64,000 nucleotides of DNA, taken from the NCBI RefSeq assembly GCF_964355755.1, contig NC_092676.1, positions 23,108,288 through 23,172,287 of the forward strand, written 5' to 3'. The stretch comes from Antedon mediterranea. Its lineage: Eukaryota > Echinodermata > Crinoidea > Comatulida > Antedonidae. The position numbers were made by a program, and so were the translations under genes. This document shows positions 1 through 64,000 of the stretch, piece by piece. The notes below the pieces were generated by a model, which saw only the letters and a list, made by a program, of their open reading frames with translations, did not search any database and had not been told where the DNA came from. Positions within the stretch are counted from its first letter, which is position 1. Every line of letters begins with the position of its first letter.

Positions 1-2246
1 TTATAATTGTTATTTTTATTTCTCTCTTAAAAAGAGTGTGATAATCCTAGTTTCTCGGCCCTATTATTCTCTGTACTAATTTCCTAGACTATCCCCGCAC
101 TTTTCCCTTTCACCATCTCCTTTCAATTCTCCTTCCTTTATTCATAGATGTATTCCCTGATTCTGGGACTGGATATTCCCCATTTACAGTACCTAGTAAA
201 ATATGCCAGTGTTTTTTTATTTGTTGATTTTTAAGGTAAAATTAAGAATCACAAAACGGGAAGAATTTTTTGATTATTAAAATGTAAAGTTAATCTTTGT
301 AAGTTTTTGATAATGGTATATTGGTGCTTATCACTGTTTTTTTAAACATTATACTTAAGTGTGAATTAGTTGGTTAATAACTACAAATAGCATAGTACTG
401 TAACACATATTTTAGTGATTCACATGGCTCACAAGCTGGACTATATAAACACCTTGCTTTAATATACAATTTCTTAATCTAGATTTAAGGCATGTGATAA
501 TATATTTTGTTGGGTAGAATGGTATTATAGTTTGTTCACTAGTAGTTTAGTAATGTTTACTTTCATCTAGATTAAAAGTTCAGACACATTTAAACACATA
601 TCAATGCAAAAGCTGAGGTCTTTGCATAGTTAAAATAGTTCCCAAAGTGACCAAATTCCTGTACACAGTAGAACAATTTATGCTATATTCGGCATGTTAT
701 GCTTAATCGTATTGATATAAATTTTATATTCTTTATAATATATTGACATAAAATTTAAATATAAGAAAAAATATTTACCACAGAAAATGATTTTGCATAC
801 ATTTTTAATAGTATTCATAAAATGTAATTCCATAAATTAGTAGAAATTTTGAAAGTTTTGTTTTATTATTAGAATTTAATTCTTATTTTGTAGAAATACA
901 TCACCTTTAAAACCCAAGTTAGATAAACATTTAAATGTACCCGTAGTTTATATTGTAGTATTGTTTGTATGTTTTACCATGTACTATATAATTTTAACTA
1001 TTAATTTGCATGGCTAACGATATTGACGTTTAGTCCAGGGAATACGGATATTATGGACATCTTGAGATACGACCATTTATTATGGAATTGACAAAAAAAT
1101 TGAAATCAACTAATAAATTGTCCTCATAAAATATATATGTTGTTTTGTTTCATTGTTTTCAGAAGAATGAAAGCATGTGATTCTTGTATATTTTATTGTC
1201 GCTTATGGCATTATCTCTCCAGTATCACAGAGAATTCCATGATACAGTGTTACATGTCTATCACATCTCCAGTATCATAGGCAATTCCATGATACAGTGT
1301 TACATGTCAATCGCATCCTTGTATCGTTGAAGCTGGAATAGGTTTGAGCACCATTACCGAGGTATGCTGTCCATAAAATTAATGAATGTAATATTAAAAA
1401 CAGAATCATATGTTTGGTTGACCATAGGCTGGTTATTTCTGGTTTTCACGCTGCTGCTCTAGCCCGCTACGTCACACGAGATGACTCATTCATTAGATGA
1501 AATCAAGCAGCTTTATTGTACTACACTTTGACATTTTTGTTAAAATGGAAACTCCACTATAATTTATTGGTACCACCTGTTGAATCCAAAAACGGCTGAG
1601 AAAAGAGTCTAACGACAAATCCCAAAGCATTCTGGTATTTATGAGTTTCATGATATAATTCGCTGTCAGATAATCATTGAATTATTATCAAAACAGTCCA
1701 TTGAAGTTTTTGTTTGTAATAGGATACTTGAAGTATCTAGGCATGATGAAGTGACCCCCAGACTTGACCTTAGCAATAACAATAAGCGAGCAGCGTTTTT
1801 TGTAAGAAATATTCTTGTTTAGAACTATATTTACAAAAAAAAAATTAGACAAAAATGTCAAAAATTGAAATGATTATAAATAGCACCCTCTATTTATATC
1901 AATAGCAGCCAGGTCTAACAGTACACCACCACTACACTGAATTCAGTATGTTGGAAGAAATAAACAGTTTTTATTTTGGCTCACTGCTGTTGCCTTATTT
2001 TGAGAATCATTCCAATAGCCAAAACAAAATCTAAATCACATATGTATGTCCAATACAATTGCACAAAATATCAAGGTCGCTGTCTGAAGATTTGGCATTA
2101 AAACGGTAAACACTGAATCCATCAACAGGGCCTACTGAAAACATAGTTTTCTACAAAATGGAATCGATCACTTTTGATAGATTTTTGTTTCTTGTAGCTT
2201 ATATTCTTCTTTTGCAGTTCAAATCCAATTTAAACAGGTTATTCAC
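1..2246. other. Intergenic region downstream of profilin-4
   Basis: No gene is recognisable here. It is AT-rich DNA beyond the PFN4 stop codon and should include the PFN4 3' UTR; a reverse-strand AATAAA lies near 1970. At 1216-1315 there are two tandem 50-bp near-copies, each starting TCTCCAGTATCA. Confidence 0.5.
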
Positions 2247-4223
2247 TCATTTGTCCTTCTCTTTAAAGTACTCGGCTTGAAATAGAAAAAAAAAATGTGC
2301 ATTTCAGTTTAAAAATACTTTTTTAATTACAGTAATAGAAAAAAAATGTTATCTTTGTAAAGACTGAAAACACCCTGTCTTACCAAGTTTTTCAACTGCT
2401 TCAACACAAACACTTGGAAACATGTTGGCATTGTAGGTGCCAAATATGATCAAACTTGCTGTCTTCACCAAAACTAGTCCCAACTTATCCTTTCAAAACA
2501 AAAAGTGATATTAGCTATTTATGAACCTTCAGTTTGCATTCGATTGGGACTTTAACGTTGAGTATTGTGTTTCCAGTTCAAATTAGTTTATTTGAATAAA
2601 TATTTTGAATTCTACGTTAGTATGCAACAAACAAACGAAAGCGCTCCGAAACTGAGTGAAGTACTTGACAAAATATTGCCACAGAGGGCACATATTGATC
2701 GATATTTCAGCCCATGTTAAAAGAATACAAATTTTTCTTTTTTGTTTGTGAAGTTATTAATGAACCGGTTTTCTTGAATTTCAATAGGCATGTTCTAAAA
2801 GTATATACCTATTAACACCAACAGATTCAGAATAATTGAAAATTGTAGGTGCTACGTCGTGAGGTGGTTTCCCGAATGATCGTAAAATCAAAACGGTACT
2901 GGGTATGACCAACTAGCGTTCTTGTCACCAACTAGCGTTCTTGTCACCAACTTGTCATCCATTCATAGAAGTACTGATGTAGTAGCCTATCTGTACGGTG
3001 ACCATAGAATGTGACCCGAGACATGACTAACTACGACTTTTAATTGATAGAAGATTGAAAAAATTGTTAAGAAGAGTTGTACTGTATGTGGATGTTTAAT
3101 GAAATTATGTCAATAATGTTTACACACTAGGCATATAAATAGTAATGTTTGTTAGTAAAATTAATTTTGAGTTAATAAGAATAAGGTATAAGGAAGAAAA
3201 GCAAAGAGACTATGGCGCGGCTATTCCTGAATATACAATACTAAGTATCGTAGTTTTAAATATTAATTTTTAGGCGATCTTGACAAAGGTCAAGCGCCTA
3301 TAGCCTGCCACGTTTCGATATTCAATATTCAAATAAGCATACAAAGCATGTACTATACTTGGCAAAATTGTATTTTGCCAAGTAATGAATAAAATTTAAC
3401 CATTCAAATAATAAAAAAGTAGTAAATCATCGTTTTTGTGTATACTTACAATTTTTGCATATATGGAGTTTTTATCTGCTCTGACGCACTTGTAGAGTTT
3501 GTCATTGTAGAATAAACCTTCTTCCCGAGTGCGTGGAGGGTCCTTAAAAGCACTCACTAACCTTTGCATCTGGTCATTGTGAAGCTACAAAATAAAACCA
3601 TTGAATATTTTACACGATATATTACAACATTACATACATACAACTTCTTTTATTCCATATTATAATTATAAATCGCTCTGGTATGTATCTCTTACCGTGA
3701 ATCCTGCAGAGCTTGCACGTAATGACATGTCTTTTCGTCTGATGATTGCGCAATGTTCGACGTGACCTGTGCCAATAAGAGCATCGTGTAACAGATTCTG
3801 AAGTTGGTTCATTTTGGACCGATCCTAAAAAAAGACATAACTTATTAGAAACCATTTTAAAAGTGAAAAAATTACACTAAAAAAAAAAATATTAATAGTA
3901 CAAGTAAATCATAAGTAGATTCCGAGGGTGTACAAGCTGCCTTTTTTAGAGGATAACAACAAATCTACTCGTAAATTTTGTTGGTTTTTAGCAAATTATA
4001 TCAAAATCAATGATAATTTCGCATTTATTTAGTTCTCAGTGTACATTCATCTTGTATTTCTCACAGAATACACACAATTGTGTATTTTTTTTTAAATCAC
4101 AATCAAAGAAAAATTGTACACCTGTTCAGGTAGATGTGGCGTATCCGGATCAATGTGTTCTATAACTAGTTTCACCAATTCTTGAATTTTATCAAGTCGT
4201 TTGTATGCAGTGGCTTCAACCAT
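2247..4223 (-). CDS. PFN4: Profilin-4 (testis-type profilin), five coding exons
   Basis: Exons in transcript order are 4122-4223, 3696-3824, 3450-3584, 2384-2489 and 2247-2275 (stop 2247-2249). All introns have GT-AG ends and the joined frame stays open for 166 codons. From residue 39 the protein follows remembered human PFN4 (129 aa) along its length: MNQLQNLLHDALIGTGHVE at the start, REEGLFYNDKLYKCVRADKN in the middle, FPSVCVEAVEKLAEYFKEK at the end. PFN4 is a divergent profilin linked to male germ cells in vertebrates; it binds lipids better than actin. The first exon adds 38 residues not present in the human protein. Its ATG has A at -3 and G at +4 and is preceded in frame by TGA, so I chose it; translation could instead start at the ATG at 3810-3812. 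The gene is head-to-head with FAM228. Sure of the family, less of the N-terminus. Confidence 0.88.
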
Positions 4224-4301
4224 GATTCAAGCAATGAAACAGATTTCAATGAGAGGCATATGATAGATAATACAGCTGGGTACAATTATGGAGCCAATTA
4301 C

Positions 4302-6526
4302 CTCTGCGTGTAAAGTACTGTTGTGAAAGTCTTGTAAAGCAAGACCAGTTTTTAATGCTCCCTTGTTTTCTGCAGTTCTCTTTTAAATTATACATATGTT
4401 TCCAGACCTTTCACCTGCACCCTATCCCAGTATAGCGAGAGATCAATGCACCAAGCACTCTTGCAACAAATTTTAAACTTGAAAACAATCATCCAAAAAC
4501 CTAATATAAAAGACGTCAGAAATGCTATCGCTATCTTCTCAGAGCTGACGTTTAAGAGGATGCAGGTTTCCAAAGGTGATAACTGTACTTATATAGGCTG
4601 GTGAAAGACAGAATAATAAAAGGGAGGTAGCCTGCTACAACTGTAGGTATGGTAACAACATAACTTCAGTCACAGTTCATAAAGTTTATATACATGTAAC
4701 TTGAGAACTACAGTACACACATCAGGATCAAAAGTCAATTTGTTGAAACTTGGTTTTAATTAAAACAACTTTCACCAAACCTGTAGCATAGAAAAGCTGT
4801 ATAATGGACAATACTGCTTTTTTAATGTTTTTGATAAAGAAAAAAAACCTAATTCTCAGCACTAGTACACTATAAGGATGTAAATTCTTCTAAGTTCCAG
4901 TGAATTTAGATCTTCAACAGTGTGGACCGTGCCCCTGTACTACAGCTGTGCTCCTAGTTTTTATTGATTTAATTTGCTCTTTAATTAAAAGAAAATCAAA
5001 TATTTCAGTATAAACAGGTGAATCTTAGATCATAGTAAATTATACACAGAACAAATCACCACTGTATAATCAATGTCCAATGAATAAAACGATTGCAGAC
5101 GGAGCAGATGAAACGACTGGCAGGCTGCAACTGTAGATAATGTATAGATAGTAGCAAGTAAATTACTACCGAATGCTTAAAAGAGTAATATTAAGACAGT
5201 TATTTCAGAAGAATGTGACTTTAATTAACTTCCGTACAGCATCTTGATCTTGTTATCATCCTAAAAATACAGTATCGTCGTACGATATTAATGATATACT
5301 TATTTTTATATCACATGTGCATACTTCCAGCCAAAGAAACTCAAATCAATAACAAATGTAATTGCTTTTATAATTAAAATTGTGTGTCCTTCACTGCTGA
5401 TGTAGAATTACTTCTCTTAGCAACCCTTCATATGAATAGTAAATAGAGTCCCTGTGTTGCAACAGGTTTAACAAGCCTCTTTGTAAACAGCCTTTTGTAC
5501 AATGACAATGATGGTGTCTTTGAAAGACAAGTTTGATATTTTTTGGTCATGAGTCAATGAGCAGATTTAGGAGCATTGATATGCAAAGTGTTTTCTTTGA
5601 ATGTGTGGGTAATCCTAACCTGGAGGTTATAATAAATACAAAGTGTGGTAGATACTCTATACATTCGACAGCCAATGGCGTAACAGAGACCTGGGAGGCC
5701 CTTGGTTTTAGGTACCCCTGGCCCTCCAACGGTGGAGGCCTCAGGCATTTAAGCATTTTTTCGACATATTTTAATGCCTGTTTTTTCCTCTGGGCAAAGC
5801 AACGGGGCCCCCATAACCTCCAGGGCCACTGAGTTTGCCAGTAAGCGCTCATCATAGCCATTCACCAAAGAGCAATCAGCAATATAGTTTTTTCTAGTGA
5901 ATCCACTAGAGAGCACTATCTTTTGCAAGTGTGGAAACCCTGAACAACAATGATCATGTAACAAATTCTGTGATTCCTCTAGTAACCTGCCGTGCTATGA
6001 AACAAAATTTCCAGTTCACACAGATGAAAGAAAAAAACATTTGTTTTGTTATAGATGCCTATATTTCTGATAGGAATAGTTTGCCTCACGCCACTTAGTC
6101 CTAACTTATGTTGATTATTGACTGTTTTACAAAATTTAATTTGAAATGTGACCTACAGTAATACCTAGACCATAAAGGTATAATTAAACCATGAAGGGTA
6201 TGCCTACTATGATGAATGAGGACAAATTCATCATGCATTCATTGTTATTTTTATTGTATACAGCTACACGTGCTATTTAAAAGAAAGATTAACAACACAC
6301 AACTGTTCTATGATTACACTACAACTTAAAAAGAATCATAAAAACCATACTAATTGATTATTGCAAGAAATACAATACCTTATAAAGAAAAGATCAAAAA
6401 TGTTTTGTTAATAACAATGTTACCTTTCTGTCATTATTTCCCGATAGAGGGCGTGAATAGCGTCTGCCGTATCCTTGGAAACCAAATGTAAACTGCAAAT
6501 TCCGAACAAAGTACTGTCCACAAATC
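4302..6526 (-). other. Unassigned exon-like minus-strand segments
   Basis: Three short stretches have a plausible 3' splice site upstream and an open frame: 6424-6526 (donor GTAACA), 5225-5260 (acceptor TATTTTTAG, reading DDNKIKMLYGS then stop) and 4302-4379 (donor GTAATT, 26 open codons). They could be alternative 5' exons of PFN4 or exons of an unrecognised gene. I recognise no protein family and could not join them into one convincing reading frame. Confidence 0.2.
5673..5870 (+). mobile_element. hAT-like MITE, degraded copy
   Basis: Starts CAATGGCGTAACAGAGACC and ends near a decayed inverted copy of that terminus. It shares sequence order with the copies at 28845-29016 and 48276-48464 (ending AGCCAGTGAGCGCAC then CGTTACGCCACTG). 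The right end is degenerate and no target duplication is visible here. Confidence 0.6.
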
Positions 6527-6847
6527 CTAATTAAAAACTATTTAATCAGAAATATGTCGATTTAATATTAAGCATTGAAGAATATATATAAATCAATGAA
6601 CATTATAAGTTCATTTCTAATGGTTATATATTTGTTTAAACGAACATAAAGTCGTTTACAACAGTTGTAAATAAGTGTGACAACGCGATAAACATTGTTT
6701 TGACCACCCCCACAACTTTCTGCCAGTCAAAACATTAGGCGCGCATGCATGTGTGTGATCGACAAACAATGAATCGGTAGCGAAGTAATGCAAAATGTTG
6801 ATTTAATTTAAAGATTTTAGCCTGCATCTTGGTGATTATCAGCAGGA

Positions 6848-9800
6848 ATGTATAGGGAAAGAAGCTTCAATAGAGAGCCAAATCTGGGCAGTATTACGGT
6901 TCATGCACCGGCTTTACGACGAGAACTTACAGCGATTGATCCAGCCCCGTCTGTTACAGTTGATCAGGCTGATTACATGCAGGAGAAGGTATAGCTGCTC
7001 GGGTGTCATGGACTCTAGGATCATGTGCCTAGCTAGGCCCTATATGTAGGAGGCCTACAGTAGCTAAGGCTAATATTTATTTTTAAGAACAAGTTTGAAA
7101 GAACTTAAGGCCTAGTAAAAACTATAATAATAATATAGATAGGCCTACTAGTAGGCTATAGTAGGCTAGGCCTTATAATATAATTTATTTACAGAAAAAT
7201 ACAAATTAAATTTTTGTTTAAATATAATAATATTAAAATTACGCATGTAATAAATAAGGTTCTCCTATCTAGACCATTTCCTAGGCCTATAAGTTATTGG
7301 GATATCCATACATTTTTTCTGATTTATATTCTAATTTTGTAGGACGCAACAAAAAAAAACAGTTCAGCCAGACGACCATGGTCTTCACCAAACCCAAGTC
7401 GTTCAAACATCACTCTATCAGCTACCAGTCGTTCTACTATTGGACAAGGCAGTAAAATTCAGAACTGGTTGAATGAAAAGGCAGTAAAAGGAATTCAAGA
7501 AAAGGCTGATCCTGAATCATTGACTACAAAGTCTCTGTATAATCCTATTCTGCATCGTGAAGATACGTTTGTCAGGGTAAAACTCCTATTCTATTTTATT
7601 AAAATTAACGCTGTTGCTAAAGATACGGTACCGTATCCATGCTTTTAAAAACTAAAGATACGGTAATTATAGAGGGCGCTTCCGTTTGCTAAAAGTACGG
7701 TAAAATTGCATTCCTAAAACTCGTACCTAAATATAAAACTCCTTCCTAAATATAAAACTCGTTCCTAAATATTAAATTCCTTCCTAAATATTAAAAACCT
7801 AACCCTCTAAATAATCTCTCTTAAATTAAAAACTAAAAAAAAAAAAAAAAAAAAGACGTCAAGAAGAGTATCGAACCTACAACCCCTTAAGCCAAAGCCT
7901 CACCACATGCCCACTAGGCTACACAGCTGGCTTGCAGAAAACCAATGCAATAACCTATTTGATTAACATCCACATTACATAGCGCCCTCTATAATTACCG
8001 TACCTTTAGTTTTTAAAAGTATGGATACGGTACCGTATCTTTAGACATAACGTAAAATTAATGCCATGAACATTCATTTACAAATGAGTACAAACAACAA
8101 TAAATATAGGAAAAGAAAGACCATGTAGGTGCTACCTACTATGTTACCTAGTTGGTCAACCACAAACAGAAAAAAAAATAATATTATCTACAAACAATAA
8201 ATTTACAACATTACAAAAAATTTACCAATTGCAAACATTTTGAATAATAATTATGTTTATTTATATTGTAGGATGTGCATAACTATCTTCTTAACAACTC
8301 CTACCTCGATTATCGCAAAAAAGAGATTCTCTACAAGAAATGGCAAGAGCGAGTAAGTGAGCCAATAGAAGCACAGAAAAGCAATGCTCTCAAGAATGGA
8401 TATGCTGATGTTGATAGCAGAAAAAGGAAGTTGTTCGAACAGTACTTAGCGCATATTAATAAGAAGGTATAAGCTGCATTCACACTGAGCCTAGATATGA
8501 TCAAAGAATACACTATTTGAATCTTAAGCTACATTCACACTGAGTCTAGATTTGATCAAAGATAGCACTGTTTAAATTTTAAGCTACATTCACACTGAGC
8601 CTACAGTAGATAGCACTGTTTAAATGTAGATCCTTTGTATGAATATTAATGAAAGGCTGACCATTGTCAGCTTTGTACTCCTAATATATCTGTACTTTAT
8701 TTTTATGTACACTTATTTGTTCTAGGGTCATGTATTTCTTGACACATTTGATCCTAAAGAGTATGATCCAATGAGGTTAGTCCATCCTCGTTCAGCACCT
8801 ATGGTTGCACGTACAAGAAGGCTTTCAGACCCATTGCTGATGCAGGCCCAGAATAGAAATGAAGAAGATAGGGTCATTCTAGGATGTACTTCAGGTACGT
8901 TTCTTTCAAGTATCAATTTTGACAGGACAAAGAGTAAAAGGGACACAAACAAATGGAGAAGGCAAGACTCAAACTCTTGCCTTTCTCTATTCCAGATTCT
9001 TTAGGACTGCACATATATTTTTAGAGCTTTATACCACTATAATTCAATCAGTGTCATAAACAAAATTACTTACACAACACAAACTTGAAATTGTTTGAGA
9101 GAGCAGTATGGCGTATTGGCCAAGGATATCAGACTATAATAGCATGTGAAAGGCATGGGTTCAAGACATGTCTGTGTCATATTCCTTTTAGATACCTTAG
9201 TCTTAATGCCTCATCCTTCCAATGGAATGTAAAGCTGTTGGTCCCATGTATATACATATGCATGGTACTGGAAAGAACTTGGTACCTTATTAGAAAAGAT
9301 TAGTGATCATGGTCTTCTTGTACTGGGTCCTTTGGGAATGCAATATTTTTTAGAAATAATAAAAAATCAATTTTACCTTGAAAAAGAAACTATCCATAAT
9401 TAGAAAATATTATTCCAAATACTGTCTGTATAACTTCACAATATTAAACTTAAAGAGTATATGTTATAATATTTCTGTGATTAAAGTATTTAGTATCTTG
9501 TTATGGTATTCACCTAAATTTGTTTTAGTTCAAATTCCTGAATTGTTAATTAAATTGTTAAGATACTAGAAGATGCTTAGTATATGATCCAGAGGTCATG
9601 TTTGTCTAATACAGTTATCAAACATAGTCATAGTTTACTGTAGTACTTGTACTTCAAGTGTCTGATGTATCAGTTAGATAATTAGAGATGCTCTAGGGAT
9701 CATGTCAATATTATTCTACAATTGTTGACAGCAAAAACATTTTGTTTTGTCTATATGTTTATGCATGGAGGAAATGGTTTATGCAATAGACAGTGTGTGA

Positions 9801-12738
9801 TTACCCATAATCAGGTTACATAGTAAAACATTGTATTTACTGCATCAACTGCAGTTGACTATTTTTTTGACATGGTACCTTATGTTTTCAAATATAAATA
9901 TAACTACACTATGTTTGCTATTCCTTGGTTGTATTTTTTAGAAACTAGTGTTTGTTTATATAGTTTATATAGAATAAACCACCATAGAAAATGCCTGGAT
10001 GGACTTAGCTTAATTTGACCTGATCAATTTTCTTATTAGGTTATATGCATGATATGCATATAACCTCTTGATTCTGTCAGAATCTTTATTTATTTCTTTA
10101 TTTATTTATTTATTTATTCTTTCCTTAGCAATATTTGTCCGTCAATTATCTTGATATCAGTTTCATCTAACTAAGTCAATTTTTCAGAGTATATTTCTTA
10201 TGGCCAGGAATCGATGTGGTTATGTTTTCACGGTGCGCAATCAAACATTACGCGGTCTACGCGCGATTTAACGAAATCACGTTTGTAATCATATCTTCAC
10301 AAGCATGAATCACTTTTAAACAAAATTTGGTACTCATAAATTTCAGGTCATATTTCATCATATGGCAATACAATTACGTGCGTAGCGCATATAACGCATG
10401 CGTACGCGCGCTTAAAATGTTCAAAATTGTCAGAATTTATTTTCGATGAAATTAGAGTACGTTTCAGGCAATTTTAAGCGTTTAAAAATTGCCATAAGTG
10501 CGCAGATTTTTGCAGGCGCACTGCGCGTCAAACGTTATTGCGCACTGTTTTTGTCCGATTACTGTTGTATAACCTTTCTTTAACAATATCATCATATTGT
10601 ATTAACTTTTCAACGCCAAACAGCGTTATACGAGTACGTCAAAAGTGACAGGCTACGCACGTGTAAGTTAACAAAATGGTGAAAATATGCTAAATTTTAA
10701 AATTAATATATATCGTTAGAATGCTCGGGAACACCGATTTTTTATTTCATTTTCTTGAAGTGTATGTATCATATGTATGATTTATTATGAAATTAAGAGA
10801 ACAAAAGTTGATTAAGTCATCATTAATGGCATATTAAATTTACAAAAATTAATTTCGACAATCAAACAAATTATAAAATTTTCTTAGGCCGAAATAACAA
10901 ACTTAACATTAACTTTCTTCCTTAAGAAGTTCATATATTAAAGTTAAAAGTATATAGTTTGACAGTGCATCATTTTAAAAAATCTTTAAAGATGTCATCA
11001 TAGTAAAAAATTATAATTCATTGCGGTATGTAATAATCTATCTGCACCAAAGTGGTTACTGCATAGTAAATACACGGAGGAATATTTCCATATTTTTTAG
11101 TCAGTTGTGTATGGCTCGGTGGTCTTTGCTCGTGTCTATAGCATTTAAGGTACCGAGTTCGAGTCTCACCTTGGGAAACGAGACAAAATAAGATTTTTTT
11201 TATTATCCGTATTGTTTGTTCAATTGTATTTCTTAGTGTATAGATTATACAGATATGATTTATAATGAAATTTATTTAAAAACACAAAATGTGGTTTATG
11301 ACATTATATACGCAGAAGGATCTTTGATCGGATTACGATACCGGCTATTGTATTTGCGTTAGCAAGATCCTATCATATATTATAAATAACTAAAGATTCT
11401 GAGAAAATCAATCAATCAAAATATCTTAAATCAATCAATTATCTTTATTTAAATCAATGCATATAACCTATAATTCGTCATAGTGACGAATTAAATCTAG
11501 TTAAACATTATTTTTGTGTTTATCAATTACATTATGTTTATTTTAACATGCTACTGTATACTGTAAGTAATATAACATGACTTATGAATTAAGAAAACAA
11601 AACAATTATAACCGATCAATTTTCTTATTAAACATTATTTTTGTGTTTATCAATTACATTATGTTTATTTTAACATTCTACTGTATACTGTAATATAACA
11701 TGACTTATGAATTAAGAAAACAAAACAATTATAACCGTTTTAAATCACTTGTTAAGATTCATTTATTGTTGCCGGTGGGTCTACTGTAGGATGGTTGCAG
11801 TGAAATATATTTAAATATGGTATAAAAGTTATAATGATAATGAAAACATGCATTGAAGTTTAGTTTTAAGTTTAGTTTAAGCAGTTTTATTTTATTACTG
11901 AGAGGGCTACCCTACTGAAAGAAAACGAAATAAAATATAAAATAAAATATGCTGTCTGTATGTAAATAAATGCATTCATTTATAGAGTTTTATTAATATT
12001 AATTCATAATATTATTTGATTTTAATATTATTGTTTTATTGTACACAAAAAAAAAGCAAAATAATCACCAAAAAATGTTTTTCTTTTAGGAGAACGTCTT
12101 TCAGATCGGGAAATAGAGCAATATAGACTACCACCATTACCATTGGTTCCGCTTGGACGACACGGCACAGAGTGCCGCACATGGCTTGCCATGCCACTCA
12201 CAGATATTGAAAGCCCAGTTAGAAGACAAAGCAGGTAAGGAGGTTCAGTAAAGAATTAAATTACAAAAATATATTTTTATTATATCTTATTTCAACAATA
12301 TTTGACGAATTATGCAAATAATATTTTATGATTTCTATCTTTTAAATTTGTTCAATGTTTTTCTAATAATAATTGTATATCTGTCATATTTTAAAATGTT
12401 GATACAAAAATAATGCAATAGAATAATAATTTTGAAAATCTGCTAACAAAACAAAAACAGCCAACCCTATTTTTTATTTGTTTTTGAACTAGACACAATA
12501 AACATTTTTACCTTTTAAAATTGTGTGTTTTTTTTATAGGAGGCGAATGCGTGGTACCTTTAACGACCTACATTTTGACGTTCGTGGATGGGCATCTGGC
12601 GCCCAAAACTCAAAATTGGCTGACGAGGAAATGAATATACAAAGGCGGCGTCAATTCTTGCAATACCATCCTGCCATAGCTACAGGGACGCTTACGCATA
12701 ATACGCCAGATACACCCCAAAGTGCTGCCTTGTGTTAA
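6848..12738 (+). CDS. FAM228: FAM228 family protein, six exons, complete
   Basis: Exons are 6848-6988, 7343-7576, 8272-8466, 8726-8894, 12090-12234 and 12540-12738, with GT-AG introns and a continuous frame of 360 codons plus stop. Residues from exons 3-5 match remembered human FAM228A/B in order: a YRKKEILYKKW block, an HINKKGHVFLDTFDPKEYDP block, then SDPLLMQAQ. FAM228 proteins have no established biochemical function. The N-terminal ~125 residues (exons 1-2) are Ser/Thr-rich, look disordered and have no partner I recognise. Exon 1 begins with ATG at 6848. Length is close to the human protein (about 320 aa). In humans FAM228B lies beside PFN4, so the neighbourhood supports the call. Intron 4 (8895-12089) hosts a Helentron-like insertion. 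Orthology to the A or B form cannot be decided. Confidence 0.88.
7617..8044. mobile_element. DNA transposon with ~60-bp terminal inverted repeats
   Basis: Lies in FAM228 intron 2. The left end reads CTAAAGATACGGTACCGTAT and continues to AGAGGGCGC; the right end is its near-exact reverse complement. The termini contain the palindrome GATACGGTACCGTATC. No transposase frame is present, so it is non-autonomous. A tRNA-like SINE sits inside it. Confidence 0.75.
7836..7934 (-). mobile_element. tRNA-derived SINE (reverse orientation)
   Basis: On the minus strand a tRNA-like head has an A box (TAGCCTAGTGGGCA) and a B box (GGTTCGATACTC), followed by a T-run that would end Pol III transcription. It is nested within the 7617-8044 element. 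Confidence 0.5.
8468..8625 (+). repeat. Three tandem ~55-bp repeats
   Basis: Three imperfect copies of a unit containing AAGCTACATTCACACTGAG directly follow FAM228 exon 3, in intron 3. No function is evident. Confidence 0.7.
9094..9200 (+). mobile_element. Probable tRNA-derived SINE fragment
   Basis: TATGGCGTATTGGCCAAGG resembles an A box and GGGTTCAAGACATG a B box at suitable spacing. The body is not recognisable. Confidence 0.4.
10039..11500 (+). mobile_element. Helentron-like non-autonomous element in FAM228 intron 4
   Basis: The left end is GGTTATATGCAT and its inverse ATGCATATAACC recurs at 10054-10065 and 11457-11468. A perfect 10-bp stem with a 3-nt loop (TAATTCGTCA tag TGACGAATTA, 11471-11493) lies just before a CTAG end. 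The flanks, GATCAATTTTCTTATTA on the left and TTAAACATTATTTTTG on the right, are joined without the element in the duplicate at 11614-11736, which is therefore an empty site. This gives either a TTA duplication or insertion between two T's. Subterminal inverted repeats plus a 3' hairpin are typical of Helentron-derived elements; a Harbinger element is less likely because true terminal repeats are missing. Coding capacity: none seen. Confidence 0.65.
11107..11195 (+). mobile_element. tRNA-like SINE head inside the Helentron-like element
   Basis: TATGGCTCGGTGGTC fits an A box and CCGAGTTCGAGTCTCACC a B box. An A/T-rich tail follows. It may be a passenger sequence captured or inserted after the host element moved. 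Confidence 0.5.
11504..11736 (+). repeat. Tandem duplication of ~125 bp (filled and empty site)
   Basis: 11504-11613 and 11631-11736 are near-identical. The second copy is preceded by the same 17 bases that lie left of the Helentron-like element at 10022-10038. A small segment was thus duplicated and one copy later received the insertion. Confidence 0.8.
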
Positions 12739-14592
12739 CGTGCTACTTTCTTTCATAATGTGCTAAACTTTCATTTTTAAATTTATATTTAAATAATTGT
12801 TCTTGATCTTTTATCACATATTATTGAAACATTTATAATCTTGATTGCATATAGTATTTAATTATTAAACTATTCTGAATTTGGAATCTCATGTGTGATA
12901 TTTGGAAAGTAATGAATTAACAAAACCAAAGAAATATTGTTATTGAGTAAAATGTTATTGTATATAAATATTGTAAAAGAACTATTTAAAAAATGGAGAT
13001 TACTTACTTGAACGTTTTGATCTTCATCAACCTGGTCATGATGTCATCTAATGTTGATGATTATTTCATAAACAGGCTGCTCATAAACAAGCAGTCAGCA
13101 AAGATTGTTTGAAACGTTGAGTAAGTACTCTCAGTTTTTTAAATAGCTTTTTCAAAAAATGTTATCTTTGTTAACATAGAAGCTAATTGATATTCTTTGA
13201 TGAATGGTAAACAATTTAAAGATGTTTTTATGACTTATGCTAATGTAAAATTTTGTGGTGATATGTATTTTTTCATGATGAGTATGAAACGGAAAAGCCT
13301 GATGTGTACTACTGCATACACTGAGTGACTTTTCAACTGAAAATGTCTTTCCATTTCATAGGTACGTAATTTATAGGTAAATTGGTGAAACAATTCCGTA
13401 TTCATCTGGATTATTCCATAAATTGGATTTGTTGACAAATAATGATAACAGTGCGATTTTAAATGTTGTAAATTATAAGTGCCATTTCCAATGTTTTATT
13501 ATCGCTTTCATTTAATTTGTTTTTAGTATTCGAATTATATGTTTTTTGTTGTTTTTTTTATTTTTTTTTTCTCTAAATTGTACACTTTTTGTTGTCTTTC
13601 CAAAACAATGCCTTCCAAAAACCACAGTGTATTTTAAGAGAAATATTAAAACTAATTTATATGTATTCTTTCTTTGTTGATATGGAGTAGTAATTTTAAA
13701 GTATGAAAACTTTCAATTTTCAGGTTTTCCTCAAAACTTAATGGGTTGCTGTTTTTTGTGCATAACAGAAAACAAACTTAAAATAATTTTGGTGGTAATT
13801 AAATGTCTTCCCACAATAATGTATTTTCGTCATAATTGTGCTGATTTGAATTATTTGGTGTATGAGATGAGGCTGAATAGATTGGCACTAGGGTCGTCGA
13901 ATGGCTGAGGGAGGGTTTACAATTTTCATTTCACTAGGAAATAGGTCGTATTTGGATTCATGATTGCTATTGTGATTGGTGGATTTTCATGAGAAAATTT
14001 GTTCATGGTTGAATGTAACTGGTTCGTGGTTTGTGACGTAATATTATTATATTTTTATTAATATTTCCTAATGTCTATAAGTTTCACTTGTAGTTAATAG
14101 TAACGCGCAATGAATGAGATAATAAAATGATTTAAAAAGCTAAAAAATATTTTTGTGTAGAATTCATTTGTTGCGTAACATTTGAGTGCTCAACTGGTTT
14201 TTTTTTTCTGTTAGCAAAATGTCGTAGACATATTTATTTTAAAGCATATAAAACAGTAGACAAAGGTACAAGATATGATTGTAACATAAACATAATCAAT
14301 TTTAAAATAATTTGTGTAATATTTACACTATAAAATGCACATAACAATCATTTTAATTCTTTTCTAAATTAACTGTTCTCACCTTTGTTTTCTATGTTTT
14401 AGAGAAAGAGTAACATACATTATACATTATCACAATGTGAATGTACTGTACTGCTCAATTTTATTATCACGCGTCTGAGATAATGGTTTATTGCAACCTT
14501 CACGAGGCGGAGGAGTGGTTCTTCGCAACCTTTGCTCACCATAAACAGGTTTGGCGGCAGTTGCCTTCCATACAAATTCGTATCAAATTGAA
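12739..14592. other. FAM228 3' region and MPC1 upstream region
   Basis: No coding exon is recognised. It contains the FAM228 3' UTR (an AATAAA lies near 14124) and, before 14593, the MPC1 promoter. The last ~100 bases before the MPC1 ATG are richer in GC than the rest. Confidence 0.45.
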
Positions 14593-17500
14593 ATGGCGAC
14601 GATCGTAAGATTTCAAAGTTTATTTAGCAATATTTCTTCAAAACACAAACTAGTTAAGAGTGTTAAACAATGTGTCAGACGATCCTCAGGAGATGCAAAA
14701 ACATCAGCTGCAGGAGAAGTAAAAGAACAAACATGGCTTCAATATTTTTGTAGGTAAGAAATGACGCATCGGCTAGACTAGCAAAACAAGTGCATTTCTG
14801 AAAAGTCCCCCAAGAAAAATTGGTTTGATCCGCTCCTACTAGAGCACAGTCTCTGATAGGCATAGCCTAGCATTTTACTAGTGTTCAGGCTAGAACTACT
14901 ATTAGTATTAGGCCTAGGCCTAGTAATAATCAAATAATAAATATATTAATACTACACTGAGAAAGACTGAGTTTAAGGTAATGCTGTTTACTTAGGTTAG
15001 TAACTATTGTATGTAGGCTAGGCCTAGCCTAGGTAGGCTAATTAATATTAATAATAATAATAATTAATATTTTTTATTTAACATCAACCACAAACGTTTT
15101 CTAGGCTAATAAATAAAGATAAATAAATAACTGAAAGAGAATTATCGTGTAATATAGGCCTACTACTGTAGTTCTATCAAGGCAATCTAACAACAAGATG
15201 ATGAGCTCCGAAGATCATAGGGTTTATCTGTGGCTGCGACACGATCAGTTCCACGCCCCTTCTTGACAGGCACTGCGCGTCGCTGAGAATATGTGCATAA
15301 TACAGTACTGTTGGTATTTGTCACAGCCAGACATCAAATGACTGTTCCTATCTTGGCAATGCGAGCTCAGTGTCCTGTTGTTAGATTGCCTTAGTTCTAA
15401 TACTAACTAAGTGTTATGCCTATTTAGACCAGTATAGTATTCAGACCAGTATAATATTCTATTTCAACATTATTACATATCATCATTATTACAGAATTGT
15501 ATTTCATATTTTGTGAATTCATTATTTTCTTTTTTTTTCCCATCATGACCCATTCTTTCGTCATCAAACAACAGTACTGTAAGTATTTTTCTCTTATTAA
15601 TTAATAATATTTTACAGAGGTACGGTAATAGAAAATTGCAATATGTCTGTCGTTAATTCAAAATAATACTATTCACATTTTAAATTGTTTTGTATGAATC
15701 ATTTCAGGTCGGACCAACACTGGTTCTTAGCTATAGGTAGGGATTCACGACCATGAATTTATCTGAAGTTGGGGATAATAAACTTTTATTAAATTAAATT
15801 CAGTTCCCTCTTGTGTTTTCCTGCCACTCTAAATTTGTGGTTGCTTATTTTATTTTGTGGTTTATGATGTTTTATGACAATAAAGAATAAGATTATTTCA
15901 AATATTAAGCAGAATGTATTATCTCATTGCTTTGATGTATTCAATATATATTATGTTTGTCATAACATTTCATAAACTTGTTGTACATTTTTTAAATGAC
16001 ATACAGTAAATATTTTCTTTTTTTTTTATTAAATTTCAGCAATTTTGGGGACCAGGTATGAATATTTTGTTTTACTATTTTACAATTTCATATGATGATT
16101 ATCTAAATCTTTCACTGCAGTGTTTCAAAAGATATGTTTTAGTAGAATACAAAATCAAAGATCTACAAAAGTGAAATCCAGTGGAAACCTCTGCTATTTA
16201 CCGTACTCAAACTTTTTGATATTTTATAACATCAATAAATGTATTGATTTTCAGGTCTTAGCTTTCGAAACACATACAATGTTACTGGGCTGAATTAAGC
16301 TCTGTCTACACTATCAAACTAAATATAGTAGTGATATGACATCATCATGTCCATATATCACATTTTTTGTCGCATAAATTTTGATAGTGTAGACAGAGCT
16401 TTAAAAGCTTAATTTATATATTGTTTTTAATTTAAAAGTTATATCACTATCAAATACATTTTTTAAATTTCATAAAATTATCTCTTAGTACTAGCAGGCC
16501 TTGTCTTTTAAGGCGAGCGAGTGCGATCACTCACACACTCCTAAACTGCCCTCAAAGAGTGTGATTTACAACACGCTTAAATTTGGTAAACTTCTACACA
16601 CCAAAATACAAACAGCGTCCCTGAATGTTATTGAGGAGTGCAATTTGTAGCACACCTATAATTTTCAAAAGACAAGGCCAGCTCTAGTAATTTGCATTGC
16701 TGGTAGTTTATAAAATTGAATGGTATCAGGTCATATGATTTAATGAATGGATATGAATATTTATTTGGAGACAATTAGAATGTATAAATGCTGCCCTCTA
16801 TATTTATCAGTCCATTAAATTAGTGTTCATTGACAATAGCTATTCATTTCATAATTGTTGAATCATGAGAACAACATTTTCTCTGACAGGCTGTAAATTT
16901 TAACATTTAATTTGTGTAGATGGCTTGGTAAAAACTGTTTTGTGTTGAATTACATTGAATTTCAGTACATTCATTTCACCCAATTAACAAAATACAGTGG
17001 CAAGGACCCAACCTTTATATTTGTAGAACATGTTTTCATTTTCAAATTCATTAGATTATATTTAATTATTATTATTTTTTTTTATTAAAAATTATATTAC
17101 AAAATACAGTAGAACTCCTATTAAGGGAACACCTTCTGGTCCCAACAAATTGCCCCTTTAATAGGGGTTGATTCAACCATTTGGCACACTCAAAAGCCTC
17201 CCTGTCCCCTTAATAGTGGTTTCCCCTGAGTAGAGATGTCCCCTGAGTAGTGGTGTCCACTGAGTAGTGGTGTCCCCTGAGTAGTGGTGTCCACTGAGTA
17301 GTGGTGTCCACTGAGTAGAGATTTCCCCTGAGTAGAGATGTCCACTGAGTAGTGGTGTCCCCTGAGTAGTGGTGTCCACTGAGTACTGTAGTGGTGTCCC
17401 CTGAGAAGGGGTGTCCCAAGGGAGAAGTTGTACTGTATCATTTTAGCAACCCAGTACATTGCATTACATCTCCTTCATTTTCCTATATGTGTCGTGTGTG

Positions 17501-20500
17501 ACAGTTTATAGTTACAGTAGAACCTCTATTAGGGGAAAACCTTCAGGACCAAACAACAAAACAACCCCTTGATAGAGGTGTTGGTCATTATACTTTCCCT
17601 CGTTCGTGTCACATGACAGTGTCCCCTTAAAGCTCAGGTACAGGCATGAAATTTTAATAAAAATTTTGGTTAATTGTACATAAATCAAATATTTTTAACA
17701 GAAATCAAGACGAAAAAACATGAATTTCCCTTAATATATCGTCAAATATTGGCAAAATTCTTCCATAAAAACCAGGAAGACTTTTTTTCAGTAGTTGGGT
17801 GGTTAACCTAATGTAATACATGTCTGGTGACTCCCTAGAAGGTGAAAAAAGATGGTGGATATACGGTGGATAATTTTTGCTATAGCATGAAAATAAAAAT
17901 CTGAAGTTGAATAAAAATACCAGAAATGTAAAATTCAAGTTATATTACCTATATTTAGTCATCTGATAACATTTTTTACCACACTGTTTAGTTTTCATAG
18001 CTTTTTAAAATGCCTCTCTATTTACAAAATTTGTATACAAAAGAATAGAGATTTGACTGTGTAATTTGAACTATCCCCCCACTGATAAGAAAGTGCTTAT
18101 TTTTAACAAGCTTGTGTAACACAAATAAAATCCCAAAAATTATGAAACATAGGGGAAACTATAGATCGATAATTATTGGAATGTATGATCAATAGAAATT
18201 TTTTGCCCGCACCTGGCCTTTAATAGGGTGTGTCTTCTGTTTAAAGGTGATTAAAGTTCCCCGAAAGCTCCATTTATAACACCATGATATGCACGTACAG
18301 TACCTCTATTTCCGCCCACCACCGCATTAAAAATACTTGAGTATACCTAGTGATAGTAATAGTAAAGCCATTTCCTGTAAGGAAATGATCAGCCACTGTT
18401 TATTACTTCTGTTTTGAAACAAGGCATGCATTGTCAGTGGGAAAGCCACTTCGCGTTTTGACCGTTAAATCGTGTAAAATCGACTTACTTCCGCATTGAC
18501 GATTTTGAAGCGCCACCTATCGTTGAAAACTGAAACCATGATTTTTCGTCGCCTAGCAAATAAGTGCTGTTTTATTTTAAGCTCTCATGACTATTTAAGA
18601 ACCGGCCAACATTACCTATTATGGTAAAAGCATTTCCTAATAAGTATAATTGAATAACCAATCGGTTTCCTTCAAAGAAACCGAAGCTAATACAATACAT
18701 TCGGCGACTGAAGTCGGGACTCGTGAAATTTATAAATGTGGTACGATTTGACTACTGTTTTATTGTCCATTTTCTGAATAGTCGGAGGTGCATCCCAAAA
18801 AATTAAAAAAATTATAATCAATTGTTTTATCAAGAATAATATTAGTTTAATCGAGTATGATATATTTCTATCCTGTTCAAAATTTGTTGGTGTATTCTCA
18901 GGCCTCGAAAGGTAGGTACATTTTCTAGCTGTGAGCGTGGTTTCGGCAACGCGAGACACGTGTGTCAGTATAGGCGATAGCGAGACGTGTGTTGTACTGT
19001 GTTGATGCTGATCCGATAGTCGTTAAGTTGTACTGATTACGAGTATCATATTGGTCCTGGCCGGCCTAGCCTGGTGATCTGATCCCTCCCAAAAAATACC
19101 TTTTTTCAATCAGTATAAAATAATATTATTATTTTATTTTTCATTTATTATTTGATGTATTAGGCTCAATAGATGCCTAGCTAGCTAGGCTACTAGTAGG
19201 GCTAGATTATATAAATAATAATAGCAAATACTGTAATATTAATTAATAAAATACAGCTTCCATTTGCCTTACTTTTATGTCATCATATAATATTATAATT
19301 ATATATACAACCAGACATTTAAATAATATTTATTATTTTTTCTGACACTTTCAGGAATCGTTGATGATGCAGAGTTCTTTGTCTTTGTGACTTCAAACTG
19401 AGAGTGAAGTGGATAAAAAGATGACACCGGTACCTACCGACATTGTCATACCCAAACTATAATTTAATTATTTAAAACAAAATGTTGAATTACAAATATA
19501 TGTATGTTGCAGAGGATTTAGATGAATTAAAATACAAATATTTATGTTGAATGCAAACCTACTACACTATACTCTGTAAATTATGTTATTGTCATGTGGT
19601 AGACCTTACAAATTGAATATTTATTGTATGTTAGGCCTATTTTATATTTTATTAATACTGCATATAGTTTAATATTACTATTAATTTATATTATACAGTA
19701 CTACTAGTTTGTACATGTTTTTACCCCAAAAAAATGAATAAATAATTTGTTATTCAATCTAATTGCTTGTTTGTTCATCAATAACAAAACAATTGTAAGC
19801 AAGTATATAACAGTTCTTGTTAGCCGCTTATTTCAGGTCATATTATTAATATTAGCTAGGCCCGACGCGCCCGATCACAACGTCACTAAGTGACTTTCCG
19901 CCCCTGGAACAATCGCTCGCTAATAGGGCTAGGCCTCGGACTCGTATAAAAGCTATTATAATAGTTATGATAAATATTCCTCAACTAAAATGTATACTGT
20001 GATAAATAAACAAGTAATAATATATGTTGTATTGGAATGTATTTATTTATATGAATTCTTATACGCGGACAATTATAAACATCGCGTATATCGTTCGCTA
20101 TAAAAAAATTCATAAACACGATGACGATGTGTTTACAAAATGGCGGTTTCGCTAGTTTTCGATGGAACAAATAGTGGTACCTTTAGTTTGAATAGTCGGA
20201 GCTGCATCCCAACCACCGAATTTTGTATCTTAATATCGTATTCTGTAGATTATTAATTTTTCTAACAGAGATTTTAAATTCAGGACTGTTCAATTTTTCT
20301 AAATATTTTATTTTAACGATTTTCTAGGGTACAATTTCGGAAAAAAGACATTGGTTGATTTTGCCGTTAAATTACAGATTATCGTTTTGTTCAAATACAT
20401 TTAATTTTACATGACAATATATTAAAACCATTTATGAATTTATTTCACTAACAATATTTTTCCGATAATCAGCTAAATTTACAAATATTGTGTTTTTCCA

Positions 20501-21986
20501 ACACCCTAAAATTTAGCAATTTTGAACTAAATTAGAAAAGTAGGGCGCCCTCTCCGAGTCGAAATTTGACACGATTTGTCGACTGGCTGTCCCACTGTTG
20601 TAGTATACACATGTTAGTGAAAATCTGTTGTTTGCTATGTCATATCAAGACCTTTTTTTGTACTAGAAATATAATTGGCTTAAGTTCTTAAAAGTGGATA
20701 AGGTTTTAAAAATGCTAAAATGTCCTCCAATTTAGTTTTTATACAGTGTGAGTTTATGTATGAAAATAATAATTATTATGACTTTTATGATATAAAAAGC
20801 TAGAGAGATGATCATAATTATTTTACTGGTTTTTTTTTTAGCTGCAAACTGGGGTATACCATTGGCAGCAATGGCCGACATGAAACGGGATGCAACTATT
20901 ATTAGTCCAAATATGACAGCAGGTACAGTAGTGTGTATAACAGTGCACTGATGAATCATATTTGATGTTCAATTTGATACCATTTTTATATGCCTGAATG
21001 AACAACAATTAGTTCTAGTCTTTTTAGAGAAAATTATATCTTAATGTAAGTGGCTAAATTCACCAATTTAAGTGAGATATTTCCCACAAAAAACAACTTT
21101 TAAAACAATTTTACTTAATATTATTTCACTTAAGTCAATAATATTTTTACTTAATTCAATATTTGTTTATATTGAATGTAGTGATAAATCTTTAAGATTC
21201 AAGTAGATACCATTCTTATGCCTGAATGAATAATGTATTCTAACTAGAGAACATTATATCTCAGTGGTTAAATTCACCAATGATAATATTTAAGGACTTC
21301 CTTTAATTTTAAATGGGATTCAATTACTAGATAAGTTATTTTAAAGGTCTCACTTGGCTTAAGTGTGAAGAGTGAATATGGTCACTGGCTCCACAAGTTG
21401 TCTTTGATTAAAAAGGCCTTTCAAATGAGATGAACATTGTATTTCTCATTTTCCTTACAACACAGTATTCAAATTAATGTATTACTTTAAATAAGTAGGA
21501 AGCTTGAATAAAAAAAGTAAGTCTACAGAGATTTTGGAATTCTAGAATTTTCTAAAATATGTTTTTGTTTACTTTCTCTTTTTGTATTGCAGCATTAATG
21601 ATCTATTCTTCGTTGTTTATGCGTTTTTCAATTATGGTGAAGCCGCGTAACATGCTTTTATTCAGTTGTCATTTTACAAATCTAAGCGCACAAACTGTGC
21701 AGTTGGGAAGATATATTAACCATTATTAGTAAGTATAACATGCTCATTCATGCAACAGTTCATAAGTCCAATACAGTACAATTTTTTAAATAATATATGT
21801 TAATTTAAAGTGTTTGTTATTTATGTGAAACAATAAAATGAATGAATGGTATCCGGTGTATTTTAGAATATTAAGAACAATGCGACATGTTTTACAAATA
21901 TTTGATTATTTTCTTACAGTTTTCAAAAAGAAGTTAAACCAGATAATATAGAACAATCCGGAGATACTATCAGTACTGGAGTGTGA
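14593..21986 (+). CDS. MPC1: Mitochondrial pyruvate carrier subunit 1, six exons
   Basis: Exons are 14593-14753, 15575-15578, 16040-16055, 20842-20922, 21593-21728 and 21920-21986; the frame is 154 codons plus stop. MPC1 pairs with MPC2 in the inner mitochondrial membrane to import pyruvate. The family core is clear: [19 protein letters not shown], then [11 protein letters not shown] and [13 protein letters not shown], matching human FWGPVANWGLPIAA, MRFAYKVQPRN and LLFACHATNEVAQ. The N-terminal ~45 residues before the core are extra compared with the 109-aa human protein; they are rich in R, K, S and nearly free of acidic residues at the start, like a mitochondrial presequence. The C-terminus is a polar tail ending in V. 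Exon 2 is only 4 nt; without it the frame breaks. MPC2 is excluded by the FWGPxANWG block. Confidence 0.87.
15178..15392 (+). mobile_element. hAT-like MITE with AAGGCAATCTAACAACA ends
   Basis: Begins CAAGGCAATCTAACAACA and ends TGTTGTTAGATTGCCTT. AGTTCTAT on the left and AGTTCTAA on the right form a nearly perfect 8-bp target duplication. It lies in MPC1 intron 1. Related copies are at 46711-46912 and at the right edge of the window. Confidence 0.78.
15575..15578 (+). CDS. MPC1: Predicted 4-nt microexon (TACT) of MPC1
   Basis: The sequence is acceptor CAAACAACAG, then TACT, then donor GTAAGT. Exon 1 ends with two bases (AG) of a codon and exon 3 starts in frame at CAA. Joining the 4 bases gives Ser-Thr, which is what human MPC1 has just before HFWGPV. 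No other exon between 14754 and 16039 restores this frame and residue match. Confidence 0.62.
16298..16401. mobile_element. TA-flanked MITE, AAGCTCTGTCTACACTATC family (copy 1)
   Basis: Inverted ends AGCTCTGTCTACACTATCAA and its complement are flanked by TA. The body shares TGACATCATCATGTCCATATA with the other copies. Lies in MPC1 intron 3. The TA duplication suggests mobilisation by a Tc1/mariner-type transposase. Confidence 0.8.
16497..16679. mobile_element. Small inverted-repeat element in MPC1 intron 3
   Basis: Ends GGCCTTGTCTTTT and AAAGACAAGGCC are inverted copies; no coding capacity. Target duplication is unclear. Confidence 0.55.
17107..17435. mobile_element. pogo/Tigger-like MITE containing a 17-bp minisatellite
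   Basis: CAGTAGAACTCCTATTAAGG at the left and its inverted counterpart ending GTTGTACTG are flanked by TA. The middle (about 17205-17410) is a run of about twelve 17-bp units close to GTAGTGGTGTCCCCTGA. Open frames across it are repeat artefacts, not genes. Ends of the CAGTAGAACCTC type are typical of pogo-like elements. Confidence 0.75.
17514..17640 (+). mobile_element. Partial pogo-like MITE
   Basis: Starts TACAGTAGAACCTCTATTAG and continues with CCCCTTGATAGAGGTG; the right end is lost. Confidence 0.55.
18690..20215. other. MPC1 intron 3, possible promoter-like segment
   Basis: The block 18900-19080 is GC- and CpG-richer than its surroundings and is followed by a cluster of TAGGC/CTAGC words, as after the FAM228 and MPC1 first exons. 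GAATAGTCGGAGNTGCATCCC occurs twice, near 18775 and 20191. An exon-like piece at 19355-19401 reads [15 protein letters not shown] then stop after a TTTCAG acceptor. None of this joins into a gene I recognise. Confidence 0.2.
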
Positions 21987-22101
21987 AATCCACCTTCTTT
22001 TAATACACTAAATCGTAAATTATAAATTAAAACATCTTTCTTGTTTTTACAATGGTTTGTGGGTAATAATTGTTTGTTTATACTTTAAAAACAATGACTT
22101 A

Positions 22102-23029
22102 CGCCCGTATTCTTAAACCGGACTTTAGTCGTAGTTCGAGCTAAAACTAAAAAAATGACGTCATTTTAATTCATAAACAGAACTTCAACTAAATCACCGA
22201 CTAAATCAGGCCAACCTCGACTAAATCGAGACGGATTTTGATCGATTTTTTTAGTCCTGGAGGAGGCAGGCTAAATGGTCGACTAAATGGTTTTTAAACG
22301 ATGTTGATAAAAAACGTAACAGTCATTGAGTTGTTATATTGGCCAGATATTGAAGAATGAAATATCTATATTTATATTAGCTTAATTAAATATACATTGG
22401 TATAAGTTATAATAATGAAAATCATCTTTATTTACAACCGTATACAAACTACATTATTTTCTTCGCGCAAGTCCGACTTGAACTAAGTCACGCCATAGCG
22501 ACAATGGGAGATGCGGCAATTCACCACGCGATGGAATGTTTAGGGGGCCTAGCGCTTTCTTGTCACGCTAGGAAGTGCGTGGTTCGTCGCGATCATACTT
22601 TGTTGGAGGCCTAGAAAATATGAAAGTTACCGTACCGCCATGGTTCCTAAATATATTTTGAAGATTTTGTTTGTTGTTAATAAAAAGTACTTCATTGTTA
22701 AATTAATACTGATCTTGTTCTAATAATTAACGATTACAATTATTTTTCATGTATATAGTCCTGATGCGTAAAAAGTTTTGTAAGAAAATGGAAAGTGATA
22801 TCAATGCGCAAAATTTCGTCTGCTCCTCAAATACTCTCTTGTCATTGGCCAATGTTTAGCCTTTGTTACCCAGACGTGTGCAACTCGACTAAAAGCTCGA
22901 CTTCATTAAGTCGAACTGCAAACTTCGACTACTTCGTTTTTGAATCGAATTTGAAGTAATAGCTCAAACTACGACTTTTTCAAGTCGAACTTTGAACTAC
23001 GACTAAAGTCCGGTTTAAGAATACGGGCG
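22102..23029. mobile_element. Non-autonomous DNA transposon, CGCCCGTATTCTTAAACC ends
   Basis: The left end CGCCCGTATTCTTAAACCGG continues into GACTTTAGTCGTAGTT; the right end is its inverse, giving inverted repeats of roughly 40 bp. The interior is rich in TCGACTAAATCG-like words. The style resembles PIF/Harbinger MITEs, but a clear 3-bp target duplication is not visible. No transposase frame. Confidence 0.78.
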
Positions 23030-23292
23030 ATAACGTCGGATAATACATTTTAGAACTGTCAATTTATTTATTTATAGAGGATTTTATCACATAACTTTGT
23101 AGTTAAGTATTTTTTATAAATAAAAGTTTAATGTGTAACAGGACAAAGTTAAAACAAATTTTGTTTGTATGGCTGAATAGGTTTAAAATGTAATCTGTTT
23201 GGTTGAATAGCTAATGTGTTACGGTTACATGTAAGTGTTTGTCTTCAGGTGCTACTGTATCTATAGGTACAGTAAGACCCTCTCCAAAATGG

Positions 23293-23420
23293 AGTGGCGC
23301 TGTACATTGGTGGTTAACACGTTTGCCTTCCAATCCCAAGATCCAGGGGTCAATCCTGACCTAGTGCAAGGGTTGTAACTTACAACTCTTTCAACTCCAC
23401 TTCCATAGCCTTAAATGAGA
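23293..23420 (+). mobile_element. tRNA-derived SINE
   Basis: TGGCGCTGTACATTGGTGG (A box region) and CAGGGGTCAATCCTGACC (B box region) are spaced as in a tRNA, followed by a non-tRNA body. Related sequence occurs at 31718-31930, and weakly at 33115-33180. Confidence 0.55.
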
Positions 23421-24406
23421 CTTAGTTAAGCACAATACATTATAAAATAGTTTATCCATCCTGTAATTGCTTGCTGTTGGATGCATATGAAATAACAAAA
23501 AACCTATATATTTATTTTTTAATTTAATTTAGTGATCTCAATCTTCTTCATAACGTTTCATTCAATCCAGGCACCTTCACTGTATAACTGGGTTTTGTAT
23601 GTTCAATTAAAATTATGACCATCTTAAGTGTTATTACTTCAAATAAAAAGTTTATTTTCTACTTCTTACAAGATCCAAAAAGATATTGTTCCGTCAACAT
23701 TGAACAATGCACTTTTTAAGTCTTCTCTTAAAATGAATTCAATAAAAAACACTGTTATACAAATTGTGTGTAGATGCTCTACACTATACCATAATTAGGT
23801 ATACTGTAAACAACTCCATCATTGTTGCTTTATACCCAATTTTAATATTTTTATTATTGCAATAATGATAGTTACGTGACCTTGTGCTAATACCAATCTA
23901 TCCACATTCTCAGCACGGAAAAGAGGAAAGCCCATGGGATTGTTTCTGAATTCCATAAGGTATTCATAAAACAGTTATATAATCCATGGTAGGTGAAACG
24001 TTCAGAAGACGAGTGTTTTTTTAAAGTAACAATAACAGTAAATTATTGACTGTAACTGTGAGGATTTGGCACTCTTTTAGCAGCCAATTGTATTACTTAA
24101 TCAGATGCCAAAATAGCCTAACTCAGTCGATGATTTTATCAGATAATTGAATAGATTTTTAAGATTATTGTTGTTACACAACTGTGGTTAGCAGACTGTT
24201 ATACAAAATGGCTATTAGAATAGGAAGCACAATGACTTGGCAGATTTGTTTGTTCTATTTCACACACACACAAATGCTACCTACTGTATAACAATAATAA
24301 GTATACAGTAATAAATATACTACAAAAAGCAATATACTTAAGAATTATAAAAATAACTTTAATTAAATTTAAGGGAACTGATTTTTAATTATAATAATTA
24401 GAATTT

Positions 24407-24563
24407 ATGTGATATAAAGTTTGCGGTACACCACGTATATTAGTTCTGAAAAGAACTGTTGAGTTTCTCAGGACGATCAAAGCATATTGGTCGAAATGTC
24501 GAGAAACTCAACAGTTCTTTCCAGAACTAATATACGTGGTGTACTGCAAACTTTATATCACAT
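24407..24563. repeat. Long hairpin: 63-nt arms, 31-nt loop
   Basis: 24407-24469 and 24501-24563 are reverse complements with two mismatches out of 63. The arm contains ACCACGTATATTAGTTCTG and AAGAACTGTTGAGTTTCTC. If transcribed it would fold into an almost perfect stem. Could be a palindromic MITE or a small-RNA precursor. Confidence 0.85.
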
Positions 24564-24744
24564 TTGATTTCGCCATGCAAACCTTTAAACAATAATTAGA
24601 ATTTACAAAAATAATGACAAGTTATTCAAATTTCTGTAGCCTAAATGTATTATTGTGCGTATAAACATGATGGTACTGTATGGCCACACCTAAATGTTGT
24701 CCTATTCAGTACCTTGGGAGTGCTATTATTTTGTATATATATTT

Positions 24745-25032
24745 CCCCCTAAAAATTATAACGTTTTTTTTGTTGAATATGCAATTTTTACGTAATATTT
24801 ATTCCTTTTTGGCAAAAATTGGATCGAAAAAAATTATTTACCTGAAAAAACTGTAATTCAAAGCAAAAAATAGTCAAATTGGCTGCCAGCCAATGGGAGT
24901 TTTTGGTTGAATTTAACGGTTGCCTTTTTTTTGTTTGTCTTTATTTAAACTACAAAATGGCCTATTTAAAATCTGATTTTATTAATTAATTTATTGATTT
25001 ATTTTTCATGTTTTAGGGGACAATACATCTTT
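24745..25032 (+). mobile_element. MITE family with GGCTGCCAGCCAAT core (copy 1)
   Basis: Shares GTTGAATATGCAATTTTTA, TTATTTACCTG, GGCTGCCAGCCAAT and ACAATACATCTTTA, in order, with 29540-29912, and in reverse with 30256-30518. No coding frame. Confidence 0.7.
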
Positions 25033-26391
25033 AAGACTTATGTTGTATAGAATTTAGGCTGACTGTGTCTTTTGTGGTATTTCTCACTCATTGCTGGTTG
25101 TAATAATATAGAATTTAACAAAATACAGGGTATTCTATATTGTAAACTGTAGTATAGTTCAGAAGAAACAATCAACAAATAACATTGTGTTTTTTTTTTC
25201 CTATATTATTTGTTTTTTTGTTTGTCTCTTTAAGCTGCATACCTTTTGATGTGAAACCCATCAATACTGTAAAAGAAAATTTACAGAAACACTCTCTCTC
25301 TCTCCCCTTCCCTCCCTCACTTTGTAAAGGATGTCAACTAAATAGAGGTACCCAAAAAATGGTTCTATTAACAATTAATTTTGAAACTAGTATTAAGGTG
25401 TCTATTTCTTTCACTGCCTAAATAATATTTTATCCATAGATTGAATATTTCTTTCTGTATTTTTTTATATTTCAATTACGAAGAATAAGCATTATTATAT
25501 TAATAATTTGTGTGGATCTGTTGCATAAAAAATGGCATGCTAGTTGCTACTAATTATTGATTTTGTTTCAAGGCACTGTTTACAAATATTGATAGGATTT
25601 ATAGATATGAAAATTGCTCTTTAAATTATTCTTCAAATGCACTGTTTTAAGTATATTATAGTAGTTACTGTGCATAAATTAATGTTTTGGTTCCTAATGC
25701 CCTTTTTTAAATAGTGTCTTGTTAAAATTACTATGGACTAAAAGCAGCTGTAGTTGGAGTAATACATTGCTATGAAGTATGCAATATATAAAATCAATGT
25801 AATCACTATGCCAACCTGTAAAAGCACTATTGTGTTAAATAGTGCCTTTAATTAACTTTACATTATAGTTTGAACCTTGTAATAATATGGGATAATTTTA
25901 AATATTTAAAAAACAAATATTTGTGCAATGCTTTTACTGACTTTATAGCAGTATTGTAGGTTGTATCCAGTTGGTTAAATAATTAGACATTGCATGTATG
26001 TCCTCAAAACCTATATTGCCAAAAGATTTGCCTTGTAAAAGATTCAATTTGTTTTGTTGTCTTGTGTGATAACAATTATACTAAAATTTATACCTAAATG
26101 TGTATTGTAGTTTTATAGTCTGAGGTATTATGGGATCTAGAAAATTATTATAATCGGTTTGTGTTGATGTAATTTTTAAAGTAATAATTGATAGTAGCGG
26201 TGTAATATTAACATACATAAATAGATGGATTAAATTATTTTTGAAGTTTAATCATGTGTTATTGTTTTTTTTTAAGTTCTCAATAGTGTAAAATGGCATT
26301 TATGTTTCAGAGATTTAATCTACTTAAAAGAAGTACTATAGTCGTATTTTTCCTTTTTTTAAACATTATTGTCTGAAAAATATTGTTTCTA

Positions 26392-26539
26392 AAGCTGTGT
26401 CTACACTGTCAACCTAGTTTGACGAAAAAAGGTGTGATGTGCCTAAATTTGGTAGTGATTTGCCCAAATATGGTAGTGATACGACATCATGTCCATATAT
26501 AGGCATATCACTTTTTTTTTTATAGTGTAAACAGAGCTT
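26392..26539. mobile_element. TA-flanked MITE, AAGCTCTGTCTACACTATC family (copy 2)
   Basis: Begins AAGCTGTGTCTACACTGTCA after TA and ends TAGTGTAAACAGAGCTT. The body repeats the AAATATGGTAGTGAT motif of other copies. Confidence 0.78.
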
Positions 26540-26659
26540 TTTATGCAATATTTATATTTTGAAAAAGAACATACAAATAGTTCATTATTTTTATTAAATA
26601 ATTTTTTAATTAATCATAAATGAATGAATGAATTATAATACATAAAGAACAGACTTAAA

Positions 26660-26830
26660 CTATTATCCAATCAGCGATCAGTAAACTATTCCTAAATGAA
26701 GGCTTGCCATTGGTCAATTATGGGCTGTTCCATTACCAAAGGAAAATGAATACCAAAGCACGTACTGCGGTGCACCGGTTCTCAGGGTTGACAACACAAC
26801 AAGAAGGGAATTGGTAGGAGAAATAAATGG
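26660..26830 (+). promoter_or_regulatory. Possible NOX-A promoter region
   Basis: CCAATCAGCGATCAG and, 40 bases on, GCCATTGGTCAATT carry CCAAT-type motifs about 1 kb before the NOX-A start codon. A 5' untranslated exon could follow, since GTAGGAG near 26815 resembles a donor. This is position-based inference only. Confidence 0.22.
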
Positions 26831-27762
26831 TTGTTTTATGTGGAATATATATGTATATGAAGTACATTAGACGGATTATGTAAGTATGCAACTCTAAATT
26901 ATGGTAAATTCATCATAATTCAGAGCAGTGACACTGTGTTAGTAGTACAGTAGTAGTTGTAAGCAGCAGCACAGGCTGGCCTGAGTATTGATTCCACCCC
27001 AGTGTTTTGCAGCTGATGGTAACAGGAACTCCCTGTACCTTAACGCCTAATTACTTGATATGCATTGATGGACATACAGCAGTTCAATAGCGCATTAACG
27101 TTTTAAATTATCGATCTAAATATTTATATGAGTAATAATACAGATCGATTAGTCTTTGTTTAGGTTTCCATACCTTTTCATCAAACAATTCAGGTATCAG
27201 GCATCAAAACTCTGCATTGCTGTGTACAGAAAACCAATAATACATTTTAACTATAGTATTTCCATCTTAAACAATAGCCTATAGGTAATGTTGACAGAAT
27301 ATGATTGATGAAATTATAATATTTATCAGTAAGAATTTGTTTTTAAATTATATATACAATGTGAACGATTTAACTAGCATTATCTCAGCACAGGATGCCT
27401 TGTCCTACAGCCTAAAAGCATGTTATTGTTATGTTAAGCTCTTAAATAAATAAATGCCTTTAAAGAAAGTGTACTGATACAAATAAATAGTAGTGACAGT
27501 GCATGAAAAGAAAGATTTTAAGCCTAAAAGTGTGACTACTAACTTTATTGTAGCATTACACATTATGATGTCAATTTAAATCCTATTAAGCTTATAACAT
27601 TTTTAAAAAGTAAAAGACAGCTAATACCGAAACAATGATTCTTTAAACAATGAGATATCAACAACATCCTTTAAACAGAATATAGTTTCCTGGTTGATGG
27701 TGTGTGCATCGAGGAAGTGAATTTAGAGAAGTCATTGAAGTTTCTACGATCGGCCTGCAGCA

Positions 27763-30700
27763 ATGGGAGACAGACTAATAAATGAAGGACTGAAATATGC
27801 ATTTGTGGTAAATATAATTATTAATTCCATATACAGTAATATAATAATATAGATTTTTAATATGTATTTTTTACATTTCCAATATTAATGTACATGACAC
27901 ACCATACTTTCTGGTGGCACTGTTGTGGTAAAAGAAAACTATTGGTATTGTGATAGATTGCCAGATTTGAACCTAAACCTTGGAATAGCAAGGATGATGT
28001 TATTCAAATTTCAGCTACTGTACCAGAATATAGCCTAGATCAATTGCTCAAAAGCAAAGAACTATATAGAATAGAATAGAGTTAGAACCCATTTAATATA
28101 TCTGCTTAATAGAGAGTGGTCCTAGAATAGAGGTATCACAACAAGGGGTTCATCGTACAGTCAACTCTCCCAATACCGGACACTTTTGGACAGGCCAAAT
28201 ATGTCTGGTTTTCCAGAAAGTCTGGTATTCGGAATATGTTTTTAATGGTAAAAATTTATTTGGGACTGTTTGGACTTCAAGAAAAGTCTGGTATTGGGAG
28301 AGTTTTTGGTTTTCAGAGTTGATTGTATTTGTCAAATGGCTCCTTTTGTAGCTCACTACAAGATGAAACAAAGTTCAGTCAAACATGGGGTACATGTTTA
28401 TGTCAATTATCAACTTTTACTATAAACTAAACTATGTTTAAAATGTGCATATTTTGTAACCAGAAAAGTGAATGAAATATTGTTTTTAAGGAAAAAACCA
28501 CAGGTTTTTAATAGTTAATAAAGAAATTGTATCCCTTCAGTGGCTTTCTATGTACAGTATTTTGAAAATTCCCCGTTTACTTCCACTGTAAGTTAAAATT
28601 GAAAGTGCCATGTCATAACCTGTGTATAGAATTATAAATGTAATATTATATTATTTCCACCTATAGTGTCTCCTTGGTACACTGAATATTCCTATGCAAC
28701 ATTTCCTGTTATTAAATTATTAAGGGCATAATCATATTGTTATGGTCATACTTTTTTTAAATTAACAAACTTTCAGAATTACCAACTTAATTTTAACTTT
28801 ATGATTTATGATTAAAAAAAAAAATATCTGTGACTACATCTATCCAATGGAGTAACGAGACCTTGGTTTATAGACCCTAAGTGGCCTCCAACACTCGTTT
28901 TTAGGTTTTTCCAGCATATATTAATGCTTGTTGCTTCCTTTTCCCTGCTTAGGGGCCCTCTCAAGCTTTGAGGTCCCGGGTGTAGCCAGTGAGTGTGCAT
29001 AGCCGTTACACCACTGCATCTATCAAATTTGCTTCTATACATATTTGAAGTCTATAAAATGATTCCGCCATGGTATCGATCATAGCAATGGTGAAATGGA
29101 AGTGCTGAAGTTAACCAAATGTCCTATATTTTGCATTGTAAATATCAAAATTTAGACACCCTCCTTTCCATTGGATCTGCCTATGGGATCTAAACTATGT
29201 CTAGGGTTTTAAATCCAGTGACTCCATAGGAATAACAATAGCTATAGTGTTTGGCATTTGATAAACCACTTTAACCTTTAAAATAATCCTATACGTGTTG
29301 ACTTTCTGACAGTGTGCTTTGTAAGTTTCTCATTTGGAACTAAAGTTTTACAAAGAGATTAAAAAGGCTGTCATTCTTAATCCTATCATTGTTGTTGAAA
29401 TAAGTACCACAGTGTAAGCTTTAAATATGTGTGTAACTCTTTCTTTGATTTATGCAAATACAAATTGACTGGAATAAAATTTGATGAAAATGATGTGCCT
29501 GTGAATGTTGTAATTTTGTAATATTTTTACTTTAAAGATAAATTACCCTCCTGAATTTTTTTGTTTTGAATATGCAATTTTAATGTCATATAATAGTTAT
29601 TCACTTTAACCAAAAATTATTTTTATAAAAATGTTTAGCTGAAAAACTGTAATTTAAAGCAAATCGAAAAAAATAAATTATTTACCTGGAAAAACTGTAA
29701 TTTAAAGCCAAAAAATAGTTGAATTGGCTGCCAGCCAATAATTTTTTGGTTGAATTTTACCATTTATTTTGTTATTATAGGTAAAAACATGATTTTTTTT
29801 ATTGATTTTTCTATGAGGATTACCTCTATCAAAACCACAAAATGGCCTATTCAAAGTCTGATTTTATTAATCTCCATTTTTCATGTTTTAGGCACAATAC
29901 ATCTTTAATACACAATATGAACAATAATGTCACCATACAACAATAATGTGTAACATTAAACTTAAACTCTTTGCATTAAACACCTCATTTCATTCGTCAT
30001 TCACTAAAAGTCAGAAAGGTTAATTTCCATTTGAATGACAAGTCACTTTAGAAGTCCCTTTCTGTGACGATGAGCAATGTATTTAGTATTACAGGTTGCA
30101 TTACAATGTAAATGTTATTTAATAGCGTTGTATTGTATGAGTTTGTGTATGAGCATCGGAGAAACCAAATGTCATGTCCCCCTGCGGAGTGTTTGTTGTC
30201 ATGGAAACAAATAAACATTATCTGAATATCTGTGTCAACTGGGAGCACTATGATCTTTAAAGATGTACTGTCCCAAAATCTTAACAAATAAAGATTTATA
30301 AAATCAGATATTAAGTAGGCCATTTTCCAGTTTTAATGAAGTTTTTCACTTCCATAGCAAAAAAAACAATAATTTCACTTAACTGACAATTTTACTATAT
30401 TTTTCTTTAATTTACAATTTGTTCAGGTAAATAATTTTTTCGATACAATCTTAAGCGAATAAATATTATGTAACATTAAAATGGCATATTCAACAAAAAC
30501 ATAAATGTTATTTTTAAGCTTTTGTGGATTGCTGGAAATATTGCCTTGTGGTTGGTGACATTTTTTGAATATGAAGATACAGCTAGATACCATTACATCA
30601 GGTTTTTAACAGGGGTAAGACTTTTGTTGTATAAATGTATTCAGGGCCACCAGTAGGCCTATGGTTGGTAAGGTTTCAACCTGACCACTTTTTCACAGAG

Positions 30701-33700
30701 GCATTTGACAACCCAGTGGCTTGAACAGAGATTGTTCCTTTTCTTGCCACAAAACCACTTTATTTCAGTCTCGTGGCTACATCACTGGTATTCTTCGATA
30801 TATTTGTTCTAGTTAGTTGAGCCTTTTCAAGAAATAAGGTTAATAAAGGATTTCTGAATATGCAATAAAAAAAGTAGTGTTTCTAAAGAACATGACTTAC
30901 AAATAGATATAAAAACAATATTCGCAATTACACTGTGTGTATGACCATCTTAATTACTAATCACTGATTATTATATATTTTGCAGCCTGCTGTATCAATA
31001 GCCAAAGCATGTGGTGCGTGTTTGAACCTAAACAGTATGTTGATATTATTGCCTGTCTGTAGAAATCTTATATCATTTTTCCGAGGCTCTGTAGAGACTA
31101 ATGCTGTGAGTATTATAGGCCTTTTCTTCTAATGTTTGACAGACGGGGCAAGAACACTGGACATCCCTCTATTTTTCTGAAAGATGCATAGGTGTATTTA
31201 AGTACACAAAAGGGCTGAGGCTCTATATATCAACTGGCCTGAGGGTTCATCTGGGGTTACCCCTTTAAATAAAGTTAAAATAAACACATTTTATCCTGAA
31301 CCTCCACTTTTAAGTCCTCAGTTTGAGAAGACTTGTTCTATCTATTTCAGGAGAGCTTTTAACCTGAGCTGGCTATTGGTTAAAGTTCCCCTGCCTAAAT
31401 TACTCAGCAAAAATATTTAATAAATATAAAATAAACCAAAACCTAAAAACTCTAATAATACATTCCATTTGAGTTCAATTAAAATTTACTATACTGAATT
31501 TTACACTTCGCAGGGTAATTACCTTTTTGAAGTTTGCGCTTTTGTTACTTTAAGCTGATGTTTATCTAAACAATGCCAAGTATTGATTTTGAAATCACAA
31601 TAGATTTATAATATCAAAATGCATGGACACAAGATTTAGTGTATTTAATGAATTTATTTTTCATTATATATAATAAGTTTTGCACAATTAGATTTAATAC
31701 ATATAAATTAAATGGAGTTGAGGCTTGGTGGTTATGGTGCTCGGCTACAAATCCAAGGGTCCTGGGTTCATGTCCTGTCATATGTCATGATTTTTCTAAT
31801 GACATTTTACAGCTCCACTCCCAAGAAAGACTTGTAATAAGACTTTGTTTATGTAGACCATCTTGTGTATGTTTGTCTTGTGAACGGGATTGCCACCTTT
31901 AAGAAGGATAGAGATGAATTCTATTTGCCTAATAAACGAAATAAAAAAAAACAAATGTCTAACTCACTTCAAACAATCTAAAATGTAAATATCGCAATTT
32001 TCTATTTTCCAGTGTTGCAGACGCAGTGTTCGGCGTCTTCTAGACAAGAATTTAACGTTCCACAAGACGTTAGCCTACATGATCGTGGTGCTCTCCATAG
32101 TTCATTGTATAGCGCACTTCTTCAACTTCCAATATTTGTATGATGCTCAAGTAGATGGTCCAGAGGGATCTTTAAAACGTTTCCTGAGTGACCTGGATGA
32201 CGTTGGGAATAACACTTGGATAAATCCTGTCAGACCACCTCCTACTGTAAGTAATAAGGTATATTTGATGTAAAGCAGTTTATGGAGAATTGTTAGAGAT
32301 TTGTATAAATAATGGATGAACGCTAAATCAGAGAATGATGGTGATGATTTTGTACAGTGAAACTATTAAGAGGACAACATTGGAACCCAAAAAAATGTCC
32401 TCTTAATAGGTGTTCCATAGATGTTCCATGAATAAGGGTTGGCTGTACTGTTAAAACATATATTTCCCCTTGTTCGTTTCACTGGAAGGTGTACCCTAAC
32501 GGGTGTTCCCTGAATAGGGGGCATCCCTGGCCAAAGGAGAGCTAGGTTCCACTTTATTTGAAATGTATATGTTATACTTAAAGTCCATTCTCACTTTAAA
32601 TTAAAGTCATGTTTTTATTAGTGGTTTAGAGCAATACAATCAACATTTCAATAGTAGTTTTATGTAATTTTACTTTGTCCATAAAAACACACTTTCAATT
32701 TAATAAATGTCACAAAGTCTATGCAATCAAATATATATACACAGTAGAATTTTATTTATTTAAGAATTTATATATATACTGTAACCTTCATTTAAGAAAT
32801 ATAATAAACGTATTGTTCTTTTTTCCGTTGGTATAAAGTTGTAACTTGACATTGAGCTTGTATTTGTCAAGCATTAACAAATTATTGTGTTTTCATACCG
32901 TGGGTGCGTTAAAACGTAATCATTTATTCATGGTAGAAGCCAATACGAGCTCTTTGAGAGCTAGCCCTTTTGTGTTGTAGTTGGATTCTATTTTTAGGAC
33001 TTTTATAAGAGTATAACGTAATCCAGTTCATTGGTATTTTACAGTGAAAGAGTGTTTAGGTACCAAATACAGTACTGTATAACAAATTTATATAATAGTA
33101 ATTTTATTTATTGCAAAGGTGGGAGCTATATGGTTAACATGCTTCCCTTCCATTCCAAAGCATAGCTTAGTATAATTACATGGTACATGTAGGCCTACAA
33201 AGTACAGTACAGTTCATTCTAAGCTTGCACAGCTCGGCCATCCTTATGGAATGCTCTTCCACAATCAATCAAGAATGCCAACTCTGATTAACATCTTCAA
33301 ACAGTTGCTGAAAACACATCTCTTTCGCATATGAAATGACGTAATTCCACCTAATTCGAGCCTTGTGGTCATAGTGGTTTAGAGAAAATATATTTGGTTA
33401 GGCTCTATACAAAAGACAATTATTATTATTATTATTCAGAAAGATATATTTGGTCGTATTTTATAATAGAACCTATTTTAATAGTTTAGCTTTTAGATTG
33501 TATTCCAAAACTTCTCTGTCGGTAAATGTTTTTATGTTTTATCAATTCGATCTCACGCTAACTTCCCTGGCTTTTGATAAAAAGTTTTAGTTTAAAAAAA
33601 GAAATATTGAATGAAAAGATCAAAGTGGGATATCTAACTCACTGAAAAGCACAGTTTGAAATGATACACTACAAAAGGGGGCATTCACATCAATATATAT

Positions 33701-36700
33701 ATGAAATGCAAGAAAATTCAATCTTGCATGTAACAGCTTGTTTACAGTTATTAAACAATATAAATAGTATCTTTATATCATTTTTACTGGTTGTATTGAT
33801 CCTTTGACAATATTGTATTCAATTTTCATGGTGACTCATATATAAAATGAGCAATATGTGATTGTTAATATACTAGTTTGTCAATATACATCTAGTATAC
33901 AGTAGCCCTACACTGTGCATTATAAATGGTTTAAGGTGATTGGTTGCATTGTACATTTTGGTCACCTTCTAGTATTTTGCATTGAGCGTTGTATAGATAT
34001 GTTTTTGCTGCTGTCATGTTGAGCCACTTCCCCAAGAACATATACAGTACTTACCAAAAAATTATCCTTTTAGGCAGTGGGTAAAGACTATGTCATCTAA
34101 TTCAAGTTATTAGTGTTACTGTACTAATAAAAAGCGACCAATTTAATCTGTCACCAAAAAATCTTAAAATATTCAAATTTTGAAAAATGCACATTAGTAC
34201 ACTACTATTAGCACTATTAATATAGATTTCCCCTTAATAGAAGTATCCCCTTTATAGTGGTGTCCCCTTAATAGTGGTGTCTCCTTAATAGAGGTGGCCC
34301 CTTAATTGAGGTGTCCCCTTAATAGAGGTGTTCCCATAATAGAGGTATCCTTTATACTGGTGTCCCCTTAAAAGAGGCGTCCCCTTAATAGAACTGTCCC
34401 CTTAAACGAGGTGTCTCCTTAATAGAGGTGTCCCCATAATAGGTATCCCTTTATAGTCGTGCCCCATTTATAGTTGTGTTAATAGAGTTGCCCTCTTCTA
34501 CTGTAGTATGGACATATTTGTAAATGTATTATAGTTTTACCATGCCATGGTTTTAAACAGAAAACTGTTAAACAGGTAGTAGACAAACTACAGAACTTGA
34601 TCACCTACTTGACAATATCAATGATTTGAATCCGGAAGATAAAGGACTACTGAATGATACTCAACAAAAAAATTGTTATACTCACAGCTTATATTCCATG
34701 TCCCATTAAGTTATGTAAGAAACTTACAAGTATGATATTAATAATTTCCAAGAGGATTTAGGAGGAACTCCTGGTACAGTAAGATTATGTGTTCACTTCA
34801 TAACCTATTTGATTAATATACATTTTAAATTGAAATTATTTATGGCATGCTGATCTATGTTATACATATTTATATTTTCAGTTTATTGTTAACTTTTTTT
34901 GATGTTGTATTTTTTTATGATTCAAACCTGTTAGTGGTGGTAATTATCGCTGTTGGTTTTGATTGACTAAAATAGAAATAGAAAGTATTTGACAAGTGGT
35001 AGAAACTCAAGTATGATATTAATAACTTAAAAGATAATATGACATATATGTAATAGGACTGTTTTCAGTTTCAGTTTAAAACTATGTTCAAGAAAAAACA
35101 AGAATTTTTGTATCTCTTCTCCATTTGTTAGTTTAAACTCTGTTTGTTTAACAATTACATTGTAACAAAACAATACATGGATATAGGCCTAGTCAGGAAA
35201 GTCCAGGAGAAATGTAAAAAGGTTTGAAGGGGTAGAATAAAAATGAAACAGTACTATCAAGTACCCAGAGATTCTTGTGTGGGTGCTGCATTGAAATTAG
35301 GCTTAGTTGAAGGTATTAAAATAAGTTCACGCTGGATGAAAGACATTGGCTATGGATGTCAATCATCAAAATGACCGGGGTAATAATATGTACAGCACTT
35401 TCATAACATTAAATGATTTATAAATCCAGGATATTATTATTTTAAAATTTACATTAAATGTTGTTTCTTTTTCCAGACACTGTATGGTCTTGGTGTTATT
35501 CAGCAGGGTCTGCGCCGTGTGGCTGGCTGGAGTGGAGTCGTCATAACAATGGCCTTACTGGTCATGTTCACATCTGCTACAGAATTTATCCGGTATGTAT
35601 AATTATTAATAATAATAATTTCCAAAGCAGACATATTCACAAGATATAGAGGTCTTATTAAAGAGCTCAAGGCACAAAATTAAATTATCAAGACCAATTT
35701 TCTTTTTTTTTATTTTGTAGAATATAAAAAAGATATATACAGTATAAAGTATTTTGTTTTTTATCTTTCCAGTCGGTCATATTTTGAAACATTTTGGTTT
35801 ACTCACCATTTATTCATCATCTATTTTGGGTTTCTGCTTGTCCATGGAGTTGAGTGAGTATTATATTATAATGATAATAATAATGGTAGTCTTATACAGT
35901 CCCTAATACAATGTTTCTAAGTGCTTTACACACAAAATTGATCCATGAAGAAAAGCAGAGGAGCAATTTACATCGCTCCGTTATCCAGCACTTTGAAGCT
36001 CCCATGAGAGCTTGCCGGCACAGTATTCACAGGAGCTCAGATCAAAATTTATGGAATTATATTTATTTTATAGATAAAAAATTCAATTTCTTATACTTTT
36101 TATTTGTTTTTGTTTTCAGAGGCGTTGTCCGATCACAGAGTAATACAGATATTCATGATCCATTCTTTTGTGAGGACGTCCCTGTTACGGAGTGGAAACT
36201 TGATGCGAACTGTACAACCAATCCAATGTTTGTGAAAGGGTCCCCAGCCGTATGTTAAATCTTAAATCTTAAAGAGAGGATAGTAATTATGATGGAGATA
36301 ATGGGGGAATTATAGGAAGAGATTTTGAAAAAAAAAATATTATTGTGATAATGTGTGGTCAAAAGACGGCCATAGGGGACATGGAAAGATATGGCAAAGA
36401 AAGTGTGTGAGTGGCTGAGCGGTTATTGTTGTTAAACAAACAGGAAAGTGGGTTTGGAGGAACTTGATGAGCAAGACAGGAAAAAGTGGAGAGATGGTGT
36501 AGCAACCTGGATTGGGTGACAGTCAATTAACCTCCTGGAAGAGGGAGAAAGCTCACTCAAATAAAATAGTATCACATGAAGATTATGTCTGGTATTTTGA
36601 TAGTGGTTGCAAATCTCTATGGCTAGAGCAGGTTGGATGTCAGAGCTTCTAGCTTTTGATGATATGGTTGTCATGGCCAGGGGAGTGGTAGGGCAGAGGA

Positions 36701-39700
36701 AAGGAGTGCCAAGTAGGAGTTTCAACCACAGCCTGTAATTATGGTGATTATTATGGCTTTAACTGTTTTAGTAATGTTAGTAACAGTACATTTGTATTTT
36801 TTTATTTTTTTCAGAGCTATAAATGGGTTACTGGACCTTTAATTTTGTATTTTATTGAAAGACTAATTCGATTTATTCGTAGCTGTCAGAGTGTTACAAT
36901 TACAAAGGTAAATCATTATTGTATTTTGCTATTTCTATATTTTATTATTAAATAATATTTATTTATATACTATATTATTATTTCTCTTCTTATTTCAATT
37001 ATGTTGTTAAAATTACAAAGGTATATAACTTATTAGTGTATTTTGTTATTTAATGTATTTATTAATAATAATACATAATTTCTATGTATATTTTATATGC
37101 AAATGACAATAAACGAAAGTAATTTCCCACTGATGAATGAATGAATAAAATTATATAAAAAGAATATTTTTATGTATATCACATTTGTATATCATAATAT
37201 TTATGTGTCTTTTTTGTAGGTTGTGAAACATCCATCTCGTGTTGTTGAACTGAGAATGAAAAAGAAAGGCTTCAGCATGTTGCCAGGACAATACATCTTC
37301 CTCAAATGTCCTCAACTCTCACATCTTCAGTGGCATCCATTCACTCTTACATCTGTAAGTACACTGCTGAATGTTTTTTTTTATTCATTGAATTGTTGTT
37401 TTCAATTTCACGATTAATCAAATTTATAGTTATTTAGATAATAGAGAGGTTTCGCAATCTTACGAATACGATAACGAAAACGGATACGTCACGCACACGT
37501 ATTCGTTTTCGTAAGCCATAAAAAAATCTGTTTCGCATGGCAACGAAATATTGAGGCGCGTCCAAAATATGACTGCGGTAAATTAGAGCGAAACGCAGGT
37601 ACGTGTTGCTTGGTGCTTGGCTGCCTAGGCCTAGCGTAACATCAAAGCGAGTGAGGACTAAAAACTGCTATTTATCAAAATTGACTTGGCATTTTAGTAA
37701 ATTACTTTAGTAAATTACTTTCAATAAATCTATAATTATATTATAATCATGAATCATTCCTGATTCAAATGCAAAATGTGCAAAATAGATCAAAAACTAT
37801 ACTCGTTTTGTAGTTACGAATATGACTGGTGATATTCGATCGTCAACACGAATACGCTTTACGAATATGAAATGGGGATCAGCTCAAAAGTTTCACAAAT
37901 GTATGACGTATCCGTATTCGTAAGGTTGCGAAACCTCCCTATTGACAACAGATTACATTTTCATTATTTTAGTCGCCAGATGAAGACTTCTTCAGCGTTC
38001 ATATTCGTACTGTTGGTGACTGGACATCCTCCTTAGCTTTGGTTTGTGGCGCCACCAGTAAAGACCCTGTAGCGGCTGAAGCTCTTCCAAGGTTACCATT
38101 ATTCTTTAGTTTTTTTTATAAGAACTTTTAACAACAGTGGTATAGTTTAAAGCTCTGTCTACACTATCAAATTATTTTGAAAAAAAGTGTGATATGCCCA
38201 AATATGGTAGTACCATATTTGGACACATCACACTTTTTAGTAGTGTAGACAGAGCTTTAGGATTCCTCTTGATATTGTGGTTGGCAGTTTGTGATATTAA
38301 TAAGTTTACTTTAATTTTAAAACCTCTTACTGTTATTTATTACATATATACAAATTTTTGCAGTGTTAAAGTTTATACACACATTTTTTTTACTTGTATT
38401 ATTTTTATATTTAAATAATTATAGATTTTGTTTATGTATCTTTTTCTGGTGGGTAAGCCTTAAAGTTCTTGATTGAATGATGATAATATTAATAATGTTT
38501 GGAAATCAATCAAAACAAACATATTATGTTGAACTATTTTTTTGTAGGGTTTCAGTGGATGGTCCATTTGGAACGGCTAGTATAGACATCTTTAAGTACC
38601 AAGTTGGTATGTGTGTTGGAGCAGGAATTGGCGTTACTCCATTCGCTTCTATTTTAAAATCTATATGGTAAGTCCATAGAGTGGGATATTATATTATAAA
38701 AAATGACAATGCTGTGGGTATCAGAATGATAAAGTAAAGCATCCTGAGAAATTGCAGAGCTTCTTCGATTTTTTTTCTTTGTTGGATATAATACAATTAT
38801 ATATTTGATAAAAGCTGAGAGTGAGAATTACATTACATTTCTTATTCATTTCCCCAACAAAATACTTTAGAATATTTTTTGTTTGTTTACTGTTTACATT
38901 AAACTTTGGTGTTAGACCAAAATGCTGTAATTTTCCAAATCCATTTTGATTTAAGATTTTCTGAGTAATTTAATTTTTTGCATGTATTTTGGTTTTTTAA
39001 TTTGGTTACTTTATAAATTTGTTTGATTACTTTATTCAATAATTATAGTGTTTAATTATTAATTAAACTTTAATTTATCTATATAGGTACAAAATAAAAA
39101 CAGGAGATGAAGATTTGAAACTTCGTAAAGTCTATTTCTTCTGGGTTTGTCCCGACACAAATGCCTTTGAATGGTTCTCTGAACTTCTTGAAGAGTTAGA
39201 AACGGAATTAGCCGATTTAGGAAGAACTGATTTCCTCAACTACAATATTTATCTGACAAGAGGTTGGAGTTCAAGACAGGTAAACCTTTACCTATAAAAT
39301 AGCACAATCAAACTTTATGTGACAACAAAATGTGATGTGTTCATAATGGACACAATGATGTCATATCACCATTTCCACACTATTTTCATAAATCTAACTT
39401 TAATTATGTGTACACTTTAAAGTTTTTATTTCATTTACAGTTGATCCCTATGAAAATCAATTAATTATTAGCATATCATTTCTTTTTCTAATAGGCTAAA
39501 AATATTTATCTGCACGAAGAGGAGAATGAAGATGCCATCACTGGGTTAAGGCAGAAGACTCATTATGGTCGACCAAAATGGGATGATATATTCAAACAAA
39601 TTGCATCGGACAACCCTGGGTTAGTATAAACACCAAAACCTACAGATGTGTGAAGGAGGTTTTGTAGAAGTTCTGTGTATTACAGTACAGATGTGTGAAG

Positions 39701-40523
39701 TAATATTTTTGTATGTATGTTGAGTTGAGAAATTACAAAATAAACATACCATGCAAGAAATATCAGTTAATAGTAGGCCCTAATATTAAAACATATATTT
39801 CCCTCACTTGTTTAATGGAAAAGTGTTTTTAATAGGGTTTCCATGAATAGGGATAGACCATAGTGTTAAAACATATATTTCCCCTCATTTGTGTAATGGA
39901 AAAGTGTTTCTTAATAGGGTTTCCATGAATAGGGATAGACCATAGTGTTAAAACATATATTTCCCCTCATTTGTGTAATGGAAAAGTGTTTCTTAATAGG
40001 GTTTCCATAAATAGGGATAGACCATAGTGTTAAAACATATATTTCCCCTCATTTGTGTAATGGAAAAGTGTTTCTTAATAGGGTTTCCATGAATAGGGAT
40101 AGACCATAGTGTTAAAACATATATTTCCCTCACTTGTTTAATGGAAAAGTGTTTTTAATAGGGTTTCCATGAATAGGGATAGACCATAGTGTTAAAACAT
40201 ATATTTCCCCTCATTTGTGTAATGGAAAAGTGTTTCTTAATAGGGTTTCTCAAGTGGAAGGTTCTATTTTATCTTCTTCTTAACAGAAAGAAGGGTTTTA
40301 CTGTACAGAAGCAAAATTATATTTTTTGTTAAGATCCATGGAATTACTAAACAAGTGTGAACTGGAATGATATTGAGTTAAACATTTTCATTACAGTGTG
40401 AATGCAGGTGTATTTTTCTGTGGGCCATCAGCTCTGTCACATGTCTTACACAAGAACAGCAACCTACATTCCAGCATTACCAGAGATGGCTGCCGCTTCT
40501 TCTACAACAAAGAAAACTTTTAA
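27763..40523 (+). CDS. NOX2: NOX2-like NADPH oxidase A, 14 exons, complete
   Basis: Exons: 27763-27807, 30519-30614, 30986-31105, 32013-32246, 35477-35592, 35773-35853, 36120-36249, 36815-36907, 37220-37354, 37973-38091, 38548-38667, 39087-39279, 39495-39619, 40397-40523. All introns are GT-AG and the frame gives 577 residues (human NOX2 has 570). The enzyme moves electrons from NADPH via FAD and two hemes across the membrane to oxygen, giving superoxide. Visible: six-helix heme domain with paired histidines H104/H118 and H215/H228; FAD motif HPFTLTS at 344-350; NADPH motifs [17 protein letters not shown] (414-422) and FFCGP; C-terminus NKENF as in human NOX2. N-glycosylation sites NNT and NCT lie in extracellular loops. 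No EF-hands, so not NOX5; closest to the NOX1-3 group. Gene B is its tandem paralogue. Confidence 0.95.
27950..28065 (-). mobile_element. Possible SINE, reverse orientation
   Basis: On the minus strand AGGTTCAAATCTGGC is a good B box and lies after TTGCTATTCCAAGG, as in the 23293 SINE. The A box is weak. In NOX-A intron 1. Confidence 0.35.
28158..28325. mobile_element. pogo/Tigger-like MITE
   Basis: TA, then CAGTCAACTCTCCCAATACC; right end CAGAGTTGATTG then TA. TCTGGTATT-type words repeat internally. No coding capacity. Confidence 0.7.
28845..29016 (+). mobile_element. hAT-like MITE with perfect 8-bp target duplication
   Basis: Starts CAATGGAGTAACGAGACC and ends CGTTACACCACTG (inverted ends), bounded on both sides by CATCTATC (28837-28844 and 29017-29024). 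The 8-bp duplication and CAGTGGCG-like ends are hAT features. Same family as 5673 and 48276. In NOX-A intron 1. Confidence 0.88.
29540..29912 (+). mobile_element. MITE family with GGCTGCCAGCCAAT core (copy 2)
   Basis: Same order of shared blocks as 24745-25032, with an internal duplication of the AACTGTAATTTAAAGC segment. In NOX-A intron 1. Confidence 0.7.
30256..30518 (-). mobile_element. MITE family (copy 3) abutting NOX-A exon 2
   Basis: Reverse-orientation copy: AAAGATGTACTGTCCC at the left, GGCATATTCAACAAAAACA near the right. Its terminal bases run directly into the 3' splice site of NOX-A exon 2 (exon begins 30519). Confidence 0.65.
31718..31930 (+). mobile_element. tRNA-derived SINE with ATAAACGAAATAAAA tail
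   Basis: GCTTGGTGGTTATGG and CCTGGGTTCATGTCCTG resemble A and B boxes. A body follows with AGAAGGATAGAGATG and an A-rich tail. In NOX-A intron 3. Confidence 0.5.
32350..32570. mobile_element. pogo-like MITE in NOX-A intron 4
   Basis: Left end TACAGTGAAACTATTAAGAG; body with GTCCTCTTAATAGGTGTTCC; right end near AGCTAGGTTCCACTTT. Related to the 17107 element. Confidence 0.55.
33215..33440 (+). mobile_element. LINE 3' fragment, 5'-truncated
   Basis: Frame-shifted codons still read [13 protein letters not shown] and [13 protein letters not shown] then stop. This resembles the C-terminal end of many non-LTR retrotransposon ORF2 proteins. It is followed by CTCTATACAAAAGAC and an ATT microsatellite, as in LINE tails. 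The rest of the element is missing. Confidence 0.65.
34225..34508 (+). repeat. Minisatellite of ~17-bp CCCCTTAATAGAGGTGT units
   Basis: About sixteen degenerate units. A right flank of CTACTGTAG resembles the end of the pogo-like MITEs, so this is probably an expanded element interior. In NOX-A intron 4. Confidence 0.75.
37444..37939. mobile_element. TA-flanked inverted-repeat element in NOX-A intron 9
   Basis: Left end GAGAGGTTTCGCAATCTTACG; right end CGTAAGGTTGCGAAACCTCCC, flanked by TA. The interior is CpG-rich (GAATACG words). It ends only 33 bases before exon 10. No transposase. Confidence 0.8.
38150..38257. mobile_element. TA-flanked MITE, AAGCTCTGTCTACACTATC family (copy 3)
   Basis: AAGCTCTGTCTACACTATCA at the left, inverse GTAGTGTAGACAGAGCTT at the right, TA on both sides. 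In NOX-A intron 10. A decayed fragment of the same family lies near 39305-39390. Confidence 0.85.
39785..40270 (+). repeat. Six tandem 82-bp repeats in NOX-A intron 13
   Basis: Units begin GTGTTAAAACATATATTTCC and contain AATAGGGTTTCCATGAATAG. Spacing is 82 bases at 39863, 39945, 40027 and 40109. The nearby right flank GGGTTTTACTGTA matches a pogo-like end, so it is probably an amplified MITE interior. It ends about 125 bases before the last exon. Confidence 0.85.
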
Positions 40524-40646
40524 ATTGGAAGCCATTGGCATTAATAGTTGCAGGATTTACCATAAGTATTTTATAAAGTGTGACATGATTAATGATTATA
40601 CAAATGTTATACCTAATAATAATGTGAAGTGAGTAATAATAATAAG

Positions 40647-40652
40647 AATAAA
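40647..40652 (+). terminator. AATAAA polyadenylation signal, NOX-A
   Basis: First AATAAA after the NOX-A stop codon, 124 bases downstream. The choice is by position; no transcript data. Confidence 0.45.
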
Positions 40653-40715
40653 CAAATCTTTATTCAGAAAAAACAACATATTTATACAGTTACACTCGTG
40701 TATAATAGTGCGTCT

Positions 40716-40985
40716 AAAACCCTTTTCACATCTCCAAAATGTAACCAGGTTTGCATAATGTGAATACAATTTTGTGGAAAATCTCCCGAGAAAAACACAC
40801 GGATGTTCAGAGTTCTTACTGCGCGCACTTCTATTGCCCTGGTATTAAACTGACCAATCATAGTAATCAAATAGCGAGCAACTACGCTTTTCTTAGGTTT
40901 CTCGTATGTGTGTGTGAAAATGTGTAATAAATCGGGAGATTAAACCTGGTTACAATTTGTAACAATTGATGCAAATGTGAAAAAG
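40716..40985. mobile_element. Small inverted-repeat element
   Basis: ACCCTTTTCACATCTCC and AAATGTAACCAGGTTTGCA at the left are inverted at the right as AACCTGGTTACAATTTG and GATGCAAATGTGAAAAAGG. Confidence 0.6.
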
Positions 40986-43791
40986 GTATAAGAAGAATAA
41001 AAGAGAATTAAATACAAAAACTATTAGATAATATAATCCAAACTAATAAAAAAAAAAATGTAAATTTTATAAAATAAAAACTTTGTTCTGTCTTTGCCTT
41101 CATTCACTCTCTGAATGTTTTGAAATATTTTAAAAATATCAATTTTTTTTATACAAGAACATTCATTTCATAGTGTTTTCCAAAAGTCATTTGCTTTGGG
41201 TGGGCAGGACACAGTAGCAATGTCTATATTCTAGTATAGTTTAGAACATCTATTAAAGGGACACTTAAAACACACAACAAAGTATCCCTTTTATAGAGTG
41301 TCTCCTGAAAAGGGGTTAACTGTAGTGTTAATAAATAGCCCTCATTAGTTCCTCTGGAAAGTGTCCCCTTACTAGGGGTATCCTAAAGGAGGGTATACAA
41401 TTATGTCAAATATAATTATATTATATTGTAGTATGTATTCGCTAAGAATACTAGAATTAGTATAATAATCAATAATTATTACAAAACAGTGTTTGTTTTT
41501 ATTTTTTGTGAATATTTTATTTGAGGACATTACATATTATTTTTAGTATTCAGATAATGTATTTTAAATATTTTAAATATTTTAAATATTTTATAAAATA
41601 AGTAGATTGTATAATGAGTAAAAATATTATTTTGTAAAATAATAATCTAAAATAATACCAAAAAAAGGGAATTATGAAAGTCATATTTTTTGGTGATTTT
41701 CTGGAGTTTTTTATGTTACAAATGTATTTATGTTTTATATTTTGAGTGTCAAAACATAATATAATTATTAATAATATATTTTGGGTTAAGTTTCATCAGC
41801 TTTTGACATTTTTTAATTTATTGATTGTAAGATCTATGTTGCTGAAAAGTGTTGTAAGACAAAAATGTACTATTTTGTAGTATATTATAATATAGTTTTT
41901 TTTAAATATAGCATAGCAATATTTTTATACAGAATATATAAATAGACTGATAATAAACATAGAATGAGAACGTAAATATACTTAGAATATACCGTAATTA
42001 AAGAAAATTCATTTATGCATTTGAAACGTAGATAACTGAAAATGTTAACTCCAAAATGAAAGGAATTGCGTTATTTTGATGATTGATTGATTGACTGAAT
42101 GGATTCGGAATAGAGGCGAGAATACCAAAGAAGTGGAGTTGCTGAATATGGCAAGCAATAGACAGAGAATTGCGGCACAACATGATCGCCAAAGTCTCAT
42201 GATATGGTACTTCGAGAGAGAGAGAGATTGATTGACAACATTGAATATTTTAGATAACACAGTAAAACCCTATTAAGAAAACGAAGTATCCCCCATAATA
42301 TGGGTGTCCTCTGAATAGGCATGGCTGGAATGATAAATAATAATTATATTTCCCCTCGTTCCAAAACGACGTTTTCGAAACGAAGAGGAAAATATCCCAT
42401 AGAAAATACACCACAACAAAAGTTTGTTGCAATGAATGCTGTGTATGTGAAAAATATAATAAGTACGAATTTATCAAGGTATTTTAAACAGAAACTGTCG
42501 TCATACTGCGAGCCAGTGGTTGCGTTTAAAAATGTTCGCTTTTTTCTCAAAATGGAAACTTCATTTTCTCTGGAATTCGTGTCTATGGAAATCTATAAAA
42601 TAATTAAAGCTGAAATTACGTTTTTCTTGCTAGATTCTATGTTTGTTGCACAATTCATAAGGTTTTAAGAATAAAACATGAAATATAATGTAGGGAAAAC
42701 CACCAAGAGTCATGAAATGTTTGTATATCTAATCTAATATCTATGTTTTTCGTCAAATCTGAGACGCACACTTCGGCCAAACCATTTGGGCCTAGTTAAT
42801 CTTCGGCCAGAATTAGTGACCCATATCAACGATAAACAACCTGCGTACAATGCTTTAAATATTACTCAACATATAATCTTCATGTTCAAAGGAGAATAAA
42901 AACTAATATTTAACTGGTGGATTAGTTTTGTTTATGTAGTAAGTGAAAATTCTTAAATGAAGCACAAGTAGGGAATGCGTCACCGAGCGTGGTATAATAT
43001 TTGTGTTTGTCCTATTCGCATGAGTTGTTTTGAATAGTAGTGGAGAATGGTCACAGATCCCATGAAACCGGGTTAAATGCAAATGAGGGATAACGTATTT
43101 AGGATATTCAAGATGATTCCTGACTGTATTTAAACTGAATTTATACAACGTACATAACGTGAGTAGTTATATTAATCGTAATTTCCAAGCAATCGTAATT
43201 GCCATAGATTTGATTAAGCAGAGTCGCGGAAACTTATTTTACAAAATTAAACGAAAATCTAGTTATTAACAATGTATATAGCTGTTGTCCAAGAGTTTTC
43301 AATAATATGCTGTATGCCTATTGTTTTCTTGAAAACGAAGGCCCTTTCATAATGGTAAAGTCGATTAAGATTACTACCTAACTGTTCTGCTGTAGCATTA
43401 TCTTCGGCTAAGTCCAGTTGAACGTCCTTTGAAATTCTACTAAGCCTATTTTGGATATGTATCATTGTTTCTATTGTAAAGGACATTTATTTTGTAGGCA
43501 TACTATCGAATTGAAGAACTGTTTTATTTATAGGAGGCGAGAATACTGAAATCACAGACAGTATAATTCCAATATCGGTAATGTTTCTTTTTTTTTCTTG
43601 TATTAAGTCTATTATCCTTAATTATGGATTATTACAAAGTCCATTTAATACGCTACATTACTCTATTTTGTAAGTAAACAATTACACCATAAATAAACAG
43701 CAGTTCGTGAGCTAACAACTATATACAAAACTTCAATCAAGATAATAAGACCGATAAAATACAACCTCATAGACATATCAAGTTATGTTTA

Positions 43792-43932
43792 AAGCTTTTT
43801 CTATTCTATCAAACTTTATGTGACAAAAAATGCGATGTGCCCATATAGGGCCATGATGATGTCATATCACTACCATATTTGGGAGCATCACACTTCTTTT
43901 GTCAAACTAGTTTGATAGTGTAGACAGACCTT
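43792..43932. mobile_element. TA-flanked MITE, AAGCTCTGTCTACACTATC family (copy 4)
   Basis: Left end is mutated (AAGCTTTTTCTATTCTATC); right end TTTGATAGTGTAGACAGACC is well kept. TA on both sides. Lies about 150 bases before NOX-B exon 1. Confidence 0.8.
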
Positions 43933-44081
43933 TATAGAATATAATCGAACATAAAAATTAATATTGAAAATGTATCATTGATGTTATATTCAGAACAGTA
44001 AATTAATATTGGGTTTTTAGATTTTGTATTTCTTTCTTCCCCCAACATTTTCTTAACAGAGTGACCGGTAACAGAATCTAA

Positions 44082-47000
44082 ATGGGATTAGGACCAACTA
44101 ATGACTGGCTTAAGTATATATTTTTGGTAAACCAATATTTATGTATTTTTGACAAATCATTCGTTACCTTATTTGAATTAGCATAATAAGCCTATATTCA
44201 CTACACATATTCTTTTATTTTAAAAACTGTTTTGTGTACTGTTTTTACTAAGATGGCGAGTCATATGGCCGAGCGGTTAAGGCAGGGGCGCCGTTTACCG
44301 TACCTAAAGAGCCAACAACATCGGCAAGGGTTCGAGGCCGACTCGCTCCTAGTTCTTGTGGTGGAACAAGTCTTCTCGGATAAGGACTATAAACCGTAGG
44401 TCCAGTGTACACAGTTATAACCTGTGTGTACTTTAAAGAACCCAGTTCATTATTCGAAAAAGAGTAGGGGGTTACCCCGGTGAACTGGTTCACACAATAA
44501 CCCCTGTATCAGGGGGATTACCACCTATCTGATAGGAAAGTTATTAATTCACTATTGGTAATCCTTGGCCACATTGCCTAAAGACATAAAATAAAAATAA
44601 AATAAAATGTTTTTTTATCAATAATTCTTTTTATTACTTGTATAGCTAGCGTGGACTGGAGGCAATGTTGCATATTGGGTACTGACGTTCCTCTTGTATG
44701 AAAATGAAGCCCAGTATCGTTACATCCGCATTTTAACAGGGGTATGTCATTTTTATTTAAGCATATTATAAAACTGAACTCAATTTCTGCCGAATTTTAA
44801 TATCACTTTCGTATAACCATTTTGGTCAATTGTAACAGGATGGACAGATTTCGTTGAGTAAAGAAGAAAGAAAACATAAACACTGGTCATTAGAAACTCG
44901 GTGCAGTTTACCCCGAAGAACAATGTTAAAATTTGATGAATTATAATAATAATTATAATAACGATTTCTAGTGCGCTCTTCTCCACTAAAGGTGCTCAAT
45001 GCGCGCTTTTGAATGCGTCCTATTGAATGCGTCCTCCTATTGAATGCGTCCTCCTATTGAATGCGTCCTAGAAGTAGCATTTTGAAAGTTATGTATTTAT
45101 CGGATTTATAAGTCCAATAGATGACGTCACTAAGTCTAAAAGTATTGTTGTTCGTGTTTGCCCAACCCTGACGTAATGTTGTATTTTATACTAAGTACAC
45201 TGGGAACAATTTACGAAATAAACGTGTACGTAACATACTTAATATAAAGTACAATAAATGACGTCAGAGTAGGGCAAATGTGACCAATTACTCAACTCCC
45301 TGACGCCAAGGTATTCCATAGTAGTTCTTTAAAATATCAAAGTAGACCTAATTATTTTCTTCTTGCAGCCTGCCGTATCAATAGCCAAAGCATGTGGTGC
45401 GTGTTTGAACCTAAACAGTATGCTGATCTTATTGCCTGTCTGTCGAAATCTTCTATCATTTTTTCGAGGCTCTGTCGAAACAAACACTGTAAGTAGGTAT
45501 ACTCAAACCAACGCCATTAACGTCTGAATGAACTTTCGTAAAGGTTTTAATGCTCGGGAACAAATTAGTAGGACCTTCTAAAATGCCTTTGTGTCTTAGC
45601 AATACACATTTAAAAAACAACAAAAGGTGTAACTTAAACTAGTTAAATAAAACGTCACTGTTATTAGAGATATTTGGGAACACCTCACTGTGTAAATGTC
45701 TTTATATGTTTAATTATGTTTTGTTAAAACGCTCTAAATCATATGCATGCATATTAGAACACTGATTTCATGAATTTTCCAAATTATTTATGTTTGCATA
45801 TAGATTATATAGTTCACTATAATGTTCACTATAATATCTCTATAATGTAATATGTTACCCTTAAGCTTGGTTCCCACTAGGGACGCAACGTAACGCAATC
45901 TACGCCCTTCTAATAATTGTGTTTTCCCCCGCCTGCGTGAAATCAAACCTGCGACTTTTGCAGCACTAGTGCGTCGTCGGTTCCCACTTGTGATTACGCA
46001 ATAATACAGCACTTTTCGTCGATACGTCGCTGCGTTGCGTTCTAGTGGGAACCACGCTTTATTGAGACATGAAGCGACGGGCCTTGTTCACACATGTGAT
46101 GCTCCTCATCTTGTCCGTTTCACATTCTTTTACGTTTATGTTGGTTAGGCTACATTTGTATAATAATCAGTGTTTTTTATGTTTATAAAACCAGTGTTAC
46201 AGACGAAGTATGAAACGCCTACTGGACAAAAATCTAACATTTCACAAGACAGTTGCGTATACGATTGTGTTGCTCTCCATAGTTCACTGTATAGCGCATT
46301 TCTTCAACTTCCAATATCTGTATGATGCTCAAGTTGATAGTCCTGAAGGTTCTTTAAAACGTTACTTAAGTGATCTGAAAGACGTTGGCAACGACACGTG
46401 GATAAATCCCGTTAGACCGCCTACAGTGGTAAGTATGTAGAAAACACTACAAGAAAATATTGTTTAAGCTATATTCACACTAATTTGTACCGTTTTTTTT
46501 TAATCAATACCTGAACTAGTAGTGTGAATGTACATTTAGCCTCCATAATAGCTTATTGTAGGCGATGTGCTTGTTATAGGCCTATTATATTCATTGTGTA
46601 GGCCTATATTATGAGAGAGAGAGAGAGTGCAGTTGTACGTTTTATAAAAAAATGTTGCCATTGCACGGTTTCATAATGTCCCGGATGGTACTGGGAAGGT
46701 TTTAAACAAGGTTAATCTAACAACAGGATGCCTCCGGAGATCAAAGGGCTTCGACACTATTAGCTTCTCACGCCACTTACCAGACACCGCGCGCCGCTGA
46801 GAACATAGTACAATAAAGTTGGTATTTGTCGCAGCCAGACATAAGATCAAATGACTGTTAAGAGTTCCTATCTTGGCAAGTTGATTTCAATGTCCTGTTG
46901 TTGCCTTAAACTACACTTGAAAACGGGCCTGTTGTTGGGTAGCTTTAAAGATAATATTGATGATTTGTTTGTAAAACCGCAATTAATCCCCTTTCTCACA

Positions 47001-50000
47001 GAGTTGTGTGCCAGGAATATTGCGGGAATATACCATTACCATGCCGGTATGGTTTTCTGTGAGAACGGGTCGTCTTGGCATCGTGTAAGATTGAATTGTG
47101 TCCAGCATTCAAAAGTGTCCGGGTGGACACTTTTCAGCATTGGATAGTGTCCAGTTGCATGTTTCAACGGGTTCGTGGGCGTTTTTCAACAATTTAATGC
47201 TGTCCGGCCATGGATTAAAGAATAGAAGGATATGCATCGACGGTGACATCAAACGATTTTACAACGCGCTTGCCTATACTAAAGCACTGCTGCCAATCAA
47301 ACAAACACGCTCATTGAACTCCGTGTCTCTAACCGCGGCCCTCTGTAAAACGCTTCGAATCAACTGTTACATTTTTTGAGACCAAAACGTAAGCATGTAG
47401 AAATCGTATGCGCAGTCTGAATGTTCTATTGACATGTCTGCGTCGATGATTAATTGACAACAAAAATATATTGCTGAATAATTCTGTTTTAGTTTCATCA
47501 CAATCGGACTACGAAAAGTTCACTTTCTTACGACTGGTAATTTTAAGTAGTTGGTAATATTAATAAAATATGCAATTTTTATATTTGAATTATCATTATT
47601 TGCCTGCCATCTTCTGTCATTAAAAATTGCGTTAATCTATAGAATATTAAATTATGCATTTGACCATGTATGTTGTTAGCGTGGCCGGTGTTCACCCATA
47701 CAACAATCGTGTTTTTAATATATGGCTAAGCAGTGGTTTCTTCATAAATCTCCTTAATTATCGATGTGATTATATTTAAATTGTAGTGCCTGGTGATTGG
47801 CTAGTGGTTATGTCATCCACATCACATCCAATCACCGGGTCTAATTGAATGAAAACAGCGATCCCTGATCCGGGATTGGCTGGCTATGTATAGTTGCGAT
47901 TCGTGTTCCCACTAGCGACGCAGATTAGCCTAGGCCTACCTAGGCAGTATCAATGTCGGCAAATCATATGGTTTACTAGTAAGCCTAGGCCTAGTATTGC
48001 TGATTTTGTAATTTTACATGTAGGCTGAGACAACAAATAAATAGTTATTGTCTCAGATGTAGGGCTACTACAGGTCATAAAATGCTACTTTAATGTCATA
48101 GGCCTAAAAACATTAGCGTAGATCAATCGCGGCAGAAACCTATACTAATTACAATTATAGCATCTAATATTCTAAGCCAATAACAATATAGTATTGTTTT
48201 TATCTGGTATATTGATGAAGTAGGCCTACACTAAGGTCTTCACAATAACATAAAATGTAATTTAATAACTGTTTTCAATGGCGTGAGGCAGAGGCCTGAA
48301 GCCACTTGTTTAGGAAACCTAAGTGGCCCTCCAAAATTTTCAAAGATCGAGGCCTCGGACGTTTTTAGCATTTTCGACAAATTTTATTCCTGTTCCTCTG
48401 GGCACTGCTCATGGGCCCCAAGCTTCGGTTTAGCCAGTGAGCGCACATATCCGTTACGCCACTGATTATACTGTTCAAATATGTATGAATACATACAGTG
48501 CAACAAAGAACGCGCGAAAGAAGCGTAGTCAACACGGTTAAATGTCGTTGCACATGTGCAGTAAACAATATATTAGGCACGCGACCGTTTCGTTGTTACC
48601 ATGCGGTTAATTAAACTGTAACATTGTGGGCGGTCCGCGGTCTGTCGGCGAGAGTCAAGGAACCCTTGATCTCACGTCGATGCATATCCTTCTATTCTTT
48701 AATCCATGGTCCGGCCCGTTTAATAATGTCTGACCCATGGATTGAAATGCGTCCACTATTAAATACTGTATCATACGTTTTATGATAGGTGGTTGTTTTT
48801 ATCACGCCTGCACTTGTCTTGTCTTCTTTTAATAACCAATAATATTTTTTTTTCTAATTAAAGATCGCTTTGCCTAAACACCTCCAATTAGGGACCATTA
48901 TATTATATGGTATGTGAAAAGACAAGAAGAATAAATAATTGTTAAGTATGTGACAAAAACAAGTAAATGAAGTGTTCCTCTTCCAATTAAAAATCACTTT
49001 ACCTAAAACACCTCCAATTAGCGACCATTATATTATTTAGTATTAATAAAGCAAGAAGAATATATAGTTTTTAATTATGTGACAAAAAACAAGTAATTGT
49101 ACTGGACCTCTTTCAATAAAGGACCACTTTACTTAAAACACCTCCAATTAGCGACCATTTTATTAATTGGTATGAGTAAAGACAATAATAATTAATAGTT
49201 TTAATTATGTGACAAAATTAAGTAACTGTACTGACTGGTCCGCTTCCAATTAAAGATCACTTTACTTTAAGACACCTCAAATTAATGACCATTTTTATTA
49301 ATTGGTATGAGTAAAGGCAAGATTAATTAATAGTTTAATTATGTGACAAAATTAAGTAAATGTACTGGTCCGCTTCCAATTAAAGGTCACTTTACTTTAA
49401 GACACCTCTAATTAGCGACCATTTTTATTAATTGGTAGAAGTAAATACAAGAAGAATACATAGTTTTAATTATGATAGTGACAAAATTAAGTAACTGTAC
49501 TAGTCCTCTTCCAGTTATAGATCACTTTACTTAAAGAAACCTCCAATTAGCGACCATTATATTATTTAGTATTAATAAAGCAAGAAGAATATATAGTTAT
49601 TAATTATGTGACAAAAACAAGTAATTGTACTGGCCCTCTTTCAATAAAGGACCACTTTACTTAAAACACCTCCAATTAGCGACCATTTTATTAATTGGTA
49701 TGAGTAAAGACAATAATAATTAATAGTTTTAATTATGTGACAAAATTAAGTAACTGTACTGACTGGTGCGCTTCCAATTAAAGATCACTTTACTTTAAGA
49801 CACCTCTAATTAGTGACCATTTTTATCAATTGGTATGAGTAAAGGCAAGAATAATTAATAGTTTAATTATGTGACAAAATTAAGTAAATGTACTGGTCCG
49901 CTTCCAATTAAAGGTCACTTTACTTTAAGACACCTCTAATTAGCGACCGTTATATTATTTTGTATGAATAAAGACAAGAAGAAGAAATAGTTTATAATCA

Positions 50001-53000
50001 TGTGATAAAAAACAAGTAATTGTACTGGTCCTCTTCCAATTAAAGATCACTTCAATTTAAACACTTCCATTTAGCGACCGTTTTATTATTTTGTATGAGT
50101 ACAGACAAGAGGAATAAATAGTTTATAATCATGTGATAAAAAACAAGTAATTGTACTGGTCCTCTTCCAATTAAAGATCACTTTACTTTAATACACTTCC
50201 AATTAGCGACCGTTTTATTATTTTGTACGAGCACAGACAAGAGGAATAAATAGTTTATAATCATGTGATTAAAAACAAGTAATTGTACTGGTCCGCTCAA
50301 GGCGCATTAAAAAAAAAAATAATAAAAACAAATCATACAACTCTCCCGGTCCCGAGAGCCGCTGTTTTGAGGTTGACCTGACAATTGTGGCAATTACCAA
50401 TTGGGACATTACCCTTGTTGGACATCTGGTAAAAATAAATACTGATTATGCTGCCACTTTAGTACACAAAACGATAAATAAAAAAAAATAATACAACTTG
50501 TAGCATTCCATTTAAACACAGTAGGCCCTGTTCAAAACTGCTAGTGTAGAAAAGTCAAATCCACCCATATAATAAAACCTAGAACTAGCTAATGATGTAG
50601 AAACACCAACAGCTTATTTATCAAATAAAAATCAACATTATACTCATGTACAACTCAACAGGTAATGTAGTAACGAAAATTGCCTCACAGCTAATGTAGT
50701 TAATATCGCCAGCTAATAAAATATTATATATTTTACAAACCTAAATGTCTAAATCATGTGCAAATGTATTTCTCTACTTGCCGTCAGTCTATCCACCTCT
50801 CGTAAGTGATCGGCTTTCAAAACTTAGCACTCTGATCGTAAGCAACCACCCTTGTTAGCGACCACCTTTAATATTTAAAAGGGACTACCTCTGTTAAAGG
50901 ACCGCTTCTCACAATGGACAACCTCCTGAAGGGGTAACCACCTCTCATAACGGACTGCTTTCATAAACTACCACCGCTCGTAGACGACCACTTCTTTTAC
51001 CGACTACACCTCCCGTAAGTGACCACCTCAATAGAGGTGGTAATTTGCGAAAGGTGGTCGTTACGGAATTATGAGAAGTGGTCCCTTAGGAGAGGTGGAC
51101 GTTTTTTTTTTATAGATTATTCGAAAAATACAAAAAACCGAAATACCCTTGAGTGAACGAATAATTATGATGCGCAATTAAGGTGTTTATTTTGCCATAT
51201 AAAATATAAAAAAATAAATATTTTTTGGTAATATGCATCAACAATATTTTTCAAATGTATTTTAGATAAATAAATAAATAATGTAAAATCTCGAAACAAA
51301 AAAATATTGTGACTAACCAATTCAATGTTTTATTAAATAAAACCAAAAATCAGGCATCTGTGAAAAAAAATATAATGAAAAAGAACTCACTTTAACAATG
51401 ACGAACTTACTTGTTTAAAGCACTTTTGTTATCAGTTAATATTATTAAATTAGTAACAGTATTATGAATATTACAAAATAATATTTTGAGAACTGAAAAA
51501 TATTTTGAGGGAACAAATATATTTAGGGAGAACAAAATAAGATTTCAAGAACTGAACAATATAAAAAATGAATTACTACTTCGAGACAAGGAATGATCGA
51601 GAGAACGAAATAATTTCGAGGGAAATTATTTCGTTCTCTCGCGAATTAGTAATTCGAATTCCAATGAAATAATATTTCGAGAGAATGAAAATAGGTAGGC
51701 CCTATGCCTATATGATTTAGTGATATTCATTCCCTAGAAATAATAATACAGTACCGGTAGGCTATATATTTTTTCAAGTTATCAGATTTACTTCAAATTG
51801 ACAACAGGTTGTATATACTCAATCAAAAACAAACAATTTAATTTGATTAGACTATATGTCTCCAGATATAATAATAGTAATATTTATTTCAATCGACTTG
51901 ATATTTTGCGATTCAAGTTGGTATTCTAAGGAATTATAATTACCCTAACGGGAGTTGGTGACCTTCCAGAGCCCTAGTTTTTACGGGGTTAATATGATGT
52001 CGATGTCCCTACTTTTTTATCGATGAAAGCTGCCCGGGTGGTTGCAGCCATTTTCAACAGCTGGTATTACACTATTCAATGCTGAAAATTGTCCAGTGGA
52101 CACTTTCAAACACCGGACACATTTAAATCTTACACCGGCATCGACATGACCTGCTTTAGACCTAGTAATATTCTAGGGATATTCCCCGCAATGCCAGACG
52201 GGCATTCTGTGAGAACGTATTGCCGTTATATTCCGGGGTTCCCCGTCGAGGCTTTGACACCTTGCGCAGTCAAGTGTATCACTTTGGCGCCTATTCAATT
52301 CAATTAACAATAATAATGTGGAACTGGAGGGATAATGAGATAAGAGAGCTGCTTAAAATAAGGGGACAAGAAGAAATTTGTAGCATAATCTATATAGGCC
52401 TAGGCCGCTAGGCTAGGCCATTAGCTCTTTGTTTGTTGGTGCCTGACCTTTCGTCGCCTTGTAAATTGTAGGCCTACAGCCTTCTAAGGTGTTTTACAGA
52501 TTGCCGATGACGGCAAATTAATTGCTATACCTGTATAATATATGCACAATATACTGTACATAGCATGTATTGCATAAATATGCTATAAAGGAAGATAATA
52601 ATCTGTAACTTAACATTCGCCGCCATATCATCCAGGTATATAAACTATACCAAACTGGCGAGTAAATCATGTTTTACTTTTTAAACATCGCAACGTCTGG
52701 TTGAAAAGGCTACTCGGACCAATAATTTCTATTAGCCTAGGGGTTATTGCGATTTGGACGTTTCTGATTGGCTGTAGCCATGGACTATATTGATTAACAC
52801 TGTTCTGATTGGTTGTAGCTTTGAATACATCTTCTCGGAACTCGTCCTTAATACAATAGCAATTTAGCACAGTGTTTTACTATATAACCAGATAAATAAT
52901 AGGAAACATTTAATAATTTGATAAATGACATTTAAATAGAAATTTAGGTAAATGTCTTTTGAAATGAAATTAAATAAATTATAACCAATTTGGTTAGAGT

Positions 53001-56000
53001 AAAACACAATGATAAAGAATAGGAAACATTTAATAATAATTATGATAAATTACATTTACATAGCAATTTACCACTGTGTTTTACTATAACCAATTTGGTT
53101 AGAGTAAAACACAATGATAAAGAATAAGAAACATTTAATAACATGATAAATGACATTTACATAGCAATTTAGCACTGTGTTTTACTATAACCAATTTGGT
53201 TAGAGTAAAGCACAATGATAAAGAATAGGAAACATTTAAAAATATGATAAATTACATTTACATAGCAATTTAGCACTGTGTTTTACTATAACCAATTTGG
53301 TTAGAGTAAAACACAATGATAAAGAATAAGAAACATTTAATAACATGATAAATGACATTTACATAGCAATTTAGCACTGTGTTTTACTATAACCAATTTG
53401 GTTAGAGTAAAGCACAATGATAAAGAATAGGAAACATTTAATAACATGATAAATGACATTCACATAGCAATTTAGCACTGTGTTTTACTATAACCAATCA
53501 GATTAGAGTAAAACACAATGATAAAGAATAGGAAACATTTAATAATATGATATATAACATTTACATAGCAATTTAGCACTGTGTTTTACTATAACCAATT
53601 TGATTAGAGTAAAACTCAACGATAAAGAATAGGAAACATTTAATAACATGATAAATTACATTTACATAGCAATTTATCACTGTGTTTTACTATAACCAAT
53701 TTGGTTAGAGTAAAACACAATGATAAAGAATAGGAAACATTTAATAATATGATAAATTACATTTACATAGCAATTTATCACTGTGTTTTACTATAACCAA
53801 TTTGGTTAGAGTAAAACACAATGATAAAGAATAGGAATTTAATAATATGATATATAACATTTACATAGCAATTTAGCACTGTGTTTTACTATAACCAATT
53901 TGGTTAGAGTTAAACACAATGATAAAGAATAGGAAACATTTAAAAATATGATAAATGACATTCACATAGCAATTTAGCACTGTGTTTTACTATACCAATT
54001 TGATTAGAGTAAAACACAATGATAAAGAATATGAAACATTTAATAATATGATAAATTGCTAGCACTGTGTTTTACTATACCAATTTAGTTTTGGATAAAG
54101 AATATGAATTTAAAGAATGGATATAATATGATATGATACAATATGATTTTCTCCAAATTAGTAAGACATTTTGGAATACTGCGTGCGTAGTGCACCTAAC
54201 AAGATCATGTTCGCTATTTAAAACTCACATTTTAAAACCGTAAACGCATATATTTGCGGACATACTCGTAAAACACACTTCCAGAGATTTAATAATTTTA
54301 ACAGTACTACAAAATCCATAATATAAAGTAGTATAGATTTGTACAAAAAGAGCAGAACAATTAAATTAACTGTCATTACATCTACTGAACTGTCTCATTA
54401 CATCTACTGAAAAATTCATCGCGATGAATTTATTTATAATACACCAATCAGATCACACGCAATTAGTATGGAATGCCAGTTTAGGCGATGATAAAATCGC
54501 GTCGATGATGCAATGAAAATTGCGTCGATGTGATGAAATTGCGTCGATGAATATAGTATTGATGTAATGAAAATATAAGTCGATGTGATGAACATTGCGT
54601 CGATGAAAATTGCGTCGATGTAATGAAAATTGCGTTAATGTGATGAAAATTGCGTCGATGAAAATTGCGTCGATGAAAACTGCATCGATGAAAACTGCAT
54701 CGATGAAAATTGCGATCTCCCTGCCGGTATGATTTGAATATGATGTCATGGATGCTGGACATCTGAATTTTATGTAGGCCTACTGAACTGGTGGATTAAC
54801 GGAAGCAATTAGCTAGAAGATATAATGTGTCCGAAAGGACAATAATGGATCCATTGCTAAAATGTGTTGACAATAAATCACTAAAATGTTAATCAGTGCA
54901 TATATTTCAACATTGTTTTAGTGCGCGCTCACTGTGCGCTTGTCTATAACGCGCGCTAGCGCAAGCGGTAAACATGTTTATCATATCAAAATATTCAGAA
55001 ACCGTCAATTTTTAGCAACATAATAACATTATTAACATCATTATTAACATCATCATTTACTTTACTAGTAGTCATTTTCATCATTGATTGAATTAAAACC
55101 ATTTGGAATTTTCATAATCAATTAAATTCATCACATCAATTTTCATCGATGCAGTTTTCATCGACACAATTTTCATCGATGCAATTTTCATCGACGCAAT
55201 GTAAATTGCGTCGACGCAATCTACATTGCGTCGATGCAATTTTCATTGACGCAATTTCATCATCGACGCAATTTTTATCATCGCCAAAAACTTGTGTAAA
55301 ACGGCGTTCCATAATTAGTGACGAATCGCATATTCGCCGTTTATTGTTGAGGCGCGTAAACAGTGTGCGCAATGCACGTTTTCTTCCCATGACGAGACGA
55401 ATCGATATTCGACGCTTCGTGTGACGAATAATCGCCAAATTATAATTAATATAATTAATTAATGAAATAAGATACGCAGTTGATGTTTGCATCAATTGTT
55501 CTTTAGAATAAATACTTTCGAAATACAAAACAAAAAATGTGTGGTGAGTGACGATATGTTCAATCATGGACCTATAAATTACTAATTTATAGGTCCATGA
55601 TTCAATATCTGTAGCTTCAATTCAAACATAATGTAACAGAAAATTCGAAGTGTAAAAAACGTTCGTTTACACAACACTTTTTTTTATACTTTATTAGTGA
55701 TTATTATATTATACAGGAATACTATTTATTTCCTCATTTCTACCCAAGAATAAACAATTTTTGGATACAAAACTTTATGCATGTGAATTACATTACCAAA
55801 ATATTAAAATGAGGATAAAAAAACATCGCGTAAAATACTCGTATTCAAAAGCTTCTGAAATTTGTAGATATATGTCATGAAAAAGAAATTTGACATTCCC
55901 AATAATTTTTTTTGGCAAAAATGTAATATATGAAACATACAATTTACATAGTTTATCATTGTTTTTTATTAGAACCAATATGGTTACACAGTTAAACATA

Positions 56001-59000
56001 GTGATAAAGACTAGATACTTGTTAGGTTACTACCCTACCCTCTAGTTTGAAGCGACATTATAAATTCATCGAGAAAAAAAACGCATCGTATTCAGAAACG
56101 TTTGACATTTTGTATAGATATATTCAATAAGACGAAACAAATTATAAATTTCAAGACAAATCGATGACTTCCATTATTTGCATTTCTAAAAATTCACACT
56201 TATGAAAGACCATACATTTTCAACATATTCGTTTTTTCTGTGTACCGAGTTTAGAAACTTTTTGAATACCAGACGTATTTTGTGATGCTTTTTCATTTGA
56301 ATTGTAGTATAAAATGTCATTGAAACGAGATAAAAATCATACAAGACATGTTATAATAGGTTGCTCTATATACATAACAAAATTAGTTATTTTTTTTTGG
56401 TAAGAATCGCCAATGAAGTAGAAAGTTATTTCAGATGTAGTGTGCATTTATACGTCATTAATAGTAGGCCTAAAATATAATATTAAATATTATAAAGAAT
56501 ATCAAACATTTTATGTTATGAAAAATAAAATTTACATATAAGTTTATCATTGTGTTTTACTATAACCATTTTGGTTAAAAGTTAAACACAGTGAGTGATA
56601 AAGAATATAACTGTTTTAGTTTATTTAACCCTAACCCTAGTTTGAAGCGATCACATATTTAATATTCATCGCTAAAAATACGTATCGTCTTGAAAAACGT
56701 TTGATATTTGGTAGATATGTCCAATATAGGTTCTTACATCTATAATGCAAAAGAAATATCCTAATAGTTTTATTTTGATTTCTGGGAATCATCAATGAAG
56801 TAAAAATGTGTTGGAAATGTATTGTCTTTCATAAGTGTAAATGTTTAGAAATGCAAATTATTAAAATCACGAATTTGTCTTGAAACTTTTATTTTTTGTT
56901 TGTTTTATAGACGTAAGAACCTATTGAACATATTTACCAAATTTCAAATGTTTCTGAATACGATACGTATTTTTTCGCGATGAATTAAGTATGTGATCGT
57001 TTCAAACTAGGGTTAGAGTTATATAACCTAAAACATGCAGTGTCTATTCTTTATCACTGTGTTTAACTGTGTAACCAAATTGGTTCTGTAAAACAAGATG
57101 ATAAACTATGTAACTTGTATTTATTATTATTACATTATATGTATCCTATAATGTAATATGAAAAATAAAATGTACATAGTTTATCCTTGTGTTGTACTAA
57201 AACCAATTTGGTTAAAAGTTAAACACAGTGTTAAAGAATGGAACTGTTAGGTTATTTAACCCTAACCCTAGTTTGAAGCGATCACATACTTAATTCATCG
57301 ATAAAAATACGTATCGTCTTAAAAAACGTTTGAAATTTGGTACATGTTCAATATAGGTTCTTACATCTATAATGTAAAAGAAATATCATAATTTGTTTTA
57401 ATTTGATTTCTGGGAATCATCAATGAAGTAAAAATGTGTTGGAAAATGTATAGTATTTCATAAGTGTACATTTTTAGAAATGCAAATTATTAAAATCACG
57501 AATTTTTCGTGAAATTTATATTTTTTGTTTGTGTTATAGACGTAAGAACCTATTAAACATATCTAACAAATTTCAAAAGTTTCTGAATATGATACGTACT
57601 TTTTCGCGATGAATTTATTATGTCGCTTCAAACTAGGGTTAGGGTTATATAACCTAAAACAGTATCTATTCTTTATCACTGTGTTTAACTGTGTCACCAA
57701 ATTGGTTCTGTAAAACAAGATGATAAACTATGTAACTTGTATTTATTATATTATTACATTATATGTATCCTATTCTTTATCATAACGTTTAGATAATAAG
57801 ATATGTTTAATATAATATTTTGCTATGTAAATAACATCATATAATAAATGTTTCATTATCATTGTGTTTTACTGTAACTAAATTGGCTATAGTAAAACAC
57901 AATACTAAATTTGTATGTAAATGTATCATATTATTATATGTTTCCTATTCTTTATTTGTGTTTTACTGTATCCAGCACAGTGCTAAATATCATTTATCAT
58001 AGTTAAAATGTTTTACTCTAACCAAATTGGTTATAGTAAAACACAGTGATAAATTACTATGTAAATGTCATTTATCATATTATTAAATGTTTCCTATTCT
58101 TTATCATTGTGCTTTACTCTAATCAAATTGGTTATAGTAAAACACAGTGCTAAATTTCTATGTGAATGTCATTTATCATGTTATTAAATGTTCCTATACT
58201 ATATCATTGTGTTTTACTCTAATCAAATTGGTTATAGTAAAACACAGTGATAAATTGCTATGTAAATAATCATTATTATTAAATGTTTCCTATTCTATAT
58301 CATTGTGCTTTACCATAACCGAATTGGTTATAGTAAAACACAGTGCTAAATTGCTATGTAAATGTCATTTATCATATTATTAAATGTTTCCTATTCTATA
58401 TCATTGTGCTTTACCATAACCAAATTGGTTATAGTAAAACACAGTGCTAAATTGCTATGTGAATGTCATTTATCAAATTATTAAATGTTTCATATTCTTT
58501 ATCATTGTGTTTTACTTTAACCAAATTGTTTATAGTAAAACACAGTGCTAAATTGCTATGTAAGTCATTTATCATATTATTAAATGTTTCCTATTCTATA
58601 TCATTGTGCTTTACCATAACCAAATTGATTATAGTAAAACACAGTGCTAAATTGCTATGTAAATGTTATTTATCAAATTATTAAATGTTTCCTATTCTTT
58701 ATCATTATGTTTTACTTTAACCAAATTGGTTATAGTAAAACACAGTGATAAATTGCTATGTAAATGTCATTTATCATATTATTAAATGTTTCCTATTCTA
58801 TATCATTGTGCTTTACCATAACCAAATTGGTTATAGTAAAACACAGTGATAAATTGCTATGTAAATGTCATTTATCATATTATTAAATGTTTCCTATTCT
58901 ATATCATTGTGCTTTACCATAACCAAATTGGTTATAGTAAAACACAGTGATAAATTGCTATGTAAATGTCATTTATCATATTATTAAATGTTTCCTATTC

Positions 59001-62000
59001 TATATCATTGTGTTTTACTATAACCAAATTGGTTATAGTAAAACACAGTGCTAAATTGCTATGTAAATAATCATTATTATTAAATGTTTCCTATTCTTTA
59101 TCATTGAACTTTACCATAACCAAATTGGTTATAGTAAAACACAGTGCTAAATTGCTATGTAAATGTCATATATCATATTATTAAATTCCTATTCTTTATC
59201 ATTCTGCTTTACTTTAACCAAATTGGTTATAGTAAAACACAGTGCTAAATTGCTATGTAAATGTCATTTATCATATTATTAAATGTTTCCTATTCTTTAT
59301 CATTGTGTTTTACTTTAACCAAATTGGTTATAGTAAAACACAGTGCTAAATTGCTATGTAAATGTCATTTATCAAATTATTAAATGTTTCCTATTCTATA
59401 TCATTGTGTTTTACTCTAACCAAATTGGTTATAGTAAAACACAGTGCTAAATTGCTATGTGAATGTCATATATCATATTATTAAATGTTTCCTATTCTTT
59501 ATCATTGTGTTTTACTCTAACCAAATTGGTTATAGTAAAACACAGTGCTAAATTGCTATGTAAATGTCATATATCATATTATTAAATTCCTATTCTTTAT
59601 CATTCTGCTTTACTTTAACCAAATTGTTTATAGTAAAACACAGTGCTAAATTGCTATGTAAATGTCATTTATCATGTTATTAAATGTTTCCTATTCTATA
59701 TCATTGTGTTTTACTCTAACCAAATTGGTTATAGTAAAACACAGTGCTAAATTGCTATGTAAATGTCATTTATCATATTATTAAATGTTTCCTATTCTAT
59801 ATCATTGTGTTTTACTCTAACCAAATTGGTTATAGTAAAACACAGTGATAAATTGCTATGTAATGACATTTATCATATTATTAAACGTTTCCTATTCTTT
59901 ATCATTGTGTTTTACTCTAACCAAATTGGTTATAGTAAAACACAGTGATAAATTGCTATGTAAATGTCATATATCATATTATTAAATTCCTATTCTTTAT
60001 CATTCTGCTTTACTTTAACCAAATTGGTTATAGTAAAACACAGTGCTAAATTGCTATGTAAATGTCATTTATCATATTATTAAATGTTTCCTATTCTTTA
60101 TCATTGTGTTTTACTTTAACCAAATTGGTTATAGTAAAACACAGTGCTAAATTGCTATGTAAATGTCATTTATCAAATTATTAAATGTTTCCTATTCTAT
60201 ATCATTGTGTTTTACTCTAACCAAATTGGTTATAGTAAAACACAGTGCTAAATTGCTATGTGAATGTCATATATCATATTATTAAATGTTTCCTATTCTT
60301 TATCATTGTGTTTTACTCTAACCAAATTGGTTATAGTAAAACACAGTGCTAAATTGCTATGTAAATGTCATATTATCATATTATTAAATTCCTATTCTTT
60401 ATCATTCTGCTTTACTTAAACCAAATTGTTTATAGTAAAACACAGTGCTAAATTGCTATGTAAATGTCATTTATCATATTATTAAATGTTTCCTATTCTA
60501 TATCATTGTGTTTTACTCTAACCAAATTGGTTATAGTAAAACACAGTGATAAATTGCTATGTAATGACATTTATCATATTATTAAACGTTTCCTATTCTT
60601 TATCATTGTGTTTTACTCTAACCAAATTGGTTATAGTAAAACACAGTGATAAATTGCTATGTAATGACATTTATCATATTATTAAACGTTTCCTATTCTT
60701 TATCATTGTGTTTTACTCTAACCAAATTGGTTATAGTAAAACACAGTGATAAATTGCTATGTAAATGTCATTTATCATATTATTAAATGTTTCCTATTCT
60801 TTATCATTGTGTTTTACTCTAACCAAATTGGTTATTGTAAAACACAGTATATTTTACCTCAACAACATGTAACATCGCCGCAAAATTGTTTATACGTTTA
60901 TTTTGATTGGCTAACTAAAGTACGGTCTAATGAATATTGATATCAGAAGATTCCCTAGCTTAGTGAAAAAGTTTTATTACCAAAAATATGCTGATCTCGT
61001 CACTACCGGAAGTTGTAGTCTAGCATGATGCAGACGCAATTGATTATGTACGTTTGTTAAACATATAAAAAGCTGTAAATTACCACAAAACGACAATAGG
61101 AAAGAATTCAAAGAAATGCCCTACGTGTTCAAAATCATTGTTTTAATATAGTCTGTATGTATAACTAACAATTGACCTTGTGGAAGAGCGTATACATTTA
61201 ATTTAAAGTAAAACATGATTTACTCGCCAATTTGGTATTGGATATATAGCTCTATCATCGCTAGACAAAAATAATAACAATAAAGGACGCCCTCAATAAT
61301 TATTTTGTCAGAGACTTTTTATTGGCCGAATATGCCCGACTCCTTTCTCACAGAAAGCCGGTATATACCGGTTATATTTCCGGCACGATAGTCCGATGAG
61401 AATGGGTATATGCCGGTAACGATACCGGCACGACGCCAGCACTGTACCGGTATATTGCAGGCACATCTGTGAGAAAGGGGCTATGTTTCATTCCAATATT
61501 TATTTACTAGACTGCATATGGATTTGGCGTAATCCAACAAGCGCTACGGCGGATTGCAGGTTGGAGTGGAGTTGTGATAACGCTGTCATTATTGCTGATG
61601 TTTACGTCAGCAACTGAATTGATCAGGTAGGCTAGTTGAAATATAATATAATAATGTGTAAATATGTATGACATAATGCCCATACATGGGCATTATGTCA
61701 TACACTACCATATTTGGGCACATCACACTTTTTTCAAAATTTGTTGGTAGTGTAGCCAGAACTTAATATATAGTTTTTTTTATAGATATAAAGGCGGTCT
61801 TCATACTCTGTTTATATTCCTTAACTTTTTTTTCAGACATTCATACTTCGAAACGTTTTGGGTAACACATCATTTATTCATAATTTATTTTGGATTTCTG
61901 CTCGTCCACGGAATTGAGTGAGTACATCAATTAAATATTAAAGTTCATTTTAGAATTAATACATTTTATTGAACGCATTTTAGCCGTTTGATTTACCGCA

Positions 62001-63819
62001 CGAATTTATTTATTTTCAGAGGTGTTGTTCGTTCTCAAAGTAACGCGGCATTCCACGACCCTTTCTATTGCCAAGACATCCCAATTGAAAATTGGAAAAT
62101 AAACGACAGATGTTCGACAGACCCTATATTCGTCAAGGGTGCCCCAAATGTAAGTTTAAAATGTAAACACGTTTACAGAATCACAATATTTAATAAGAAA
62201 GCAAATACTTCTATTATAACATGGTCGAATTAGTGTGTATAGTAAACAGTGCCTATAACATATTTGGGGTGACCTCACATAATAAGTGAGTTCCCAATTT
62301 AACCAGAAAGTTTAGATTCGATTGCTTTTTAAAAATATTTTCTCTATTGACTTTTGCTATACAATTTTGAAATGATGTTCGTTATATGCTGTAATTATCT
62401 TTACTAAAGCTCTGTCTACACTATCAAACAAGTTTGAATAGGGTAATGTGCCAAAATATGGTAGTGATATACCCAAATAAGGTAGTGATTTGACATCATC
62501 AGGTCCATATATGGGCACATCACATTTTTGTCACAATAATAGTGTAAACAGCTTAACGTGTAATTTCACCATGTCTCAATTATACTTTTAGAGCTATAAA
62601 TGGGTTTCTGGACCTTTATTTTTGTATTTTATCGAACGATTCATCCGGTTTATTCGTAGATATCAGACTGTTACAATTACACAGGTAAGATATTACTTGA
62701 TAAGGCAAAAGTAGAGGTACGTCAGAATGCAAAACTGTAAAGTTGAAATAATACTGGTGTGCAAAGTTTTTGCGACGATATAGAGGGTGCTATAACATCT
62801 ACTGTACAGAGCCATTTATTATTGGCTCTGTTTGTGTAACGTTAAGACAAAGAAAGTACTATCTTTGGCTTATAATATAGTAATAAGGGTAATAATGAAT
62901 AGATTGCAACATTTTGTGTGACGATATAGAGGGCGCTATAACACCGTATTGTATCCCATTCATAATATCTCTGGTACTATACACAAAGATACATATTAAA
63001 TTATAGTGCTATCTTTGGTTAAGATAAGTTGTCTTTAAATATGTATACTGTTCAGTTAGTATCCGTAATTACATGACTAAAGGGTCTTTCACACCTGTTC
63101 CGGCACGATTTGAAATCAACGTTAATGTTTCGAAACATTGACGTTCAATTTCAAACCGTATCGGAACAGGTTTGAAAGACCCTTTATACGCGTACATTTA
63201 TGGTACTTTAATTGTTTCAGGTTGTAAATCACCCGTCTCGTGTTGTTGAGCTTAGAATGACGAAGAAAGGGTTCCGTATGTTACCAGGACAGTACATCTT
63301 TATCAAATGTCCATCGATTTCACATATCCAATGGCATCCGTTTACACTTACATCAGTGAGTACAGTAGGCCTAAATTGCCGTAAAGCTCTGTCTACACTA
63401 TCAAACTAGTATGGTATTGATATGCTTAAATACGGTAGTGGTATGACATCATCATGTCGATAACTGGGAACATCACATTTGTTTGTCACGTAAAGTTTGA
63501 TCACCCTCACAAACTCGCGGCTAGATTTCAAATTTTACAAAGAAAAAGATAGAACATTATGTTAACCTTAGCACTTAATTTCATATTGTTTAGGTCTTCA
63601 GCTCCAAACTAAGTTTCATGATGATAATACATATCAGAATAGAAATCTTACTCCCCTTCTGTTAGATTTGCATTGGCTATTTTAAATCGTTCTTTTGTAG
63701 TCGCCTGATGAAGGCTTCTTCAGCGTTCATATCCGTACTGTTGGTGACTGGACATCCTCCTTAGCTTTGGCTTGTGGCATTAACAGTGCAGAATCCGTAG
63801 CTGCTGAAGATCTTCCAAG
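44082..63819 (+). CDS. NOX2: NOX2-like NADPH oxidase B, exons 1-10 (3' part outside window)
   Basis: Exons: 44082-44126, 44646-44741, 45369-45488, 46195-46428, 61511-61626, 61837-61917, 62020-62149, 62592-62684, 63221-63355, 63701-63819. Every exon has the same length and phase as in NOX-A. The product covers the heme domain ([10 protein letters not shown] and [27 protein letters not shown]) and the FAD motif HPFTLTS. The NADPH-binding exons should follow past 64000. Role as for NOX-A. Differences: start MGLGPTND instead of MGDRLINEG; the extracellular NCT sequon of A is lost (RCSTD), while NDT replaces NNT. Intron 4 is 15 kb because of large repeat elements. Nothing in the visible exons is broken, so it looks functional, but the missing end prevents a firm statement. 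Confidence 0.92.
44253..44590 (+). mobile_element. tRNA-Ser/Leu-headed SINE in NOX-B intron 1
   Basis: ATGGCCGAGCGGTTAAGGC is a classic class II tRNA A-box region and GGGTTCGAGGCCGACTC a B box. The tRNA-like head is followed by a long body (GTGTACTTTAAAGAACCC; GGTTACCCCGGTGAACTGG) and an AAAATAAAAT tail. The body and tail show a SINE, not a tRNA gene. It ends about 50 bases before exon 2. Confidence 0.82.
45005..45072 (+). repeat. Short tandem repeat GAATGCGTCCTCCTATT
   Basis: Four imperfect units of 14-17 bases in NOX-B intron 2. No function is evident. Confidence 0.8.
45864..46059. mobile_element. TA-flanked MITE, AAGCNTGGTTCCCACTAG ends
   Basis: Left end AGCTTGGTTCCCACTAGGG, right end TCTAGTGGGAACCACGCTT, flanked by TA. 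CpG-rich interior with GCGTCG and ACGCAA words. In NOX-B intron 3, ending 135 bases before exon 4. A fragment recurs near 47895-47930. Confidence 0.8.
46711..46912 (+). mobile_element. hAT-like MITE, AAGGCAATCTAACAACA family (copy 2)
   Basis: AATCTAACAACAGGATGCC at the left and TGTCCTGTTGTTGCCTT at the right, with shared GTCGCAGCCAGACAT and GTTCCTATCTTGGCAA. Both ends are slightly eroded. Confidence 0.72.
48276..48464 (+). mobile_element. hAT-like MITE (copy 3)
   Basis: CAATGGCGTGAGGCAGAGG at the left and CGTTACGCCACTG at the right; internal order matches 28845-29016. The target duplication is not exact. Confidence 0.75.
48850..50300 (+). repeat. Tandem array, ~130-bp unit, 11 copies, with higher-order repeat
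   Basis: Units contain CCAATTAAAGATCACTTTAC, CACCTCCAATTAGCGACC and TTAATTATGTGACAAAA. Unit starts fall about every 128-138 bases from 48856 to 50167. Two successive units starting near 49107 recur almost unchanged about 529 bases later, so blocks of four units were duplicated. Found in NOX-B intron 4. Confidence 0.88.
50830..51100. repeat. Degenerate CGACCACCTCT-type short repeats
   Basis: Repeated words such as GCGACCACC, GGACTACC and GTAAGTGACCACCTC, then an inverted set (AGGTGGTCG, GAGGTGGACG). Probably a decayed minisatellite with inverted ends, of the same vocabulary as the 130-bp array. Confidence 0.55.
51598..51641. repeat. Perfect 20-bp hairpin with GAGG loop
   Basis: CGAGAGAACGAAATAATTTC, then GAGG, then its exact reverse complement. 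It lies among other ATTTCGAGA-type words. Confidence 0.9.
52861..54095 (+). repeat. Left satellite arm, ~101-bp palindromic unit, about 12 copies
   Basis: Each unit has TAGCACTGTGTTTTACTATA, ACCAATTTGGTT and AGAGTAAAACACAATGATAA, which pair with each other as a hairpin, then GAATAGGAAACATTTAATAA. Spacing is close to 101 bases. Same repeat as 57840-60850 in inverse orientation. Confidence 0.9.
54484..54715 (+). repeat. GCGTCGATGAAAATT short-repeat array
   Basis: About fifteen units of 12-18 bases built on GCGTCGATGAAAATT and GCGTCGATGTGATGAAA. Open frames rich in FIDA or FHRR across it are repeat artefacts. Confidence 0.88.
55136..55275 (-). repeat. Opposed AATTTTCATCGACGC array
   Basis: Same short repeat as 54484-54715 but in inverse orientation (CATCGATGCAATTTTCATCG), about 400 bases away. 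Together they form an inverted pair in the centre of the foldback element. Confidence 0.85.
56530..57118. mobile_element. Inner foldback element 1 (~0.59 kb)
   Basis: Left arm: CCCTAACCCTAGTTTGAAGC, GATCACATA, ACGTATCGT, AATATAGGTTCTTACATCTA. Right arm: the same inverted (GACGTAAGAACCTATTGAAC, ACGATACGTATT, TGTGATCG, AACTAGGGTTAGAG). The ends contain the satellite hairpin motif (ACTATAACCATTTTGGTTAA). A partial third copy starts near 55960. Confidence 0.72.
57178..57740. mobile_element. Inner foldback element 2 (~0.56 kb)
   Basis: A close second copy of the 56530 element in the same orientation, with the same arms and centre (GGGAATCATCAATGAAGTAA). It leads directly into the right satellite array, whose first units resemble its end. 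Confidence 0.72.
57840..60850 (-). repeat. Right satellite arm, ~101-bp unit, about 29 copies, 400-bp higher-order repeat
   Basis: Units read TTTCCTATTCTTTATCATTG, TGTTTTACTCTAACCAAATT, GGTTATAGTAAAACACAGTG, inverse to the left arm. A variant unit (TTAAATTCCTATTC with CATTCTGC) recurs at about 59181, 59582, 59982 and 60384, i.e. every fourth unit. Apparent open frames here are satellite. Confidence 0.92.
61340..61487. mobile_element. Small inverted-repeat element, CCTTTCTCACAGA ends
   Basis: CTCCTTTCTCACAGAAAGCC at the left and CACATCTGTGAGAAAGGGG at the right, with CCGGTATAT words inside. It ends about 25 bases before NOX-B exon 5. Related ends occur at 46992 and 52217. Confidence 0.75.
61664..61764. 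mobile_element. MITE fragment with a perfect 18-bp palindrome
   Basis: The right half matches the AAGCTCTGTCTACACTATC family (ACTACCATATTTGGGCACAT; GTAGTGTAGCCAGAACTT). The left part is replaced by an inverted repeat at 61666-61703 with stems GTATGACATAATGCCCAT and a 2-nt spacer. In NOX-B intron 5. Confidence 0.7.
62407..62554. mobile_element. TA-flanked MITE, AAGCTCTGTCTACACTATC family (copy 6)
   Basis: Left end AAGCTCTGTCTACACTATCA after TA; right end eroded (TAGTGTAAACAGCTT). It stops 37 bases before NOX-B exon 8. Confidence 0.78.
63080..63185. mobile_element. Palindromic TA-flanked MITE of 106 bp
   Basis: AAGGGTCTTTCACACCTGTT at the left and AACAGGTTTGAAAGACCCTT at the right; the inner part TTTGAAATCAACGTTAATG also pairs with its inverse, so nearly the whole element is a hairpin. 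TA on both sides. Ends 35 bases before NOX-B exon 9. Confidence 0.85.
63384..63500. mobile_element. MITE, AAGCTCTGTCTACACTATC family (copy 7, right end lost)
   Basis: Starts AAGCTCTGTCTACACTATCA after TA, 29 bases past NOX-B exon 9, and carries TGACATCATCATGTCGATAA. The right terminus stops at AAAGTTTGATCACC. Confidence 0.72.
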
Positions 63820-63850
63820 GTATGTACGGTTTTACTTGGTTTGCTACTAG

Positions 63851-64000
63851 AATCAAAACAATCTAACAACAGGGCACTGCGCTCGCCTTGCCAAGATAGG
63901 AACTCGTAATAATCCTTTGATCTTATGTCTAGCTGCGACAAATAACAACAGTTCTGTACTATGTACATATTCTCCGGTGTTTGTTAAAATAAGAGGCGAC
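63851..64000. mobile_element. hAT-like MITE, AAGGCAATCTAACAACA family (copy 3, cut by window edge)
   Basis: AATCTAACAACAGGGCACTG and CTTGCCAAGATAGGAACTC match the inverse of 15178-15392. Lies in NOX-B intron 10. Confidence 0.7.

Follow-up and report, generated by a model that had tools for sequence, protein, structure and literature searches.

A foldback element with inverted satellite arms in the Antedon mediterranea genome is probably a young, non-autonomous DNA transposon

A segment of about 8.6 kb in the genome of the crinoid Antedon mediterranea carries long inverted arms of satellite DNA between two copies of TATCATC, which raises the question of whether it is a mobile element or a locally duplicated satellite block and, if mobile, what moves it and what its arms do. 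What maintains the long tandem-repeat arms of foldback elements is debated, and so is the origin of satellites. We analysed the 64,000-bp stretch that contains the segment (hereafter, the window) and searched the 354-Mb genome for its relatives. The best overall explanation, to which we assign a probability of about 0.85, is that the segment is a copy of a young, non-autonomous, cut-and-paste foldback DNA transposon, here called E1.

The window copy of E1 spans positions 52633-61252 (8620 bp), and its outermost letters are CAGGTATATA... at one end and ...TATATAGCTC at the other. On the plus strand, TATCATC (52626-52632) is followed by the left terminus CAGGTATATAAACTATACCAAACTGGCGAGTAAATCATGTTTTACT (52633-52680), a subterminal stretch that grades into degenerate satellite units (52681-52979, read from the sequence) and a left arm of 10.7 copies of a 101-bp satellite (52980-54056, from TRF). 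Across the loop, on the minus strand, lie an inverted right arm with 28.4 copies of the same satellite (58009-60848, from TRF and comparison of the arm consensuses), a right subterminal stretch (60849-61204, from the divergence of 30 copies over the last 378 bp) and the right terminus, GAGCTATATATCCAATACCAAATTGGCGAGTAAATCATGTTTTACT when read inward (61205-61252), which is an imperfect inverted partner of the left one. An exactly matching plus-strand TATCATC closes the structure (61253-61259). The arms, centred at ~56.0 kb, are complementary at 93-95% in stretches of up to ~510 bp; their consensus monomers, with the right arm flipped, are about one position apart, and left-right arm identity is 0.94 whether arms are compared within one copy or between copies. 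The first 300 bp of the left side are 95-100% identical across the 40 best copies. Within the loop, a pair of ~629-bp tandem units (56616-57749, no strand assigned; direct-repeat families D10, D12 and D14-D18) are each palindromic internally and contain a satellite-like segment. No credible Pfam match was found in the loop, where one sub-threshold hit fell in a repeat frame. Matched termini, flanking TATCATC copies and inverted 101-bp arms had all been proposed in the initial annotation and were borne out. In line with its remark that tandem repeats may expand unequally, arm length differs between E1 copies, with up to ~44 detected monomers per array and element sizes of up to ~10 kb before nested insertions.

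The loop also holds a foldback element of another family. This 845-bp element (54468-55312, no strand assigned) is bounded by inverted ends of its own (ATGGAATGCC...GGCGTTCCAT) and contains inverted TCGATGAAAATTGCG arrays at 54489-54714 and 55127-55283, centred at ~54.9 kb. An old E1 copy at C7:6.83 Mb (L093) is uninterrupted at this point (...GC-AATTAGT-GACG...), with a single AATTAGT where the window copy has one on either flank (54461-54467 and 55313-55319, plus strand). Because the nested foldback is absent from the old copy, it is a separate element that inserted into an E1 ancestor and was then amplified with E1. Whether its duplication is the 7-bp AATTAGT turns on the placement of the ends, and TATGG...CCATA ends with a 5-bp ATTAG duplication fit equally well. 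The three nested inverted pairs described in the initial annotation are thus not a single structure around one centre, as the TCGATGAAAATTGCG arrays belong to this insertion and have a different centre from the satellite arms. Ends similar to those of this nested element (TATGGAACGCC...) bound a 0.9-kb palindromic foldback with 14-bp repeats at C6:11.71 Mb (L079, 2037-2925), which adjoins an open frame for a P-type transposase.

To the right of E1, two plus-strand NOX-like exons (61511-61626 and 61837-61917), translated jointly with the next exon, match Pfam Ferric_reduct (E = 3e-7). Since these exons encode a NOX-type ferric-reductase segment, this E1 copy is placed within an intron of the gene or next to one, in agreement with the location suggested earlier. 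Elsewhere in the window are tandem arrays of 130-bp units (48852-50294, 11 copies) and 82-bp units (39786-40249, 5.7 copies). Similar 17-bp units of TGTCCCC type make up a further two arrays (17203-17417 and 34217-34442).

A genome-wide search with a 31-base piece of the E1 terminus, allowing up to two mismatches, returned 119 matches, nearly all in inverted pairs, and none for the reversed control. The other loci with both ends that the initial annotation had proposed to look for are therefore plentiful: at least 55 E1 copies carry both, ranging from 2.4 to 22.8 kb (median 8.8 kb). Exact 7-bp target duplications flank 27 of the 28 copies for which both flanks were read, and all 27 differ in sequence, a weak bias aside. 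This bias is symmetric around the duplication, with a pyrimidine at -9 in 25/28 and a purine at +9 in 26/28 (positions counted from the centre of the 7 bp), and amounts to a weak palindromic target preference. The lone exception, C2:11106978-11114814, has GCGTCGT on its left and GTCGTAG on its right, with no matching 7-bp duplication, and is possibly a recombinant copy of the kind described for Galileo. For another copy, C5:29599688-29609538, which sits inside repeated sequence as CGGAGTC|E1|CGGAGTC, a paralogous empty site at C5:28.61 Mb reads ...TATCAA-CGGAGTC-TGGCAAAA... with a single CGGAGTC, aligning over 315 bp on the left (98.4% identity) and 58 bp on the right (100%). The whole of E1 was thus inserted as one unit, and a single empty site, on which the earlier interpretation had hinged, exists for this copy.

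The best-matching copies are also nearly identical. Mean pairwise divergence over the right-end 378 bp is 0.5% among the 30 best-matching copies, a lower bound because the sample comprises the best-scoring ones, and half of them equal the consensus. The family is therefore young, and an older layer at ~80-89% identity (C7:6.83 Mb and C4:12.69 Mb) accompanies it; E1 has been recently active, with a young burst of copies on top of the old layer.

E1 has a sister family, E2, built to the same plan. The E2 left terminus CAGGTATATAAAATATACCAAATTGGCTAG occurs ~50 times in the genome and the right terminus GAGCTATATTTCCTATACCATCCTGGCTAG 54 times, corresponding to ~54 E2 copies. One of these (L090, 160-6309, 6150 bp) is flanked by a 7-bp GCTGTGC duplication and carries inverted arrays of a 106-bp satellite, and two further copies (L091 and L092) show the same arrangement. 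Both families have asymmetric termini that begin CAGG... on the left and GAGC... on the right. A third satellite, E5, with units of ~97 bp, starts next to the right ends of two E1 copies. A pattern search for further terminus families, excluding E1 and E2, gave two hits only.

What might move these elements? None of the E1 and E2 copies that were read contained a transposase or a long transposase open reading frame. The extra DNA of the 13-23-kb copies was considered as a transposase gene and proved instead to consist of other nested elements, including an LTR element of gypsy type, with frames resembling reverse transcriptase and integrase, and a 7-kb foldback. A foldback of ~7.2 kb with ends TATGGCAAGCCTCAGCTG, distinct from E1, is inserted three times in E1 satellite arms, in C7:22800567-22816987 and C4:31171059-31193850 (L072-L073 and L086-L088), with apparent 6-bp duplications TTTCCT, CAATTT and CTGTGT, and its ~180-bp centre resembles E1 loop sequence. 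E4, which extends downward from C5:30458738 with terminus GAGGTATATACAATATACC, was rejected as an autonomous partner: apart from one 80% fragment, the first 340 bp are present in a single copy, and a pattern search did not find its far end. A gene beyond E4 (L097, C5:30452300-30457300) matches nothing in Pfam and shows nuclease-like motifs (TVDTDVVVI...AFTGSDTTS); it was likewise rejected as E4's own, belonging to a separate multicopy family, and its dozens of genomic copies at >85% identity indicate that it is probably another transposon's gene. Genome-wide, 35 P-type transposase hits (PF21787) were detected, none of them inside the listed E1 copies, and no E1-type terminal motif was found within 1.5 kb of eight P-transposase loci. 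Three of the P-type loci (L080-L082, at C1:2.82, C3:37.95 and C8:6.21 Mb) are at least 99% identical and share a 794-codon transposase frame, and represent a recently active P-like element; G-rich repeats lie near one side of this frame.

The structure of E1 and the length of its duplications nevertheless bear on its placement. Long inverted tandem-repeat arms flanking a loop, together with single-unit insertion, target duplication and dispersed copies, are the features of the foldback structural class. They refute the idea that the segment is an immobile satellite block duplicated in place in inverted orientation, a reading the initial annotation had also offered: unequal arrays complementary at 93-95% would fit it, but it leaves the identical ends of dispersed copies, their exact duplications and the empty site without explanation, and we regard it as having virtually no chance of being correct. 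Drosophila FB elements have long inverted arms of tandem repeats and 9-bp target duplications. The proposal of an FB-like giant element accordingly survives as far as a mobile foldback with satellite arms is concerned, and fails for membership in Drosophila FB, whose duplications are 9 bp and not 7 bp. An assignment to the FB or Mutator/Phantom foldbacks, with a Mutator-type transposase, would fit the general architecture, which FB and nematode Tm1 share with E1, and the foldbacks Tetris (PMC4079207) and Tm1 (PMC3169594) were assigned to Mutator by their authors; yet duplications of 7 bp in 27/28 E1 copies contrast with 9 bp in Tm1 (PMC3169594) and 8-10 bp in Tetris (PMC4079207), and we consider this assignment improbable. 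Tetris, a non-autonomous foldback of Drosophila virilis whose satellite-like arm repeat shares a stretch with its terminal domain (PMC4079207), further differs in its 220-bp unit, in having just three copies that are structurally complete and in the presence of free satellite arrays, as against the 101/106-bp units, at least 55 two-ended copies and a genomic satellite content close to the elements' own seen here.

P elements have a palindromic target preference centred on the duplication. Galileo combines 7-bp target duplications with long, internally repeated arms and many transposase-less copies, and its families have a conserved terminal segment in common with family-specific sequence further inward (PMC3573991, PMC3688188). 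E1 and E2 resemble this published description in their 7-bp duplications, repeated arms, transposase-less copies, and termini shared between families with family-specific sequence further in, and differ in scale: Galileo arms measure ~0.3-1.3 kb with few tandem repeats, whereas arrays here reach ~44 detected monomers in elements of up to ~10 kb before nested insertions. The duplication length, palindromic bias and internally repeated arms thus resemble the Galileo side of the P superfamily more closely than FB, Tm1 or Tetris, and we put roughly even odds on a P-superfamily (Galileo/1360-like) enzyme as the likeliest mobiliser. A foldback family served by a transposase whose superfamily makes 7-bp duplications and is undescribed or unlisted would suit the lack of a transposase in the E1 and E2 copies read, but such novelty is unneeded when the Galileo branch already joins 7-bp duplications to long internally repeated arms (PMC3573991), and we hold this to be rather unlikely.

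The satellites themselves carry a possible clue to the function of the arms. Monomers of E1, E2 and E5 can be aligned over a frame CACTGT...CCAATTTGG...CACAGTGATA, between whose elements the half-sites differ; for E1 and E2, the cores differ while the frame CACTGT...CCAATTTGG...CACAGTG is largely kept. In E1 and E2, the terminus shares a family-specific core of 9-11 bp with its own satellite, and the two cores occupy matching positions in the monomer alignment. In E2, the terminus contains a perfect dyad, TAGTTGAGAA-TTCTCAACTA, and TTCTCAACTAT is common to terminus and satellite, a match well above chance (reached by 1 and 11 of 2000 shuffles). The corresponding E1 core, TGTTTTACT, is a weak match, reached by 77 and 151 of 2000 shuffles. 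Core matches between families are at chance level, the longest being a 9-mer between the E2 right terminus and the E5 satellite. Taken together and in register, the E1 and E2 cores suggest that terminus and satellite change jointly, as transposase-binding sites would, and hence that the shared cores are repeated binding sites. By this model, a transposase supplied in trans would recognise the E1 termini, and the arms, each monomer of which would hold a dyad of the terminus core, would form arrays of secondary binding sites that unequal exchange would lengthen and shorten, the right arm usually being the longer. Alternatively, the arms may be passive, consisting of tandem repeats that merely expanded, with the core a relic of the monomer's origin from the terminus and of no role in binding. 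Tetris offers a precedent, as its arm repeats share 37 bp with the flanking terminal domain and were proposed to have been duplicated from it (PMC4079207). Against passive arms stand the differing E1 and E2 cores within a largely constant frame, which point to joint change of terminus and satellite, and the observation that the Galileo transposase THAP domain binds terminus and arm repeats alike (PMC3688188). We judge the passive account somewhat unlikely, and treat as tentative the composite proposal that the arm satellites are binding dyads co-evolving with the family terminus and that a transposase bound at the right end steers new copies, even those of another family, into a tail-to-tail position. 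If that proposal is true, the elements would generate satellite DNA and also exemplify end-directed self-targeting. Two sister families and a related third satellite, which follow one plan with different cores in a single near-chromosomal assembly with dozens of young copies, make the binding-array idea open to comparison and to binding assays.

The steering component derives from the arrangement of neighbouring elements. Among 30 E1 right ends, five lie no more than 80 bp from the right-type end of a different family (E2 in two cases, E4 in one and E5 in two). The complete set of E2 right ends contributes three more pairs, an E1-E2 pair 17 bp apart and E2-E2 pairs 7 and 11 bp apart, so that the eight tail-to-tail gaps are 7, 11, 17, 20, 21, 22, 29 and 80 bp. 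Only ~0.002 neighbours within 100 bp would be expected for 30 ends, and among the listed ends no neighbours this close are left-left or left-right. As a Fisher test of right versus left ends in the E1 sample yields only p = 0.05, the argument for the right end rests on all eight pairs being right-to-right. In the pairs that join E1 with E2, E4 or E5, an exact 7-bp duplication of its own flanks every E1 copy, marking these as ordinary insertions at a preferred place. One E2-E2 pair reads CAATCGA-E2-CAATCGA-E2(inverted)-CAATCGA; with CAATCGA between and outside both elements, the second reused the target of the first. New copies thus tend to settle repeatedly by the right end of a resident relative. 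Drosophila singed-weak is a double P-element insertion in inverted orientation at one shared 8-bp site. The E2-E2 pair likewise has two inverted elements and one shared target copy; unlike singed-weak, all pairs here join right end to right end, and some combine different families. Our guess is that capture by a right-end-bound transposase explains the preference: enzyme at a resident right end would draw new insertions into the adjoining few tens of bases, producing tail-to-tail pairs. If so, right-end-directed, tail-to-tail insertion would be a target rule that is both unusual and measurable, and inversions and nested arrays may arise from it.

Finally, we compared the satellite content of the elements with that of the genome. 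The satellite dyad occurs 3878 times genome-wide, with 67 matches in the window copy and 16 to 121 in other copies, so the 55 E1 copies can account for essentially all of the genomic satellite. One small satellite cluster, at C1:58.8 kb, is found near an E2 right end; in this region close to a chromosome end (C1:58105-59100), E1-type monomers lie ~0.7 kb inside an E2 right end, in what is possibly a hybrid or nested copy.
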